The translations under genes and the position numbers were made by a program. The notes beneath the pieces are model-generated. The model was not told the DNA's origin and searched no databases. It saw only the letters and a list, made by a program, of their open reading frames with translations. This document shows positions 1 to 64,000 of a DNA stretch of 64,000 nucleotides, piece by piece. The stretch is from Desulfogranum japonicum DSM 18378. GTDB taxonomy: Bacteria; Desulfobacterota; Desulfobulbia; Desulfobulbales; Desulfobulbaceae. The stretch is taken from NCBI RefSeq assembly GCF_000429945.1, contig NZ_AUCV01000003.1, positions 1 to 64,000 of the forward strand, written 5' to 3'. Every line of letters starts with the position of its first letter. Position 1 is the first letter of the stretch.

Positions 1-369
1 CTGTCCATTCCGATTTTTAACAGGGGAAAACTCAAGGCCAGCTTGGAAGTGGCAGAGATCAATGAGAAGATTGCAGCCGCGCAATATGAACAGGCAATTC
101 AAACAGCCTTTCAGGAGGTCGCCGATCAGTTGGCAGCCCGTGGTACCTACCAGGCGCAGCTGGATGCACAGAATGCCCTGGTCAAGGCCACCGGCCAGGC
201 CTATGAGTTGTCGTCAGCACGCTACGACAGCGGGATTGATGACTTTCTTACAGTGCTTGACTCACAACGTTCCCTGTTTTCCGCCCAGCAGGGGGCTGTA
301 ACCGTCAAGCAGGCGTACCTCTCCAACCTGGTCAGCCTGTATAAGGTACTTGGTGGCGGACAATTGTAG
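1..369 (+). CDS. Efflux outer-membrane factor (TolC/OprM/NodT family), C-terminal part
   Basis: The reading frame is already open at base 1, so this is the last 122 residues of a longer protein. It contains PIFNRGKL, then a helical stretch with QLAARGTYQAQLDAQ, YDSGIDDFLTVLDSQR, and ends LYKVLGGG. These are the usual features of the second half of RND-type outer-membrane factors, which form the exit duct of tripartite efflux pumps; the terminal LYKxLGGG is a family signature. A strong terminator follows 30 bp after the stop, so this is the end of its operon. The inner-membrane pump partner must lie to the left of the window. Substrate cannot be told from this fragment. Confidence 0.88.
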   Translation: MSIPIFNRGKLKASLEVAEINEKIAAAQYEQAIQTAFQEVADQLAARGTYQAQLDAQNALVKATGQAYELSSARYDSGIDDFLTVLDSQRSLFSAQQGAVTVKQAYLSNLVSLYKVLGGGQL

Positions 370-396
370 GTCTTGCATCTTTTCAGGTGTATACAG

Positions 397-430
397 AAAA
401 GCCCCTCAAACCGATTGAGGGGCTTTTCTT
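397..430 (+). terminator. Rho-independent terminator after the efflux gene
   Basis: A 13-bp near-perfect stem (AAAAGCCCCTCAA / TTGAGGGGCTTTT, arms at 397-409 and 414-426) with a 4-base loop is followed by TCTT. It sits 28 bp after the stop of the efflux gene. Confidence 0.85.
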
Positions 431-721
431 TGCGTGAAATTGAATTGTTTGCGTATAAGACTCATAAGTACGGGGGATTGGCTTAGCCATGTCCCTGTTT
501 TTTTTTCTAAAACCTTGATTGTGGGCAGATACGAGCCAAGATGTCCCCTGAATATATTATATGTTTAAAAACTGGCACGAATTGTGATTGAAATGCCATT
601 CAGGACGCGATTCAGTTGTTTTGTTGTTGCGCAAAATATGACAGTTACCCAGCCGGGTAACGCCTGGCATTGACCTTGATGCCCATGCACAAGGTTGAGT
701 CCAGAAAGATGGAATAGAAAT
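431..721. other. Intergenic stretch before mlaA
   Basis: No gene, repeat copy or RNA was recognised here. A TGGCAT-N5-TTGAT sequence near 665-680 resembles a sigma-54 promoter but lacks the GC of the -12 element, so it is not called. Confidence 0.4.
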
Positions 722-1462
722 ATGTTTCCCTTCACCAACTATCGATACATACTATATATCTTAATTTTTTTCTTTCTGCCGGCATGTTCTTTTGCCTCTG
801 AACATGTTGATTTCCTTGATGATGACTACTATACGAACCAAAGCCCGACAGAGCATGTTCCAGACCCTCTGGAGCCGTTCAACCGGTTGATGTTCCAGTT
901 TAATGATGTCACATATATTTACGTGTTGGATCCTGTCGCAACAGGGTACAGCAAAATAGTGGCTGAAGATTTTCGAAGTATCATAGGTAATTTCTTTTAT
1001 AATCTTGAGGAACCGGTTCGTTTTGTTAACTGTTTACTCCAGGGGAGAGTCAAAGATTCAGGAACCGTGTTAGGGCGATTTGCAGTAAATACGCTTTTCG
1101 GGGTATTTGGCCTTGGAGATCCGGCTCGTACTGATTTCAACCTGCAACCGACAGATGCGAGCCTGGGACAAACCCTTGGCACCTGGGGGGTAGGGGACGG
1201 TTTTTACCTGGTGGTACCGCTCTTTGGGTCAACCACCTTACGCGATTTCAGCGGAACCATAATTGATTCCTTTATGGCTACGCCGTATTACTCGTGGGCA
1301 GATGATTATATTGTCACGGCAGGGATTTATACCACTAAAGAAGTAAATAAACTCTCCTTTCATCTGGGAGAATATAATGAACTCAAAAAGATAAGTTTCG
1401 ATCCCTATATCGCTCTGCGTGACGGCTATTTTCAATATCGGAAACGACAACGTGATGAGTAA
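722..1462 (+). CDS. mlaA: MlaA (VacJ) family lipoprotein, phospholipid retrograde transport
   Basis: A 246-residue protein, close to the usual 250. It has a hydrophobic N-terminus ending FFLPACSF, an acceptable lipobox with Cys near residue 21. Family blocks follow: DPLEPFNRLMFQFND, FFYNLEEPVRFVN, GRFAVNTLFGVFGLGDPA, QTLGTWGVGDGFYLVVPLFG. MlaA is the outer-membrane lipoprotein that extracts misplaced phospholipid from the outer leaflet and passes it to the periplasmic MlaC carrier. I chose the ATG at 722 because it puts the signal peptide at the N-terminus; a TTG at 695 would add nine polar residues in front of it. No mlaBCDEF genes are beside it, so it is a detached member of the system. Confidence 0.9.
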   Translation: MFPFTNYRYILYILIFFFLPACSFASEHVDFLDDDYYTNQSPTEHVPDPLEPFNRLMFQFNDVTYIYVLDPVATGYSKIVAEDFRSIIGNFFYNLEEPVRFVNCLLQGRVKDSGTVLGRFAVNTLFGVFGLGDPARTDFNLQPTDASLGQTLGTWGVGDGFYLVVPLFGSTTLRDFSGTIIDSFMATPYYSWADDYIVTAGIYTTKEVNKLSFHLGEYNELKKISFDPYIALRDGYFQYRKRQRDE

Positions 1463-1486
1463 TCCCTTTCCATTGCCGGTGTTATT

Positions 1487-2170
1487 TTAGGTTGCAGTTA
1501 AGTCTGATCCAGAGAATAGCTGTGGCAATTCACCCCAAACCGAACAAGGATCTTCCGTTATACGCCGTAGTTTAACTTCAAACTCCTGCCAAAGGTTTTC
1601 GCTGATCAATTCGTAGGAATGTCCCCAGAAATAGAACAGACCCCATTTCCTGGAATTTTCGTATTGCAACCAGAAATCCTGTGAAAGGAAATGACAGTTC
1701 GGGTGAAAAGCCATGGGGTTGGCAGGCGGAAACGATTGTTCTGCTGGTTGAGTCGTTCGGGCGTAACAATGTCCTGTCTCCTTTACCAGGGTCATTATTG
1801 TTGAGTTGAATGCACCGAATGGATAGACGAAACCCATGACCGGTTGCCCGAAAAATTGTTGCAGCCGGTCGCGGGCAACGGCGATTTCGTGTCGCGCTTC
1901 AGTAACAGGAAGATCGCACAAATTTGGATGTGTCAGGCTGTGGTTTGCAATGGTGAACCCGTTATAGACAGAACGCATTTCGTCCCATCCAAGGCGCCAT
2001 ACTTCTGTTTGTTTATGTATCCATCCAAAGCGAGCCCGCTTGTCGTACATGCCCGGACACAGGTTGAAGGTTGCCGGGATCTGCAGTTGGCGCAATAGAT
2101 CTGTCAGGCGTGCGTCTGTAGTCACTCCATCATCCCAGCACTGGACAACTATCATCTTCTTTTTTTGCAT
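1487..2170 (-). CDS. Polysaccharide deacetylase family protein (carbohydrate esterase 4)
   Basis: A 227-residue protein with the NodB-type deacetylase layout: an Asp pair in VQCWDDGV near the start, the metal-binding motif NHSLTHPN, and YPFGAFN as the third block. Enzymes of this fold remove acetyl groups from N-acetylated sugars with a divalent metal held by Asp and two His. No signal peptide is visible, which suggests cytoplasmic action or a non-cell-wall substrate. The start is the ATG at 2170 (MQKKKMIVV); a TTG 17 codons upstream is less likely because it would run into repeat sequence. It converges on mlaA with only 24 bp between stops. Substrate is unknown. Confidence 0.82.
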   Translation of the reverse strand: MQKKKMIVVQCWDDGVTTDARLTDLLRQLQIPATFNLCPGMYDKRARFGWIHKQTEVWRLGWDEMRSVYNGFTIANHSLTHPNLCDLPVTEARHEIAVARDRLQQFFGQPVMGFVYPFGAFNSTIMTLVKETGHCYARTTQPAEQSFPPANPMAFHPNCHFLSQDFWLQYENSRKWGLFYFWGHSYELISENLWQEFEVKLRRITEDPCSVWGELPQLFSGSDLTAT

Positions 2171-2199
2171 GATTGGATACTTTATTTTTATCGTGACCC

Positions 2200-2241
2200 T
2201 TAATTTGAGAGAAAATAGCAATTCTCCGACAGACTCCTAGA
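2200..2241. repeat. Short dispersed repeat containing CCGACAGACTCCTAG
   Basis: TTTGAGAGAAAATAGCAAT followed by TCTCCGACAGACTCCTAG. The same unit occurs inverted at 11453-11490, and its CCGACAGACTCCTAG end occurs again at 11574-11588. Confidence 0.6.
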
Positions 2242-2334
2242 GGGGATCTTCTTGGCTTCGATAATACCCGAACTTTATTGTTTGGAAAATCGAGATTTTT
2301 TGTTGTCGCCTCTCTATGGGGTTATCACCACCAA

Positions 2335-2485
2335 GCAAATATGGTGCTCCCGTGATTACTTACGGCTTGCGTATGGGGCAATAATATGCTGCGCCAGCCT
2401 GCTTACGAAAACCTCAGGATCCCTGTAAGGCGCTGTAAATACAGGAGAGTTGCCATGTTTAGTCACTTGCCCCTGAGTGGTTACC
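2335..2485. repeat. Copy of the 155-bp GTAACT-type dispersed repeat (diverged)
   Basis: Shares with 26401-26555 and 59142-59298 the succession CTTACG..TGCGTAT, ATATGCTGCGCCAGCCTG, CTCAGG..CCCTGTAA, GCTGTAAATACAGG and the end GCCCCTGAGTGGTTACC. It is the most diverged of three near-complete copies and fills most of the space between the deacetylase and the next gene. Confidence 0.6.
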
Positions 2486-2569
2486 TTTAATATTTTTTAT
2501 AGAGAAAAGAATCGTTTTCCCCCTTGCTTTATGGTAGACAGGGCTTTTTTTTTAGAGGAGTCCTGCTTC

Positions 2570-2962
2570 ATGCTGTATATACCCGAGGCCTCAGCAGATA
2601 TTGAGAATACCGCTACTTGGGCAAAATACCACAAACAGCTCTGTCAACACTGTGATGCCTCCTGTTGCAGTCTGCCCGTAGAGGTTAAGGCCACAGATCT
2701 TATTCGAATGGGCTTGATGGATGAATTCGAACTGGAGGAGAATCTGAAATTCATTGCAAGGCGATTGATGAAACAGCGATTGGTTGAACATTTTCATTCC
2801 AGATCGGCAACTTTCATTCTTGCCAGAATGGCAAACGGCGATTGCATTTTTCTGGATAGCCACAGTAGACGCTGCACCATGTATGACAAACGGCCCGATA
2901 CCTGCCGCAATCACCCGAAGATCGGGCCCCGCTCAGGTTATTGCGCTTTTTCCAGAAAGTAA
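2570..2962 (+). CDS. YkgJ-family cysteine-cluster protein
   Basis: A 130-residue cytoplasmic protein with the YkgJ/CxxxCxxCC cluster pattern: CQHCDASCC near residues 19-27, then GDCIFLD, RRCTMYDKRPDTCRNHP and a last Cys in GYCAF. The arrangement is thought to bind a zinc or iron-sulfur centre; no enzymatic role is established for the family. The start is the ATG at 2570, preceded by AGAGGAG at 8-bp spacing, which decides it over the in-frame ATG at 2531. It stands alone between repeat sequence and a broken membrane gene. Confidence 0.8.
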   Translation: MLYIPEASADIENTATWAKYHKQLCQHCDASCCSLPVEVKATDLIRMGLMDEFELEENLKFIARRLMKQRLVEHFHSRSATFILARMANGDCIFLDSHSRRCTMYDKRPDTCRNHPKIGPRSGYCAFSRK

Positions 2963-3027
2963 CCTGTTACATACACGGGAAACTCCCGAGCTTATTCGTG
3001 TCCTCTAGGAGTAGTTGCAATACAATT

Positions 3028-3625
3028 ATGTCTTCTATTTTGAGTCATGCTTTACTTGGTGCTTCATTGTACGGAGCTGAAAGGGACAGGAGTGTCCCAT
3101 GCAGGACACTTGGCGCGCTGTTTTTAGCTGGTTTAGCAGTAACGCCTGATCTTGATTATTTGTCGTCGTGGTTATTCGGATATGAAATACTACTACGGTA
3201 TACGCACTCAATTCTGTTCTGTTTCACTGTATCGGCTATAGCAGCATTATGTGCCTTAACAATTGGAATCCTTAAAAAATGGTTACACTTGAGAACAGGC
3301 TGGATATTTTTAGCCCCTGTTTCTCATTTGTTTTTGGATTTATGGTAGGAGTTCAAAAAGTCCATTCTTATGGCCTTTGTATAGCGGTGTGTTTGCCTCT
3401 CCATTGGGTATTCTGCCAAGTGCTGGAAAAATTGATATAATGAATGTATATTGCTGGAGAAACCTCGCAATAGAGTTATCCATATTGGTTCCTCTCTCGA
3501 TCTATATAAAAAATAGAGGCGCCATTACCAGAATATCTTTTGGGCGTAATATAGCTTTAATGCTTTCCCTGGCTGTTGGCGTTTCTATTGGTATGAACCT
3601 TGGCCGATACGTTTACCCGGTCTGA
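3028..3625 (+). pseudogene. Frameshifted DUF457 (YdjM-like) membrane protein
   Basis: The first part (3028-3348) encodes MSSILSHALLGASLYGA, AVTPDLDYLSSWLFG, THSILFCF and SHLFLDL, the conserved His/Asp blocks of the membrane-bound DUF457/YdjM putative metal-dependent hydrolases. It then stops. The missing C-terminal half (SPFLWPLYSGVFASPLGIL, then two hydrophobic segments ending at 3625) continues in another forward frame. Joining the frames near 3338-3350 by a single-base indel restores a normal protein of about 198 residues. A second, intact member of the family is at 44439, so loss may be tolerated. A sequencing error at this spot would give the same picture. Confidence 0.75.
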
Positions 3626-3669
3626 ACAAATATCTGGAAGTGTAATTCATTCAGGATATTGGAGGTCCT

Positions 3670-4605
3670 ATGCAACAAGTAAGAGCTCTATGGTGTATTA
3701 TCATCATAGTGTCGATGCTCAGTACGATAAGTGTGGGTGATTGTCTGGCCGAGGAGAACCGCCTGACTGTCCAAAAACTGAAAGCGCTGCTCGGGGATCG
3801 CATGAAAGAGGGGAAACTCGTTGCTAAAAAGGAAGGGAAGATCGTTACTGTAGATTTGTCCAGCTTGCGCGTAACGGTTATAGGAGAATTCGGCCCAGAC
3901 AGCAAGTTCTGGGGACTCAGTACTCCGAACTGGTCACCGGACGGGAGCCGCATTTTGTGTTCCTATCGCGGTCAGGCGTTTGTCTTGAAAACCGACGGAT
4001 CCCCTCCTGAGAAGATCTTAAAGGGAACGAAGCTTCATTCCCCATTCTGGTGGAAGGATCCCAAATCAGGAGAGATTTGCATTGTTTACAAAAATGCCGA
4101 TGCAAAGCATTGGTACAAAAAAGGCAAGAGCCCTGGAGCGACGTATCTCTGGCGGCCCAGTACTGGTCGTGCGCACAAAATTCTGGATTTTCCATGCGAT
4201 GGTACAATGTCTGCTGACGGCACACATATCGGTGAGGCCTACGGGGGGTGTCTCATTGCCGATATACCGAACCAGAAATACCACGTTCTCTATCGTGGAC
4301 GTCAGTCTTGCAACTCAAGTATGAGTCCGGATAACACCTATCGTATCATGCACCTGTATCTCCCCCACACCCATTTTGGTATTCGTGACAAGAACGACCG
4401 GGAGCTTTGGAAAATCTCGAATCCGGTGGGAACCCTGGAGTGGCAGGTCCCAAACTGGTCAACCGATCCTGATTTCTGTACGGCAACGGCAAAAGTGGGA
4501 GAACGAGAATACAAATTGGCAATCATTCGCATTCATGACAGTCAAGTGGTTGTATTGAAAGGGTTAGGTGGCAACTGGAAGAGAAGTCATCTCTGGTTGA
4601 ACTAG
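3670..4605 (+). CDS. Secreted beta-propeller (TolB/WD40-like) protein of unknown role
   Basis: A 311-residue protein with a signal peptide (hydrophobic 9-25, cleavage likely after DCLA). Repeated short units of TolB/PD40 type follow, for example NWSPDGSRILCSYRGQAFVL, SADGTHIGEAYGG and MSPDNTYRIMHLY, which build a beta-propeller. A GGAGG ribosome site 6 bp upstream supports the ATG at 3670. No peptidase or other catalytic domain is attached and neighbours give no functional hint, so only a periplasmic binding or scaffold role can be suggested. Several Cys residues (DFPCDG, SCNSS, DFCTA) could form disulfides. Confidence 0.65.
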   Translation: MQQVRALWCIIIIVSMLSTISVGDCLAEENRLTVQKLKALLGDRMKEGKLVAKKEGKIVTVDLSSLRVTVIGEFGPDSKFWGLSTPNWSPDGSRILCSYRGQAFVLKTDGSPPEKILKGTKLHSPFWWKDPKSGEICIVYKNADAKHWYKKGKSPGATYLWRPSTGRAHKILDFPCDGTMSADGTHIGEAYGGCLIADIPNQKYHVLYRGRQSCNSSMSPDNTYRIMHLYLPHTHFGIRDKNDRELWKISNPVGTLEWQVPNWSTDPDFCTATAKVGEREYKLAIIRIHDSQVVVLKGLGGNWKRSHLWLN

Positions 4606-4640
4606 CTGGTGTTACCAAATGACCGTGCGGGAATCTTTGC

Positions 4641-4806
4641 TTAGGGTCGCGGAAAATAACACATATCCAAAAAATGCTAGGATATCGGTTGAGTAACCTC
4701 GTCGCATCAATGGCTCCATACTGGCCGTATCGAGGGATTGATGCAACGACGTTACCGAGTTGAGAGACAAGCTAGATTGGATAGTTTGTTTTTTCCGTGA
4801 CCCTTA
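4641..4806. repeat. Family A inverted-repeat element, copy 1 (166 bp)
   Basis: Bounded by TTAGGGTCGCGGAAAATAAC and, inverted, TTTTTTCCGTGACCCTTAA, with an inner hairpin (arms near 4692-4711 and 4734-4755). A second full copy lies at 45886-46054 in the opposite orientation and a deleted copy at 11795-11887. It lies immediately after the beta-propeller gene. Confidence 0.8.
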
Positions 4807-4890
4807 ACTGTTTTTAATTGAAAAAGCGGCTTTCTGGGCAGGTCCGAACAGGGATTTTGCCTGATAACATCCCACACAATACGATTGATT

Positions 4891-5232
4891 ATGAGTAATA
4901 TATTTTCGAAACCGATAACAGATCTGCCTGAAGCTGACATCCCTCTGGATGGAGTCTCTGCGTATTTATCGCAGGCAGACCAGCATCAAATACTTTTCAT
5001 GCAATTTGATAAAGACGTCGATCTCCCGGAGCATAAACATGCGGCTCAGGTTGGTTTTGTGCTGGAAGGTAAGATCGAGCTCATCATTGCAGGGGAAAAA
5101 AATACCTACACCAAAGGCGATAGATACTATATTCCGGCAGGTGCCTTGCATTCAGGAAAGATGTATGCCGGATACGCAGACATCACCTTTTTTGATGAAC
5201 CGGCGAGGTACTCTCAAAAAGTCTGTAAATAA
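4891..5232 (+). CDS. Small cupin-domain protein
   Basis: A 113-residue single-domain cupin. Motif 1 is present as PEHKHAAQVGFVLEG, with HxH and a later Gly, and motif 2 as GDRYYIPAGALHSG with the second metal-ligand His. These residues normally hold one divalent metal in a beta-barrel. Stand-alone cupins of this size act as small sensors, isomerases or dioxygenases; nothing here separates these. The ATG at 4891 was chosen over the TTG two codons before it. It converges on the hybrid kinase with a shared 34-bp gap. Confidence 0.78.
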   Translation: MSNIFSKPITDLPEADIPLDGVSAYLSQADQHQILFMQFDKDVDLPEHKHAAQVGFVLEGKIELIIAGEKNTYTKGDRYYIPAGALHSGKMYAGYADITFFDEPARYSQKVCK

Positions 5233-5235
5233 TCA

Positions 5236-5262
5236 AAAACAGTTGTGTGGAGTCACAACTGC
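5236..5262 (-). terminator. Terminator of the hybrid-kinase operon
   Basis: On the minus strand CAGTTGTG-ACTCCA-CACAACTG is followed by a run of five T. It lies just after the kinase stop, in the gap to the convergent cupin gene. Confidence 0.75.
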
Positions 5263-5266
5263 CTCA

Positions 5267-8200
5267 TCACAGTTCGCTGTCCAGTAACTCTTTAGCTATA
5301 TCAAAATCGTAATTTTCCAGTGCTTTTTTGATATGGGTGATTTTACCTGAGTACTCTTGTATACCTGGCATCTTCAGCAATTCATCCGCCAGCTGCAACG
5401 CTTCAATGTCTGATTCGTCGACCAGGACCTGAAGTTTCTTCAGGCTGGTAATGATCTCCTGGGGCATGTGCGTTGCCTCTGGTGTAATGGGTGGAGCAAT
5501 GTCTGGAGATGATTGAGCATACGATGCCAATCCTTCCGTAACCAGAGAAAGCTCTTCTGTGACTTCCTGCAGGAGAATTTCAATTTGCTGCTTTCCCTGA
5601 TGCTTCCTGCAGGCAGATTCCAGTGTCCTGGCCTTTTCCCTGACGCCATTGGCTCCGATATTGGCTGCAACGCTTTTCAAGGTGTGTGCGCACCGTGTTG
5701 GGGCTTCTTGATCTTGGTCATCCTGTGCTGTTTTGAAAAGCGTTTCAAAGTCGCTATAGCTGTCGTGAAATTTTTTTAAAAGCTTGCGATATAGTAGGAC
5801 ATTCCCCTGAACTGTGGCCAGACCTTCGGTAATGTTAAGTCCCGGGATGTGTTCCAACGCTGTCTGGTCTTCATCAGGAGTGGAACGGGGATTAGAGCCT
5901 GTAGGTGTGATCCATTTGTCCATGGCCTGCAGAAGTTCCTGTATGCGAATGGGCTTGCCTATATGGTCATTCATTCCACATTCAAGGGATTTTTCCCTGT
6001 CTCCTGTCATGACATTGGCTGTCATCGCAATGATGGGGAGGTCTTTGAATCGTGCATCTTCACGGATTTTTCTGGTGGCGGTATAGCCGTCCATCACTGG
6101 CATCTGGCAGTCCATGAGTACTGCGTCGAAATGCTTTTTATCCAGCATGTTCAAGGCAATTTTCCCGTTTTCGGCAATCCTGAAATCAATGCCATGGCTG
6201 GCCAGTAAATCTGCGGCCACATCCTGGTTGATATCATTGTCTTCCACTATCAATACCTTGGCTTTTTTCAGCCTGGTGGTTTTCTCGTTCAACTGGTCCT
6301 GCCTGAGAATAAACCTGCTTTCCCTGCGAACTTTCCCTCGTTTAACCATCATTATGGTATCAAACATGGTTGAGGGCATGACCGGCTTATTGAGGATATT
6401 CTTGATAATTGCAACTTCCCTGGCTTTTTGTATGAGATTGGCGTTGGTGTATGCTGATACTAGAATAACCTCGGGAACATGTGTAAGAGTTGTACTGGAC
6501 TGCATAGCCTGTGCGATTTCGATACCGGTCATGTCAGCAAAATCATAATCCAGGATGGCCAGGTCATAAGGTCTGGTTTCCTTTTGCTGTTCCAGTAGTT
6601 GGAAAGCTGAGGCAGGTGAATCCGCCAGGTCGACGGTGAAACCGAATCCTGTGAGCATCTCATAAAATATTGAACGCGCAGTGGCATTGTCGTCTATCAC
6701 CAGTGTATGCAGGGGAGCATCCTGATGCCGTTCATTGATCCACTGTACATTTTCTGGCTGTTTAGTAAAACTGGCTGTAAAATGAAACGTGCTGCCCTGA
6801 TTCGGAATACTTTCCACCCATATCCTGCCGTTCATCATTTCTGTGAGTTTTTTGGAAATTGCCAACCCCAATCCTGCGCCGCCATATTTTCGGGTAATGG
6901 AGGTGTCGGCTTGACTGAATTGCTGAAACAGTTTTTCCTGTTGTTCCGTTGTCATGCCGATACCTGTGTCGCGTACGCTAAAATGAAGGGTGACGGTTTC
7001 CTCACTTTCTTCTGCAACTCGGGCGGCGATGACGACCTCTCCTTTTGGTGTGAACTTTACCGCGTTATTCCCCAGGTTGAGCAGTACCTGACCCAACCGG
7101 AGCGGGTCTCCTTTCAATGCCGTAGGCAGATTCCAGGGAAGATCAAACATGAGCTGGAGTCCTGCTTCCTGGGCTTTCATGCCGACCACACTGGCTATAT
7201 GATCAAGGACATCTTCAAGCAGGAAGTCAATGTGCTCCATCTCGAGCTTGCCTGCTTCTATTTTGGAAAAATCAAGAATGTCGTTGAGGATTCCAAGGAG
7301 ATAGTTTGCAGAACGGTACACCTTGTCAATGTAGTTGCGTTGTTTTTCGCTGAGTTCGTTTTGCAGGGCCAAATAGGACAGGCCTATGATCGCGTTCATT
7401 GGCGTGCGGATTTCGTGGGACATATTGGCCAGAAAATCTGATTTGGCCCTGGTAGCGGCTTCAGCGGCCTCTTTTGCCTCTGCCAGGGCTTTCTCCGCGG
7501 ATTTTCGAAGAGTGATGTCTTCCACGATGCCTTCAACAGAGGCGATTTTGCCGTCCTGGCCAGAGACTGTATGTCCTGATATGAGCGCGACCCGTTTGCT
7601 GCCATCTGTATGTATGTAGGCGCTTTCGACTTCGTAAGAGGTCTGTTCGTTTCCCAGTTTGCTCCAGAAGAACTGCCTGGCCTTTTCTGTTTCTCCCGGC
7701 AACCAGTTGACCACATCGTTCCATCGTTTGCCGATCAGATCTTCTTTTTTTATACCAAAAACAGCCTGAATATTTTCACTGACAAATATTACCTCGCCGT
7801 CCAGCTTCAGGCTGAATACAGCGAACCGGCCACCCAACTCTTCAACCAGTCTCTGGTACTTGGCATGGCTTTCCCGAATTTCATTCTCCATGGCTTTGCG
7901 GTCGGTGATGTCAATAATCCAGCCAAGGCATGCTTTCTGGCCTTCATAGGTAAAAGTATGGGCGTGGGTTAAGACATCGATAATTTCTCCGCGTTTGTTA
8001 ATAAGCTGTGTTTCATAATTCAGGGCTTTGCCTTCTTTGTCGAGCAGTTGAATAAAGTCCTGCCGTTTTTCGGGCATAGCCCAAGATAACTCTGTCCTTT
8101 TGCCTGTCTCAAAACCCATTGAAATCATACTTGGGTTACTGAATTTCGCGACCCCGTCAACGGTGATAACCATTCCGATGGGACTGGTGTCCAGTATTTC

Positions 8201-10066
8201 CTGGAGGCGTTTTTTTTCATTTGCGACAGCCTCCTCCATTTTGATACGTTCAGTAACGTCGCTCATTACAGCAACAAATATTGGCTTGCCGTCGACAATG
8301 TCTGTATTGAGGGCGATCTCCATAAGAAATTGGGAGCCGTCTTTCCTGAGTGCCGGGACCACGGTCTGCCTGCCAATGATTTTTACGGGGCCTCCCTGCA
8401 GGTGGTTGCGGAGATACCCATCGTGTTCACTCTGGTAAGGTTCAGGCATCAGTATGTTGATACTTTTCCCCAGAACTTCTTGTTTGCTGTAGCCGAATAT
8501 CTCCTGCGCAGCAGGGCTGAACTCGTTAATGAGCCCCTGGGAATCGATAACAACAATGCCATTGAATGCAGTGTCTATGATGCCACGCAGATAAGCCGTT
8601 CGTTTCTCAACCTTGCTTTCCAACTCTTTTTTAGCTTGTTCCAGTTCGCGTTGGGCCTGCTCAACATCAGAGATATCGACAAATGTTTCCAGTAAAAGTT
8701 CCTGGTCTCCCCTGGTAATGAAGGATGCTGATTTCATTATCGGGATGATTGAACCATCCCTGTGTAGCAGCTTGCGTTTTGACATATCCCTGGATTGATC
8801 TAAATCGAGAAGAGGGCACTTGTCGATTTCCGATGGACAGGTAAGCTTGTGGCAGATTTTTCCTACAACTTCATCTTTTGCGTAACCGGTGAGATCCTGG
8901 GCAAATTTGTTTATATCAACAATAACCCTGCTTTTCGGATCAACCAGAAGAACACCCGCTGCGATGGAGTTGAGCAATTGGCCGAGAAACTCTTCATTTC
9001 TGCTCACTTCTTCTGATTTGACATTGATCGACTGCCTGGACTGCATGATACGTTCAAGCATATTATTAATGCAGACACTCACATCGAATATTTCGTCTTT
9101 TCCTGTGATGGAAATTGGCGAAAGCATTGTTGACGCGTTTTCCTGTTGGGAGATTTGTTGCATGAGTGCGTCAAGTCTCTGCAGGATTTTTTTGTGAAGG
9201 ACGAAATAACCAAACAAGCTCAACAGCAGAACTACCAATGTGACAAGAGCAAAATAGGAATTGGTAATTTTTTGTCCTTGCTGTGAAAAAAAACGGCTGT
9301 TAGAAACTTTTATCAGCGCTATGGGATAACCTTGTATATTAAGGATTGTGCCAAAGCCCGTTGAGATATCTTGATCACTATGTGATACAAATATGTCATC
9401 TGGAGATCTCATGACTCTGGAGTACACATCTTTTTCCTTCGCAGGATCTATAAAGGAGATATCTGCGCCCAGCAGGGATGATATTTCCTCCAGCATGCTC
9501 TCTGAAACCAGCCTTATGAATATAAGGCTGCCCATGGGAGGTTCCGAAGAATTACTGTCCAGGATCGGCCGTTTGGCTACCAGGGCAAGTTTTCCTGGCT
9601 TGATAAGCATCATGCCCGCCTGGCTAACTGAGTTTTCAGCTGACGGAAAAAACTCTTTTGAGACATGCCGAAATATTTGTTCTGCAAGCTCATTGTCAAA
9701 TTCGCCATCGTAATTGACAGCCTGGAGGTATATTCTCTCTCCCAGTCTGCTCTGAATTATCACGCAGATCAGAGACTGATCCAGAAAAGTGTCTATGGGA
9801 AGGTTGGAGTTGATGTACTCAGAATTACGGTCTTGTACGAATTGATATGAATCATCCCAGCTGGCCCAATCAATTAAGAGTTTATCCAAATCGTTCAGCT
9901 TGATATGCAGTGCGCGTTCGGCAGCTTGTACCAGGGAGCGGGTCTGTGCATTTTCCAGTTTCTGGAATCCGTTTTTAACAATGGACTTTGAGACAATCAG
10001 CTGGAAGGCGATCAAAACAGCAATGACAAACCCGATGGACAGTATGGTGAAATTTCGGAGCTTCAC
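5267..10066 (-). CDS. Hybrid sensor histidine kinase: CHASE4-HAMP-4xPAS-HisKA-HATPase-REC-REC-Hpt
   Basis: A 1599-residue membrane phosphorelay kinase. In order: transmembrane helix 7-27; periplasmic CHASE4-like sensor about 45-265; second helix 271-290; HAMP-like linker to 345; four PAS domains (about 360-470, 490-610, 620-725, 735-858); HisKA with SHEIRTP and phospho-His 884; ATPase with NNAVKF, DTGIGM and GGAGLGLAI; receivers with predicted phospho-Asp 1173 and 1319; and an Hpt domain with AHTLKS, His 1461. The first PAS carries the CH-x3-CP-x5-CP pattern (405-418), a possible metal or redox site. The start is GTG at 10066 with AGGGAGAAC just before it. The next upstream gene is an HD-GYP regulator in the same direction, 96 bp away, a likely output partner. 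Signal unknown. Confidence 0.92.
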
Positions 10067-10162
10067 AGTTCTCCCTGTTTTTAAAAAAATGGCCGTATTT
10101 CACGGCAAAATACGCGACGGAAAGGTAGTATACCCCTTGTTTACAAGGCTGTGTGGGTACGG

Positions 10163-11194
10163 TTAATCAGGATCTGCATGCAGTCTGGCCTGCTCAAGTA
10201 TTTTATCCAGATTCTGCACAAATACTTCTATCAGTGCAGGATCAAAATGTTGTCCGGATTCTTCCTTGAACAAGGCAACAGCCTTTTCAACAGGCCATGC
10301 CTCTTTGTAGGGGCGCTTACTGATCAACGCGTCAAAGACATCAGCAACTGCAGCAATACGACCGACCAGGGGAATATCCTCACCTTTAAGTCCTTTGGGA
10401 TAGCCTGAACCATTCCATTTTTCATGGTGGGTCAAAGCCACTGTTCTGGCCATCTTCAGGAGTGGATTATCGTGTTCTCCTATGATCTTTGCTCCAATTT
10501 CCGTGTGCCGTTCCATGATCGCTCTTTCTTTATCGTTCAATCGTCCGGGTTTCAGGAGAATATCGTCCGCAATACCAATTTTTCCTACATCGTGCATGGG
10601 TGAAGCATTGAGTATCAGGTCCACCTCTTCGTTGCTCATGCCAATGGCTGTTGCCAGAATTTTGCAATAACAGCTCATACGGATAACGTGCATACCTGTT
10701 TCGTTATCTTTGTATTCCGCAGCAAGACCAAGACGGCGGATAATTTCCAATCTGCTCTCGTTAAGTTCTTTGGTCCTTTCATTCACCAATTCTTCCAGTG
10801 CCCTGTTTTGGTCGTATAATTTCAAATGCGTCTTGACCCTTGCCAGAACAACAGGAGGACTGACCGGTTTGGTGATATAGTCAACAGCCCCCAGTTCAAA
10901 ACCGCGCGCTTCATCGGTCACCTCATCCATTGACGTGACAAAAATTACCGGGATGTTTTTTGTGCGGAGGTCCTGTTTTAATCGCAGGCATACAGCATAG
11001 CCATCCATTTGCGGCATCATGATATCCAATAGTATGAGGTTCGGTTTGAAGCGTAATGCTATTTCAAGGGCTTTGGGGCCGTTGTTTGCCACTTTGACAT
11101 TGTAGTCCACCAGGATCCTGGACAAGACTGTAATGTTTTCTGCAGTGTCGTCCACAATGAGAATGGTTGGTTTAGGGGCAGAGATATTCGTCAT
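10163..11194 (-). CDS. Response regulator with HD-GYP cyclic-di-GMP phosphodiesterase domain
   Basis: A 343-residue protein of RpfG type. The N-terminal receiver has IVDD (14-16), phospho-acceptor Asp 57 in LILLDIMMP, and TS and Lys (YITKP). A coiled linker (RALEELVNERTKELNESR) leads to an HD-GYP domain with the metal motif PMHDVGKIGI, HHEKWNGSGYP and DVFDAL. HD-GYP enzymes hydrolyse cyclic di-GMP to pGpG or GMP, so this protein would couple phosphorylation to a fall in the second messenger. It lies upstream of the hybrid kinase in the same direction. The shared orientation suggests that the kinase feeds this regulator, but this is inference. Confidence 0.9.
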   Translation of the reverse strand: MTNISAPKPTILIVDDTAENITVLSRILVDYNVKVANNGPKALEIALRFKPNLILLDIMMPQMDGYAVCLRLKQDLRTKNIPVIFVTSMDEVTDEARGFELGAVDYITKPVSPPVVLARVKTHLKLYDQNRALEELVNERTKELNESRLEIIRRLGLAAEYKDNETGMHVIRMSCYCKILATAIGMSNEEVDLILNASPMHDVGKIGIADDILLKPGRLNDKERAIMERHTEIGAKIIGEHDNPLLKMARTVALTHHEKWNGSGYPKGLKGEDIPLVGRIAAVADVFDALISKRPYKEAWPVEKAVALFKEESGQHFDPALIEVFVQNLDKILEQARLHADPD

Positions 11195-11371
11195 GCCTGT
11201 TTCTCCAATGGTTGCCGGAACAGATAATGTACAGTGGCGCTTGCAACAACCTCATATCTGTACTTTTCAGTAGTCTTCATCGTATACCATTTTATCCAAT
11301 AACAATGAGCTGTCGCGTGGGAAGGATTGTCGGTGCAGCCACTGAAAGGAATTGTCTTGTTAGATAGTACC

Positions 11372-11412
11372 TGTCCGTAAAGGGACTTTTCGGAGTCTAC
11401 GCTTGCTGAACC
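11372..11412. repeat. Fragment of the family B repeat
   Basis: CCTGTCCGTAAAGGGACTTTTCGGAGTCTACGCTT matches the left end of the copies at 18525-18595 and 32757-32950. An open reading frame on the minus strand over 11191-11553 owes part of its length to this repeat (its SDSEKSLYGQ-like peptide recurs at 18.5 kb) and is not accepted as a gene. Confidence 0.55.
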
Positions 11413-11452
11413 AGGGTAGACATCCTCAGTTGTGGAGAGATACAGAGAGTCT

Positions 11453-11590
11453 GCCGGAGCATTGCTATTTTTTCTCAGGTTAGGCGTTTTCAGGAAATCA
11501 AACACAGTCATATAGTTGATATTTCGAGCATTGATGACCTGAAAATAACACAAATATGGGGAAAAGAGCTTTATCCGACAGACTCCTAGA
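11453..11590. repeat. Inverted-repeat bounded intergenic element
   Basis: Bounded by GAGTCTGCCGGA (about 11455) and its inverse TCCGACAGACTC (11573-11584). The left part, including ATTGCTATTTT.TCTCA, is an inverted copy of 2200-2238. Confidence 0.5.
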
Positions 11591-11794
11591 TAAGATCATA
11601 TGAGAATCAAGAGACGCATGTCAAATGTGTTGGCAGCGGGGGGCTGCAGGCTTGAGCTGGAATACAGGGGAGGGCTTATTTCTGAGCATTGCGGGCTCCT
11701 CGTATGGTTGCCTGTGATGTCTGGTCGGAAATGGTTTTAAAAACGGAAAGTTAACTCGATAACAAAGTTTAGAGCCTGGGGTTTGTTTGTAAGG

Positions 11795-11887
11795 TGTACT
11801 GAAAATACTGACTATCCGAAAAGTGCGCAGGAGAATGAGTTGAGAGACCAACAAGAGTGGATAATTTATTTTTTTTACGGCCCTAAA
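11795..11887. repeat. Family A element lacking its central hairpin
   Basis: GAAAATA..GACTATCCGAAAA..GC..AGGA, then GAGTTGAGAGACCA, GTGGATAATTTATTTTTT and ACGGCCCTA follow the order of 4641-4806. The inner hairpin is missing. Confidence 0.55.
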
Positions 11888-12015
11888 GTGCTGTACAATA
11901 GTACTAACACGTATTTTCGTTGGTGTTTTTTCGGTGTTGAACAATGTGCTTATATCTGTTTGGACAGGGGAGGAAAGTATAACAAGGTTGTGTGGTTATG
12001 AAATTCAGATGAAAG

Positions 12016-12108
12016 TGTAACTGCTCACACTGCTCCTTGTTTTTCCGTAAGCAGTTACAAATACTGGGGAAGTTGTCAAGTTTAATGATTTTATCTCTGG
12101 GTAGTTTT
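12016..12108. repeat. GTAACT-type repeat, partial copy
   Basis: Starts GTAACTGCTCAC, contains AGCAGTTACAAATACTGGGG and ends near CTCTGGGTAGTTTT. It corresponds to the right-hand module of 59142-59298 plus its left end. It lies just before the iorA-like gene. The rest of 11591-12147 shows no gene. Confidence 0.55.
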
Positions 12109-12147
12109 ATGAAATTTTGAATGAATAATCAAGAACGGGAGGGGGGT

Positions 12148-12609
12148 ATGTTTGCGTTAACGGTGAATGGTACGAGACAGCAGGTCGATGTAGCTCCAGA
12201 TACGCCTTTATTGTGGGTCTTGCGGGATAATCTGGGAATTACCAGCGTAAAATACAGCTGTGGAATTGCTGAATGCGGTATGTGCACGGTGCTCATTGAT
12301 GGTACGGCACGACGTTCGTGTGTTGTTCCCATTGAAGAAGTAGATGGAAGTGCCATCACAACCATAGAAGGGTTGCCTGATGATCATCCTGTTAAAATTG
12401 CCTGGATCGAAAAGCAGGTCCCCCAATGTGGATATTGCCAGCCTGGCATCATGTTGCAGACAGTGGATTTTTTATCACGGGTTCCACATCCTTCCGAAAC
12501 AGAGATCAATAATGCCATGGATGACGTTATCTGCCGTTGCGGCTCGCATCCAAGGATTCGAAAGGCCATCAGGATGGCTGCCAAAATAACTGCCAGTCAG
12601 GGAGGGTGA
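12148..12609 (+). CDS. (2Fe-2S) subunit of a molybdenum hydroxylase, IorA type
   Basis: A 153-residue protein with the two clusters of xanthine-dehydrogenase-family small subunits. The plant-type [2Fe-2S] site is CGIAECGMC followed by SCVV, and the C-terminal site is CGYCQPG with CRCGSH. It relays electrons from the Mo-cytosine-dinucleotide subunit encoded next, 3 bp downstream. The closest recognisable type is isoquinoline 1-oxidoreductase alpha subunit, where electrons leave to cytochrome because there is no FAD subunit; none is present here either. The ATG at 12148 follows GGGAGGGGG directly and is preferred to an ATG nine codons upstream. Confidence 0.88.
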   Translation: MFALTVNGTRQQVDVAPDTPLLWVLRDNLGITSVKYSCGIAECGMCTVLIDGTARRSCVVPIEEVDGSAITTIEGLPDDHPVKIAWIEKQVPQCGYCQPGIMLQTVDFLSRVPHPSETEINNAMDDVICRCGSHPRIRKAIRMAAKITASQGG

Positions 12610-12612
12610 ATC

Positions 12613-14757
12613 ATGGATAAGGCTATGACAAGAAGATCCTTTCTGAAAACAGGCAGCCTAGTTATTGCCGCTGCAACTGTTGCAAATTCCACAGAGCTGT
12701 TTAATGCGTCTCAGGTTTATGGAAGTGCGGAGATGCCATTCAAGCCCCATGCGTTTCTGGAAATTCGCGCAGACGATACAGTCGTTGTCTGGGTAGGGCA
12801 GACCAACCTGGGGCAGGGCACTCATACCGGGCTAGCCATGGTAATTGCCGATGAATTGGATGCCTCCTGGGGAAATGTGCAGGTAAAAATGGCCCTTGCC
12901 GCAGACCCGTTTAAGGATCCTGTATGGCATGCACAACTCACCGGAGGAAGTACCAGCTTTCGCCATCGTTGGGACCTGCTTCGCTCTGTCGGTGCGGCAG
13001 CCCGGCAGATGTTGCTGGAAGCTGCAGCGCAGCAGTGGGGCTTGAATGCGGGAGAGTGTAAAGCCAGTGAAGGAAAAATTATTCATCCAGACGGTCGTAG
13101 CTTGAGATATGGACAACTGGTCGAAACTGCAGGAAAACGGGCAGTTCCTGTAAATCCACAGCTTAAAAATCCTGCAGCCCATACCATAATCGGAACACAG
13201 AAGGCGAGGTTGGATATACCGGATAAGGTACAGGGAAAAACAGTATATGGTTTTGATTTTACCCTGCCGGGGATGTGCGTCGCCGTGGTAGCCAGGCCGC
13301 CCCGTTACGGAGCAGTACCGGAAGCGTATAACGCAGATGCAGCCATGGCTGTTAAAGGCGTGATCAAGGTTATTCCTCTTGAAGAAAGAATTGCTGTCTG
13401 TGCGGAAAACACCTACGCCGCAATGCGGGGAAGAAATGCTCTTGATCTTAAATGGTCTGAAGGGTCTCATCCGAATTTGTCGGATGAGATGATTGCCGCT
13501 GTTTTCACTGATAGTCTTAAGAAAAAGGGGGCAGACGCCGGAAAAAAAGGCGGTGTGGACCAGGCTTTAGCGACAGCCTCCCAGACCTTGCAGCAGGAAT
13601 ACAGTCTGCCCTATCTTTCCCATGGCCAGGTGGAGCCGATTAACTGCACAGCTCATGTTGAAAAGGATCGCTGTCGAATATGGATACCTACCCAGATGCA
13701 GACAGCAACCCAGATGACTGCCTCAAGTTTAACGGGTCTGCCCATTGAAAATGTGGAAGTTATGACACTGCCAGCGGGTGGTGGGTTTGGTTTGCGGGGT
13801 GAGCAGGATCCGGTGGTGGATTCAGTCCTGCTTTCCCAGGCATTGGATCGACCGGTTAAAGTCATTTGGACCCGTGAAGATGATTTTATTCATGGGTATT
13901 TCCGACCGGCTAACAGATCCAGGGTGCAGGCTGGGCTGGATGAACACGGTCAGATCATCTGCTGGGATCATACAATTGCAGCACCATCTGTCATGTCCAG
14001 AGTAATGCCCCATGCTGTGGTAGATGGCATAGATCCGGATGCAGTCAGCGGTGTGAGTGATATGGTCTATACCTTTGCAAATCATGCAGTGCACTATGTG
14101 ATGGTTAACCTGCCTGTTACGGTCGGGTGGTGGCGTTCGGTTGGATTTTCTTCCAATATTTTCGCGGTGGAATCGTTTATGGATGAGCTGGCACATGCTG
14201 CTGGCAAAGATCCGGTCCTGTTTCGTCTCGCTCACATGGAAAAAGGGTCCAGATCGTATGACGTATTAGCTCTTCTTGCTGAAAAAGGAGGATGGAATAC
14301 TCCGGTGCCTGCAGGCAGAGCACGGGGGGTGGCAGTCAGCGCATGCTTTGAATCCTTTGCGGCACATATGGCTGAAGTGTCGGTTGGAGAGAATGGTAAC
14401 GTTAAGGTGCATAGGGTTGTGTGTGCCCTTGACTGCGGAACGGCAATATATCCTGATGCAATTAAAGCCCAGGCCGAGGCCGGTGTTGTCATGGGGTTAA
14501 GTGCAGCTTTTCACGAACAGGTCAGTTTCGCAAAGGGCGGAGTCAAAACGGCAAACTATGATGACTACCCGGTCTTAACCATGTCGGATGTGCCTGAAGT
14601 CGAGGTGTTTATAGCAAAAAATGATTTTAAGGCAGGTGGTGTCGGTGAACCGGTTCTGCCATCGGTCGCACCCGCTGTTGCCAATGCCATATTTAAAGCC
14701 TCTGGGATCAGGCTGAGGGAACTCCCGTTCAGAAAAGATCTGTTGAAACAGGGGTAA
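12613..14757 (+). CDS. Molybdopterin-binding subunit of a molybdenum hydroxylase, IorB type, Tat-exported
   Basis: A 714-residue catalytic subunit. It starts with a twin-arginine signal, TRRSFLKTG, followed by a hydrophobic stretch, so the folded heterodimer is probably exported to the periplasm. Family marks are GQTNLGQGTHTGLAM, GGGFGLRGEQDP, GWWRSVG, and near the C-terminus GGVGEPVLPSVAPAVANA, which contains the catalytic Glu of the family. IorB-type enzymes hydroxylate N-heterocycles or oxidise aldehydes. It is encoded 3 bp after the iron-sulfur subunit, with GGAGGG before its ATG. No XdhC/MocA-type maturation gene is visible in the window. The real substrate is unknown. Confidence 0.88.
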   Translation: MDKAMTRRSFLKTGSLVIAAATVANSTELFNASQVYGSAEMPFKPHAFLEIRADDTVVVWVGQTNLGQGTHTGLAMVIADELDASWGNVQVKMALAADPFKDPVWHAQLTGGSTSFRHRWDLLRSVGAAARQMLLEAAAQQWGLNAGECKASEGKIIHPDGRSLRYGQLVETAGKRAVPVNPQLKNPAAHTIIGTQKARLDIPDKVQGKTVYGFDFTLPGMCVAVVARPPRYGAVPEAYNADAAMAVKGVIKVIPLEERIAVCAENTYAAMRGRNALDLKWSEGSHPNLSDEMIAAVFTDSLKKKGADAGKKGGVDQALATASQTLQQEYSLPYLSHGQVEPINCTAHVEKDRCRIWIPTQMQTATQMTASSLTGLPIENVEVMTLPAGGGFGLRGEQDPVVDSVLLSQALDRPVKVIWTREDDFIHGYFRPANRSRVQAGLDEHGQIICWDHTIAAPSVMSRVMPHAVVDGIDPDAVSGVSDMVYTFANHAVHYVMVNLPVTVGWWRSVGFSSNIFAVESFMDELAHAAGKDPVLFRLAHMEKGSRSYDVLALLAEKGGWNTPVPAGRARGVAVSACFESFAAHMAEVSVGENGNVKVHRVVCALDCGTAIYPDAIKAQAEAGVVMGLSAAFHEQVSFAKGGVKTANYDDYPVLTMSDVPEVEVFIAKNDFKAGGVGEPVLPSVAPAVANAIFKASGIRLRELPFRKDLLKQG

Positions 14758-14940
14758 GGGGTACTGGTGACCGGATAATATTCAAGAAGGTAAGAAATAA
14801 TGCAGAATACACACTTGCAGATAGCGTGACCCTGATTACTACTTGTAAGTGAATCCGGGCAACGGCGTTGCCTGTTCGGTATTGGTACAGGTTTCAATAT
14901 GAAATCTATTTTTGTATTATTTTACTTAGTAACGTAATTG

Positions 14941-17268
14941 ATGGAGAGCGATACGTATCTCAATTGCTTGAACCTCGAACATCTGAAGAAATCTGCCGGG
15001 CTGCGTCATTGGGCGGCACAGGGGATGTTCGGGCTGGAGAAAGAGCATGTTCGATGTACCTTGGAGGGGAAGCTGGCTGTAACGCCCCACCCGGAAAAAC
15101 TGGGAAATAAGGCGGTGCATCCCTTTATCACCACTGACTTTTCAGAAAGTCAGGTGGAAATGATTACCCCTCCACTCGATGACTTGGAGCAAGCCTATGG
15201 TTTTATAAAAACTCTTCATCAGATCGTGTTGAAGGCTTTGCCTGAAAACGAGCTGTTGTGGCTTCAGTCTATGCCGCCGGTTTTACCGGGAGAAGAAGAC
15301 ATTCCCGTTGCCAGGTTTGAAGGACCATTTTCGGCTAAAACTCTGTACAGGGAACACCTCTCAGAAATCTACGGTCGAAATCGTCTTATGATCTCCGGGG
15401 CGCATTTTAATTTTTCGTTAAAAGAGGAGTTTTTCGAGGAACTGCATTCCACCTGTGGTCTCGATAAAACCGAGTTGCGCAATCAGGTGTATATGAAATT
15501 GTTGCGCAATCTGATGCGCTACAGGTGGCTATTGGTAATGGCCCTTGGGCGGAGTCCCTGCTCCCATCCCTCTTTGACCCTGAAACCCTTTGATCCGGAA
15601 TCACTGTTTCAGGGGGGCTGCGACCATGGCATTTCTATTCGTTCCAGCAGTGTCGGGTATCAGAATCTATATCCGCTTCACATGGAATACAGCACGCTAG
15701 GGGCATATCTTGACACTCTGGATAGATATATAGCTGAAGGGAAATTGTTGAACCGGAGCGAACTGTACCTGCCTGTGCGATTGAAGCTAGAACCCGGGAC
15801 CGATGATATTTCCCATTTGGAGATTCGATTACTGGATTTAGATCCAGATGATTCCATAGGAATATCCATGGATTCACTGCGATTAGTGCATCTCTATTGT
15901 ATGTTTGCCCTTTTTGAACCTGAACTTGACGCCTTGGGGCAGAATCAGCAGACACTGGCCGATGAAATGCAAAATCTGGCAGCCACATATAGGTTCACAG
16001 AAAATTATGAAGAATTGAGTCTGGGCAAATCCATTAATCTGCAAGCCGAAGGGCTATTGATAGCAGCGAAGATGGAAACCGTTTTAAAAGAGCTCCAACT
16101 GAATTCCCAAACCCATGCTGAATATAAAAAATCTTTACATTGGCTGCAGGATGTTTTTCAGGGAAATATAGAACACCCAAGTATATCACTGAATCGGGCT
16201 GTACAGAAAAACGGATTCATCCAGGAGTATCTTGGGCGTGCTCAAGCTTCCAGAGAAGTATTCCATCAACAGGATTTTCGTTTTTTTGGCCTGGAAGATA
16301 TGGAGCTTTCCACGCAGTTGCTTTTAAAGGAAGCCGTGAGACGCGGGGTGCATTTTGAAATTCTAGATCGCAGGGAAAACTTTGTACGGCTTAGCAAAGG
16401 CGACACCGTGGAATATGTGGTCCAGGCTACCAGAACATCACTGGATAATTACAGTAGTATTCTGATGATGGAAAACAAAGTGGTAACCAAGAAGGTGTTA
16501 CAGAGAGCGAACATTCGTGTACCCAGGGGATATCATTTTGATAATGAGGTCAGTGCCTGTCGGGTATGGGCGAGTTTACAGGGAAAACCGGTTGTCATTA
16601 AACCCAAGAGCACAAATTTTGGCCTCGGTATTACCATTCTGAAAGACAATAAAGATGAAGCTGTATTTGCCAAGGCGGTAAGGCTTGCGTTTGCAGAAGA
16701 CGAAGAAATCCTCATCGAGGAGTTTATAGAAGGGAAAGAGTATCGTTTTTTTCTCATTGATGGAACGGTCCGTGGAATTTTGCATCGTGTGCCAGCCAAT
16801 GTGATTGGTGATGGTGTGCACACTATCCGGGAACTGGTGGCTGAAAAGAATAGAGATCCTTTGCGGGGCCAGGGGTATCGTACGCCGCTGGAGAAAATTA
16901 AACTCGGTGAGCAGGAAGCCATGTTTCTCGCGGAGCAGCAGATGAACTTTGATACTGTTCCAAAACAGGATGAAAAAATATTTCTACGGGAAAACAGTAA
17001 TATCAGTACAGGCGGAGACAGCATTGATTGTACTGAAGATGTGCATCCAAGCTATGGAGAAATTGCAGCAAAAGCGGCTGAGGTGATGAGAGTTCAAATC
17101 ACAGGTCTTGATATGATGATTGAAGATATCGCTACACCCGCTACCGCTACAAGCTATGCCATAATTGAAATGAATTTTAACCCTGCGATTCATATTCACT
17201 GTTATCCGTATCAAGGTCAAAATCGACATCTGGAACAGGCCTTGCTGGATCAGTTGGGGTTAGTATAG
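14941..17268 (+). CDS. gshAB: Bifunctional glutamate-cysteine ligase / glutathione synthetase (GshAB, GshF)
   Basis: A 775-residue fusion that would make glutathione from Glu, Cys and Gly in one protein. The first ~450 residues are gamma-glutamylcysteine ligase, with GLEKEHVR, DFSESQVEMITPP, ISGAHFNFS and HLEIRLLDLD. The rest is an ATP-grasp ligase with PVVIKPKSTNFGLGI, EFIEGKEYRFFLIDG and a C-terminal IIEMNFNPAIHIH. Length fits the known 750-780 of GshF enzymes. The ATG at 14941 is preferred; a TTG lies directly before it and no clear ribosome site is seen. It may be expressed with the SDR gene that follows 51 bp later. Confidence 0.93.
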   Translation: MESDTYLNCLNLEHLKKSAGLRHWAAQGMFGLEKEHVRCTLEGKLAVTPHPEKLGNKAVHPFITTDFSESQVEMITPPLDDLEQAYGFIKTLHQIVLKALPENELLWLQSMPPVLPGEEDIPVARFEGPFSAKTLYREHLSEIYGRNRLMISGAHFNFSLKEEFFEELHSTCGLDKTELRNQVYMKLLRNLMRYRWLLVMALGRSPCSHPSLTLKPFDPESLFQGGCDHGISIRSSSVGYQNLYPLHMEYSTLGAYLDTLDRYIAEGKLLNRSELYLPVRLKLEPGTDDISHLEIRLLDLDPDDSIGISMDSLRLVHLYCMFALFEPELDALGQNQQTLADEMQNLAATYRFTENYEELSLGKSINLQAEGLLIAAKMETVLKELQLNSQTHAEYKKSLHWLQDVFQGNIEHPSISLNRAVQKNGFIQEYLGRAQASREVFHQQDFRFFGLEDMELSTQLLLKEAVRRGVHFEILDRRENFVRLSKGDTVEYVVQATRTSLDNYSSILMMENKVVTKKVLQRANIRVPRGYHFDNEVSACRVWASLQGKPVVIKPKSTNFGLGITILKDNKDEAVFAKAVRLAFAEDEEILIEEFIEGKEYRFFLIDGTVRGILHRVPANVIGDGVHTIRELVAEKNRDPLRGQGYRTPLEKIKLGEQEAMFLAEQQMNFDTVPKQDEKIFLRENSNISTGGDSIDCTEDVHPSYGEIAAKAAEVMRVQITGLDMMIEDIATPATATSYAIIEMNFNPAIHIHCYPYQGQNRHLEQALLDQLGLV

Positions 17269-17319
17269 GTGTCCTGCTCGTGAACCGATTTATAAAAAAA
17301 TGCAATACATGGAAGAAGT

Positions 17320-18027
17320 ATGAATACAGAAAAGTCTGTTTTGATTACAGGTGGTAATAAAGGAATAGGTTTGGATACCACCAAGTTGTTTGTAGAAGCT
17401 GGATATACGGTTTTTGTTGTGGCAAGGGATTTTGAAAATTTTCCACTGCAAGATCACGCCAAGGTTGAAACCGTAAAGTATGATTTATCGGATGTTGAAG
17501 GTATTCCACAGCTTGTTTCACAGTTACCGGGAATTGACATTCTGATTAACAATGCCGGGGTTATGTTTTCTCTTCCTTATACTGAGTATCCTGCAGAGAA
17601 AATACGCCAGATTTTACAGGTCAATCTTGAATCACCGGTTGCATTGATCACAGAGATTTCCAAGAATATGCTTTCAAATGGCTATGGCCGCATCGTTAAT
17701 AATGCGTCCATCGCGGGAGAGATCGGGCATCCGGATGTATGGTATGGGATAACAAAAGCAGGAATCATTAATATGACCAAAAGCTTTGCCAAGATTCTCG
17801 GTCCCGACGGGGTGGTTGTAAATGCAGTCGCACCTGGTCCAGTTGAAACTGATATGCTGCATATCATCCCGGAACCAAGAAAAAAAGCCATAAAAAGCGC
17901 TGTGTATACCGGCAGATTCGCTTACCCGGAAGAAGTCGCGAAAGCTATGTTCTGGTTGGCAACAGATTGCCCTGAATATATCAATGGCACCTGCATAGAT
18001 ATAAACAATGGGGCTTTCCCGAGATAA
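17320..18027 (+). CDS. Short-chain dehydrogenase/reductase
   Basis: A 235-residue classical SDR. It has the dinucleotide-binding TGGNKGIG at residues 10-17, LINNAGVMF, the Ser of NNASIAGE and the catalytic YGITK (Tyr and Lys). It ends in a typical DINNGAFPR tail. The reaction is reversible NAD(P)-dependent oxidation of an alcohol or reduction of a carbonyl; the substrate cannot be read from sequence. GGAAGAAG lies before the ATG at 17320. It follows gshAB closely in the same direction, which hints at co-transcription but not at a shared pathway. Confidence 0.87.
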   Translation: MNTEKSVLITGGNKGIGLDTTKLFVEAGYTVFVVARDFENFPLQDHAKVETVKYDLSDVEGIPQLVSQLPGIDILINNAGVMFSLPYTEYPAEKIRQILQVNLESPVALITEISKNMLSNGYGRIVNNASIAGEIGHPDVWYGITKAGIINMTKSFAKILGPDGVVVNAVAPGPVETDMLHIIPEPRKKAIKSAVYTGRFAYPEEVAKAMFWLATDCPEYINGTCIDINNGAFPR

Positions 18028-18164
18028 TCAATGCATTATTCACAAGGTGAGTCCTGTTAGAGACCATCTGATTCATAAAAAAGTGGTTCCAAACCAGGCG
18101 CCATTTTTTGATTTTTTACTGGTAGATTTACGCTTTAGCTGTATTTATTCTGGTTTAGGGGATT

Positions 18165-18285
18165 GGTTGTGAAACATACAATCAGTCCCCTGGCCTTTTG
18201 CCATACTATGGATTCCTCCTCTGCAGCAACTTTGTTGTAATCAGTCTGGTGGGGTGCGCCGTGCGCACCACCAATCATGAATTTA
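18165..18285 (+). repeat. Direct repeat copy 1 with REP-like hairpin
   Basis: About 115 bp beginning TGAAACATACAATCAGTCCC and ending with the palindrome GGTGCGC-CGT-GCGCACC (18253-18269) and CACCAATCA. It recurs in the same orientation at 19488-19605, so the two copies flank the acidic-protein gene at 18744. The remainder of 18028-18520 shows no gene. Confidence 0.75.
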
Positions 18286-18524
18286 TCCCTTGTAGGTTTG
18301 TTCTCCTAACCCTATTCGATAACTGGTGCTCAAGAAGTGTTGCCTCAAGAGCCTAATATATTGATAACAGGAATATATTTATTTGCTTGCTAGTTGCTGC
18401 TATCCTGTCAAAATTCCGGCAAAAATATACATTTTACACTCCCTCCTTTTTGTGAGAGAATAAACAATATATTGAGATGCTGTCATCGGAGTGTCCGATG
18501 CGCTTCTCTATCATTTAGTCTTTG

Positions 18525-18595
18525 TCCATAAATGGTCTTTTCGGAGTCTGACCTGAACTTGAGCAAAAATTCGCAATTATGGATAAACACTATAG
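18525..18595. repeat. Family B repeat, compact copy
   Basis: TTGTCCATAAATGG, CTTTTCGGAGTCTGAC, CTTGAGCAAAAATTC and AATTATGGATAAACA. The two ends are inverted repeats (GTCCATAAATG / CAATTATGGATA). The larger copy at 32757-32950 carries extra sequence in the middle. Confidence 0.65.
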
Positions 18596-18743
18596 AAGGC
18601 GTTATACGTAGTGCAGTTAATTTTAGCTTTTCTGCTGTTAAAAGTTCTAGATACATACAGTGAAAGGAGCAGGATGTCACTGGGACGCGGTGAAAAAGCG
18701 CATAATCAGGAAGATGATGACGGTGTCACGTGGTAAGTAAAGA

Positions 18744-19172
18744 ATGAAAAAGTCTCCAGCAACAGTGGCTAAAAATCCTGAGACAACGATAAAAAAACAG
18801 GATGCAGTTCATGATAATCATGATGATGTTTTACAATTCGAAGAGGATGATTTTGTTATAGACAAGGATTCTCATGGTTGTGATGAGGATTTTTTTGTAG
18901 ATGGAGATATTGCAGAAGGGGACGTGTATAACAAAGAAGTTCCATTTGCAGATGACTTGAATGGCATGCAACGCAATGCTGTAGCATTGCATCTTGGTTC
19001 AGTAAGAAGAGAGTATGCAGCTATCGATCGCGGTGACCAACAGGCGGTTAATGATTTTTGGCATCGTATAAAAAACAGAATTCATGAAGATCATGGTTTT
19101 ATGAGCAAAGATACAGATGCGGTTATGGATGTGTTAAGAAAAAATGTGGAATCACAGTCAGATGTTGGCTGA
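18744..19172 (+). CDS. Unrecognised acidic protein
   Basis: A 142-residue reading frame of no recognised family. The N-terminal 80 residues are very acidic (for example LQFEEDDFVIDKD and DEDFFVDGDIAEGDV) after a short basic start (MKKSPATVAKNPE). The C-terminal part looks helical (HLGSVRREYAAIDRGDQQA, DFWHRIKNRIHEDHG). There is no signal peptide or membrane segment. The ribosome site is weak (AAAG at short spacing). The gene is enclosed by ~115-bp direct repeats and by other repeat elements, which suggests a cargo or relic of a mobile unit. It could also be a chance frame, but its amino-acid make-up is protein-like. Confidence 0.5.
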   Translation: MKKSPATVAKNPETTIKKQDAVHDNHDDVLQFEEDDFVIDKDSHGCDEDFFVDGDIAEGDVYNKEVPFADDLNGMQRNAVALHLGSVRREYAAIDRGDQQAVNDFWHRIKNRIHEDHGFMSKDTDAVMDVLRKNVESQSDVG

Positions 19173-19186
19173 GTTATCTTTTGGCG

Positions 19187-19268
19187 TAACTACTAACACA
19201 GGGAAGACGGACAAGCTTGAATATCTCCCATATTTATAACTGGTTACAGGTGCGCTGTGAGCAGTTAC
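19187..19268. repeat. Short (~60 bp) GTAACT-type repeat module, copy 1
   Basis: GTAACTACTAACACAGGGAA, ACAAGCTTGAA.ATCTCCC, ATATTTATAACTGGTTACAG. It matches 31839-31898 almost throughout and equals, inverted, the right-hand module of the 155-bp repeats. A further AGCAGTTACC follows at 19260-19268. Confidence 0.7.
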
Positions 19269-19487
19269 CTTTTGGCTTGGATCAAAACTAAAGTGTTCCA
19301 AGGAGTGCTGTAACCTTCCCGTTGGTTAATACTTTCCGACAGTGTTCACTGGTCTACTCATCAATTCCTCCCCTTCAATCATATTTTTTTCTTTATGCTC
19401 TCTTGGTTGTTCATCAGGTGGTGTAGTGCTCACGATGAGCGTAAGGTGCCCGTGTTTATTGCTCTGTTGTGGTGGCTTCGTGGTATT

Positions 19488-19605
19488 GGCGGTGAAAAAT
19501 ACAATCAGTCCCCTGGCTCTTCCTGTCTATGCAATCTCCCCCCGTAACAGTTTTGTTGCTATCAGCTTGGTAGGGTGCGCCGTGCGCACCATCAATCAAT
19601 CTTTG
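19488..19605 (+). repeat. Direct repeat copy 2 with REP-like hairpin
   Basis: Same unit as 18165-18285: GTGAAAAATACAATCAGTCC at the start and the palindrome GGTGCGC-CGT-GCGCACC at 19574-19590, then ATCAATCA. A related palindrome (GGTGCGT-CAC-ACGCACC, offset by one) occurs at 59392-59408. No gene is seen in 19269-19825 besides repeats. Confidence 0.75.
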
Positions 19606-19825
19606 TTTATCTTAATTTCTCTTTTAGCACAGTGAGTATAGTTGAAAAAAATTTTTTCCCTTGTGGCACAAGGGTAATTCGGAGATAGCTGTTTTTTGTG
19701 TTGCGCTATGATTCTAATGTGTTGATACTGCAAGAATCTTTATTCTGTTGAGCGCTGCTGGTGTCAGGGCGTGATAAGCAGGGTGGCTCATTTATACATC
19801 TGTAATGGTGGTAGAAAGTAAAAGC

Positions 19826-21088
19826 ATGAAGAGATTCTATTTCATATTGATGGTTGTGGGGCTGCTGATTCTGGTCGACAGCGCTTTTGCAACTGTGGTG
19901 TATCAGGGAAAGAGCAGTGATATTTTCGAGGCACGAAGCAGCACTGTTGCTCACCAGGATAAGTTGAACAGAATCATTGCCGGAATTGGTTCGGTTAAAG
20001 GGCAGGACATGCTGCAAATACAATTGACCTTGGCTACCTTTGTTGCTCCTGGAGAGGAAATCGTCGATCTTGCTGAGGAACGTTGTCAAGTGCTCAAGGA
20101 TGCCATCCTTTCCAATGTTTCTGCTGTGAAAGTGGCCTGTAAAACGCAGGGGATACCGCTGAAGGTTTCTGCAAAGGATATAGATCAAATGGATTCTTTG
20201 CCACCGCATCCGGTTGATAGACTGGTTCTTGAGATAATTCCTCTTGCGATGAATCAGGCAGATGGGGCGAGTCAGGCAGATGCTTCAAATTCGCCTGAAT
20301 CTCTGGAGCCATGGCAGAAAGAGCTGCGTAAGCGCTATGAAGCAATTTTTGCCAGGCATGGAAAGTGTGAAGTGTTTAATGACTACCAGGAGTGTGAGGA
20401 AGATTGCGGTCAATACAACACTGCTGGCAGTAAACCCGAATTTCATTCCTGTTTACTGAGAAGTGTTCGTTGTGATCTGCAGTATTCTTCTATGGCTGGA
20501 ATTTCATTGCCAATTCAAGAGTTCAGATTGAATAAAATACATGCGCTCCAGGAAACAAGTCCGCAGGTATGGGAGTTGGCAAAAGAAATACTACGAAAAA
20601 AGCATGTTGTAGAGACAGTTAGTTATGATCCACAGGTTTTAATAAAAGAAATAGAAAGTCAAAATATAGGTGTGCAATATATAAGAAGGGCAATTAAAAA
20701 AACAGATTTAGGGATTGAGCATATAAAAAAATCAACAAAAAATGCTGATGATCCCGATTTGGTAGCAATGAAACTTGGTTCATTTTACAATAACTGGATA
20801 GCGCACGATGATGGGCTTGCTACATATTATCTACATTGGAATATACGTTCAAGCATTTCACATATAAGATCTCTCCATAATTTTGTGAGGAAAAATATTG
20901 GTATGATTTTGTTGGGTTCAAATTCAGATTATCCTTTGTGCTTTCCGACAGTAATGTATTTTAATGGGTATCCTGAGCAAAATGAATATTATGGTGGTAA
21001 ATATATTGGTAGATTAAATGAATTTTATAAGCTTCATATTTTAAATGAAATGAATATGTATAATCTTCAGGAGCTTCCTCTCGAATAG
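19826..21088 (+). CDS. Unrecognised secreted protein
   Basis: A 420-residue protein with a clear signal peptide (MKRFYFILMVVGLLILVDS, cleavage after AFA). I do not recognise the mature part. Residues ~20-150 are predicted alpha/beta with IIAGIGSVKGQDMLQIQL and LAEERCQVLKDAIL. A Cys-rich middle (CEVFNDYQECEEDCGQ, SCLLRSVRC) could form disulfides. The last ~170 residues are rich in Lys, Ile and Asn and the DNA from about 20590 on is strikingly AT-rich, unlike the first half. That looks like a mosaic or fused gene. An ATG seven codons upstream is possible, but 19826 gives a standard signal peptide. Confidence 0.6.
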   Translation: MKRFYFILMVVGLLILVDSAFATVVYQGKSSDIFEARSSTVAHQDKLNRIIAGIGSVKGQDMLQIQLTLATFVAPGEEIVDLAEERCQVLKDAILSNVSAVKVACKTQGIPLKVSAKDIDQMDSLPPHPVDRLVLEIIPLAMNQADGASQADASNSPESLEPWQKELRKRYEAIFARHGKCEVFNDYQECEEDCGQYNTAGSKPEFHSCLLRSVRCDLQYSSMAGISLPIQEFRLNKIHALQETSPQVWELAKEILRKKHVVETVSYDPQVLIKEIESQNIGVQYIRRAIKKTDLGIEHIKKSTKNADDPDLVAMKLGSFYNNWIAHDDGLATYYLHWNIRSSISHIRSLHNFVRKNIGMILLGSNSDYPLCFPTVMYFNGYPEQNEYYGGKYIGRLNEFYKLHILNEMNMYNLQELPLE

Positions 21089-21301
21089 TCAGTGATTTGC
21101 TGTGATGTGTAATAAAGAGGGCGTAACAGTTTCATAGAGTAATTCAGCTGTCCAATGTCGATTTATATCCTGCCTTTAATGCAATGTTTTTACGCACAAT
21201 GGTTTCTCTTTTGAGGAATGCAGCATAGTCGTAAATTCAACATGTTTGCTATCTCTGGTAAGTCAACAATTCTGTAGTCAGTAAGAAATATAGTATAAAA
21301 C

Positions 21302-21335
21302 AGGCCCCCAATCTGATGCGATGGGGCCTTTTTTA
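21302..21335. terminator. Bidirectional terminator-like hairpin
   Basis: AGGCCCC and GGGGCCT (arms 21302-21308 and 21323-21329) followed by TTTTTTAT on the plus strand. On the minus strand TGTTTTATAC follows. It lies between the secreted-protein gene and the tail of the nap operon, so it could serve both. Confidence 0.7.
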
Positions 21336-21359
21336 TACAGTTCTGTATTCAGGTGAATC

Positions 21360-21626
21360 TTATAGTGGGCCGGTACTCATCACCGGGCTGAGATCCTCAA
21401 TCTTTCCGGTTTCAAGACGTTTGTTGTAGATATCTTCAATATCCTTGTAGATCTGGAACAGCTGGGAGAAACCATTCCAATGGTTGTAGTCCGGTCCATT
21501 CATTGCTGTGCCGTCGCGTGCGCGGCGGCCAGCGTGTTAGCAGAAGTAGTATTCCAGTTCCTGGAAGGGGTCTTTCCAGGCGTCGGTCTTTACGAGTTTT
21601 TTTTCTGCCAAGGCATTGTACAGGCA
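21360..21626 (-). pseudogene. Remnant of a C-terminus resembling octaheme cytochrome c / hydroxylamine oxidoreductase
   Basis: Directly after napH one minus-strand frame encodes about 85 residues with two in-frame stops: NALAEKKLVKTDAWKDPFQ, LEYYFC, stop, [37 protein letters not shown] and a natural end STGPL. HAGRRAR..G.AMNGPDY.HW resembles, from memory, the tail of hydroxylamine-oxidoreductase-like octaheme cytochromes of anaerobes. All heme sites would have been upstream and are gone. The last 47 codons (from ATG at 21503) are still open, but an isolated tail is unlikely to work. Family assignment is moderate; the interrupted frame itself is directly seen. Confidence 0.55.
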
Positions 21627-21638
21627 TCAGGCACTTGC

Positions 21639-22487
21639 TTACTGGTATTTTGTGTTCCACGAAAAACGCAATGCTCCTGTTCGGCAACTATCCAAACATT
21701 CACCGCAGTTCCAGCAATAGGCGGTTATGCCTTCGCCCATTTGCGGTACGAGTCCCATGGGGCACGTTTGTTCACATGCTCCGCAGTCAACACATTGTGT
21801 ACTTTCAACGACCACCAGCAGCTTGCGTTTGCTGCCTAGAAGTGCAAGCAACGCTCCAAGGGGGCAAAAGCTACGGCAGAAAAAACGACGGGTTACGAGT
21901 TCCAGGGTGATGATAACTAACAACAGCACACCCTCTATTGCCAGGGTATGGAAAAAGACGAGCATCATCATTTCCCGCCCCACCAACCCAGGTGGAGAAA
22001 GAAACACAAACAGCGGCGCTCCAATAATCATGGAGATCAGTATTTCAGCCAGCAGGGTGAACCAGAGAACCTTTTTGACAACGATAAGCCGATTACGAAG
22101 ATATTTTTTACGGCTGACAGCCCGCCGAAGCCTGTCGGTAATTTCCAGGATAAAGGTCACAGGACAGATCCAGGAGCAGAATACGCGGCCAAGCAGCAAC
22201 ACGAGAAGCAAGGGCAGCACCATGCCGATAATTGACGGCATATACACTGTCTTGGTAATCAGGAGGCTTTCAAGCCCTTCCAGCGGTGAGACAAACCAGA
22301 GAGATCCTATGCCGAAGGATTGATACCAGCCTTGCACGAAGCTGTTGTGCAGGTAATAGTTGATGCATGGATTAATGGCTATGATCAGGAAGGCGCAGAA
22401 CAGGATAATGAAGCGCAGTGTTGTATACCGGAATCTTCGCTGTTGCGAGTTTCTCCCTTTTTTTGTGTAGACCCCGGGCTGGTTCAT
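21639..22487 (-). CDS. napH: NapH-type membrane ferredoxin (quinol oxidation for nitrate reductase)
   Basis: A 282-residue membrane protein with about four to five hydrophobic segments. Two CxxxCP signatures at the membrane face are present (FCSWICPVTF, FCRSFCPLGAL), and a C-terminal pair of [4Fe-4S] sites (CVDCGACEQTCPMG, CWNCGECLDSCRTG). NapH passes quinol electrons with NapG toward NapA. The ATG at 22487 overlaps the napG stop as ATGA, which fixes the start; an upstream extension would run through napG. It is the last intact gene of the nap operon. Confidence 0.9.
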   Translation of the reverse strand: MNQPGVYTKKGRNSQQRRFRYTTLRFIILFCAFLIIAINPCINYYLHNSFVQGWYQSFGIGSLWFVSPLEGLESLLITKTVYMPSIIGMVLPLLLVLLLGRVFCSWICPVTFILEITDRLRRAVSRKKYLRNRLIVVKKVLWFTLLAEILISMIIGAPLFVFLSPPGLVGREMMMLVFFHTLAIEGVLLLVIITLELVTRRFFCRSFCPLGALLALLGSKRKLLVVVESTQCVDCGACEQTCPMGLVPQMGEGITAYCWNCGECLDSCRTGALRFSWNTKYQ

Positions 22488-23077
22488 ACCGTCACCTTGT
22501 CGCGGGCATAGAGCGGCTCGATATTGATTGCTTTGTTGCCGTTGGCTAAGGTTACAGGGCACGCGTTTGTACATAGTCCGCAACCGGTGCAGTGGTCGGG
22601 TAATATGACTGGCTTAAGTTGGTCAAGTCGTATTGCTTTTTCCGGGAAGGGGCATTTGTCGTAGCAGGTGCGGCACAGCGCGGTGTTTTGCCAGGCCGCA
22701 CAGCTGAACTGGTCAATGATGGCAAGCCCCATTCGTGTTGATTCCTGGCTGACTCGGAGCAGGCTGCCAGTGGGGCACACGTCGACACACTTCATGCAGA
22801 GATAGCAGGGAATGTTTTCCACCTGAACAAGTGGAGTGCCGGCGTGTATACCGGCCCGGATATCGAGCATGATTATTGAACGATATGGGCACACCTCGAC
22901 GCAACGGCCACACCGGATGCATTTTGCAGGGAATATTTCCTCAGGGACAGCACCAGGCGGGCGCAACCGGTTTTTCGTGACCGGACTTTCAAGGAATCTG
23001 GCTCCTGCCTGGTGCGGAGAAAGGCCGGTCACGGAAAGAGTTGCTCCTAATAGTTTCAGGAACGCTCGTCTTTTCAA
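22484..23077 (-). CDS. napG: NapG-type periplasmic ferredoxin
   Basis: A 197-residue Tat substrate. KRRAFLKLLGA opens it, and four cysteine clusters follow: CIRCGRCVEVCP, CYLCMKCVDVCP, CRTCYDKCP and CTGCGLCTNACP, enough for four [4Fe-4S] centres. NapG carries electrons between NapH and the NapA branch in the periplasm. The frame has no ATG near the N-terminus; TTG at 23077 gives the normal Tat start, with weak ribosome binding, probably through coupling to napD, whose stop is 21 bp upstream. Confidence 0.9.
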   Translation of the reverse strand: MKRRAFLKLLGATLSVTGLSPHQAGARFLESPVTKNRLRPPGAVPEEIFPAKCIRCGRCVEVCPYRSIIMLDIRAGIHAGTPLVQVENIPCYLCMKCVDVCPTGSLLRVSQESTRMGLAIIDQFSCAAWQNTALCRTCYDKCPFPEKAIRLDQLKPVILPDHCTGCGLCTNACPVTLANGNKAINIEPLYARDKVTV

Positions 23078-23098
23078 TGGATTGAGTTTTTCGCTTTT

Positions 23099-23395
23099 TT
23101 AAACAGAAGGTGCCTTGAAACCAAATGGTTTTGTCGTTGTCTCCCCCCTGGCCATACGTTCAGCTTCATCTTCAATGTTGAGATAGGTCATGCCGATGTT
23201 GAGGATATGGTCGTGATTATTAAGGCGCTCGATGAGTTTTTCCATCTCTTCAGAGGAATCCGTCTCCAGGACAGTAACGATATTTCCTCTGTGGTCTGCG
23301 CCATGAATTTCTACAGATTTATAGGCATTCAGATTTTTAATAACCGTATATCTGTGTCCGGGACTGCAGCTTATAACAACACCGCTTATTGGCAT
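23099..23395 (-). CDS. napD: NapD, chaperone for nitrate reductase export
   Basis: A 98-residue cytoplasmic protein with the NapD fold signature: an N-terminal ISGVVISCSPGH strand, EIHGADHRGNIVTVLE in the middle, and ILNIGMTYLNIEDE near the end. NapD binds the twin-arginine peptide of NapA and holds it until the molybdenum cofactor is inserted. It lies between napA (75 bp upstream) and napG, the order found in Desulfovibrio. Confidence 0.9.
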   Translation of the reverse strand: MPISGVVISCSPGHRYTVIKNLNAYKSVEIHGADHRGNIVTVLETDSSEEMEKLIERLNNHDHILNIGMTYLNIEDEAERMARGETTTKPFGFKAPSV

Positions 23396-23470
23396 GGTGC
23401 CTCCTGTGGTTATAACTGGCTGGTTAGGGTGAGCCGGCCATGATTGCTTATGACCGGCTCGTTCTTTTCA

Positions 23471-25858
23471 TTATCCAACAAGATAGGGCTTCAGGGGTTG
23501 GGGGCCGGAAACCCTTTTAACCCTGACCGCACATATTTTGAATTCCGGTTCTTTGGAACCAGGGTCAATGGCATCCTTGGTTACCTTGTTGATCATCCGG
23601 TCCTTGTGCTGGTCGTGCCAGTAGGCGAAGACCATACCTTCCACCGGACCTTCATACACCTTGGCCGGCATAATGTTGACACCTCTTCGCGATGTCAGCT
23701 CAACCATGTCGCCCGGTTTAATGCCAAGCTTCTGTGCATCTTTGGGGTTTATCTCCACGTGTGCGTATGGGTTTGCCCGAAGGAGTTCAGGTACACGGCC
23801 GGTCATGGACATGGTATGCCAGTGATCGATGATGCGTCCGGTGGAGAGATAAAAGGGATATTCGCTGTCAGGTATTTCTTCGGGATCAGCCTGGTCACGT
23901 AGCCAGATCCACAGCTTACGATCCGGGTGGGCAGGACCGTAGAATTGATATGGCAGGTCGTCCTTGGATTCTGTATCAGCCATCGGGTCACGTCCCTTGA
24001 CAAACTTCTTCACCGTGCCCCCGGTGAGGGCGTATTCTTCAGTAGGCGCTGGCCATTGAACACCGTCTTTCATCTGTTCAAGTACTTCGTAGGTTGCCCC
24101 CCGCAGATCGTTGTCACGATGGGCTGTGAGTTTTTGGGAATATTCGTTCCAGATAGCCTTGGGCAACTCGTATCCTTCCTCAAGCCCTTCAAATGGCTTG
24201 ATGCATTGGGCAATGACCGGATCGTTTAATTTTTCGGAAAGTTTTCTGGCCCACTCACGGATAATCCAGACTTCGGGTTTAGCGTCTCCCGGTGGTTCGA
24301 TAGCCTTTTTCGTTAGCTGTGAGCGCCTCTCTGTGCAGCCGTATACACCGGTTTTCTCGAAGTGGAAACAGGTGGGCAGTACAAGATTGGCGGTTTGCGT
24401 GGTCAGGGTGTGGAAGATATCGGTGGTGATGATAAATACATCTTCCCGGGCCATTCCCTTGTTATACAGATTGCAGTTGGGTAATGACTGTACCGGGCTG
24501 GTACAGTTGATCCAGATTGCCTTGATCCTGGCATCGTTTATGGCACTGAACATGGCCATTGTGTGCAGGCCGGGTTTGGGAGGAATACGACCTTGGGGAA
24601 CTCCCCAGGCTTTTTCCACCTGGGTACGCATCTTTTCATTTGCCACCGGACGGTGCCCTGGCAGTATATGGCAGAGGCCCCCGCCTTCACGAACACCACC
24701 GCAGGCGTTGGGTTGACCGGTGAGGGAAAGGGAATCAGCACCGTCTTTGAGGAGCTGGCCTGTGAGTATATGCAGGTTGTGGACCAGGTTGTTGGCCCAT
24801 ACGCCTTGTTTGCGCTGATTAAGGCCCATGGTCCAGAGGCTGACGGTCCCCTTGGAGTTTGCAAACCATCTTGCCGTTTCTCGAACATCATCCGCGCTGA
24901 ACGAGTTGCCACAGATTGTAACGACCTTTTCCGGTGTATACTCGGCAACCTGCGCTTTGTATGCCTCAAAGTCAACAGTCTCTTTACCGCTTTTAAAGGT
25001 GGTATATTTGTTAAGGAAATCTTCATCGTAGAGTTTCTCTTCGATGATTACGTTTGCCATGGCGTTAAGCAGAGCCAGGTCGGTGCCTGGTTTGAACTGC
25101 AGGTGTTTATCTGCAATTCTGGAGGTCTGAGAAAGTCGTGGGTCAACGTTGATTACTTTGACGGTATCCGGGTTGTCGAGCTTGCGTCGCATTATTCGCC
25201 GAAACAGGACAGGGTGAGCTTCAGCTGTATTGGAGCCAATGATAAAAAAACAGTGGGCTTTTTCGATGTCGGAGTAGCCACCGATCGGTTCGTCCGCTCC
25301 AAATGATGTAAGGTATCCGCCCACTGCACTGGCCATGCAGAGGCGTGGGTTACCCTCTACGTTGTTGGATTGCAGGCCCCCGCGCATGATTTTTTGAAAA
25401 AAATAGGTTTCCTCTGTGAGTGCCTGACCGGAGCCGTAATATGCCACGGCCTCGCCGCCTCCTTCCTTGTGCGCTTTGGCAAATTCGTCTGCTGCAATGT
25501 TGAGCGCCTCATCCCAGGAGATTTCCTTGAAGGTGTCGGTTTTCTTTTTGCGATATAGTGGCTTGACCAGGCGGTCCGGATGACCCATGCATTTCCAGAA
25601 ATGCATGCCTTTCATGCAGAGGTATCCGAAATTGGTTCTAGCCTCGGGGACACCACGTAAGCCGACTGGGTTACCGTTTTTTACACCCAGTTCAACGCGG
25701 CAACCTACACCGCAAAGGCGGCAAGAGCCACGGTGCCAGCTGATATTTTCGTTGGCGTTTGCCACTGAACCCCTGTCGATGGACAGGTCCAGGCCTGCAT
25801 AGGAGGCGGCGGAAAGTGCGGCTGCTTTTTTTATAAATTCTCGTCGTGTCTGTGCCAT
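23471..25858 (-). CDS. napA: NapA, periplasmic nitrate reductase catalytic subunit
   Basis: A 795-residue molybdenum enzyme that reduces nitrate to nitrite in the periplasm. The N-terminus is a Tat signal (TRREFIKKAAALSAASYAG). One [4Fe-4S] site fits CX2CX3CX27C, beginning CRLCGVGC and ending at YLCMKG. The molybdenum ligand is the Cys of RLCMASAVGGYLTSFG. The C-terminal cofactor-binding domain has STGRIIDHWHTMSMTGR. The ATG at 25858 removes 23 spurious residues. No napB exists nearby; the tetraheme NapM encoded just before it is the probable electron donor, as in Desulfovibrio. Assignment to NapA over assimilatory or formate-type relatives rests on the napD/G/H neighbours. Confidence 0.93.
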   Translation of the reverse strand: MAQTRREFIKKAAALSAASYAGLDLSIDRGSVANANENISWHRGSCRLCGVGCRVELGVKNGNPVGLRGVPEARTNFGYLCMKGMHFWKCMGHPDRLVKPLYRKKKTDTFKEISWDEALNIAADEFAKAHKEGGGEAVAYYGSGQALTEETYFFQKIMRGGLQSNNVEGNPRLCMASAVGGYLTSFGADEPIGGYSDIEKAHCFFIIGSNTAEAHPVLFRRIMRRKLDNPDTVKVINVDPRLSQTSRIADKHLQFKPGTDLALLNAMANVIIEEKLYDEDFLNKYTTFKSGKETVDFEAYKAQVAEYTPEKVVTICGNSFSADDVRETARWFANSKGTVSLWTMGLNQRKQGVWANNLVHNLHILTGQLLKDGADSLSLTGQPNACGGVREGGGLCHILPGHRPVANEKMRTQVEKAWGVPQGRIPPKPGLHTMAMFSAINDARIKAIWINCTSPVQSLPNCNLYNKGMAREDVFIITTDIFHTLTTQTANLVLPTCFHFEKTGVYGCTERRSQLTKKAIEPPGDAKPEVWIIREWARKLSEKLNDPVIAQCIKPFEGLEEGYELPKAIWNEYSQKLTAHRDNDLRGATYEVLEQMKDGVQWPAPTEEYALTGGTVKKFVKGRDPMADTESKDDLPYQFYGPAHPDRKLWIWLRDQADPEEIPDSEYPFYLSTGRIIDHWHTMSMTGRVPELLRANPYAHVEINPKDAQKLGIKPGDMVELTSRRGVNIMPAKVYEGPVEGMVFAYWHDQHKDRMINKVTKDAIDPGSKEPEFKICAVRVKRVSGPQPLKPYLVG

Positions 25859-25895
25859 TCTATAGTCTCCTTCGTTATGTTCGCTATCTTTCCGG

Positions 25896-26276
25896 TTACT
25901 TCGCTGTTTTGAACGAGTGGGGCACATGACAGTCCCAGCACGGTTTGTCGGCGGGACATTTCTTCAGCATGTCCGCGTGGCAGGCCGCACAATCTTCGCG
26001 TTCTGGAGTAACTTTGAAGGTTTCGAAGGTTCCATGGCACTGATAACATTTTACCATGGCGAGCCCGTGGATCGAGTTGAACCATTCTTTTTGTAGATCA
26101 GGGGTTGTTTCACTGTGGCAGTCGGAGCATGGCATCAACATTTCCTGTTCTGTCAGGTCAGGATGGATAGTATTTTGAGGACTTCCTATGACGACCGGTG
26201 GGGCAGAAAAAATTAAAATCGTCAGAAGCAGCAGGAGTCTCTTTCTGGAAATCATTTTCTTTTCCTGTTTCACCAT
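25896..26276 (-). CDS. napM: NapM-type tetraheme cytochrome c
   Basis: A 126-residue exported protein (signal: basic start, RLLLLLTILIFSAPPVVIG). It has four heme-binding motifs: CSDCH, CYQCH, CAACH and CWDCH, with extra His residues for axial ligation. It is the first gene of the nap operon, 37 bp upstream of napA, where Desulfovibrio carries NapM; it should deliver electrons to NapA. AAGGAGAAAC precedes the ATG at 26276; a second ATG at 26255 is also possible. No NapC-type membrane cytochrome is present beside it. Confidence 0.87.
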   Translation of the reverse strand: MVKQEKKMISRKRLLLLLTILIFSAPPVVIGSPQNTIHPDLTEQEMLMPCSDCHSETTPDLQKEWFNSIHGLAMVKCYQCHGTFETFKVTPEREDCAACHADMLKKCPADKPCWDCHVPHSFKTAK

Positions 26277-26400
26277 GTTTCTCCTTGTTCGGATTAAAGT
26301 GCTGATGCAGAAATATCAGAATATAATTTGCGTAGTCAGTCCTTTGCATACCGTGGTGGTACAGCAACGCATCTGTTGTATAGAGGTAACTGGCATAGAG

Positions 26401-26555
26401 GTAACTGGCCACAGTGCACCTGATCTGTCCGCGATCAGTCTGGCTTACGTATGACCCAATATGCCGGTCTGGTTGTGAAAACTTCAGGCACGCTGCAACG
26501 AGTTACAATTATAGGGGAATTGTTAGTCTCGGGCATTTCCCCTATGAGGATTTAC
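26401..26555. repeat. GTAACT-type 155-bp dispersed repeat, near-complete copy
   Basis: GTAACTGGCCACAGTGCACC, TCCGCGATCAGTCTGGCTTA, CGTATGACCCAATATG, CTTCAGGCACGCTGCAA, CGAGTTACAATTATAGGGG and the end TTTCCCCTATGAGGATTTACC. It aligns over its length with 59142-59298. It lies 125 bp upstream of napM, so it may affect nap transcription. Confidence 0.75.
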
Positions 26556-26994
26556 CTATACAGAAAGCAATACCGGCCAGTAGTGAATGAAGACCGGCAA
26601 AAAGAAATATGACGTGTTACCCAAGATGGTAACGATAGTATATTGTATGCAGCCAAAAGACTCCCAGCGGTGGAATCAGGTTCTTCTGGCTGTTGTACAT
26701 AACAAAGGGAGACACAAGAAGAAGAGAAATTCATACATCCGTCGCAATAACAGGCAACGTCTGTAATTCACTCTTGTTATGTTAACGTAGAATCGGTTTT
26801 GATGTCAAATTCACTCTCTGACAAAGTGATCAAATGTACTGAAATTCAGATTTATTCATTTATTATAGAAAGATCGCTTCTTTTGATATCGTGCTTCTAT
26901 TCCTGTATGGAATCGTTGTTATAATAATTATGAATTTGAGTTATTGCGTGCAGTCATGTAGGGTAGTTCCAGCATAACGGTTTACCGGGAAATA

Positions 26995-27163
26995 GTAACT
27001 GATCACAGGTACTCCGCGAAGTCTCCCGCTGGTCGTTTATCTCTTTGCACGATCGCGGTTTCTCGCATAGATTGCCTAGCGGAGTCTCCGCTTACCTGGA
27101 GTCTCCGCTTACCAGCAAAAAACCGCGTTTGCCAAAATCTGAAGCACCTGTGACCAAGTTACC
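26995..27163. repeat. Family E inverted-repeat element, copy 1
   Basis: Ends are GTAACTGATCACAGGTACT and, inverted, GTAACTTGGTCACAGGTGC. The inside holds CTGGTCGTTTATCTCTTTG and CGGAGTCTCCGCTTACC, the latter partly doubled. A full copy in the opposite orientation is at 44106-44256 and a shorter one at 34638-34744. The rest of 26556-27300 shows no gene. Confidence 0.75.
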
Positions 27164-27300
27164 ATAATACGGAAGACATGACCACCATGGGTGGCACAAC
27201 TAAAGCACTTTGCAGGACTGACTGAAAAGACGCATGGCAAGTCTGATTCATGGTCGGTGATGTGAGGCGTTTCATCAGAAGAGTTTCAAGAGGTATTTTT

Positions 27301-28575
27301 ATGGGAAAAACCATTGTAGAAAAAATATTTGCCGAGCATCTGGTTGATGTCCCTTTTGAGGATACTCAGGTTATAAAATTAGATGCGGTGTTCTGTCACG
27401 AGATCACCACCCCTATCGCAATCAATGATCTTGTTGCCAGGGGACTTGATCGCGTGTTTGATCCGGACAAAATCAAGGCTGTCATTGATCACGTTACACC
27501 TGCCAAGGACTCAAAGACGGCAACACAGGGAAAAATTCTCCGTGACTGGGCACGGCGCCACAATATTAAAGATTTTTTTGATATTGGACGCAACGGTGTC
27601 TGCCACGCCCTGTTCCCGGAAAAAGGTTTTGTTCGTCCGGGTTACACCGTGATAATGGGAGATTCCCATACCTGCACCCACGGAGCATTCGGCGCTTTTG
27701 CAGCAGGGGTCGGAACAACTGACCTGGCGGTAGGTATTTTGAAAGGTGTTTGTGCGTTTCGGACTCCACAGACCATGAAAGTTAATATCACCGGAAAGTT
27801 GCAGAAAGGCGTCTATGCCAAGGACCTCATCCTTTCCATTATCAGCAGGATCGGAGTAAACGGCGCTACCGGAAAGGTTATGGAATTTACCGGTGATGTG
27901 GTTGAGGAGCTGTCCATGGAAGCACGTATGACAATGTGCAACATGGCTGTAGAGGCTGGAGGGACCTGCGGTATCTGTGCTCCAGACATGACAACCGTGG
28001 AGTATCTGTGGCCGTTTATCAAGGATGAATTTTCTTCAAAAGAAGAAGCTCTCACCCAATATAGCCGCTACTGTGCCGATGCTGATGCTGTGTATGCGGA
28101 AACCGTGGAAATTGATGCATCAGAGATCGTGCCAATGTCTACCTTCGGGTACAAACCTGATCAGGTACGTCCTGTGAGTGAGATGAAAGGTACGGCCATT
28201 GATCAGGTTTATATCGGTTCCTGCACCAATGGTCGGATCGAAGATCTGCGGGCTGCTGCTGATGTGCTCAAAGGTAAGAAAATACATGACAGTATTCGAG
28301 CCATTGTTTCTCCTGCTTCCCCTGCAATTTATGCACAGGCACTGGAAGAGGGGATTATCAAAATATTCATGGATGCTGGTTTTTGTGTCACCAACCCAAC
28401 CTGCGGGGCTTGTCTGGGGATGAGTAACGGGGTACTTGCAGACGGAGAGGTCTGTGTTTCTACGACCAATCGTAATTTCAGCGGACGTATGGGGAAAGGC
28501 GGCATGGTTCATTTGGTAAGCCCTGCCACTGCTGCGGCTTCGGCAATCAGCGGTCAACTGGATACAGCCCAATAA
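27301..28575 (+). CDS. LeuC-like dehydratase large subunit (3-isopropylmalate / homoaconitase type)
   Basis: A 424-residue subunit of the aconitase superfamily in its short, archaeal/bacterial form. GDSHTCTHGAFGAFAAGVGTT, GGTCGICAPD and the [4Fe-4S] ligands in GSCTNGR and PTCGACLG are all present. Such enzymes move a hydroxyl group by dehydration and rehydration, as in leucine (isopropylmalate), lysine (homoaconitate) or methyl-branched malate pathways. The ATG at 27301 follows AAGAGG. Its partner small subunit starts 18 bp downstream. No leuA or leuB lies in the window, so the leucine role is likely but not shown. Confidence 0.85.
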   Translation: MGKTIVEKIFAEHLVDVPFEDTQVIKLDAVFCHEITTPIAINDLVARGLDRVFDPDKIKAVIDHVTPAKDSKTATQGKILRDWARRHNIKDFFDIGRNGVCHALFPEKGFVRPGYTVIMGDSHTCTHGAFGAFAAGVGTTDLAVGILKGVCAFRTPQTMKVNITGKLQKGVYAKDLILSIISRIGVNGATGKVMEFTGDVVEELSMEARMTMCNMAVEAGGTCGICAPDMTTVEYLWPFIKDEFSSKEEALTQYSRYCADADAVYAETVEIDASEIVPMSTFGYKPDQVRPVSEMKGTAIDQVYIGSCTNGRIEDLRAAADVLKGKKIHDSIRAIVSPASPAIYAQALEEGIIKIFMDAGFCVTNPTCGACLGMSNGVLADGEVCVSTTNRNFSGRMGKGGMVHLVSPATAAASAISGQLDTAQ

Positions 28576-28593
28576 AGAGCAGGAGATAGTATT

Positions 28594-29118
28594 ATGAAAA
28601 ATTTCAGTGGCAAGGTCCTTTTTCTGGATCGTGACGATATAAATACAGATGAAATCATTCCAGCTAGATATCTTACCGAAAACAGTAAGGAAGCACTGCA
28701 GCCTTACTTGCTGGAGGATCTTGAAATGACTGGTTTTGATCCCAGGCAGGATATAGCCGGCAAGGCAGCTATTGTCACCCGTGATAATTTCGGCTGCGGC
28801 TCTTCCCGGGAGCATGCTCCATGGGCATTGGAGGTGAACAACATTAATATAGTTATAGGTGTTGGCTTTGCCCGTATTTTCAGACAGAATATGTATAACT
28901 GCGGTTTAATGGCAGTGCAGCTTCCCAGTGACACCATTGAACAGCTCTTTGCACGTTTTGCAGGCAAGGATACAACAGTAACGACTGATTTTGAAAAGAG
29001 AAAACTGGTTTTTTCTGCTGGGGATCAGGTGGAAGAACTTGAGTTTGAATTGGGCGGCTTTGATAAGGCGCTGGTTGAAGCCGGCGGCTGGATTGGATAT
29101 GCCGACGAAAAGTATTAA
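28594..29118 (+). CDS. LeuD-like dehydratase small subunit
   Basis: A 174-residue swivel-domain subunit that completes the active site of the preceding large subunit. DDINTDEIIPARYL at residues 14-27 and DNFGCGSSREHAPWAL hold the conserved substrate-binding Ser and Arg. The loop that usually reads YLRT in isopropylmalate isomerases is YLTEN here, and the protein has an extra stretch (SKEALQPYLLEDLEMTGF) after it, so substrate choice may differ. Good spacing from AGGAGATAG to the ATG. It is the end of a two-gene operon. Confidence 0.85.
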   Translation: MKNFSGKVLFLDRDDINTDEIIPARYLTENSKEALQPYLLEDLEMTGFDPRQDIAGKAAIVTRDNFGCGSSREHAPWALEVNNINIVIGVGFARIFRQNMYNCGLMAVQLPSDTIEQLFARFAGKDTTVTTDFEKRKLVFSAGDQVEELEFELGGFDKALVEAGGWIGYADEKY

Positions 29119-29119
29119 C

Positions 29120-29168
29120 GATCAGCCTGGTTACGTATCACATAATACGCTGCGTCAGGTCTGCTAGC
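29120..29168. repeat. Fragment of the GTAACT-type 155-bp repeat
   Basis: GATCAGCCTGGTTACGTATC, then ATAATACGCTGCGTCAG and CTGCTAGCGAAAA match the middle of 59142-59298. It directly follows the leuD-like stop. Confidence 0.6.
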
Positions 29169-29203
29169 GAAAAAAAAAGCTCCGTATTGTACAATGCGGA
29201 GCT
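29169..29203 (-). terminator. Terminator of the cold-shock gene
   Basis: On the minus strand AAGCTCCGCATTGTACAATA-CGGAGCTT pairs as a long stem followed by a run of T. It converges on the leuD-like gene. Confidence 0.8.
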
Positions 29204-29228
29204 TCATGCCATTGGCTATATGTCGTTC

Positions 29229-29429
29229 TTATAACTGAACAACATTTGCAGCAGCTGGGCCTTTAGCGCCATCAACTACTTCAAAGCGAACCCGTGCATT
29301 TTCTTCCAGTGTTTTAAAACCCTGGGCCTGGATTGCTGAATGATGAACAAAGACATCTTTGCCGCCATCCTGCTCGATGAAACCAAAACCCTTTGAATCG
29401 TTAAACCACTTAACTGTTCCTTCTACCAT
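29229..29429 (-). CDS. Cold-shock protein (CspA family)
   Basis: A 66-residue single cold-shock domain that binds single-stranded RNA and DNA. Both nucleic-acid motifs are present, GFGFIEQ (RNP1) and DVFVHHSAI (RNP2), and the length is standard. AGGAG lies nine bases before the ATG. A structured leader (29445-29510) lies between it and the upstream helicase gene. That fits the usual regulation of such genes by RNA folding. RNA helicase and cold-shock protein side by side suggests a shared role in unfolding RNA at low temperature. Confidence 0.95.
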
Positions 29430-29444
29430 TGAGTACTACTCCTT

Positions 29445-29510
29445 TCTAGGTCACCCCGCTCGGGGCTTTTTGGTGTATGATCAAACTGTAACGTTTCAGT
29501 TTGATCGGTA
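29445..29510 (-). promoter_or_regulatory. Structured 5' leader of the cold-shock gene
   Basis: Two hairpins lie upstream of the start. One is a 10-bp perfect inverted repeat, GATCAAACTG / CAGTTTGATC (29479-29488, 29497-29506). The other is CCCCGAGCGGGG at about 29453-29466; seen on the plus strand it is followed by TTTTT and could also stop rightward transcription. Regulation by temperature is inferred. Confidence 0.5.
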
Positions 29511-29569
29511 ACTCCATAGTAAAACAATATGGAATTACCATTGTTAAATCATTAAATTATTGCAATGAA

Positions 29570-30814
29570 TTATCCGGCAATGGGAGAAACCACCTTGCTG
29601 CGACGACTCCTCATTTTGCCTGGACGTTTTGTTGATTTGCTGTTCGCTGCCTTGTTGTGAGTTTTGGTCGCAGGGCGCGGTGCAGTATTTTTTTCTTTTC
29701 TCTCTGGCAACTCAAATGTTTCGTTAGTCATTTTGATACCGAGTTTACGTTCAACATTGCCGATCATTGCCATGTCACCCTGGTCAGCAAAAGAGATGGC
29801 ATGACCGTGTTTTTTTGCTCTTCCGGTTCGGCCTGTTCGATGTGTGTACGTTTCCGCCGTATCCGGCACGTCATAATTTACAACATGGGAGATGTTGCTC
29901 ACGTCAATCCCCCTGGCAGCTATATCCGTTGCAACCAATACGCTGTAGGTGCCGTTGCGAAAACCGTCCATTGCGTGTTTACGCTTTGACTGAGACATGT
30001 TGCCTTGCAATGCCACTGCCTTGTAACCGGATTTCTCCAGTTGTTGTGCAAGGTTTTTGGCCTTGAATTTGGTACGGGTGAAAATCACTGTACTTGTCAT
30101 TTCTTTGTCGCGCAGCAAGTGCTTCAGGAGCTCTGTTTTTCGAGACGTGGAAACCTTGTATAATCCATGGGAAATAGTTTCTGCAGGCTCACTGTGTTTG
30201 ACCTGTACTTTAACCGGATCAACCAGGATATTTGCTATAAGAGCGCGAATCGCTTTTGGCATGGTGGCAGAAAAAACAAGGTTTTGCCGTGTTTTCGGTA
30301 ATTGACGAATTATTTTTTTAATGTCTGGAAGAAAACCCTGGTCGAACATGTGATCAGCTTCATCAAGAACCAAGGTTTTTACACTATTGAGCGAAATATC
30401 TGGTTCTGAGAGGAGGTCAAGCAATCTTCCCGGACAAGCGACGATAATATCTGCACCTGAGCGCAGCCCTTTAAGCTGAGGATGTTTGCCTACACCACCA
30501 TAAATGACTATGCTGCGTAATCCTGTTTTTTGGGCCATGCTTTGAACATTCTGGTGGATCTGTTCTGCAAGTTCTCTTGTGGGAGCTATGATAACAGCCT
30601 GGGTTCCACTGTGTTGGGTGTGTAGCAAGGATTGCAATATCGGTAAAACAAATGCAGCGGTTTTACCTGTGCCCGTTTGGGCAAGCCCCACACAATCCCG
30701 ACCAGCCAGGATGGGTGAAATGGCCTGTTCCTGGATTGGTGTTGGTGTGGAATAGCCGCAAGCAGCAATATTTTTTTCTAATTGTGTGGAAAAATTAAAT
30801 TTTTTAAAACTCAT
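29570..30814 (-). CDS. DEAD-box RNA helicase (RhlE-like)
   Basis: A 414-residue ATP-dependent RNA helicase with all core motifs: Q motif (YSTPTPIQEQAI), AQTGTGKT (I), PTRELAEQI (Ia), DEADHMFDQGF (II), FSATMP (III), ATDIAARGID (V) and HRTGRTGR (VI). A short basic tail rich in Lys, Arg and Asn follows (KTHNKAANSKSTKRPGK), typical of RhlE-type proteins. The ATG at 30814 (MSFKKFNFS) has GGAG upstream and starts at the family's usual point. Its downstream neighbour is a cold-shock gene in the same direction. Confidence 0.92.
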   Translation of the reverse strand: MSFKKFNFSTQLEKNIAACGYSTPTPIQEQAISPILAGRDCVGLAQTGTGKTAAFVLPILQSLLHTQHSGTQAVIIAPTRELAEQIHQNVQSMAQKTGLRSIVIYGGVGKHPQLKGLRSGADIIVACPGRLLDLLSEPDISLNSVKTLVLDEADHMFDQGFLPDIKKIIRQLPKTRQNLVFSATMPKAIRALIANILVDPVKVQVKHSEPAETISHGLYKVSTSRKTELLKHLLRDKEMTSTVIFTRTKFKAKNLAQQLEKSGYKAVALQGNMSQSKRKHAMDGFRNGTYSVLVATDIAARGIDVSNISHVVNYDVPDTAETYTHRTGRTGRAKKHGHAISFADQGDMAMIGNVERKLGIKMTNETFELPERKEKNTAPRPATKTHNKAANSKSTKRPGKMRSRRSKVVSPIAG

Positions 30815-31275
30815 CAACGCTCCAACGTACTTTGGATACACATTCAACAGGTGCACCCATTTCCGAAAAAAATCCTGTGTATTTGCTAATCTTCAAAATA
30901 TACGAACACCGTATATGGTTAGCTTTCGGCATGATTTGTTGCCGATTTTCAGCGAGTAACATTCATACCGTTTTTCCTATGTAAGTATGCAGTATGAACA
31001 TCTGTGCTGACGAACTACGTTGGATAAATAACGGAGTTGACGAGGACTACAAAAATGGACCTTACTTTTACTTGTAATGGAATGGTATATAACATACACC
31101 TTTTTCAGATAAATACAACCTGTAAATAGGTAGGGCATGTTTTTTTAGCAAAAAAGAGAAGGCTTTGTTATATTTTTGAAAGAGAATTTTTCCACACAGT
31201 TGTTGCTTTTAGTGCATACAGGATGTTTTAGGCATTCGTAAATATTGAACAAAAGTTTTGCTGAAGGATAAAGTC
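30815..31275. other. Divergent intergenic region
   Basis: It should hold the promoters of the helicase (leftward) and the pseudopilin-like gene (rightward). AT-rich; apart from small palindromes such as ATACGAACACCGTAT near 30900, no repeat family member or gene was recognised. Confidence 0.35.
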
Positions 31276-31821
31276 ATGATCGAGTTGTTCAGGCAACTGA
31301 ATACCCAACTGTTTATTTTTGCGTTGTTCATCATCGGTGGTTTTCTTTTTGCCACAGATTGGGCGAGCAAAGAGGAAAAACAGACAAAACAGCTACTGAA
31401 TCAGTGGGCTGAAAAATTAGACCGTCAGACCACCAAGGCTGGCACCTATATTCAATGGGAAAAAGAGGAACTGCCTGTCACCGATGGATGGGGAACTCCT
31501 TTACGGGTGTACTATAAAAATGAGGGCATAGCGGAAGTACTCTATGTCACATCGGCAGGTCAGGATGCTGTGTGGGATTCAGCGGATGACCTGCATGAAA
31601 CCAGGATGCAGGTTAATGGTAAAGGTATTGGAGAGGGCATTAAGGCCAATACCGCTATTATCGCTAAAGAGGCAGTAAAAGGAACAGCTGCAGGAATCAA
31701 GGAAGAGGCTTCAGGTGCTGCCAGAAGTGTGAAAGACAAGTTTCTCCACCTGAAAGATACAACAAAGGAAAAAATACATAACTTGAGACAAGGCGATGCA
31801 AAAGTAGATGAAGCCGAATAA
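31276..31821 (+). CDS. Membrane-anchored protein with a GspG-like C-terminal motif
   Basis: A 181-residue protein with one N-terminal membrane helix (LFIFALFIIGGFLFATDW). After it comes TDGWGTPLRVYYKN, then LYVTSAGQDAVWDSADDL. DxWGxPxxY and SxGxDxxxxTxDD are the calcium-loop pattern of type II secretion major pseudopilins. Unlike a pseudopilin it has no clear GFTLIE prepilin site, and it continues with a ~70-residue Lys/Ala-rich amphipathic tail (KANTAIIAKEAVKGTAAGIK). AAGGA at 31262 supports the ATG at 31276. No secretion genes are nearby. Function is unknown. Confidence 0.65.
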   Translation: MIELFRQLNTQLFIFALFIIGGFLFATDWASKEEKQTKQLLNQWAEKLDRQTTKAGTYIQWEKEELPVTDGWGTPLRVYYKNEGIAEVLYVTSAGQDAVWDSADDLHETRMQVNGKGIGEGIKANTAIIAKEAVKGTAAGIKEEASGAARSVKDKFLHLKDTTKEKIHNLRQGDAKVDEAE

Positions 31822-31838
31822 TATGTCGTAGTCTATAG

Positions 31839-31898
31839 GTAACTACTCACAGAGGAGACAGGTAAGCTTGAAGATCTCCCATATTTGTAACCAGTTAC
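31839..31898. repeat. Short (~60 bp) GTAACT-type repeat module, copy 2
   Basis: GTAACTACTCACAGAGGAGA, GGTAAGCTTGAAGATCTCCC, ATATTTGTAACCAGTTAC. It is almost identical to 19187-19247 and, inverted, to the right-hand module of the 155-bp repeats. Confidence 0.7.
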
Positions 31899-31942
31899 GT
31901 CTATAGTTTTGTAATTGTTTATGGCGGAGAAGAAAGAAGTAT

Positions 31943-32752
31943 ATGGAAACACAACTGAATCTGACTGAAAATATATCCGTATTCTCGCAATTTGCAGCTG
32001 ATATTGCTCGCAAAGGTGGAGAATGTGCAAAACAGTTGTTCAGAAGTAACTGTACTGTTGATGTGAAAACGGATAAGAGTCCTGTCACCACTGCGGATCG
32101 TAATACAGAGGCCCTGTTGCGCAAGAGTATCCAGGAGCGTTACCCTGATCACGGTATTTTGGGCGAAGAGTATGGAGATGACAACCTCCAGGCAAAGTAT
32201 GTCTGGTCCCTGGATCCAATAGACGGAACTCGCAGCTTTATCAGCGGTCATCCTGTCTGGGGGACGCTGGTCGCCCTTTTGCACGAGCAGGTTCCTGTGG
32301 TTGGCGCTGTGGAAATGCCTGCCCTTACAGAGTCCTGGAACGCTTTTCTCGGTGGAGGGTGTTACTTTACAGATCGTGACGGAAACAGGAACCGTTGCAC
32401 TGTAAGCAGATGTGCTCGAATAGAAGATGCCACCCTGTGCACAACCTCACCCCTCTATTTCCATGAAAGTGAAAAACCGGTCATCTGGAAACTCATAGAA
32501 ACCGTTGGTGATTCGAGATTTGGAGGAGACTGTTATATCTATTGCCTGCTGGCTTCCGGTTTTGTTGATCTTGTAGTGGAGTCTGAGTTGCACCCTTTTG
32601 ATTACCTGCCCCTTGTTCCCATCATTCAAGAAGCTGGCGGGGTTATCACTGACTGGCTGGGGCAACCTCTTACAGCTCAATCAACGGGTCAGGTCATAGC
32701 TGCCGCAACCAGGGAACTGCACCAGCGGACTCTGGATTTGCTTAATGGTTAG
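31943..32752 (+). CDS. Inositol-monophosphatase-family phosphatase, HisN (histidinol-phosphatase) type
   Basis: A 269-residue Mg-dependent phosphatase. The metal site residues are in GEEYGD, the signature SLDPIDGTRSF, and near the C-terminus VESELHPFDYLPLVPII. FGGDCYIYCLLASGFVDLVV matches the HisN branch, which removes phosphate from histidinol phosphate in histidine synthesis. Inositol or sugar phosphates remain possible. GAAGAAAGAAG precedes the ATG at 31943. No other his genes are nearby, which is common for hisN. Confidence 0.82.
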   Translation: METQLNLTENISVFSQFAADIARKGGECAKQLFRSNCTVDVKTDKSPVTTADRNTEALLRKSIQERYPDHGILGEEYGDDNLQAKYVWSLDPIDGTRSFISGHPVWGTLVALLHEQVPVVGAVEMPALTESWNAFLGGGCYFTDRDGNRNRCTVSRCARIEDATLCTTSPLYFHESEKPVIWKLIETVGDSRFGGDCYIYCLLASGFVDLVVESELHPFDYLPLVPIIQEAGGVITDWLGQPLTAQSTGQVIAAATRELHQRTLDLLNG

Positions 32753-32756
32753 GAGC

Positions 32757-32950
32757 CTATCCATAAATGGGCTTTTCGGCGTTTCGTTCCTCGCTTACCT
32801 GTCTCGTTTTTGCGTTATGCTCAAAATTGTATCCTCGAAGGTAAGCGCAGACTCCGATATCAGCTCTATGTCTGTGGTAAAATTTATCGCATGCCTCGGA
32901 GTCTACGCTTACCCAAACTTGAGCAAAAATTCTCATTTTTGGACATGCGC
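32757..32950. repeat. Family B repeat, long copy
   Basis: CTATCCATAAATGGGCTTTT at the left and CTTGAGCAAAAATTCTCATT with TTTGGACATG at the right correspond to the compact copy at 18525-18595. About 120 extra bases lie between them, including CTCGGAGTCTACGCTTACCC, a module also found in family E. Short reading frames here are repeat-derived. Confidence 0.65.
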
Positions 32951-33021
32951 TGTTTAAATAATGGTTTTTGTTCAAATAATTACCGTAATATTTGCATGAT
33001 ACAATAAATATTGTTGAGATT

Positions 33022-33123
33022 AAGGAGCCTGGCGTTGTATTATTCGTGCTCTCATCACTGAGATTTCAATATAAACATTGTTTATATTGGTCAATCTTTT
33101 TTGAGAGGCTCAACGCCAAGCTC
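33022..33123. repeat. Unique inverted repeat
   Basis: GAGCCTGGCGTTG and CAACGCCAAGCTC form the ends, with TATAAACATTGTTTATA (33072-33088) in the centre. No second copy was seen. A small hairpin, GGCATTAAAAATGCC, follows at 33169-33183. Confidence 0.5.
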
Positions 33124-33233
33124 ACAGGTGTTAACAGGGCAGGGGAGGCAGTCCTGGAGCTAAGGTGCTGGCATTAAAAATGCCAACCATTTTAAACCAC
33201 ACATAAAATCTTGCAAGCGGTACTACACGTGGT

Positions 33234-34109
33234 TCATTTTCCTTCTAGAACAGGTCTTTCACGGTAAGGATAGTTTTTGAGACGGATATCTCCGCGTTTA
33301 TGAGGATTGGCTACTGTTTTTGTTGTATCAACCCAATCCTCCCATTTGAAGTTCTCTATGATTTCAGCCTGATAACTTTCACTCAGTGGACGACTCAGAA
33401 TATCGTTGACATGTTGCCACTGATAGTAACGCATGAGATCTACCTGATAAGGGTCAGGATGTCCTTTTGCATTTTTGACGACTCTCTTCAGATCAATGAC
33501 TTTCTGCATATCAACCTTTGTCTTCCATGTGATCTCACCTGGAAGAACAACCGGTTCGTCAGGGATGTTGTTGATTCCTTTTTTCCATGTTGCCAGAACA
33601 GCGACTCCGGTATCCTCACGATACAGGATAATCGCATGATTATAATCGTTATTCTTAAAGAACCCCAGATTGCCGTATTGGAGACGTGCCCCGGTAAGAA
33701 AAGCCAGCCCGTCCGACCAGCAGGGCCCTGTTCCTGAAATCCCTTTAAGCACACTCCTGTCTATGATTCCGTCAGGGAAAAGGATATTGAAAGCCGTTTT
33801 ACAGCAATTGGCAACATGTGTAATTCCTTCACAATCATGACCATGCCATTTGACAATGTCTTTTATCGTCACCGCATAGGTACGCTGATAATACCGTCCC
33901 TGAGTACCTTTGGTTGCAAGAATCTCGAATACGGGGGCATATGGCATGGCGACCATAGGGGCATACCAGGTCGGTATCTGGTCCGGTTGGGTCACACCGG
34001 TTTCTATAAATATATTGACGCCCTGCTTATAGGTAGGTTCCTGGCACCAGGATGACGAGTAGGTCAGCATTAAAATCATTGTCAGCAAAGAAACCGGTTT
34101 CAATCTCAT
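33234..34109 (-). CDS. Secreted FmdE/FwdE-like protein
   Basis: A 291-residue exported protein (signal MRLKPVSLLTMILMLTYSS, cleavage near WCQ). The core resembles the FmdE/FwdE domain named from formylmethanofuran dehydrogenase subunit E. It has IVKWHGHDCEGITHVANCC, where the His and Cys likely bind a metal, then GTGPCWSDGLAFLTGARLQYGNLG and YNHAIILYREDTGVAV. Stand-alone FmdE-domain proteins occur in anaerobes, often near molybdenum or tungsten enzymes. The periplasmic location is unusual. It stands alone between intergenic repeats, and its role is unknown. Confidence 0.65.
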   Translation of the reverse strand: MRLKPVSLLTMILMLTYSSSWCQEPTYKQGVNIFIETGVTQPDQIPTWYAPMVAMPYAPVFEILATKGTQGRYYQRTYAVTIKDIVKWHGHDCEGITHVANCCKTAFNILFPDGIIDRSVLKGISGTGPCWSDGLAFLTGARLQYGNLGFFKNNDYNHAIILYREDTGVAVLATWKKGINNIPDEPVVLPGEITWKTKVDMQKVIDLKRVVKNAKGHPDPYQVDLMRYYQWQHVNDILSRPLSESYQAEIIENFKWEDWVDTTKTVANPHKRGDIRLKNYPYRERPVLEGK

Positions 34110-34637
34110 TTTTTCATTTCTCCTTTTTGCCTAAAATCAGAATAGTAGTGAAATTTTAGCTACATAACGGGAAGGTTGGTCGCGGAGCGCAACGGAGTCA
34201 GTGGAAACTTCTCGTTCTTCCGTGTTAGCAGTGTTCCCAAAGGATCAAAAGATTACAAAAAATCATGCGATGGCTATCAAAATAGCTGCGGTAGATTTTT
34301 CAGTATTTTCAATATGTAGCTGATAATACACTGGAGGTGCCTGTAATTCTACAGGTCTGTATATTTTCCCGGCTTGCTCAAGGATCTATGCACATCTCAA
34401 TCCCTGCATAAGCAGGCTACTTTTACCAAATGAAGACTGTAATACGCTAATATTTTATCAAAAATTATCGATTATTCTTGGTATGAGCTGATATGAACTT
34501 TGTATTTATCATTATGCCGGGAATGATCAACGGGGCTTCTATGCTTTTTCTATTGGAGGTGCGTAGCTGGTAATGTGTATACAGGCCTGGTGATGACAGC
34601 AAACACTGTTTATGAAATATCGTTGATCTTCAATACA
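34110..34637. other. Intergenic stretch without recognised gene
   Basis: It holds the presumed promoter of the FmdE-like gene at its left edge and a small palindrome (CTGTAATTCTACAG, 34342-34355). Nothing else was recognised. Confidence 0.35.
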
Positions 34638-34744
34638 GTAACTGGTCACGACTGCTTCGGCTTTGTGCAAGCGCAGTTTTATTTCGCCGGTTAGCGAAGA
34701 TTCCAGGTAAGCGGAGACTCCGTGAAGTATCTGTGATCAGGTAC
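34638..34744. repeat. Family E inverted-repeat element, short copy
   Basis: GTAACTGGTCACGACTGCTT at the left, and GAAGTATCTGTGATCAGGTAC at the right as its inverse. The inside keeps AGGTAAGCGGAGACTCC but lacks other parts of 26995-27163. Confidence 0.65.
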
Positions 34745-34857
34745 TAACTACTTATACAGGGCCGTGGCCAACATGGATCAGTTTGCGAGGCGACTATGAT
34801 CCAACATCACAGGACTATGGGGAGGCAGGCACTTTTTCTTAAGGCCAGAATATAGTA

Positions 34858-34964
34858 ATGCATGCGACTGGTGATTTTGAAGTATCTCTACTGAACCAGC
34901 CACCATGCTTCTTTTCGGCGCTGGTATAGTTGGCCTGTATATTGTTGTGAGAAGAAAAAAATAG
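34858..34964 (+). pseudogene. PEP-CTERM protein-sorting tail, remnant
   Basis: Frame 3 ends with STEPATMLLFGAGIVGLY followed by IVVRRKK and a stop at 34964. This is the PEP-CTERM pattern: EPAT, a hydrophobic helix, then a basic tail, used for exosortase-dependent sorting. Upstream this frame is closed at 34878, while a neighbouring frame from 34858 reads HATGDFEVS, the kind of sequence that often precedes the motif. A frameshift therefore separates tail and body, and no longer body can be followed. No exosortase gene is in the window. Confidence 0.55.
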
Positions 34965-34982
34965 ATATTCCGATTTACCCAA

Positions 34983-35011
34983 AAACTGACACAGGGCCTT
35001 AAAGGCCCTGT
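34983..35011 (-). terminator. Terminator of the sugar-acid operon
   Basis: An 11-bp perfect inverted repeat (CACAGGGCCTT at 34989-34999 and AAGGCCCTGTG at 35001-35011) is followed on the minus strand by TCAGTTTTTGGG. It lies 32 bp after the dctM stop. Confidence 0.8.
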
Positions 35012-35042
35012 GAACTGTATATTTATTCGGACTAACAGTGAT

Positions 35043-36365
35043 TCAGGTATAAATCCACTTTACCACACCTGGGAAAATAATGAGTATGGCCAGGGTGATC
35101 ACCTGCATGGTGATAAATGGCCATACTGATTTGAAAATATCCGTGAGTTCTATTCCTTCTGGAGCGACACTCTTCAGGTAAAAGGCAGCCGGGCCAAAGG
35201 GCGGACTTAAAAACGATACTTGCATGTTGACACAGAACAGGACGCCAAACCAGATTGGGTCGTATCCCAGATTGGTAATAATGGGGACAAAGATTGGCAT
35301 TGTAAGCATAGCGACACCTATCCAGTCCAGAAACATTCCCAGGATAAGCAGGATAAACATCATAATCAGGATGGTGAAAATTGGCGGCATGTTCAGCCCC
35401 ATGAACAGGTTGTGTATAAAAATATCCCCGCCCATCAGGTTGTAGACACCTATGATCATGGTGGCGCCAATTCCAACCCAGATAATCATGCCAACGGTAT
35501 TCATGGTGTGTTTGAGAGAATCGAAAATAATGGCAAAAGTGAGTTCTCTTCGAATAGCGGCGGCAATAGCAACTCCGACCACACCCACGCATGCGGCCTC
35601 GGTAACAGAAGCAATACCTGCATAAATACTTCCCAGAATCCAGACAGCGATGAGGATCGGGATTAAGATATCCATAAACATTTTTTTCAGGTCAGCACGG
35701 GTCATCTGGTCCATTTCACTCTTGTCCATGGCTGGGCCATAATCGGGGCGAATTTTACACAGGACCAGGATATACACCATGTACATGCCTGAAAGAATAG
35801 TTGCGGCAGGTATGGCAGCAAGAAACAGGTCGCCAATGGAAACGTTTGAAGTCATGCCGTAAATAATCAACACGATGCTTGGAGGCACCATGGTGCCAAG
35901 TGCACCGCCGCCTACCACCGTTCCTATGGCAAGTTTTTGGTTATACCCCAGGCGAAGCATCTGCGGCAGGGCCAACATGCCCAGCAACACGGTCTCGCCT
36001 CCGATAATACCTGACATGGAAGCCAGAATCACTGCCACAATCATGGATTGAATGGCAACACCGCCCCGTATGCGACCGGCCATTACCCGCATGGCATTGT
36101 AGAGGTCTTTGGCAATACCTGTTTTATCCAGCATTGTTGCCATGAGTACAAACATGGGGACTGCAATAAAAGTATATGAGGTTGTGAAATCACTGACACG
36201 GGCAGCAACCATCTGCATCATGGCTACGTTACCGAACCACAGGTACGACATGGAAAGGGCAATAAAACCGGTTAGGAAGCCAAGCGGCATCCCGACAAAA
36301 AGTAATGACAGCATCATCAGAAAGATGATTAATGTACCGGTGGCGATCCCCAAGGCGCTCAGCAT
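35043..36365 (-). CDS. dctM: TRAP transporter large permease (DctM)
   Basis: A 440-residue membrane protein with about 12 hydrophobic segments, the 4TMS+8TMS pattern of DctM. GMPLGFLTGFIALS, PMFVLMATMLDKTGIA, GGGALGTMVPPSIVLIIYG and the C-terminal VNMQVSFLSPPFGPAAFYLK are conserved blocks. It carries out sodium-coupled uptake of the organic acid delivered by the periplasmic binding protein. The ATG at 36365 lies one base after the dctQ stop, preceded by GGGAGAG. Neighbouring enzymes point to gluconate, idonate or a related sugar acid as substrate (inference). Confidence 0.92.
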   Translation of the reverse strand: MLSALGIATGTLIIFLMMLSLLFVGMPLGFLTGFIALSMSYLWFGNVAMMQMVAARVSDFTTSYTFIAVPMFVLMATMLDKTGIAKDLYNAMRVMAGRIRGGVAIQSMIVAVILASMSGIIGGETVLLGMLALPQMLRLGYNQKLAIGTVVGGGALGTMVPPSIVLIIYGMTSNVSIGDLFLAAIPAATILSGMYMVYILVLCKIRPDYGPAMDKSEMDQMTRADLKKMFMDILIPILIAVWILGSIYAGIASVTEAACVGVVGVAIAAAIRRELTFAIIFDSLKHTMNTVGMIIWVGIGATMIIGVYNLMGGDIFIHNLFMGLNMPPIFTILIMMFILLILGMFLDWIGVAMLTMPIFVPIITNLGYDPIWFGVLFCVNMQVSFLSPPFGPAAFYLKSVAPEGIELTDIFKSVWPFITMQVITLAILIIFPGVVKWIYT

Positions 36366-36366
36366 G

Positions 36367-36909
36367 TTACTCTCCCTTTTTTGCGGCGATATGTTCTTTT
36401 TTGGCCTCTCCATAAGACATCACATGACGTAGCAGATGAAGAATAACCAAAAAGACAAGCATGACACAGGTCAGGAAGAAAAAGCCCTTGTTCAAGGCCG
36501 GAAACGGCATATCCAGAGCTGATCCCGATGTTTGCATGCGGAATTTTCCAAATGGAGAAATGAATGCGTCTTTGGCTGAAAGAAATGCCCCATAGGTCAT
36601 CATGATCGCGAAAACCAGGGTACATATTTCGACGAAGAGGGTCGTGTACCAGCGAATAATAACCGGAAAACTGTCAGCTATGAACGTCATGGCAATATGT
36701 TTTTCCGAGGCGTAAACAGAGATACCTCCAAACAGCATGGCCAGACTGACCAGAAATGAGGTGGTCTCATGCACCCAGATGGTGGGCGAGTTGAAAACGT
36801 ATCTCATTATCACTTCAAAAAAGCTAATACAGACTACGACCAGAAACAGGACAGAAACAAAATGGCCAAGACGAATAAAGATCCGGTCGATTACCAGGCT
36901 CTTTTTCAT
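36367..36909 (-). CDS. dctQ: TRAP transporter small permease (DctQ)
   Basis: A 180-residue four-helix membrane protein. It has FFEVIMRYVFNSPTIWVHE after the first helix, the family's signature, and LFGGISVYASEKHIAM after the second. It associates with DctM to form the membrane part of the carrier. The ATG at 36909 follows GGGAG and begins MKKSLVIDRI, the usual type of start; the frame runs 20 codons further upstream without support. Confidence 0.88.
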   Translation of the reverse strand: MKKSLVIDRIFIRLGHFVSVLFLVVVCISFFEVIMRYVFNSPTIWVHETTSFLVSLAMLFGGISVYASEKHIAMTFIADSFPVIIRWYTTLFVEICTLVFAIMMTYGAFLSAKDAFISPFGKFRMQTSGSALDMPFPALNKGFFFLTCVMLVFLVILHLLRHVMSYGEAKKEHIAAKKGE

Positions 36910-37005
36910 GGAGAACTCCCTGTATACGAACCAAAAATATCCCGTTCGGGACGACGTATCTGTAGCCACGGACGGTGATGTCTCACATCTCGAAAAGCAG
37001 ATTTG

Positions 37006-37109
37006 CTGTAACCGCTTCCCTGCATAACCCGACCAGGCGCTTCAGCACATAATCAACAACAGCGTAGTGACCTGTTTGAAGTGCCTGGGCACTGAATAAG
37101 CGGTTACAG
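37006..37109. repeat. 104-bp inverted repeat between dctP and dctQ
   Basis: Perfect 12-bp ends (CTGTAACCGCTT and AAGCGGTTACAG) enclose a second imperfect pair (CCAGGCGCTTCA / TGAAGTGCCTGG). As RNA this would be a long hairpin inside the operon, and could lower dctQM expression relative to dctP or protect the dctP message. Its ends resemble the GTAACT repeat families. Confidence 0.65.
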
Positions 37110-37155
37110 TTTTTGGGTTACGTCTGTTTTTTCATATCCCGATGAACTGTTACGA

Positions 37156-38169
37156 TTAATTCATCCCCTGAGATGTCAAAAACTCTTGCAGGGCATCGTA
37201 ATACATCTTGCCGATTTCAGACTTGTTTGCAATATCTTCCCAGATTTCACGGGCATTAGCGCGAACCTTGGCTTTTTCTTCATCACTCCAGGCAATGGGA
37301 GTAACACCTTCTTTGATCGCTTTGCTGTATGCGATGCGATCTTCGTAATGGGGTTTCAGGAGTGAATCCAGAGCCAGTCCTTTGAAGAACATTTGCAGAA
37401 ATACCTTGTCGTTTTCAGGCAGGGCATTCCATTTTTTCAAGTTCATGATGATGTGTACAGTAGGGGAAGAGTGAATTCCCGGGTAGATAGGGTATTTGGC
37501 TATGGCATGGACACCCTGCTGCTGATTATTGGAAAACGTGGAGAAGTCAGCGGCATCGATAACTCCTTTTTCAAGAGCTGTATAGATCTCTGAACCTGGA
37601 AGTCCGACGGGGGCTGCACCCATTTTAGCAAATAATTTGTGGATTGGTCCGGATGGCGCACGCATTTTTACGCCCTTGAAGTCTTCCACTTTGTGCAGCG
37701 GCAGTTTGGAAGGAAGGGATTCTGCGCCGGTAACACACACGCCGATCAGTTTGGCGCCGTATGCCTGGAATATTTTATCTACAACCTCAAGGCCACCGCC
37801 GAAATAATAGAATTTCAGAATATCTTCATCGCTGTTCCATGCGCTGATGGTGTCTCCAATTAAACCGAATCCTGCGTCATCGCCAGCGTAATGGGCTGAT
37901 GTGGATACCGCACCATCGATAATGCTGTTTCTTACTCCGGTCAACAGGTCTGAAGATTTGACAACCGCGTCAAGGGGCAGCAGGTCAATTTTGATACGAC
38001 CGTTGGATGCAGTCTCCACCGAATCAGTCCACTGCTTCTGGACCAGAAATGCCTGTTCTCCTGCAGCATTTGTGCTGGCAAATTTAAGATTGACGTCAGC
38101 TGCAAAAACAGTCGTCGCCATGCATGAAAACGACAGAATCAAGGCACCAACTTTGGATAATGTTTTCAT
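37156..38169 (-). CDS. dctP: TRAP transporter solute-binding protein (DctP family)
   Basis: A 337-residue periplasmic protein with a signal peptide cut after TTVFA. LKFASTNAAGEQAFLVQKQW opens the mature chain. KGVKMRAPSGPIHKLFAKMGAAPVGL holds the conserved Arg that binds the carboxylate, followed by EIYTALEKGVIDAAD. It captures the substrate and hands it to DctQM. AGGAGGAGA precedes the ATG. It lies between the idnO-like gene and dctQ; a hairpin on its upstream side (GGCCCT / AGGGCC near 38256-38285) separates it from idnO. Confidence 0.92.
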   Translation of the reverse strand: MKTLSKVGALILSFSCMATTVFAADVNLKFASTNAAGEQAFLVQKQWTDSVETASNGRIKIDLLPLDAVVKSSDLLTGVRNSIIDGAVSTSAHYAGDDAGFGLIGDTISAWNSDEDILKFYYFGGGLEVVDKIFQAYGAKLIGVCVTGAESLPSKLPLHKVEDFKGVKMRAPSGPIHKLFAKMGAAPVGLPGSEIYTALEKGVIDAADFSTFSNNQQQGVHAIAKYPIYPGIHSSPTVHIIMNLKKWNALPENDKVFLQMFFKGLALDSLLKPHYEDRIAYSKAIKEGVTPIAWSDEEKAKVRANAREIWEDIANKSEIGKMYYDALQEFLTSQGMN

Positions 38170-38298
38170 TATTCTCCTCCTGTGTTTGTTGTACCGGGAA
38201 GACAGTATTCACCTGAACTTCAACAGACCTCCTCTCCAGATAAACACCGGCTTGCATGGGCCCTGCATGTTGTGAGGGCCTTTTATAAATGTTCGGCT

Positions 38299-39063
38299 TT
38301 AAACTGCCGCTAACATACCTCCATCAACAAAAATCAGATGACCGTTAACAAAGTCAGAGGCCTTGGAACTGAGAAATACCGCTGCTCCTATCAGTTCTTC
38401 GGGATCACCCCAACGATTGGCAGGCGTCCGGTTGCAGAGCCATGCGCTGAACTCCTTGTCTTCAACCAGGGGTTTGGTCATATCACTCTTGAAATAACCT
38501 GGGGCAATGCCATTTACCTGAATATTATAGCGTGCCAGTTCCACGCACATTCCCCTGGTCATCATTTTTACAGCCCCCTTGGAAGCTGCATAGGGGGTGA
38601 TGGTGTCACGTCCCAGTTCAGATTGCATGGAGCAGATATTGATGATCTTGCCCGCCTGCCGCTCGACCATATATTTTCCTACCACCTGGGAAACAAGGAA
38701 AACGGATTTCTGATTGACCTCGATGATTTCATCCCATTCTTCTTCAGGAAATTCAAGAAACGGGTGTCTGCGCTGAATTCCGGCATTATTGATAAGAATG
38801 TCAATCTGGCCAATGGTCTTTTCGATGGTTTCCACTCCGCTTATAATCGCCTTTTTGTCACGAACATCAAAGGCCACGGCACTGGCATCATATCCTTCTA
38901 CCACCAGCTCCTGAGCAGCCTGTTCCGCACGTTCCTGGGTCGTACCATTGATGACAATACTTGCCCCATGGGCAGCAAGGCCTCTGGCAAGCAGGTTGCC
39001 AATTCCCCTAGTTGAACCGGTAACCAGCGCTCTTCGGTTGGAGAGGTCAAAAAGATTTTTCAT
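38299..39063 (-). CDS. idnO: SDR, gluconate 5-dehydrogenase type (IdnO-like)
   Basis: A 254-residue short-chain dehydrogenase. It has FDLSNRRALVTGSTRGIG with the cofactor loop, ILINNAGIQRRHPF, the Ser of NICSMQSE and the catalytic YAASK, and ends HLIFVDGGMLAAV. NAGIQRRxP is typical of IdnO, which reduces 5-ketogluconate to gluconate. Its place between an IdnD-like gene and a gluconokinase supports this role. The ATG at 39063 has AAAGGAAA upstream and is preferred to a TTG two codons earlier. 2-keto-3-deoxygluconate-type reductases are the main alternative. Confidence 0.82.
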   Translation of the reverse strand: MKNLFDLSNRRALVTGSTRGIGNLLARGLAAHGASIVINGTTQERAEQAAQELVVEGYDASAVAFDVRDKKAIISGVETIEKTIGQIDILINNAGIQRRHPFLEFPEEEWDEIIEVNQKSVFLVSQVVGKYMVERQAGKIINICSMQSELGRDTITPYAASKGAVKMMTRGMCVELARYNIQVNGIAPGYFKSDMTKPLVEDKEFSAWLCNRTPANRWGDPEELIGAAVFLSSKASDFVNGHLIFVDGGMLAAV

Positions 39064-39168
39064 GATCAATCATTTCCTTTTGCAATTGTATCTTGTGTTA
39101 GCGTTGTGGTTCAAACTGTATGTTACCGTTGTACCTATTTTATCACGTGCTTTTCGCGGGAAAGATAT

Positions 39169-40218
39169 CTACTCATCAAATGATATCTGAACCTTGAAAG
39201 CCTGGGTTTTATCAGCGGCATAGGTAATAGCCTCAACAATATCCCGGTAATCAAATACTCGGGTGAGCAGCGGGCCTGGATCAATCAGGCCTTTTTCCAA
39301 CCATTGCACGGCAGTGATGAATTCATCTTTGAAGCGAAATGCTCCGGCATAGCGGATTTCCTTGGCCAGAAATCTGGTAACAGGTATGTCTGCCATTCCA
39401 GGACTCATGCCTACCTGGATCATTGTGCCACCGGCTTTGGTATAATCTATGTTGGCCTGAATAGCCGGGATTGCGCCGGATGCTTCAAAGCTGGCGTCAA
39501 AATATCCTTTTTTATCCGTAAAACCCGCCAAGACACTATCGTCTGGTGCGTATGCCCTGTCAGCCCCCATGGTCAAAGCCAGGTCACGATTTTTTCCAAC
39601 AGGATCGGTCGCGATAATTTCGGCTGCACCTGCAGTTCTGCAGGCTGCGATGATAAGTGCGCCGATTGGGCCTGATCCGGTAACCAGGATCTTTTTACCA
39701 AGGACATTTCCTGCCTGATTCAAGGCGTGGATGGCAACAGCCAGTGGTTCACAGAACGCCATGATGGAGTCATCTTTTTGTCCATCATAGGGGACACATT
39801 GGTCAGGACGAACCGCTACATATTCCGCAAAACCACCATCGACATGGGGGGTAAGCATGGCACTGCCGAAAAATCGCATGTGCAGGCACAGGTTGCTGTT
39901 TCCTGAGAGACAAAATGCACAGGCGTTGCACGGACGGCTTGGGTTGACTGCAACATGCACCTGTTGCCCCGTGTCAGGGTCTTCCGTTGTGCCAATGACT
40001 TCATGGCCTAAAACCATAGGGTGTTTGAGCAGAAAGTCACCTACACCTCCATGCTGAAAATAATGAATATCAGAGCCACAGATACCACCGCGGCTGATTT
40101 TTACGAGCACCTCTTCGGCTGGATTGTATTCCAGCTTTTTGGGACTGATGGAAAGATCGTGTTTACCTTTGATATAACAGGCATTAAAAGTGATTTCTCG
40201 GCTTTCGGTTGGATGCAT
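39169..40218 (-). CDS. idnD: Zinc alcohol dehydrogenase, L-idonate 5-dehydrogenase type (IdnD-like)
   Basis: A 349-residue medium-chain dehydrogenase. The catalytic zinc site is GGICGSDIHYFQHG with GHEVIG, and a structural zinc site is CNACAFCLSGNSNLC. The nucleotide fold has VTGSGPIGALI. Sequence and length (E. coli IdnD is 343) fit L-idonate 5-dehydrogenase, which oxidises L-idonate to 5-ketogluconate, the substrate of the next gene product. Sorbitol-type dehydrogenases are close relatives. The ATG at 40218 (MHPTES) is preferred; the frame is open 22 codons further. Long upstream gap (635 bp), so it probably has its own promoter. Confidence 0.82.
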   Translation of the reverse strand: MHPTESREITFNACYIKGKHDLSISPKKLEYNPAEEVLVKISRGGICGSDIHYFQHGGVGDFLLKHPMVLGHEVIGTTEDPDTGQQVHVAVNPSRPCNACAFCLSGNSNLCLHMRFFGSAMLTPHVDGGFAEYVAVRPDQCVPYDGQKDDSIMAFCEPLAVAIHALNQAGNVLGKKILVTGSGPIGALIIAACRTAGAAEIIATDPVGKNRDLALTMGADRAYAPDDSVLAGFTDKKGYFDASFEASGAIPAIQANIDYTKAGGTMIQVGMSPGMADIPVTRFLAKEIRYAGAFRFKDEFITAVQWLEKGLIDPGPLLTRVFDYRDIVEAITYAADKTQAFKVQISFDE

Positions 40219-40853
40219 CTGAAAATCTCTATGACATTGTATGGATGCCAGGGGATAACTTTTTGACCAGGCATTGACAATCAATGTGTAAATAAAATAT
40301 TTTTTATAGCGTTAAAAAATCATATTATTTTCGTTTGTAAAGCATCTGTACACTGAATCTCTGGGTATCGTCAATAAAAAAACAGGCGAATTGGTACGGG
40401 GATGCCCGTAAAAATGGCTCATCAGGTGATTTGGGCAATATTCCCGCTAATGGCGAGTTCAGGAGGGGATGGTGGGAAAGGTTGAGTGGATAAACCGCTG
40501 AAGACGTATTTTATTTTCTTATGAAAATCATTTTTGATGGTGTGTCGTCTCAACGATATAACGCCGTCATCACAAAGGGGGGAAGAAACAAGCCGAAGCA
40601 GGGAAAACAAAATTGCTGCCATTGACTGCTGCAATGTGGTGGGAATAGGACGGGGCTGAAACCATATTTTGCATTCTTACCAAGGAGGTATGCAGGAGCG
40701 GTAGGAAGTACAAAACCGGTTCAGCCCAGTTTCGATATTAAGAGCTTTTCAACAATCAGGACGAGTTATAGCCTGTCCAATCCATGTTCGCCGGATTCTG
40801 CTCATCCAACGGGCGTGGAATATGCTGGCAGACGATTCCTCGTATTCCGTAAA
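40219..40853. other. Long gap inside the sugar-acid locus, with presumed idnD promoter
   Basis: No gene was recognised. The part next to idnD is AT-rich and holds TGTACACTGA at 40347-40356, which is shared with the region upstream of the GntR gene. Confidence 0.4.
40347..40356. promoter_or_regulatory. Candidate operator upstream of idnD
   Basis: TGTACACTGA occurs here, 129 bp before the idnD start, and again at 43960-43969, a similar distance before the GntR-family gene. TGTACA is itself palindromic. Binding by the local GntR regulator is a guess. Confidence 0.3.
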
Positions 40854-42812
40854 TTACTTGGAATACGCTGTGGAGGTCGTGTCGCCGCCAGTTCCGGTCC
40901 AGTTTGTGTGGAACCATTCACCCCTGGGCCTGTCTGTACGTTCGTACATGTGCGCGCCAAAATAGTCACGCTGTGCCTGAAGCAGGTTTGCCGGCAATCT
41001 TTTTGTTCTCAGTCCGTCAAAATAGGCGAGGCTTGCGCTATGGCAGGGCAGGGGAATGCCCGCTTTCACGCCTGTCGCAAGTACCTCACGCAAACTGGCA
41101 TGGCCTTTTTGCAGAGTGTCGGTAAAGTAGGGTGCAAGAAGCATGTTGGCAGGATATTTATCTCCCTGGTATGCTTCGGCAATATGATCAAGAAAAACAG
41201 AGCGGATTATGCAGCCACCTCTCCAAATGCGGGCGATGGAAGCAAAGTCCAGTCCCCAGTTAAATTCCTGGCTCGCTGCCTGGAGGAGGCCAAATCCCTG
41301 CGTGTAGGAAATGATTTTGGCGCAGTAGAGAGCTGTGCCAAGGTGGTCGAGCATGTGCTGAACGTTTCCATCAAATGCAGGAGTCGGTATGTGAAAGGTG
41401 TCTGCAGCAAGGGTGCGAAGCTCTGTATTGCTGGATAAGCATCTGGCAAAGACTGATTCCGAGATCAGAGATAGTGGAACACCACTGTCCAGAGCTGCGT
41501 TAACAGTCCATTTACCTGTTCCTTTCTGTCCAGCAGCATCAAGTATTTTATCCAGCAGCGGTGCGCCGTCTTCATCTTTGTGAGAAGTTATCTCAGCTGT
41601 TATTTCAATGAGGTAGCTGTTCAGATCTCCCTGTTGCCAGTTGGCGAATGTGTCGTGAATGGCAGAGTGATCCATACCAAGGACATCTTTCATGAACTGG
41701 TATGCTTCGCAGATCAATTGCATGTCGCCATACTCAATGCCGTTGTGAACCATTTTTACAAAATGTCCGGCACCTTCAGGGCCCATCCAGGCGCAACAGG
41801 ATGACCCATCTTCAAGTTGGGCAGATGTTGCTGTAAAAATGTCCTTAACCAGGGGCCAGGCCTCAGCCGATCCTCCGGGCATGATGGATGGACCTTTGAG
41901 TGCACCCTCTTCTCCGCCTGAAACACCTGTGCCTATATAGAGCAGGCCTCGTTCCCTGAGCATTGCAAGGCGACGGTTGGTGTCATGGTAGTTGGAGTTG
42001 CCGCCATCAATTATAAGGTCTCCGGCTTCAAGGAAAGGTAACAGTTGCTCGATGAACTGATCTACCGGGTTTCCGGCCTTGAGCATCATCATTATTCGTC
42101 TTGGGCGTTCAAGACTGTCGACAAAATCCTTAATTTCTGTGAATCCATGAATTTTGTCATTTTTTCCCCGGCCATTCACAAATTTTTCAGTCTTGCTGGA
42201 TGTGCGATTGTACACTGAGACCGAATATCCTTTGGATGCCATGTTGAGAACCAGGTTCTCTCCCATGACTGCAAGGCCTGCGATTCCGATAGTTTGCTTC
42301 ATTGTTTTTTCGCTCATGTGTTTATAGCTGTCTGAAAGTTGATTGGTGATGTGGGTAACTATGTGCTGCGGAGAGGCGCTGATGTCGATAATCAGGCCAT
42401 CCACGGGTTCTTCCATGGTTGCCAGTTGGCTGTTGAGCAGAACATTGTTCATGTATTGATGACGTCTTCCTGTCACTCTCTGGGCAAGGAGCTCCCGGCT
42501 GCCTCTGAGGTACACTGATATGACATTTTGCTGGTCAATGCCCAGAGTCTGCCGGTAGGCGTTTTTCAGGGCTGAACAGGCAAGCACCAATGGCCTGTTA
42601 TCGGCAATGGCCTGCTGAATCATCTCTGCCAGTCGTTCCAGCCATGGCTGTCGGTCATTATCGTTCAGAGGGGTGCCGGAAGCCATTTTTGCTATGTTTG
42701 CCTCTGGATGATAGTCGTCACCATCTGCAAATCTCCACCCCATGTGTTCGGCCAATAATTTACCGATGGTTGTCTTGCCACACCCCATTGGACCGATGAG
42801 TACGATTACCAT
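40854..42812 (-). CDS. Fusion of gluconokinase and 6-phosphogluconate dehydrogenase (decarboxylating)
   Basis: A continuous 652-residue protein. Residues 1-165 are gluconokinase: Walker A GPMGCGKTTIGKLL, DGDDYHPEANIAKM, LACSALKNAYR. Residues 171-652 are a full-length decarboxylating 6-phosphogluconate dehydrogenase: GLAVMGENLVLNMA, VYNRTSSKTEKF, DGGNSNYHDTNRR, GVSGGEEGA, GPEGAGHFVKMVHNGIEYGD. The product could convert gluconate plus ATP to 6-phosphogluconate and then, with NADP or NAD, to ribulose 5-phosphate and CO2. At the junction (SYKHMSEKTMKQT) two Met codons could still start the dehydrogenase alone. It lies 139 bp downstream of the GntR regulator and precedes idnD. Confidence 0.9.
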   Translation of the reverse strand: MVIVLIGPMGCGKTTIGKLLAEHMGWRFADGDDYHPEANIAKMASGTPLNDNDRQPWLERLAEMIQQAIADNRPLVLACSALKNAYRQTLGIDQQNVISVYLRGSRELLAQRVTGRRHQYMNNVLLNSQLATMEEPVDGLIIDISASPQHIVTHITNQLSDSYKHMSEKTMKQTIGIAGLAVMGENLVLNMASKGYSVSVYNRTSSKTEKFVNGRGKNDKIHGFTEIKDFVDSLERPRRIMMMLKAGNPVDQFIEQLLPFLEAGDLIIDGGNSNYHDTNRRLAMLRERGLLYIGTGVSGGEEGALKGPSIMPGGSAEAWPLVKDIFTATSAQLEDGSSCCAWMGPEGAGHFVKMVHNGIEYGDMQLICEAYQFMKDVLGMDHSAIHDTFANWQQGDLNSYLIEITAEITSHKDEDGAPLLDKILDAAGQKGTGKWTVNAALDSGVPLSLISESVFARCLSSNTELRTLAADTFHIPTPAFDGNVQHMLDHLGTALYCAKIISYTQGFGLLQAASQEFNWGLDFASIARIWRGGCIIRSVFLDHIAEAYQGDKYPANMLLAPYFTDTLQKGHASLREVLATGVKAGIPLPCHSASLAYFDGLRTKRLPANLLQAQRDYFGAHMYERTDRPRGEWFHTNWTGTGGDTTSTAYSK

Positions 42813-42951
42813 GGATTCCTCCGGTAAAAAAGATAAAGCACCTGGGGCTCTCTATCGGTAAGCGTCTGCTGCATAGTGGGAGTCTGGTTGTTTATAGGTA
42901 CGAACATGCTGTTCTGGATTTTCCGTTTTTCATCTGCCAGGATGAGGAGAC

Positions 42952-43830
42952 TTATTCCTCCTCACCTCCCAGTTGCTGTAGAATATCGCGGCGAAATGGG
43001 ATGTTCAGTTGTTGCAGGTCCTGTACTGTTTTTCCAAGCACACGTTTTGCTTCATTACGTGCCAGGTCCGGTTGGCGTGAGGTAATGGCATCAAGCAGGC
43101 GCCGGTGATTTTTTATGCTCACAGCAACGGATTCAACCCTTTCGAAGGTCAGGCGTACGACCAGTTCTACGGAAACCATGCACAGATCACGCAATCGAGC
43201 TAGGAAAATATTACCCGAAGTGTTCAGTATCAGATTGTGAAAATCAATATCTCCCTGCACGGATTCAGGGGTGCGTAAACTTTCACCGGCGCTCATTCTG
43301 GACAGGGCTTCATTCATAGCCATAAACTGCTCCATGGTACCACGAAGGGAAGCAAGTGCTGCTGCCTCTGGCTCAAATATCAAGCGGACTTCCATCAGGT
43401 GTTCGATGATGGACATGGCCATATCACTTTCCCGCAGCCAGCAGAGGACCTCGGGATCCAGCAGCATCCATGAGGAAAGGGGTTGAATATATGTTCCTCC
43501 GCCAGGCCTGGACGCAACCATGCCCTTGGCAACCAGTACATTGATGGCTTCCCGGACAGCGGTTCGGCTGACACCGAGATGATCGCAGAGATCAGTGATG
43601 CCTGGTAACGGCTCATGAACTCGCAGAGACTGGTCAAGCATCTGGTGCAGCAGATACTCAATAACCCGCCAACGAACCTTGGGATGTTTGAATGTCTGGT
43701 TGTTGAGAAACGTGTAGCTTTGTGGATCAGTCATAACGGTTTGTTCTCTGGAAGCCAATCCTGTGCTGGTGCTATCTTCACTTGATGCCAGGTCAGAAAC
43801 GGCAGGAGTGTTCACGGCAAACACAGGCAT
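42952..43830 (-). CDS. GntR-family transcriptional regulator, FadR/FCD subfamily
   Basis: A 292-residue regulator. The winged helix (residues ~55-125) has LPGITDLCDHLGVSRTAVRE and LVAKGMVASRPGGGTYIQP. The C-terminal all-helical FCD domain contains LMEVRLIFEPEAAALA, DIDFHNLI and a late His (KNHRRLLDAI) that together usually bind a metal and a carboxylate ligand. It is probably the repressor of the sugar-acid genes, with gluconate or a related acid as effector (inference). The ATG at 43830 has AGAGGA five bases upstream; an ATG two codons before is possible. The N-terminal 30 residues are low-complexity and unusual. Confidence 0.87.
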   Translation of the reverse strand: MPVFAVNTPAVSDLASSEDSTSTGLASREQTVMTDPQSYTFLNNQTFKHPKVRWRVIEYLLHQMLDQSLRVHEPLPGITDLCDHLGVSRTAVREAINVLVAKGMVASRPGGGTYIQPLSSWMLLDPEVLCWLRESDMAMSIIEHLMEVRLIFEPEAAALASLRGTMEQFMAMNEALSRMSAGESLRTPESVQGDIDFHNLILNTSGNIFLARLRDLCMVSVELVVRLTFERVESVAVSIKNHRRLLDAITSRQPDLARNEAKRVLGKTVQDLQQLNIPFRRDILQQLGGEEE

Positions 43831-43954
43831 GCTCATCCTCTGTTGTATGTGCAGTGAAAGTATGGCGAACCACCTGGTCCTACAAGGTCTTACGCCACTG
43901 AAAATTACAGCGTATTTTTTTTGTGGATGAAAATAGTATTTTTAGTTTTACAAA

Positions 43955-43969
43955 TTGTATGTACACTGA
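43955..43969. promoter_or_regulatory. Candidate operator upstream of the GntR gene
   Basis: TTGTATGTACA contains TGTA-TG-TACA, a palindrome like those bound by FCD-type GntR regulators, and runs into the TGTACACTGA shared with the idnD upstream region. It lies about 125 bp before the start, which fits autoregulation but proves nothing. Confidence 0.35.
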
Positions 43970-44105
43970 TTGACATCCGCCCGTCAAATAAAAAAGAGAA
44001 AACCTGGGGAGATGGAGAAAGATGTGGCTTCTCCTGTAATCGTTCACCATCTCTCGTTGTTCATCACGGGGGCTGCATCCTCTTGGTATCACTCGCCTCC
44101 GAACT

Positions 44106-44256
44106 GTAACTGATCACAGATGCTTCATATTTGGATAAACGCGATTTTGAGCAGGTAATCGTAGACTCCGTTATTCTATTTATGCTTGAAACCGCGGTCG
44201 TTCAAAGAGGTAAACGACCAGTGTGAGGTTCTGTGGAGTGTCTGTGACCAGCGGCT
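44106..44256. repeat. Family E inverted-repeat element, inverted copy
   Basis: GTAACTGATCACAGATGCTT at one end and CTGTGACCAGCGGCTA at the other. Read on the minus strand it follows 26995-27163: ACTGGTCGTTTACCTCTTTG, CCGCGGTTTCAAGCATA and ACGGAGTCTACGATTACC. The rest of 43837-44438 shows no gene. Confidence 0.75.
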
Positions 44257-44438
44257 AAACTATCCCGTTGCTTTTAGGGTGAAGTACTTGGCTGATATTG
44301 AGAAAATGCCTGATATTCTTAAAAATACTTGCAACCTTCTGTCGGGTTGGTGAAAATAGGCGTTTGGGTTCGCGGTTACGTTCATCAAACAACTCGAGCC
44401 TTTGGAAAAGCTATTATTTTTAGAGAAATTCTCATTAG

Positions 44439-45050
44439 ATGTTTATGAAAGGTGAAACGCATTTTATTATTGGAATGGCCGTTACAACAACCCTTGTGAC
44501 TGCCAATGTTATTGTACCCTCGATATTTCTTTTTGCATCAGCTGCAGCTGGCAGTTATTTGCCGGATATAGATCATGGAAATGGGAAAATTAATGTCTCC
44601 CTGGGGCTCACCAAAGTATCATACCTGGCCCTTGCTATCCTTGTTTTGTATTACAAGGTGAACAGTGAGACGATTATCATCGCCCTGGTGTTGCTTGCCG
44701 TGGGATTCAGTCACCACAGAGGTATAACCCACAGCTTTTTAGCTCTGGTCTCGCTATTTTGTATAACAGATAATTTGCCAGGTTCGATTCAGGCCGGTCT
44801 GGTGGTCGGGTATGCAACGCACCTGTTGTCAGATTTTTGTACAGATCAGGGAATTGAGTTACTGTACCCCTGGGGGAAAAATTTCAGGGCACCCCTTACC
44901 ATTACCACCGGCAAGTGGGGTGAACGATTGGTTGCAGGCTGCTGTTCGGTAATTGCCATTTGCAATATTCTTCTCATGACACCTGAATTCAGGGAGCTTC
45001 TGCCTGTTGAATGGTTGGATTTTACCTCTAACATCAAAGGGATATTTTAG
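44439..45050 (+). CDS. DUF457/YdjM-like membrane-bound putative metal-dependent hydrolase
   Basis: A 203-residue membrane protein with four to five hydrophobic segments. The family's conserved polar blocks are here: MKGETHFIIG, SYLPDIDHGNGKI, SHHRGITHSFLAL and GYATHLLSDFCTDQGIELLYPW. The His and Asp residues suggest a metal site at the membrane; LexA-regulated YdjM of E. coli belongs to this family, but the reaction is unknown. A second ATG two codons inside may be the true start. It is followed closely (48 bp) by a PHP-domain gene in the same direction. Confidence 0.8.
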   Translation: MFMKGETHFIIGMAVTTTLVTANVIVPSIFLFASAAAGSYLPDIDHGNGKINVSLGLTKVSYLALAILVLYYKVNSETIIIALVLLAVGFSHHRGITHSFLALVSLFCITDNLPGSIQAGLVVGYATHLLSDFCTDQGIELLYPWGKNFRAPLTITTGKWGERLVAGCCSVIAICNILLMTPEFRELLPVEWLDFTSNIKGIF

Positions 45051-45098
45051 CAGGCAGGCACAAAACGTTGTGTCGGCTTGTTTTTCCGGGAGATTATA

Positions 45099-45848
45099 AT
45101 GCATATTCAAGTTGACAGCCACACCCATACCGTGGCCAGTGGCCACGCCTATTCCACACTTGCTGAAAATATCAATGTGGCTGCGGCCCGTGGAATCAAA
45201 CTGCTGGCCCACACCGATCATGGGCCGGCAATGCCTGGGGCACCCCATGTGTGGTTTTTTATGAATATGAAAGTTTTACCCCGCATTATGCACGGCGTCG
45301 GACTGTTGCGCGGTGTGGAGGCAAATATTATTAATTTTCATGGTGAGCTTGATATCGATGAGGATGCCCGCTGCCAGATGGATATTGTACTTTTCGGATT
45401 TCATGAGCCCATTGTAACCCCAGGCTCAAAACGTCAACATACGGAAGCTGTTATCAGGGCAATGGAATCTGGCAAGGTAGATGTTTTTGCCCACGGTGGC
45501 AATCCACGTTTTCCCCTCAATGCAGAAGAGGTAGCCCAAGCGGCTGTGGATAATAATGTACTTATTGAAATTAATAATTCTTCTTTCACAACGTCCAGAG
45601 TGGGCAGCAGAAATAATTGTGCCGCCCTTGCCGAAGCTGTTGGTAATAAGGGTGGGTATCTCACCTTTGGCAGTGATGCTCACCTTGCCGATAAAGTAGG
45701 TAACTTTGATGAATGTCTGGCTTTGATCAGGTCTGTAGAGTTTCCTGCAGAGCGCATTCTCAGTTGTAATGGCACAGCATATCTGGATTTTCTCAAATTG
45801 CGAAAACCTCATCTGGATATGTCAGGCTTTGATTCTCTCTTTGGCTGA
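45099..45848 (+). CDS. PHP-domain phosphatase (YcdX-like)
   Basis: A 249-residue enzyme of the YcdX branch of PHP phosphoesterases. The metal ligands are visible in order: DSHTHTVASGHAYS, LAHTDHGP, GVEANI, FGFHEP, VFAHGGNPRFP and FGSDAHLADKVG. These build the trinuclear (Zn/Mn) site used to hydrolyse phosphate esters. GGGAG precedes the ATG at 45099. The substrate is not known for most members. It probably shares a transcript with the DUF457 gene. Confidence 0.88.
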   Translation: MHIQVDSHTHTVASGHAYSTLAENINVAAARGIKLLAHTDHGPAMPGAPHVWFFMNMKVLPRIMHGVGLLRGVEANIINFHGELDIDEDARCQMDIVLFGFHEPIVTPGSKRQHTEAVIRAMESGKVDVFAHGGNPRFPLNAEEVAQAAVDNNVLIEINNSSFTTSRVGSRNNCAALAEAVGNKGGYLTFGSDAHLADKVGNFDECLALIRSVEFPAERILSCNGTAYLDFLKLRKPHLDMSGFDSLFG

Positions 45849-45885
45849 GAGGTTTGGTCAGGAAGCTTTATTGCCACCTTGAGAG

Positions 45886-46054
45886 TTAAGGGTCACGGCA
45901 AAAATAAATTATCCAATCTTGCCTGTCTATCAACTCGGTAACGTCGTCGCGTCAATGGCTCAATACCACCCAGTATGGAACCATTGACGCGACGACGTTA
46001 CCAAACCGATATCCTACGCAATTTTTGGATAGTAATTATTTTCCGCGACTCTTA
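45886..46054. repeat. Family A inverted-repeat element, copy 2 (inverted)
   Basis: TTAAGGGTCACGG at the left and TTTTCCGCGACTCTTA at the right are the outer ends. Inside, two 22-bp arms at 45937-45958 and 45981-46002 are perfect inverted repeats around a 22-base loop. Read on the minus strand it aligns with 4641-4806 from end to end. It fills the gap between two convergent genes. Confidence 0.85.
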
Positions 46055-46570
46055 TTATTTCTGAATCATCTTGTTCAACTCTTCAAGACTCATATCTTCG
46101 TCATAAATGCCTGCGGAAACCTGGTACGGCTGACCGGGTACCTGCAGAACGTAGGTAACCTTGCGAACAGGTTTTGTTTCTCCCGCCTTGGGCCACCAAT
46201 ATTCCACCCAGCCGCCTTTGGGATCCTCAGCCGCTTCACAAATAAGTCGAGTGATGGCATTGCCGCGAATGTCCACAATAGAGCTGAATTTTTCAGGACT
46301 CCACTTGAGGAGATTTGGATTGATATGGCCTACAATCTGTTGACTCCCACAGTTATAAACCTGTACATAGGTGTCTTTCCAGGCAAAGGCCCCCTTGGGG
46401 TCGTTAAACGCCTCCAGGCCCTGTGCCCCTTCTGATTGGAGCAGTGCCACTCCCCTGTGAACGCCATTATATATTTCCTGGGGTGTTGCACTGTCGGCAG
46501 CTTTGGCTACATGGAAAGAAAACAGCGCTATCGCACACACCATCAGGTTAACCGTCTGTCGTATTTTCAT
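46055..46570 (-). CDS. Secreted single-Cache-domain protein
   Basis: A 171-residue protein with a signal peptide (MKIRQTVNLMVCAIALFSF, cleavage after AKA). The mature part is a single Cache_2-type sensor fold: GVALLQSEGAQGLEAFNDP, FAWKDTYVQVYNC, GHINPNLLKW, RGNAITRLICEAAEDPKGGWVEYWWPK and KVTYVLQVPG. GGWVEYWWPKPGxxxxxxKxSY is characteristic of Cache domains in chemoreceptors and kinases. Here it has no membrane or output domain, so it would be a soluble periplasmic ligand binder. Partner unknown. Confidence 0.82.
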   Translation of the reverse strand: MKIRQTVNLMVCAIALFSFHVAKAADSATPQEIYNGVHRGVALLQSEGAQGLEAFNDPKGAFAWKDTYVQVYNCGSQQIVGHINPNLLKWSPEKFSSIVDIRGNAITRLICEAAEDPKGGWVEYWWPKAGETKPVRKVTYVLQVPGQPYQVSAGIYDEDMSLEELNKMIQK

Positions 46571-46874
46571 AAAATTTTTGAAAAAAACTATCTGCGAGCA
46601 ACCCGGACCTTGGATGTTGCCGTGTTATGTATTCGATATTTCATCCCCTTTAAGAGAAATCAGCTTAGGCGACCTGAGGACAGAAGTCAAGTATCCATCA
46701 GCCAGAACCTGTATTCAACAGCGTAAGGAAATTGAGCAGTACTGCCTGAAAATGTATGTCTGTTTCAACCAAAGGTGAATACGGGTGGGGAACAAGAGTT
46801 TTTGATTTGTGACCAGTAACATTGTATAACCAGTTGTCACGATTCCGTTTTCATACAAAACAACTATACTGACC
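46571..46874. other. Divergent intergenic region
   Basis: It separates the Cache gene (leftward) and the nucleotidyltransferase gene (rightward). TGTGACCAGTAAC and AGTTGTCACG near 46810-46845 resemble ends of family E, but no full copy is present. Confidence 0.3.
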
Positions 46875-47669
46875 ATGATATCTGAAAAAATTCAAACAAC
46901 AATTCTTGATCGATTGCGAGCAGCAGAAGTGGAACATAATGTAACTATACTCTATGCCTGTGAATCAGGGAGCAGGGCATGGGGTTTTGCTTCAGAAGAT
47001 TCGGATTATGACGTTCGTTTCATCTACGCGCACAGGCCGGAGTGGTATCTTTCATTTGACGTGGAGTATCGTCGAGATGTTATCGAGTATCCCATTGTGG
47101 ACGAAATTGATTGTGGCGGTTGGGATATCAGAAAAGCCTTGTATTTATTTACAAGAACAAACGGTGCACTGATCGAATGGCTCAACAGTCCGATACGATA
47201 TATTGAAAAAAATTCTTTTGCTGAGCAACTCAGAAACTACGCTCCTCAAGTCATGAACAGGCTGGCCCTGCAATATCATTACAGCCACATGGCGCGAAGA
47301 AATGCCAGAGAGCCTCTTTTCCAGGACACAGTGAAGCTGAAAAAATATTTCTACGTACTTCGTTCCCTTTTGGCACTGCGCTTTATTGAGGCGTATGGCA
47401 CGCCGCCACCTGTAGAATTTGAAAAGCTGGTTCAAAGTGTGGCTCCCGCAGCCATCCATTCCGATATTTATCGTTTGCTGGATAGTAAACGCAATGCACC
47501 AGAAGTATCACAATGTGCTTCTGTTCCCGTTATTAATGATTTTATTCAAAAAGAACTGGAGCAGTATGCCAATACCTTCAGTGGTCAGGGGCGTCCGGAT
47601 CTGCTCGATAAAAGGGAGATTCGTGAAACATTGAACAGTTATTTTCAAGAAGCCGTCGGCCGGTTGTGA
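46875..47669 (+). CDS. RlaP-family nucleotidyltransferase
   Basis: A 264-residue protein with the polymerase-beta-type active site GSRAWGFASEDSDYDVRF near residues 33-50, where the two Asp residues bind metal. DVIEYPIVDEIDCGGWDIRKAL and LFTRTNGALIEWLNSP follow, as in the RlaP group (PF10127) linked to RNA-ligase repair genes in other bacteria. No RNA ligase is near it here. The downstream symporter gene begins four bases after its stop, so the two are probably one transcript. Its nucleotide and target are unknown. Confidence 0.82.
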   Translation: MISEKIQTTILDRLRAAEVEHNVTILYACESGSRAWGFASEDSDYDVRFIYAHRPEWYLSFDVEYRRDVIEYPIVDEIDCGGWDIRKALYLFTRTNGALIEWLNSPIRYIEKNSFAEQLRNYAPQVMNRLALQYHYSHMARRNAREPLFQDTVKLKKYFYVLRSLLALRFIEAYGTPPPVEFEKLVQSVAPAAIHSDIYRLLDSKRNAPEVSQCASVPVINDFIQKELEQYANTFSGQGRPDLLDKREIRETLNSYFQEAVGRL

Positions 47670-47673
47670 TGTA

Positions 47674-48966
47674 ATGCCTTATATCTATCAGATCACTTTT
47701 ATACTTACTTTTCTGGGCATCAGTATTCTTTCTGTCCGTCGATCGGCAAAGGTGCAATCAGCGGATGAATTTTCAGTTGCCAGTCGGTCCCTTGCTGCAC
47801 CTGGTGTATCCTGGGTCATTATCGGCACACTGGTGGGCGGGGTTTCTACCATAGGCACTGTTCAGACAGCATATACCCACGGTATCTCTGCAGGAATTTT
47901 TACCTTTGGCAGCGGGTTGTCCTGTTTTGTTCTCGGGTGTTTTTTTGCACGGGCCCTACGCGAAGAGGGCGTGGTGACTGTTTCCGAATATCTGGGCCGG
48001 TTTTTCGGCCAGAGGTTTCGTCGCTACTGCAGTGCCATTAATTCCATGGGCATGTTTATCCACGTGGTAGGGCAATTTCTTGCTTCCATCGCTATTTTAC
48101 AGGCAGTGTTCCATTTTGGCGATGTGGCCTCTGTGCTGATTACCATGTGTCTTATTGGCGTGTTTGTCCTGTCTGGCGGTATTGCCGGTGCAGGGTTGAT
48201 CGGTAAGATCAAATTTTTCATGCTGTACCTTATTATGCTTACCTGTGCAGGGGTAGCATTGAGTAAAGGAGGAGGAATGGAGGGTATCATTTCCAGGCTA
48301 CCGGTCGGGATTGATATGCTCGGATTCAGTCACTATGGTATTAAGACCGCCGTGCTGGATATGTTTTCCATGCTGGTTGGGGTGCTTTCCACCCAGATTT
48401 ATCTCCAGGCTATTTTTTCTGCCAGGGACGTTCGCGCGGCCCGTAACGGTGCCTTTCTGAGTGCCATCATCATTCCGCCTGTGGGCGTTCTCGGTATCAT
48501 TGTGGGCCTCTATCTGCGGGCAAACCATCCGGAAGTGGCTGCCAGTCCGGCCCAGGCTTTACCATATTTTCTGGAACAGTATTTTCCCCCACTTCTGGCA
48601 GCCTTTTTTTCAGCAGGTATTCTGTTGATTGTCCTGGGTACAGGGGCTGGCCTGGTTCTGGGCGTAACCACAAATCTTTATAATGATTTTATTTGTCAGG
48701 GGAGAGTGTTTGAAAACAAAACGCGGTCAGTAACAATTGTTCGGGCAAGCGCCCTGTTAGTGTTGTTATCTGCCTCCCTGCTTGTTTTCACTGGGCTTGA
48801 TTCCACCATTCTCAAATGGAGCTACATGTCCATGGGGCTCAGAGGGGCAGCGGTTTTTGCTGGTCTTTGTGTGTTGGTTTTTTGTCAAAAGCTGGCTTCT
48901 TCGCGGTTGGTTCTCTTCCTCCTGTATCTGTTACCCGTAATGTATATTGTTTTACAGATTCTGTAG
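47674..48966 (+). CDS. Sodium:solute symporter family transporter
   Basis: A 430-residue membrane protein with 11-12 predicted helices. SADEFSVASRSLAAPGVSWV near the start and GTLVGGVSTIGTVQTAYTHG (helix 2) are marks of the SSS family, followed by EEGVVTVSEYLGRFFGQRFR. It would use a sodium gradient to import a small solute; the substrate cannot be told. It is slightly shorter than the usual 480-550 residues, with the last helices missing compared with larger members, but the frame ends cleanly. Translation is likely coupled to the RlaP-like gene. Confidence 0.85.
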   Translation: MPYIYQITFILTFLGISILSVRRSAKVQSADEFSVASRSLAAPGVSWVIIGTLVGGVSTIGTVQTAYTHGISAGIFTFGSGLSCFVLGCFFARALREEGVVTVSEYLGRFFGQRFRRYCSAINSMGMFIHVVGQFLASIAILQAVFHFGDVASVLITMCLIGVFVLSGGIAGAGLIGKIKFFMLYLIMLTCAGVALSKGGGMEGIISRLPVGIDMLGFSHYGIKTAVLDMFSMLVGVLSTQIYLQAIFSARDVRAARNGAFLSAIIIPPVGVLGIIVGLYLRANHPEVAASPAQALPYFLEQYFPPLLAAFFSAGILLIVLGTGAGLVLGVTTNLYNDFICQGRVFENKTRSVTIVRASALLVLLSASLLVFTGLDSTILKWSYMSMGLRGAAVFAGLCVLVFCQKLASSRLVLFLLYLLPVMYIVLQIL

Positions 48967-49028
48967 GAGAAACAATCGAAACAGATTCGGAGTCATCAAA
49001 CTGTTTTTTTGCTACAATGATGTTGACC

Positions 49029-50288
49029 GGCAATGGGGGTCCTATCGTTCTTACAAAACCAAAAGACACAATATTTTGAGTTTCACAAAGTGTCGGCACT
49101 GGGGTTAGACCGTTCTCGGGATAAAAAAGAAGTTTCCCCTCCAGTCTTTTTTGATCGATTAAAAGGCCTTGGGCATTGTTAAAATATCGATCAATGTCAA
49201 TGCATTTGAGATAATTCCAAGCGCCACAGCAGGCACCACTCCTGTTGTCCAGTGAGGCCGAACAAAATTATGGATGATCTGGTGAACATCCAAAGTGCGC
49301 TGTAATCCATCCGTGGTTTTTGCGTAGGTATTGGTTCGCCTTCGAAATGCACTGTTCCGGCGGCGGATAGAAGCATTTTACGCCTCAAGGTGATTTGCGT
49401 TAATTTCAGAATCTTGACAGTCGGCTGTATCTGGGTGTTCACGCCATGGTGCATGGTATTTAGGACGCTTGCGGCCTTTCTTTTTCTGTTGGCTCCCCTT
49501 ATTTTTAACGCGAGCTTTGACACCACGTGGTAGTACTCGCGGTGGGCGTCCACGTTTGCCGGTTTCCAGTACCTCAGAACATATTTCAAAAAGTGCGTTC
49601 CCATATCGTCTTTCACCATCTGAAAAAAACGTAACGTCACCAGTGTTGTCAATAAAGTCACACATCTTTTCCATAACGGCTCTGAAGAGACTTTCATTTT
49701 TTTCTCCGCATTTTTGATCTACGATGAAACGACTGCTACGTTCTATGATCACGACTGTCCAGCCTTTAGAGGCAGACGGATCTGTTCGATTTCCCACAAT
49801 GGTGTAGAGTTCGTCACCTTCAAAGGTGAGGGAAATAAAATTGAAACAAAGTGAGTACAGCATCAAAGTAGATTTTTGTTCCGCAAATCGTCTCTCCCAA
49901 TTTGAAATCGTTTTTTTGTCAGCTCCAAGCACTCGCCCAGTAGCGCGTAGGGCAAGTCCCCCGCTGCGCATTTTTAATGCAAGGGCAACTTTGCTTATTG
50001 GAGACTTAAGGGACTCCATAGCGCTTCCGGCAGTTTCGGAAAAAATATTTGAACAATCATTGCATGACAAAAGGACACGCTCACCATTATGGATTGTCGT
50101 ATATTGCTTGCACACAGTGGAACGGGTTGACCTACATCTCGGGCAAGGGGGGCTTTTATTAATTTTCATGCAAGAGTTTTTAACTTCCTGGTGAGCTAAA
50201 CCCAAGAAATTAATTACGATAATGACACTTTGTGAAACTCAAAATATTGTGTCTTTGGGTTTTGCAAGAACGATAGGACCCCAGTGCC
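49029..50288 (-). mobile_element. IS1-like insertion sequence with ~65-bp inverted repeats, inactivated
   Basis: Near-identical inverted ends (49029-49094 and 50224-50288) begin GGCA.TGGGGTCCTATCG on the outside and continue through ACACAATATTTTGAGTTTC to CACAAAGTGTC. They enclose a transposase with an internal stop. The right end interrupts hsdM after SFT. Sequences outside the two ends (GTTGACC and GTAAAGCTT) do not match, so no target duplication is visible. GGCACTGGGG occurs once more just inside the left end, at 49095-49104. Confidence 0.8.
49159..50169 (-). pseudogene. IS1-like transposase, interrupted by an in-frame stop
   Basis: The frame starts MKINKSPPCPRCRS with a zinc-binding CPRC-x~24-CNDC, then a helix-turn-helix (LGADKKTISNWERRFAEQK). 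The catalytic part has FEGDELYTIVGNR (first Asp), VTFFSDGERRYG (second) and EINANHLEA (Glu region). A TAA at 49378-49380 stops it. The same frame then continues with NASIRRRNSAFRRRTNTYAK, TTDGLQRTLDVHQI and ends at 49159. A single base change restores the full protein of about 336 residues, so the loss is recent. Read-through cannot be excluded but is unlikely. Confidence 0.8.
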
Positions 50289-50670
50289 GTAAAGCTTGCT
50301 TCATCGCCGTTGAGGTCCTTTAAAAACGGAAAGACCCTGTTTTGCACATGTTGCAGCATCTCTTCTGCCTGCATACGCTTGAACTCACTCCAACGAAGAC
50401 TTCTTTTCTCTATTTTGAAGGGTTCCTGGTCCTTTTCGCCCTTATCTCGATGTTCCGGGGGAATCCAAAATCCATCGAAACGGGATGTAAATGGCTCCTT
50501 TGTCCATTCAGCATCCTGGACCTGCTTGAGATCAAGATCGTCCAGTCTTTTCATAAAGAGCAGATGGTGATCTGCTCGATGGCGGTAAGTGGGTTCGAAA
50601 TTCCACCGCTCCAAAATTTATTCCAGAGCTGGTCGATTTTTGATTTAAGGGCTGGGTTATTTTGCAGCAT
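50289..50670 (-). pseudogene. hsdM: Type I restriction-modification methylase HsdM, N-terminal fragment
   Basis: Only the HsdM N-terminal domain remains: [27 protein letters not shown], then after a one-base deletion near 50561-50572 [20 protein letters not shown] and HVQNRVFPFLKDLNGDE. At SFT the insertion sequence begins. The methyltransferase domain (NPPF motif) and any hsdS gene are missing from the window. The fragment overlaps the end of the upstream AlbA-like gene by 14 bases, so it was the next gene of the hsd operon. Confidence 0.85.
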
Positions 50671-52102
50671 GTATTCTTCCTTTGTCGGTCAGTCGGTATT
50701 TTTGCAGTTTGCTTTTGGGTTTGTCTGGAATGGTCATTTCGATAAAGCCACCATGTAGAGCAGGGGTGAGATATTCTTGGCTGAAATTCTTTCTGTCTTT
50801 TAGCTCTAATGCTTCCATGAGTTCTCCCCGTGCCATTTCACCTTGAAGAACAGTAAGGAGCCTTTCAACATGAGGGGTAACATGTGGGGTGTCATGAGGG
50901 GTGTCATGAGGGGTTCGGTCGGTAATGATATCAGCAGAATCCGTTTCCGGAATAAAAGTTGGCCTCGGAAATTCCAATGAGAACATCGTGTTAAAGTGTA
51001 TCTTGACTCCTGGACACCTTGCCTCTACAAGGGCGGTATGGATACGCTCAATGCCCGAACCCATTTTTTCTATATAGTCGCATCGCAAGAGCAAACTGGC
51101 AATATTAGGGTTTCGACAGACACTTCGACGACCAAAATCTTTTTCTTGTAAACCTTTGGGAAGCCCGCCCGGATTGTAGATTTCGACCCGGTCGTCAAAT
51201 ATCTCCACCATGACATTTGCACCTTCCTCTAAATAATCTCTATGGCAGACACTATTGATGATTGCTTCACGCAGTGCTACTTCCGGTAGCTCTAAGATTT
51301 CTTTTCGACGGGTACTTTTTTCGGTGATTTCCCAGCGCATTTGCAGGTGTTTTTTGAGAAAAATCAGGGCATCTTCGATATTTTCCAGGATGCTGCCGGT
51401 AAGGTCCTTACGATCAAGGATATAGGCTTTAGAGGTCCCCTTAAAGAGGGCGCACACCACGTTGACATGAAACAATCGCTGGGTTGGTTCTTTTGCGAAA
51501 AAGAGTACACCCGTCTGATTGAGATAAAACTGATCATCTTTATATTCACCTGCTCCAAGGTTGGTGAGAAGATTAGCTATATCTGGTTTGGGTGAAATAT
51601 TTGCTAATTGGAGGTAGTGGTCGAGGCGTTTGCTATCAAGTGCATCCTTCCAGTCGAGATCAAGACGGAGTCGTTGGTCGAAACGAATCTTTCCTTCTGC
51701 TTGAATGAAGGCGGTGATATCTTCGGTGCTCATTTTCTGTGAGTTGGCACCGTTGCGAAGAAAGAATCCCTTGTTGCACCGATGGGGCCTGTTTGCACCT
51801 TCCGGTACATGGATAACGAGAAGTTCTTGCTGAGGGAGCTTTTCTATATGAATGGCTACTGGCGGGTCGCAGGAGGTTGCCATGCTCTCGATTTGAGAGA
51901 GGGTTTTATTGGAAGTATCACAGCCAACGATAGTATTGTTATCATCCACACCAATCAGCACACGTCCGCCGGAAGCGTTGGCAAAGGCAACCAGCTCTTT
52001 GGGGAGGTCAGAGTTAACGGTTTGCTTGAACTCTAAGGTATACCCTTCTCCTTCTTCAAGGATAAGAGAGAGTTCTTCCTCTGTTGTGGGTCGATATCTC
52101 AT
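50657..52102 (-). CDS. AlbA_2/AAA_4-domain ATP-binding protein in the hsd operon
   Basis: A 481-residue protein. Residues 1-130 are an AlbA_2 (divergent AAA_4) domain: [37 protein letters not shown]. Then comes a RecG-like/HATPase_c_4 region: [49 protein letters not shown] winged-helix C-terminus follows a run of four TPH(D/V) units. Such proteins are often encoded within type I restriction loci and are thought to bind nucleic acid or nucleotide; their role is unclear. The ATG overlaps the hsdR stop (ATGA), so translation is coupled. Confidence 0.82.
50867..50914. repeat. Four 12-bp tandem repeats inside the AlbA-like gene
   Basis: Units of the form (AA/GT)CATG(A/T)GGGGT, 48 bp in all, encode the [16 protein letters not shown] linker. 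A multiple of three, so copy number could vary without a frameshift. Confidence 0.75.
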
Positions 52103-54936
52103 GCTGCCAGCTTTTCAGTGAGTTGTAGAATTTCTTCAATTTCAGTGGGGCGAAAAACACCCCGAATGCCCTGTGGATGCAGGATAGTAAAAGGTGATTG
52201 AATCAGGTCGCGCTTTTCAATCTTTTCTCGCTCAATAATAAAGTCTTTCAATAAACTCAAGAATTCCAGTTTACGGCTATTGAGGTTTGTATGTTCAGCG
52301 ATAAACTGATCGAAAGATTTGGTGACCGTGTCAGGAAAACTGGCAAGGGTTTCAATTCCAAGTATGTGACGTATAAATTGAATAAACCGAGCTTTACGAT
52401 TCTGGTAGACGATGCGAAGCAGGTTTTCAGTAATATGTGGATGTTCTTTGTGGAGTGCTTTGGCCAGCTCTTCTGCCTCTGCATCGGAGATAGGGCTGTC
52501 GTTTTTAATTTTTTGCAGGATTGGATTGCTTTGGGTCAACTCGAGTACTAAAGCCTCAACCATTTCTCGGTATTTTGTGATTGATACCGCCTCACTTGCC
52601 GGACCAAATTCTACCATCTCTTTATTGAAGAGCTTGTCAGTTAAATCGAGTTTTACAGGACCTTCACCAGGCTTTGGTTGCTCACGGAACCTCATTAAGG
52701 GTGCAAGGCTTTCTGTCAAGTCATCCAGGGTTTGGTCGGTGCAAGTTGTCCAGTAATGGTTTTTCTGAGAATCGAGAATGATGTCCTTTTTTCTGGCAAC
52801 GATATTTACAGAGAGAGGCAGCTCACCAATTTGCTGAATCAGCGCATCTTTAAGCGTGTTAAACATTTTCTTTTCATCACTGAGTAGAGCCAAGGAAATC
52901 TCAAGGACATCTTTTTCAAAGCGCATGGCTTTAAAATCAACCTGTGAAACGGTCCTGAACAGTGGCTTGATTTGGCTTCGAAGAAATTCGATTTTTTGAG
53001 GTGAAAGAGTGGTCAAGTAATTATCGTCTGCTATCTGGTTGAGTTGCGTGGCTGCCTCAAGGATAACCACCGATGTCGCCGGGAGCTCTGCTATTTGTTG
53101 TCGTAGCTTGGTGATTTCCTTTGTTTCTATATCGTGGCGTTCGAGGGCAATAGTCTTTTCGATTTTATCCAGTCGGGTACTCACCAGTCGGACTGGAAGC
53201 GGGAGTTGTGGACTAAGGTCTTTACCTTTAGGTTTAAGCTTGAAATATTCGAAATTGTCCCAGCAATCTAGGATCAGGAATATATCTTTTTCTATACACC
53301 AGAGCTTTATTTTTTCGGGTTCGAGTAAACGGGTACCACGGCCAATCATTTGCCAGAATTTTGTGTAGGAGTACACTGGCTTGGCAAAGACGAGATTGAC
53401 TATCTCACGGACATCAATTCCGGTGTCCAACATATCCACACTGATTGCAATCCGTGGCAGATCATTATTAGTAAATTGATCGAGCAGCCCTCCTTTGCCG
53501 TAAACGCGTGGGTCATCAGATACCAGCACTTTGGCCAGCTCGCCGTGATACTGTGGATAGAGAGCATCAACGATTTCTTCTAAACGTCTGGCGTGGGCCA
53601 TTGAAGCACAAAAGAAGATGGTTTTACCGGGGAGAACACCATTCGCATCTTTTATGCATTCTTCCATGAACTCTTTGACTATCAGAGCATTGGTACCTCT
53701 GTTAATCACCTGTTTCTCAAGCTGACTGCCCTCGAAGTTAATTCCTTCAATATCCTTACCTCCAAGGATGAGCTTTTTTTGATCTTCCAGGCTGATTGTT
53801 CGTTTTGAAATCCCTTTTGCCTGAAGCTGTGTCTGAATTTTCATCACCTGGAAATTACTGAGATATGGCGGGGTATTGTTAACTGCTTCCTCAAAGGTGT
53901 AAGCATAGGTGGGAAGGCCGTCTTCACAGGTGAATAGTTCGAAGGTGTTGTGGTCGATTACATCTGTTGGGGTTGCAGTAAGACCAAGATTTATTGCTTT
54001 GAAATAATCGAGGACCTCTTGGTATGTGTTGTATATGGAACGGTGACTTTCATCGACAACAAGAAGATCAAAGAAATGGGGAGAGAGGATATTGTTTTCA
54101 TCCCTGATAATATTGAGCATAGTTGGGTAAGTAGAAACATAAATACGCCTATCTTTGGCGATAAGTTTCTCGCCCACTTTTGGCCAACGTGGTTCATGCG
54201 GTAGATGTTCTTTGAAGGCAGCAAGAGCCTGTTCACGGAGAGCGATGCGATCGACGAGGAATAAAACACGTTCTGCATGGCCTGCCCGCATCAATACATC
54301 GGTAAGGGCTATACAGGTCCGTGTTTTGCCGGTACCGGTTGCCATGACAAGAAGGAAATTTCTTTTCCTTTGCTCTATTCCTTCTAAAACTGTTCGAATC
54401 GCACGTATCTGGTAATCTCGTCCGGCAATGTCGACATTAATGAGTTCCTGGGTCAGTTGTCTCTTGTTACGGCGGATATACTGAAAACGTTCGAAGTCAT
54501 CCAAGGTTGGAAAACCCACAACCTTGCGAGGAGGGTAGTTTTCGAGGTCCCAAAAATGGATCTCTAGGCCGTTTGTATAAAAACAAAATGGTAGTTCACC
54601 ACCTTTTTCTTTTTGGATATTGTAGCAGTACTGCTTTGCCTGCTCTCTGCCATTGGCGGGATCTTTGGAAGTTTTTTTTGCTTCAACGACAGCAATGGGT
54701 TTTCCGTCCCGGCCAAGCAATACATAGTCACTGTATTGATGCCCTTTGTAGGGAGAGTCGGGTCCTGCCTCCATTGTAGAGAGAGTGGCAAGCGTTGAGG
54801 GGGCGGTGGTACCTGAAAACCCGGATACATCAATCTCAAATTCTTCAATAACTTGAGTGATGTCGGCAACATTCCAGCCAGCTTTAATTAGCTGTTTGTC
54901 GATTATGTCTTTTCGGGTTTGTTTTTCAGTCTTCAC
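52099..54936 (-). CDS. hsdR: Type I restriction enzyme R subunit (HsdR)
   Basis: A 945-residue translocase-nuclease. The N-terminal nuclease domain has the PD-(D/E)xK pattern in SDYVLLGRDGKPIAVVEAKK. The helicase part has MATGTGKTRTCIAL (Walker A), VVDESHRS (DEAD-like box), LTATPTD, and MLDTGIDV with MIGRGTRL (motifs V and VI). The C-terminal part is the EcoEI-type helical domain. In an intact system HsdR needs an HsdM2-HsdS core to find its target; here hsdM is broken and hsdS absent, so the protein is probably idle. It is the first gene of the operon. Confidence 0.92.
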   Translation of the reverse strand: MKTEKQTRKDIIDKQLIKAGWNVADITQVIEEFEIDVSGFSGTTAPSTLATLSTMEAGPDSPYKGHQYSDYVLLGRDGKPIAVVEAKKTSKDPANGREQAKQYCYNIQKEKGGELPFCFYTNGLEIHFWDLENYPPRKVVGFPTLDDFERFQYIRRNKRQLTQELINVDIAGRDYQIRAIRTVLEGIEQRKRNFLLVMATGTGKTRTCIALTDVLMRAGHAERVLFLVDRIALREQALAAFKEHLPHEPRWPKVGEKLIAKDRRIYVSTYPTMLNIIRDENNILSPHFFDLLVVDESHRSIYNTYQEVLDYFKAINLGLTATPTDVIDHNTFELFTCEDGLPTYAYTFEEAVNNTPPYLSNFQVMKIQTQLQAKGISKRTISLEDQKKLILGGKDIEGINFEGSQLEKQVINRGTNALIVKEFMEECIKDANGVLPGKTIFFCASMAHARRLEEIVDALYPQYHGELAKVLVSDDPRVYGKGGLLDQFTNNDLPRIAISVDMLDTGIDVREIVNLVFAKPVYSYTKFWQMIGRGTRLLEPEKIKLWCIEKDIFLILDCWDNFEYFKLKPKGKDLSPQLPLPVRLVSTRLDKIEKTIALERHDIETKEITKLRQQIAELPATSVVILEAATQLNQIADDNYLTTLSPQKIEFLRSQIKPLFRTVSQVDFKAMRFEKDVLEISLALLSDEKKMFNTLKDALIQQIGELPLSVNIVARKKDIILDSQKNHYWTTCTDQTLDDLTESLAPLMRFREQPKPGEGPVKLDLTDKLFNKEMVEFGPASEAVSITKYREMVEALVLELTQSNPILQKIKNDSPISDAEAEELAKALHKEHPHITENLLRIVYQNRKARFIQFIRHILGIETLASFPDTVTKSFDQFIAEHTNLNSRKLEFLSLLKDFIIEREKIEKRDLIQSPFTILHPQGIRGVFRPTEIEEILQLTEKLAA

Positions 54937-55253
54937 GAGTTAACTGATGATATTGAATGAACAGTAATTGGCTGCAATATTATCGAGGTGTTCGAATACA
55001 TTCATTTTTAAATAAATACCTTCTTATTTAAGTTTACTGAAGAAATAATTAATTTGGACTCTATATCAATTTGCAAATTTATTTTTTACAATTGTCTCGT
55101 TATCGAGGAAATAACAATTATATAAAATATTTATCGAGTTTTTTGTTATTTCATTTCTTCTTACATGCTGTTTCTTTTTACTCCCAGTTAGCTGGATGGT
55201 TTTCTTTGTTTCTTGTCATTGCACGTCTATGGATAGGACATTTTCAACCATCG
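54937..55253. other. AT-rich intergenic stretch
   Basis: Markedly AT-rich compared with both flanks. It holds an inverted repeat GTTATCGAGGAAATAAC near 55091-55107. No gene; it may contain the hsdR promoter and marks the joint between the restriction and AbiE modules. Confidence 0.35.
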
Positions 55254-56222
55254 CTACATCCTTTTATGCCTTCTAACATTGACCGCCTTCCACTCCAAAA
55301 GAGGCTGCTTTTGAATGCGTTGTTGCAGGTCCAAATCGGAGGTCAGTATTGTTGAGTCAATCTCTCCTTTATCAAGCAACAAATCGAGAAACACTTTCTC
55401 ATTTCCAGTGAAAGGCAGGACAACAGACAAGGCTTGTCGGCATTCCTCAACAAGACTAGCACCATATTGGCCTATAGATTCTTTTTCTGCAAATTCTATA
55501 ACACGTATGGTCGGGATTAACTGTCTAGCAAGTTCACCGCTTTCAAAGTTCACATCCTCGATGGAAACCGTTCGCCAGTCCTTGCGGTTCATGGCACCGT
55601 AAACGACGAAAGCTGTGCGCAGCCGGTCAGAGTCGAGATTTTCCCTATGGAAAATACAATGACTGTCAAACAGGTCCCGTGCCTGTTTTCGTGCGAGCAA
55701 CGCAACCAGCTTTCCCGCCGCCAATTCATGGATATCAATTATCGGTATCTGGCTGGCATGCCAGGTCCCGACCGGATACGAGTCAAATAGCTTTACAGGC
55801 CACAAAGGGACCCAATACATGAAGTTGAGGTTCACTTCGAGGTTGCCGCCTTGGCCTGCAGCACTCTGGTAACGCAGGGACCATTTCCCGCCAGCGTGTT
55901 CTTCCGGCATGCGCCTGACCGTGAATCCTTCTCGTGCAAATACTGCGTGAACTGCCTGCTCTATCCTGGGCCGTTCGGCGAGCATTGTTTCACGGTCCTC
56001 TGCCCCCACGTAATTCAAATCAATATCAACAGATAATCGCGGGACATTGAATACAAAAAGGTTCAGCGCTGTTCCACCTTTGAGCGCCAGTTTGCCTTTT
56101 AAAAAAGGATGGCCACCAAGAGCTTCGAGCAATCCGAGCAGGTGAGCGACCTTTTCAAGCACATCCGCCCTGAACCCTGTTGCTTCCGCTTGTGCTATCA
56201 GTGTTTCATAAGATATTTTCAT
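55254..56222 (-). CDS. abiEii: AbiEii/AbiGii-family nucleotidyltransferase toxin
   Basis: A 322-residue type IV toxin. The nucleotidyltransferase site is LKGGTALNLFVFNVPRLSVD followed by IDLNYVG, matching the family motif GGTxLN...SxDIDL. Further motifs are EVNLNFMYWVPLW, DIHELAAGKLVALLARKQARD and DLFDSH. AbiEii enzymes transfer nucleotides to RNA and stop growth, for example during phage infection, unless balanced by AbiEi. The ATG at 56222 overlaps the stop of the antitoxin gene as ATGA, which sets the start. Confidence 0.9.
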   Translation of the reverse strand: MKISYETLIAQAEATGFRADVLEKVAHLLGLLEALGGHPFLKGKLALKGGTALNLFVFNVPRLSVDIDLNYVGAEDRETMLAERPRIEQAVHAVFAREGFTVRRMPEEHAGGKWSLRYQSAAGQGGNLEVNLNFMYWVPLWPVKLFDSYPVGTWHASQIPIIDIHELAAGKLVALLARKQARDLFDSHCIFHRENLDSDRLRTAFVVYGAMNRKDWRTVSIEDVNFESGELARQLIPTIRVIEFAEKESIGQYGASLVEECRQALSVVLPFTGNEKVFLDLLLDKGEIDSTILTSDLDLQQRIQKQPLLEWKAVNVRRHKRM

Positions 56223-57031
56223 AGAACTTCTCCCCAAGTCCGCTCGACTAAATCAACAGGGACCACCAGGTTCCAATCTGCAACGACCTTCCCCGATTTT
56301 CTGTTAGAGCTATCCATATAATGTGGTTGCCTGGGGCGATGATCACGAAGAGGCGTCAGGTGATTCTCTTCGACCATCAACGATTCGCGATGCTGTTCCA
56401 GATAAAAGCCAACCTTGGCAATCGTTGTCGCATTGCCGAGTAGAAGGGCATATTCGACCACTTTGTCGAGATCAAAAAACTCAATCGCCTCCAAGGAACG
56501 CCAGATTTCTTCCCAGCTGCCTGAAAGAGCAGGACGATCCAAGACATCCACTAATGTTCTCTCTATGGAAGTAACCCTGACCGTAAGACCCACGCGATCG
56601 ACAGCGGTAACACCGAGATCTACTTTTCCTGCACGGCAAAGTTGTTGAGGGAACCTGGCACCTCGAAAAACATGGGACCGAAATGTAACAGGGGAAACCG
56701 GGCGGGCTGATGAATACGTCAGATGCTCACGTATGGAGTAGGCGTAACCGTGTACTTCTAAAGCCGTGTGGTATGACAGTACAGCATCGGCCGTAAGTTT
56801 AGCCGCCACAAGGAACGGATCAACTGGGTACGAATCCGGATCGGCTCCTATAGGGACAACCGCATACAATCCTCTCCGAATGAGGATGATATGCCCGGTG
56901 TTCCTATGATAATTCAACAGGGATTCCCGTGTCCTGGGGCCTGTTTTCCCAAGAGCTGCGAGATGATCATTGAACTCTTCGGCTGTGAACACCGGATGTT
57001 TGCGGAAAAATGTTTCGTGCTTCATATCCAT
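56219..57031 (-). CDS. abiEi: AbiEi-family antitoxin
   Basis: A 270-residue antitoxin partner. The N-terminal winged-helix DNA-binding part has HPVFTAEEFNDHLAALG and IRRGLYAVVP. The C-terminal domain has VLSYHTALEVHGYAYSIREH and VTSIERTLVDVLDRPALSG, typical of AbiEi. Members repress their own operon and neutralise the toxin. The start is uncertain between ATG 57031 and ATG 57025; no strong ribosome site is seen. Directly upstream lies AT-rich DNA that should hold the promoter. Confidence 0.87.
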   Translation of the reverse strand: MDMKHETFFRKHPVFTAEEFNDHLAALGKTGPRTRESLLNYHRNTGHIILIRRGLYAVVPIGADPDSYPVDPFLVAAKLTADAVLSYHTALEVHGYAYSIREHLTYSSARPVSPVTFRSHVFRGARFPQQLCRAGKVDLGVTAVDRVGLTVRVTSIERTLVDVLDRPALSGSWEEIWRSLEAIEFFDLDKVVEYALLLGNATTIAKVGFYLEQHRESLMVEENHLTPLRDHRPRQPHYMDSSNRKSGKVVADWNLVVPVDLVERTWGEVL

Positions 57032-57212
57032 TCTAATTGAATTAATCAAGGATAACACATAACTATCCTATGTTTTTCTCGATTTTTTGTCAATTTTAAA
57101 CCCAAAGAAATTGAAATAAATTTTAGTAAAACATATTTTAAATATGGGTTTTGTTATTTTTTTTCATCTCGTCACTGCATTCTACTTTTCCGACACTCTG
57201 CGAAAAGAGAAC

Positions 57213-57241
57213 AAAAAAGCCGTCCCTCGAAGGAGACGGCT
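57213..57241 (-). terminator. Terminator after the DUF932 remnant
   Basis: On the minus strand AGCCGTCTCC-TTCG-AGGGACGGCT, a stem capped by the stable TTCG loop, is followed by TTTTTG. Confidence 0.8.
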
Positions 57242-57262
57242 AATGTATTGGTAAATGGCTGA

Positions 57263-57931
57263 TTAAGCCGATACAGTCGAAAGATCCCCCTCGACGTTCT
57301 TCAGCTCAGCCATCTTTTCAGTCAGGAACCAAAGAGCCTGGTTCAGTTTGATATTGCAATCAAGTGCTTTGACTGGTCGTGTGGTTGTTCTCCTGATTCG
57401 TCCGTCGCCGCCTCTGGTAATGCCTTTGAGGCCGCCACGCATGGCATTTTCCTGGGTCACGTTGAATGTTGTCCAGAGGTCTTTCCCCTTGTCGTCATAG
57501 CGTCGTTCTTCAAGCAGTTGATGGGGTAGTATTGGAGCCTGTTCGGGCTCATCATAAATCAGGCTATGCGCTGCCTGGGCAAAAAAAACTCTTTCGTCCG
57601 GAGTCATCTCGATTACCTTCATCTCGTCGACCCGCTCGGCAATAGTACCGGCTGCAGATGCAATCTCACCAGCTGATTGGATAAAAGCATCCGGGCTGAA
57701 ACCGATATGCTTATGGCTGAAGTTGGCAAACTCCGAGGCAACCATCAATCCGTTGCCGCATATCTGTCGTCAGGCTGAAGCTATCAGTTTGAAAGTACAG
57801 CCATAATCGTGAGAATTATAGAGGACCAGGTCAACCCGTTCGCCATCAAATGACAAGCCATTCTTGGCAAAACGGATGAGGTGCCGCTGGTACCCTTCCC
57901 GCTCAGTTTTGCGTACTATTGCAACTGTCAT
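57263..57931 (-). pseudogene. DUF932-family gene, N-terminally truncated with an in-frame stop
   Basis: One frame encodes MTVAIVRKTEREGYQRHLIR, GLSFDGERVDLVLYNSHDYG, CTFKLIASA, then TGA, then RQICGNGLMVASEFANFSHK and the rest of a DUF932 protein (LLEERRYDDKGKDLWTTFNV, TQENAMRGGLKG, NIKLNQALWFLTEKMAEL) to 57263. DUF932 proteins are phage/plasmid-borne and of unknown function; they normally have ~80 more N-terminal residues, missing here. The 161-residue part after the TGA could still be made from an internal Met. The first ATG overlaps the stop of the Bcr-like exporter gene, probably where two formerly separate regions joined. Confidence 0.75.
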
Positions 57932-59109
57932 TTTGCCGTTATCATGGAGATAACACCAGCCAGCAGATACACTCCGAAGATTATTCCAAGCATGGGGTAG
58001 CTCGTTCCATTGTGCAGCGCGCTCACCAAACCACTGATGAGAGCGGCGATTCCAAATTGCAGTACACCGATGAGGGAAGAGCCGCTGCCGGCATGTTTTC
58101 CTGCTTGTTCCATGGCCACAGCCACACTGTTGGCAGCCACAACCGGTACCATGGAGAGGCTGCAGAAAAGCGGTATCAGGAGCAGGGCCAGATGTTCGGC
58201 ATTTGCCATGGCAAGTGCAAGACCAGAGGTGATGCAGGCAAAGACAATACCGCCGATCAATATTCTGGTAGGAGGGAAATGCTTCAGGAGAGAGCGGTTT
58301 GCAATACTGGAAACGATGAACCCACAGGCATTCAGACCGAACAGCCAGCCATAATGCTGTGGACTGACACCATACAGTTCCATAATTACAAAAGGTGAGC
58401 CACTGATAAAGGCAAACATGGATGAGGCACCCACTGCTCCGGCCAAGGTGGGGATTATGAATTTGCGATTTCGTATGAAAGCAAGAAACACGTGCATGTC
58501 GCTGCGCAGCGGATTCTGTTCCCGCTCGGACATGGGCAGGGTTTCAGGGATAAAAAGGATTGATGCGGCAAAGGAGAGAACACCCACTGCCACAAGAAAG
58601 ATAAATATACCGTGCCAGCTGGTTATCAGGAGAATATAGCCTCCCAGAATGGGGGCGAGAATTGGACCAAGAGCCTGCAAAACCATGAGAAGAGAGAGAA
58701 CCCGTGCTGATTGGGTTGCATCAAACAGGTCACGTATAATAGCCCTGCTGATAATCATGCCTGCGCATCCTCCTACTCCCTGAAGAAAGCGTAACCCGAC
58801 AAACACTTCAATATTGGGAGAAAGGGGAGCACCCACAGAAGTCAGGGTATAGATCAGTATCCCGGTCAACAATGGAATTTTTCTGCCTATTCTGTCACTT
58901 ACAGGTCCATAAAATAACTGGCCTATGGCAAGGCCGAAGAAAAAGGTGGATAAGCTGAGCTGTACATCACCGCTGTTGCAGTTGAGGCTTTCAGCTATTT
59001 CAGGAAACCCTGCCAGATACGTATCTGTGGCAAAGGGGGCAAACATGGTCAAGATACCCAGGATAAGGATAAGAAAACCTGGCTTGTACGATGTGGTTGC
59101 TGGAACCAT
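57928..59109 (-). CDS. Bcr/CflA-family multidrug efflux transporter (MFS)
   Basis: A 393-residue 12-helix major facilitator. Motif A is GPVSDRIGRKIPLL after helix 2; FAPFATDTYLAGFPEIAESL in helix 1 is typical of the Bcr/CflA drug/proton antiporter branch, followed by RFLQGVGGCAGMIISRAIIRD and LGPILAPILGGYI. It would expel drugs or small metabolites using the proton gradient. The ATG at 59109 begins MVPATTSYKPG. A complete copy of the 155-bp repeat lies just upstream. Confidence 0.88.
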   Translation of the reverse strand: MVPATTSYKPGFLILILGILTMFAPFATDTYLAGFPEIAESLNCNSGDVQLSLSTFFFGLAIGQLFYGPVSDRIGRKIPLLTGILIYTLTSVGAPLSPNIEVFVGLRFLQGVGGCAGMIISRAIIRDLFDATQSARVLSLLMVLQALGPILAPILGGYILLITSWHGIFIFLVAVGVLSFAASILFIPETLPMSEREQNPLRSDMHVFLAFIRNRKFIIPTLAGAVGASSMFAFISGSPFVIMELYGVSPQHYGWLFGLNACGFIVSSIANRSLLKHFPPTRILIGGIVFACITSGLALAMANAEHLALLLIPLFCSLSMVPVVAANSVAVAMEQAGKHAGSGSSLIGVLQFGIAALISGLVSALHNGTSYPMLGIIFGVYLLAGVISMITAK

Positions 59110-59141
59110 TTTTGTTAAACTCCGATACAGATTAATTCATG

Positions 59142-59298
59142 GTAACTGCTTACAGTGCACCTGATCTTTCCGCGATCAGCCTGGCTTACGTATGATCCAA
59201 TACGCTGCGTCAGCCTGATTGCTAAAATCTCAGGCACCCTGTAACCAGTTACAAATACAGGGGGGGCAAGTTTATTGATTTCCCCTATGAGTAGTTGC
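59142..59298. repeat. GTAACT-type 155-bp dispersed repeat, best-preserved copy
   Basis: Two modules. The left (59142-59252) runs from GTAACTGCTTACAGTGCACC through TCCGCGATCAGCCTGGC, TGCGTCAGCCTG and CAGGCACC to GTAACCAGTTAC. The right (to 59298) runs from AGTTACAAATACAGGGGGGG to CCCCTATGAGTAGTTGC. The right module occurs alone at 19187 and 31839 in inverted orientation. A GGTGCGT/ACGCACC palindrome follows at 59392-59408. Confidence 0.8.
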
Positions 59299-59409
59299 AA
59301 TGTATGTAAATAATTATGGACGATACAGGCAGAGAGTCGCTGCTTCTGCTTATTGTTCTCCTTGAGGCAGCCCAAAGACCTGAACTGGTAGGGTGCGTCA
59401 CACGCACCG

Positions 59410-60696
59410 TCACACTTTGGGTTCTATAATGGTAACCGTAGCTTTGTTACCGTTGTCGGTAGCAATGTTGTCATAGGGCCATCCCAGACGTTGAGTCAGT
59501 TGCTCTGTAAGTTTCAACCCCAATCCAAATCCCAGGTCTTCATCGGTAGCTGAGCCAGTAGGCTGGGTGTTTTGAATACATATCCTGTTTTCCTGCTGGT
59601 TGATGGTAACCGAGCCGCAATCAGTATGCTGCAGGGCATTACGGATCAGGTTGCTGAGCACAATTCTGGCCACTGGTTCGGGGATATTGACGGTGTAAGC
59701 GCTTGTCTGTACCTGGATCGAGACCTCTTTACCCTTGCTGAGATACAATAACTCATCGGTGAGTTCGCTTATGAGCACATCAAGCTGTACAGCATGCATG
59801 GATGGCATGTTGCCTTCATTACGGCTGAGCCAGAGCAGGGTTTCTGTCATGTACTTCATATTCAGGCTTGCTCTGTCAATCCGTTCTATGACCTGTTGCT
59901 GTTTAGCGGTTTTCTTCTCTTCCGGCAGTTGTTGCAGTCTGGCCAGTAACTCCACATTATTGCGAATTACACTTATCGGTGTCCGCAATTCATGGCTGGC
60001 ATGGCGAAGAAATCGGTGTTCCCGGTCCAACCCCTCCTGAACAGATTTCAAGGAGGTTCGAATCAGCTCTGCCAGTGCATTGAGTTCCGGGTATAGAAAA
60101 TCCGGAGGCTGGTTCTGCAGAGTTTTTTCATCCAGTGACCTGGCCCAGTTTCCCAGGTTCGATACAGTTTTACTTACCTGGCGCATCATTACCCGCACTA
60201 TCATGCCTACAACCAGAGCTGCGGTCAGGGTGATGAAGAGCAGGTTGCGCAGGCTTTCTTTGGCATTCCTGCCAATGAGAGGAATACTCGAATGCCGGCT
60301 TGCCTGCTTGGCGACATAGAGAACCGTGTCTCCCTGCTGATAACGAAGGGCAAAAGTGAGTACTTCTGGTGGATGCAGGAAAGTGGATTTATCCTGCTTG
60401 ATCAATCTTGCTTCTCCGACAGGTCCCTCGGGTAGTTGTGTGCGTATGTCTTCGGGCATATCTGCCCAGCTTGATGCCAGATAGCATTCCCAGAAATATA
60501 CCAGTGGTTTTCTGTCTTTTTCAGGAGTGTGCTGTAAATAGGCGTCTGCTGTTTTGTACATATCAGACGCCACAATCGAATCCATCCCCATCATGTAGTA
60601 GCGGGCACTCAGCATGGCAAAACCAAGGACCAGCAAAGCTGTCAGCGAGAGAAAAATAGCGCTGACATAGAGTTTCAGGCTGATTTGACGTTTCAT
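59410..60696 (-). CDS. Sensor histidine kinase of the RND locus
   Basis: A 428-residue membrane kinase of QseC/PmrB size. It has two transmembrane helices (about 10-30 and 150-170) around a ~115-residue periplasmic sensor, a HAMP-like linker, HisKA with FLRHASHELRTPISVIRNN, and an ATPase with NLIRNALQHTD and DLGFGLGLKL. The G1 box is short and degenerate, but the G2 box is kept. It should phosphorylate the OmpR-type regulator encoded 67 bp upstream. The pump gene before that makes efflux control the likely output. Confidence 0.88.
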   Translation of the reverse strand: MKRQISLKLYVSAIFLSLTALLVLGFAMLSARYYMMGMDSIVASDMYKTADAYLQHTPEKDRKPLVYFWECYLASSWADMPEDIRTQLPEGPVGEARLIKQDKSTFLHPPEVLTFALRYQQGDTVLYVAKQASRHSSIPLIGRNAKESLRNLLFITLTAALVVGMIVRVMMRQVSKTVSNLGNWARSLDEKTLQNQPPDFLYPELNALAELIRTSLKSVQEGLDREHRFLRHASHELRTPISVIRNNVELLARLQQLPEEKKTAKQQQVIERIDRASLNMKYMTETLLWLSRNEGNMPSMHAVQLDVLISELTDELLYLSKGKEVSIQVQTSAYTVNIPEPVARIVLSNLIRNALQHTDCGSVTINQQENRICIQNTQPTGSATDEDLGFGLGLKLTEQLTQRLGWPYDNIATDNGNKATVTIIEPKV

Positions 60697-60763
60697 TGTG
60701 TATATTCTTTTCTCGATGAAATGAAGCTCATGGCCGAATACGTAGCAGCCTCAACCCTGTGCA

Positions 60764-61441
60764 TCATACTGGCTTATCTGCAGAGAGGGCGAAACCATGC
60801 CCGGTAATCGTATGTACAAGGGGAGGTTCAAAGGAGCCGTCCACAGCCTTACGTAGGTTAAAAATATGCACTTTCAGGGAATTGGAGTCAGGGAGATCGT
60901 CTCCCCAGACTTTTTCCATCAACTCCTGTCGAGAGACAGCACCAGGGGAAGCACGCAGCAGTACCTCAAGCAGCTTCCAGCCAATGGGGGAAAGCTTTAT
61001 GCTGGTCCCCTGCCGTGTGATGGTATGGTTCTGCAGGTTCATTTCCAGGTCGGCACAGCTGAGCTTTTTTGCTTCTCCGCTGCGTCTTCTGGACAGGGCA
61101 AAAATACGGACCACCAACTCCTGCAGTTCAAAGGGTTTCACCAGGTAGTCGTCTGTACCAGCCCTGAACCCATCCAGTTTGTCATCAAGCTCGTCCCTGG
61201 CTGTTAACATAAGCACAGGGGTATCATCGCCCTGATCTCTCAGTTTACGGCACAGAGTCAGGCCATCCAGTCTGGGCAGATTAAGATCCAGGAGAAGCAC
61301 GTCATACCTGTTTTCTTCAGCCAGGTGCAGGCCCGCGACTCCGTTGCTGGCATAGTGGCAGCTTATCTGCTCCAGTTCCAGGTACTCAATAATGGTATCC
61401 GCCAAATCCTGATCATCTTCAACAAGTAATACACTCAGCAT
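60764..61441 (-). CDS. OmpR/PhoB-family response regulator
   Basis: A 225-residue regulator. The receiver has LVEDDQDLADTI, phospho-Asp 51 in VLLLDLNLP, LTARDE and LVKPFE. The winged-helix effector has LSPIGWKLLEVLLRASPGAV and VWGDDLPDSNSLKVHIFNLR. It overlaps the end of the RND pump gene by seven bases, so the pump, regulator and kinase form one operon. It probably controls its own operon in response to envelope damage or a toxic compound (inference). Confidence 0.92.
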   Translation of the reverse strand: MLSVLLVEDDQDLADTIIEYLELEQISCHYASNGVAGLHLAEENRYDVLLLDLNLPRLDGLTLCRKLRDQGDDTPVLMLTARDELDDKLDGFRAGTDDYLVKPFELQELVVRIFALSRRRSGEAKKLSCADLEMNLQNHTITRQGTSIKLSPIGWKLLEVLLRASPGAVSRQELMEKVWGDDLPDSNSLKVHIFNLRKAVDGSFEPPLVHTITGHGFALSADKPV

Positions 61442-64000
61442 GCGGTTTGCTCCTTCTGATGAGCTGGCAGTATCCTTTGGGCAATTCGCCTGGAAATGCA
61501 GGTAACGTCATGTTGAATCATCAGCAGCGAAGGTATCAGAATCAAGGTGATCACCGTAGCAAACATGATGCCGTATCCCAGGGATACCGCTGCAGGGATG
61601 AGAAACTGTGCCTGCATTGAGGTCTCGCCCAGCAAGGGCATTAAGCCGGCAAAGGTGGTTATGGAGGTCAGCAGAACCGCACGTAACCTGTCCCTGCAGG
61701 CCAGGCTGATGAGATCCTGTACCTTTGCGGTTTTTTCAGCATTGGAACGTAGTCCATTAAAACGGGCAACCAGCAGCAGGCTGTCGTTCACTACAACTCC
61801 ACTCAGGGCTATAATGCCATTTAAGGAAAGTATACCCAAAGAAAGGTCATTCATCCAGTGGCCAAGTACTGCACCTACCACCCCAAAAGGAATCGCAGTC
61901 ATGATCATGATTGGCTGGATATACGATTTCAGAGGAATGGCCAGGAGCATGTAGATGAGTAATAGAGCCAGGAAAAACATGTTCAGCATGGAATTTTGTG
62001 TTTCCGCCTGCTGTTCCGCTTCACCTGCAAAATGGATGTCCAGACCGGGAAAGGAGCGCTCCAGTTCCGTTGCAATCTCTGTTTTCAGTTTGGCCACCAG
62101 CTCAGTGGCAGACATCTGCTCTTTATCCACATCTGAAGAGATATACACCGCACGTTTCCCGTCAATACGATTGATGGATTCACGGGTATATCCATACGTT
62201 ATTTTAGCAACTGAGGACAGGGGCAACACGGTGCCGTCTTCTGTTCGAATGTTTGCCTGCAGTACATCTGCCGGGTTTGAACGGTTCTCTTCCGGATAGC
62301 GCACCTTCACGTCAATTTCATCACTATTTCGCTGGAATTGCTGTACCACCTGGCCACTGAAAGCCTGGAGCACCTGGATGGAAAGCATATCTGTGGTTAA
62401 CCCCAGGGCGCGTCCCTGCTGGTTAAGTTCCAGGTGAAGCTGGGGCAGCCCCGGTTCAAGGTTATCCTCGATGCCGCTTACAGCTGGTATGTTCTCCAGA
62501 TAGGTCTTTAATTTCCTTCCCGCAGCTGTCAGTTCGCTGTCATCATCACTTCGCAGTTCCACCTTGAGCGCGCTGACCATTCTGGACGCATTTTGAATGG
62601 AAAGTGTGCGAACCCCTTCGGGAAACCCGGCAAGCTGTTGCCAGTGGCGGGTAAACTGGTTGATGTCATACGGGCTGTCTGCCTTAAGCTCCACAGTGAT
62701 TTTACCTGCCTGGTCTGATTCGGAGAGTAGTTGTAGGTTGGCGATACCTGAGGTCGAATTTCCCTGTCCGAGTTCTTTATCAGTCTGAAATGCCAGTTCT
62801 TCCAGATGATTCAAGGCAGCATGGGTCAGACCATAGGTGGCGTCGTTTTCCATGATCAGTTCTGCGCGGACCGTATCGCCTACAATATCAGGGAAAAAGC
62901 TCAGGCGCACCACTCCTGTAAAAGGCATGGAAATCACCAGTACGAACAGGGCGGAAAACAGTATGGATACCGTATAACGCTGACACAGAGCCAGTTCAAT
63001 AACACGCCGGTATATTTTCTCGTTGAACCACTGCAATGATGCATCCGCCAGACCCTGTACTTTTTGCCATATTCGCATGTAAGGATTGGCGCTGGCCTGT
63101 TGACCTGTATGCAGGTGATTAAGATGTGCAGGCAGAATCAGCTTGGATTCAATCAGAGAGAGAATCAGGCAGATGGCGACGACCATGGCAAACTGGCTGT
63201 ACAGGTGACCAAGGCCTCCACTGGTTTGTGACAGGGCATAAAAGGCCGCCACGGTGGTAAACACGCCAAATAGAGTAGGGATGGCAACCCGCATGGTGCC
63301 TTTGATGGTACTTGCCATCGTATCTCCGTCTCTTCGGCGGATAGTATATACGCTCTCTCCGATTACAACGGCATCATCCACCACAATACCAAGGGCCATG
63401 ATAAAACCAAAGGTGGTGAATTCATTCAGGGTCAGGTTAATGAGTGAGGTGCCCATGAAATAGAGTGTGCCGAAAAAGATAAAAGGCAATCCCATGGCAA
63501 CCCAGAACGCAACGGTCAGGTTAAGAAATACAGCGAGCAGCAGGAACACCAGGGCTATACCGGTAACCGCGTTTTCCACCAGCAAATGCAGGCGCTCCTT
63601 GATCATTTGCGAGCGGTCATACCATGTCGCCAGTTCAATACCTTGAGGCAGTTTACCGGAATAATGCCATTCCTGTACCACTTCCCTTGCCCCGGCGACT
63701 GATTTGGTGATGTCATCCTGGCCTGCGGCTACTACCTGCAAACCAATGGAACTCTCGCCATTAAACCTGGACAGCACTGTGGTATCGTCGTCAAAGGTAT
63801 CTGCAATGGTGGCAACTTCGCCAAGCAGAATCTGACTCCCATCATCCGTGGTGAGCAGCGGGATGGAGGCAAACTGTTCCTTGTAATAGGCCTGCTGGGA
63901 GGATTTCAGTTGCAGGTAGACGTTTTCATTGCGCAGCACTGCGCTCATGGTATCAGAAGATCCGTGGTTGACAGCCTCTTCAACATCAGAAAGAGAGAGT
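61435..64000 (-). CDS. RND-family efflux pump inner-membrane subunit, N-terminus beyond the window
   Basis: At least 855 residues, open to the right edge, so the first ~180 or so are outside. The visible part has the second half of the porter loop (DDTTVLSRFNGESSIGLQVV), helix block 2-6 with FGFIMALGIVVDDAVVIGE (the proton-relay Asp pair) and a second porter domain. It ends in a second membrane block with GVVGAVLGHWMNDLSLGIL and GVVVNDSLLLVARFN. These are features of AcrB/MdtB-like RND exporters of the HAE group. It pairs with a periplasmic adaptor, presumably encoded just to the right, and an outer-membrane factor. Confidence 0.9.
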   Translation of the reverse strand, partial: LSLSDVEEAVNHGSSDTMSAVLRNENVYLQLKSSQQAYYKEQFASIPLLTTDDGSQILLGEVATIADTFDDDTTVLSRFNGESSIGLQVVAAGQDDITKSVAGAREVVQEWHYSGKLPQGIELATWYDRSQMIKERLHLLVENAVTGIALVFLLLAVFLNLTVAFWVAMGLPFIFFGTLYFMGTSLINLTLNEFTTFGFIMALGIVVDDAVVIGESVYTIRRRDGDTMASTIKGTMRVAIPTLFGVFTTVAAFYALSQTSGGLGHLYSQFAMVVAICLILSLIESKLILPAHLNHLHTGQQASANPYMRIWQKVQGLADASLQWFNEKIYRRVIELALCQRYTVSILFSALFVLVISMPFTGVVRLSFFPDIVGDTVRAELIMENDATYGLTHAALNHLEELAFQTDKELGQGNSTSGIANLQLLSESDQAGKITVELKADSPYDINQFTRHWQQLAGFPEGVRTLSIQNASRMVSALKVELRSDDDSELTAAGRKLKTYLENIPAVSGIEDNLEPGLPQLHLELNQQGRALGLTTDMLSIQVLQAFSGQVVQQFQRNSDEIDVKVRYPEENRSNPADVLQANIRTEDGTVLPLSSVAKITYGYTRESINRIDGKRAVYISSDVDKEQMSATELVAKLKTEIATELERSFPGLDIHFAGEAEQQAETQNSMLNMFFLALLLIYMLLAIPLKSYIQPIMIMTAIPFGVVGAVLGHWMNDLSLGILSLNGIIALSGVVVNDSLLLVARFNGLRSNAEKTAKVQDLISLACRDRLRAVLLTSITTFAGLMPLLGETSMQAQFLIPAAVSLGYGIMFATVITLILIPSLLMIQHDVTCISRRIAQRILPAHQKEQTAC

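Follow-up and report, generated by a model that had tools for sequence, protein, structure and literature searches.

How did a gene-less sequence of 157 bp come to be scattered, whole and in parts, through a bacterial genome? The window, that is, the whole 64,000-bp stretch analysed here, comprises bases 1-64000 of contig C3 in a genome of 5.80 Mb and 124 contigs. An earlier note on this DNA had read the repeats as modular, non-autonomous elements moved by a common transposase, and our analysis largely supports that reading. The repeats are mobile; the enzyme that moves them can probably be named, and we infer a role for a hairpin that one of their strands can form.

Copies, modules and target duplications

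The element at 59142-59298 consists of two overlapping modules, and complete, shortened and diverged relatives of it occur along the window.

59142-59298, minus strand: full element, 157 bp, with ends GTAACTGCTTACAG and GAGTAGTTGC
59142-59252, part of this element: module A (left, 111 bp), the hairpin
59241-59298, part of this element: module B (right), the tail
59134-59141: left target duplication AATTCATG, matching the right copy at 6 of 8 letters
59299-59306: right target duplication AATGTATG
26401-26555, minus strand: second full element, 54.5 bits on the minus strand, with an eroded duplication (5/8)
31839-31898, plus strand: stand-alone module B, 60 bp, with the perfect duplication GTCTATAG at 31831-31838 and 31899-31906
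19186-19268, plus strand: full element minus most of the hairpin, 83 bp, with the perfect duplication CTTTTGGC
12017-12108, minus strand: full element minus most of the hairpin, 92 bp, with the duplication ATGAAAGT/ATGAAATT (7/8)
2350-2484, minus strand: diverged copy without the outer hairpin end, covering profile positions 29-157
29119-29173, minus strand: internal hairpin fragment without ends
2958-3018, minus strand: degenerate module B
27018-27161 (approximate extent 26996-27172), minus strand: copy of subfamily CD
44106-44232 (approximate extent 44061-44251), plus strand: copy of subfamily CD
34638-34744 (approximate extent 34617-34740), plus strand: weak copy of subfamily CD (18.9 bits, E 0.011)

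Modules A and B overlap at 59241-59252, where they have the sequence GTAACCAGTTAC in common; in this copy it is a perfect palindrome, and the 5′ foot of the hairpin lies there. The full units that the earlier note had placed at 59142 and 26401, its diverged copy near 2335 and its solitary right module at 31839 were all recovered. Both of its fragments, at 12016 and 29120, are present, the former being more exactly a full unit whose left module is shortened. The supposed right module alone at 19187 is in fact a full unit from which most of the left module has been deleted. We would guess that the "family E" of that note is the related subfamily CD.

Other repeated sequences were also seen in the window. 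The motif CGGAGTCTCCGCTTACC lies inside CD-type copies at 27080-27120 and 34682-34722. A second dispersed repeat, at least about 115 bp long, is found at 4643-4810 and 45884-46052 and has about 30 copies in a 1.264-Mb sample of the genome. Two 59-bp inverted repeats, at 49036-49094 and 50224-50282, are 97% complementary with 1129 bp between them and may bound a separate insertion sequence. The palindrome GGTGCGCCGTGCGCACC is contained in two direct repeats 1.3 kb apart, at 18159-18277 and 19482-19598, and a related stretch lies at 59386-59412.

The earlier note had proposed a count of copies across the genome, and the numbers found were high. A DNA search matched the unit at 40 or more places in the genome, and the end motif GTAACTRSTYACAG, allowing one mismatch, had 459 genome-wide matches against 27 for the reversed pattern. 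A profile search of the 1.264-Mb sample, 1.2 Mb of it beyond the window, located 74 places. Of these, 37 were full units and 15 were fragments; the rest were modules standing alone, the left one at 10 places and the right one at 12. Because an iterated CD profile merged with AB, chains were counted in the same sample with separate module profiles; this gave 119 chains (42 AB, 27 C, 19 A, 15 B, 9 CD and 3 D; AD, ABD, B'B and C'AB were each seen once, C'AB perhaps by accident).

Do the copies bear the marks of transposition? First, the 8-bp flanks of 20 of the 37 full units match at two mismatches or fewer, as do 1.5% of mismatched pairings, and perfect 8-bp duplications border 1 of the 10 stand-alone left modules and 3 of the 12 stand-alone right modules. 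Second, a de novo search that used only the motif found, among 1171 inverted end pairs tested, 30 with an 8-bp duplication (at most one mismatch, only this length being scored), against 1.4 with shuffled flanks. The sizes of these pairs are mainly 60-61 bp, corresponding to the right module, and 149-162 bp, corresponding to the full unit; the remainder are a solitary left module of 111 bp, several units that have been shortened and a few seemingly accidental pairs. Third, uninterrupted sites were found among the repeats of the same genome and are thus paralogous. In this test the flanks of an element were joined, one copy of the duplication was removed and the junction was aligned to repeats elsewhere in the genome. 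The element at C12:76664-76822 is inserted 24 bp inside another dispersed repeat, and 30 rows span its join at 70-81% identity, including window positions 4664-4777 and 45916-46031; the second dispersed repeat described above was the target for one element. The same pattern was seen for L096:6540-6714 and for two units of genome G004 (L238:1184 and L250:8187), and several further rows of the junction table, which were self-overlaps, were disregarded.

The repeat thus has the features of a miniature inverted-repeat transposable element (MITE): it is 157 bp long, gene-less and present in high copy number, with inverted ends, an 8-bp target duplication and uninterrupted, paralogous sites. Non-autonomous mobility, as the earlier note had proposed, is supported by the duplications, copy number and uninterrupted sites, and so is its view that the modules move both alone and combined. 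The 157-bp unit and the 60-bp right module are shown to be mobile as units; for the 111-bp left module the evidence is thinner, and includes, besides the one perfectly flanked copy, a lone left module in genome G003 (L044) whose duplication is perfect by eye.

A shared layout and a conserved hairpin

Is the element peculiar to this genome? In stretches picked for holding end motifs, 21 duplicated pairs were found in 376 kb of G016, a genome of another genus (0.95 expected from the control), and 41 in 370 kb of G004, a genome of the same genus (1.9 in the control). Sizes of 143-190 bp account for all 21 pairs of G016 and for 31 of the 41 of G004; the remaining ten of G004 fall at 62-134 bp or at 192-384 bp. 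The common layout is end 1, a palindrome of about 108 bp, end 2, a tail of about 47 bp and end 3. Units of about 183 bp have an extra insert in the hairpin loop, which in G016, G004 and G010 is about 25 bp long and resembles CGGAGTCTCCGCTTACC, the motif inside CD-type copies; loop insertions are thus tolerated and recurrent. Contigs C3, C36 and C41 of G004 (L238-L247) are very dense in elements, with 146 exact end motifs in a partial genome of 1.3 Mb. Loci in G010, G079 and G359 share the layout, with duplications that match, by eye, at 7 or 8 of 8 bases in 14 of 22 cases; two loci outside the order (L263 and L266) and two from other families within it (L264 and L273) have perfect ones, again by eye. 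Altogether, 93 of 95 units were kept and, as L058 and L224 are the same element, 92 distinct duplicated units were gathered from nine genomes.

We aligned 31 of these 92 units and the window copy over their full length (alignment A1). Because the sequences are related, shuffles overstate significance; controls in which the pairing was slid by 1-3 columns preserve the relatedness. Across 51 palindrome pairs, 68.3% of cells were standard pairs, against 28-38% in slid controls, and both sides had changed in 187 cells, against 36-90. Across 40 stem pairs on the strand that reads tail first, 82.8% of cells were paired (33-44% in slid controls), 194 cells had changed on both sides (23-75) and compensatory changes were present in 31 of the 40 pairs. 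The fold recurs in 23 further rows from 16 genomes outside the building of the model, where 87.0% of cells were paired against 30-39% when slid and 199 cells were double-changed against 24-43; these rows, the 23 of 36 that remained when the best strand and one place per locus were taken, were found with the covariance model and their alignment was fitted to it. The minus strand of the window copy is the tail-first strand and carries the conserved fold. This copy folds below shuffles by 6.7 SD (plus strand) and 5.9 SD (minus strand), and it scores 88.3 bits on the minus and 44.2 bits on the plus strand against the covariance model, of which it is a training sequence.

As judged from these alignments, the hairpin is shown to have been maintained by compensatory evolution while its letters diverged greatly. 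The conserved fold is a new finding: Rfam 15 gave no match at the gathering threshold (5 sources) or at E values up to 1 (12 sources), and our literature search, within its scope and terms, returned no account of these elements.

Within families, double changes are two- to three-fold above the expectation from independence (30 vs 14.9; 5 vs 1.8), which makes some mutational correction of the palindrome possible. The repeats might accordingly be ordinary MITEs that arose by internal deletion from IS66 elements, with a functionless palindrome whose register is maintained as template switching corrects quasi-palindromes, and the ends and duplication size do fit IS66 elements. We consider this unlikely, on account of recurrent mismatches in the stem, of the wobble pairs and of the comparison with IS66 sequences, all described below.

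With the covariance model built from the hairpin and a threshold of E up to 1e-5, the search matched 106 of 146 genomes from the order, 48 of 54 genera and, among the matches listed, at least 14 families. In a sample of 198 genomes of the phylum, nine had matches, five of them outside the order; the filters used in both searches lose weak matches. These elements form a superfamily, an old family of tiny gene-less mobile elements that is common among sulphate reducers and related bacteria and may have spread through the order either by descent or by transfer.

Which strand may fold, and in what capacity

Does one strand of the hairpin fold in preference? Two features of the stem bear on this question. 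First, at columns 24-25/87-88 the tail-first strand has a tandem G.A then A.G in 19 of 32 training rows and 17 of 23 further rows, where the opposite strand would read U.C and C.U. Tandem mismatches of this kind can be stable both in RNA and in DNA. Template-switch correction should erase mismatches, but these tandem pairs recur across families and genera. Second, stem cells of the tail-first strand contain 125 G.U against 62 A.C, and, of the 34 columns without a tie, 26 have more G.U than A.C (0.0015 by a one-sided sign test, the columns not being fully independent). Column 33/79 goes against the wobble argument, since in 25 of 32 rows the tail-first strand has a mismatched A.C there. Single-sided changes in decayed copies of family AB, the one family from which this symmetry is known, are 66 G.U and 66 A.C, and those on the tail-first strand of a second, smaller family, G4a, are 10 G.U and 20 A.C, so that in neither family is the G.U excess produced by mutation alone. 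The absence of the wobble bias from decayed AB copies also argues against template switching, and the G.U excess agrees with selection in lineages that move. Together, the tandem G.A mismatches and the G.U excess favour one strand, acting as folded RNA or as single-stranded DNA.

Might the fold instead act as RNA in host transcripts, in mRNA stability or termination, as for ERIC and NEMIS/Correia? MITE transcripts that fold and affect adjacent mRNAs are described in the available part of PMC2229807, and all 123 classifiable copies in three genomes were scored intergenic. This count is soft, as a copy that breaks a reading frame was also scored intergenic by the simple gene caller used (coding fraction 0.77-0.78); 135 copies were examined, 12 of them at stretch edges, the set holding 65 hand-picked places, one strand each, from 109 strand-wise rows with some weak ones omitted, and the first 70 of 246 rows. 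An effect through one strand should bias orientation, but in tandem gene gaps 25 copies run with the genes and 37 against them (raw counts). We therefore rejected host-gene regulation through orientation; the gaps give no support to a one-strand role in host transcripts, and we think a function of that kind improbable. A replication-strand bias was rejected as well, since copies in the complete genome G039 are listed, by eye, on both strands in both halves.

The arms might also be long terminal inverted repeats that a transposase reads as duplex, covarying to fit the same protein. All three ends do resemble IS ends over their outer 14 bp. Most duplicated units, however, have their duplications next to ends 1 and 3, which leaves the inner arm (end 2) internal; at the tandem mismatch AGAT is commonly found in both arms of one strand, unlike a duplex inverted repeat; and the two ends of the IS in genome G072 agree over about 18 bp. 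We regard this explanation as very unlikely. The reading that we prefer is that the tail-first strand would act, as folded RNA or single-stranded DNA, in the propagation of the element itself and not in the regulation of host genes.

The candidate transposase and related elements

Which enzyme could move these elements? The earlier note had called for a transposase gene with GTAACT-type ends, and an IS66-family gene fragment in the same genome has the end GTAACTGATCACAG, which fits the repeat ends. Pfam assigns the fragment to IS66, and IS66 is also its best NCBIfam match, below the whole-protein cut-off because the gene is a fragment. IS66 remnants (PF03050) were detected in this genome, where contigs C59 and C78 each end inside an IS66 gene with the outer end GTAACTGATCACAGGGGGC; IS66 TnpB (PF05717) had no match there, in agreement with the single-gene ISBst12 group. 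Complete single-gene IS66 elements of 1545-1546 bp, well preserved, with ends GTAACTAATCACAGGG and perfect 8-bp duplications, are present in G072 and G068, of the same family (L079, L080, L082 and L084). In G079, a complete single-gene IS66 element of 1692 bp has GTAACTACTCAC ends, which the repeats there match only loosely, and the complete IS66 element of G016, a genome rich in fresh copies, has different ends, GTAAGCGCCACG.

IS66 genes (PF03050) do not track the repeats: they were found in 29 of 106 hairpin carriers and 15 of 40 non-carriers, counts that were crossed by hand, with both 146-genome sets taken as identical, and from which multi-copy genes may drop out in fragmented assemblies. 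We thus rejected the idea that the presence of IS66 in a genome predicts the repeats. The common transposase proposed earlier accordingly gains a matching end and no positive association, and remains plausible as judged from the ends; most likely an IS66-family transposase of the ISBst12 type moves the elements in trans.

A bacterial MITE is usually regarded as the product of deletion within a single IS. Nine consensus or example sequences of the repeat and four IS66 sequences (two complete, two partial) have only their terminal 14-26 bp in common, besides scattered weak matches of 19-29 bp, and no longer common interior was found among them. We rejected an internal-deletion origin from IS66, with the proviso that the IS of the home genome is known as a fragment, and the same comparison weighs against MITEs kept in register by template switching.

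Our best explanation, which we consider probable, is that each repeat is a non-autonomous transposon some 157 bp long, with GTAAC-type ends and an 8-bp duplication, most likely moved by an IS66/ISBst12 enzyme, with the folded tail-first strand taking part in its propagation. Read tail first, the element presents an end of about 14 bp, a variable spacer of about 33 bp and a hairpin of about 108 nt, the 3′ foot of which serves as the second outer end. At the 5′ foot lies a third copy of the end, and this explains why either module by itself, the 111-bp hairpin or the 60-bp tail, can also be moved. More tentatively, and at somewhat less than even chances, we suggest that copying of the gene-less element by DDE-type transposases of the IS66 family requires folding of the tail-first strand, either as RNA or as single-stranded DNA.

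How does the element compare with known systems? To our knowledge, REP elements moved by TnpA-REP show no target duplication, and we rejected this mode of movement for a repeat with 8-bp duplications. Both are high-copy palindromes, and the available part of PMC8266576 describes strand-specific recognition of a folded single strand for REPs; unlike the repeat, whose duplications point to a DDE-type enzyme, REPs are processed there by HUH enzymes. ISDge4, of the ISBst12 group, is reported to be active, with ends GTAACTGCTCAGCA/GTGACTACTCAGCA and an 8-nt repeat (PMC12898284, as far as the available text goes). The repeat resembles this group in its GTAAC-type ends of about 14-18 bp and its 8-bp duplication, and differs in being gene-less, in lacking a longer common interior with the four IS compared and in its conserved hairpin. 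ERIC, NEMIS/Correia, RUP and YPAL, in the account available from PMC2229807, are likewise shorter than 200 bp, without a transposase gene and predicted to form a stable hairpin, and most of these stem-loop MITEs share inverted ends and target duplications with the repeat. The repeat is distinguished from them by its constant 8-bp duplication, by three ends including a shared internal one and by a fold kept through an order by compensatory change; it has no TA at its termini, as most of the MITE families listed there do and YPAL does not. TIMEs, Tn3-derived miniature elements that the title of PMC4133298 names as mosaic non-autonomous transposons, are set apart from the repeat, on the description available, by that derivation.

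One fold and one layout have thus persisted in at least 14 families of an order while the tail sequence turned over. Whether such a hairpin is a passive by-product of inverted repeats or is needed by the mobility machinery or the host is now directly testable, and the covariance model is a ready annotation probe. If our more tentative suggestion, that the tail-first strand must fold for copying, is true, these elements would represent an RNA- or hairpin-assisted parasitism of an ordinary IS enzyme, kept through the whole order.
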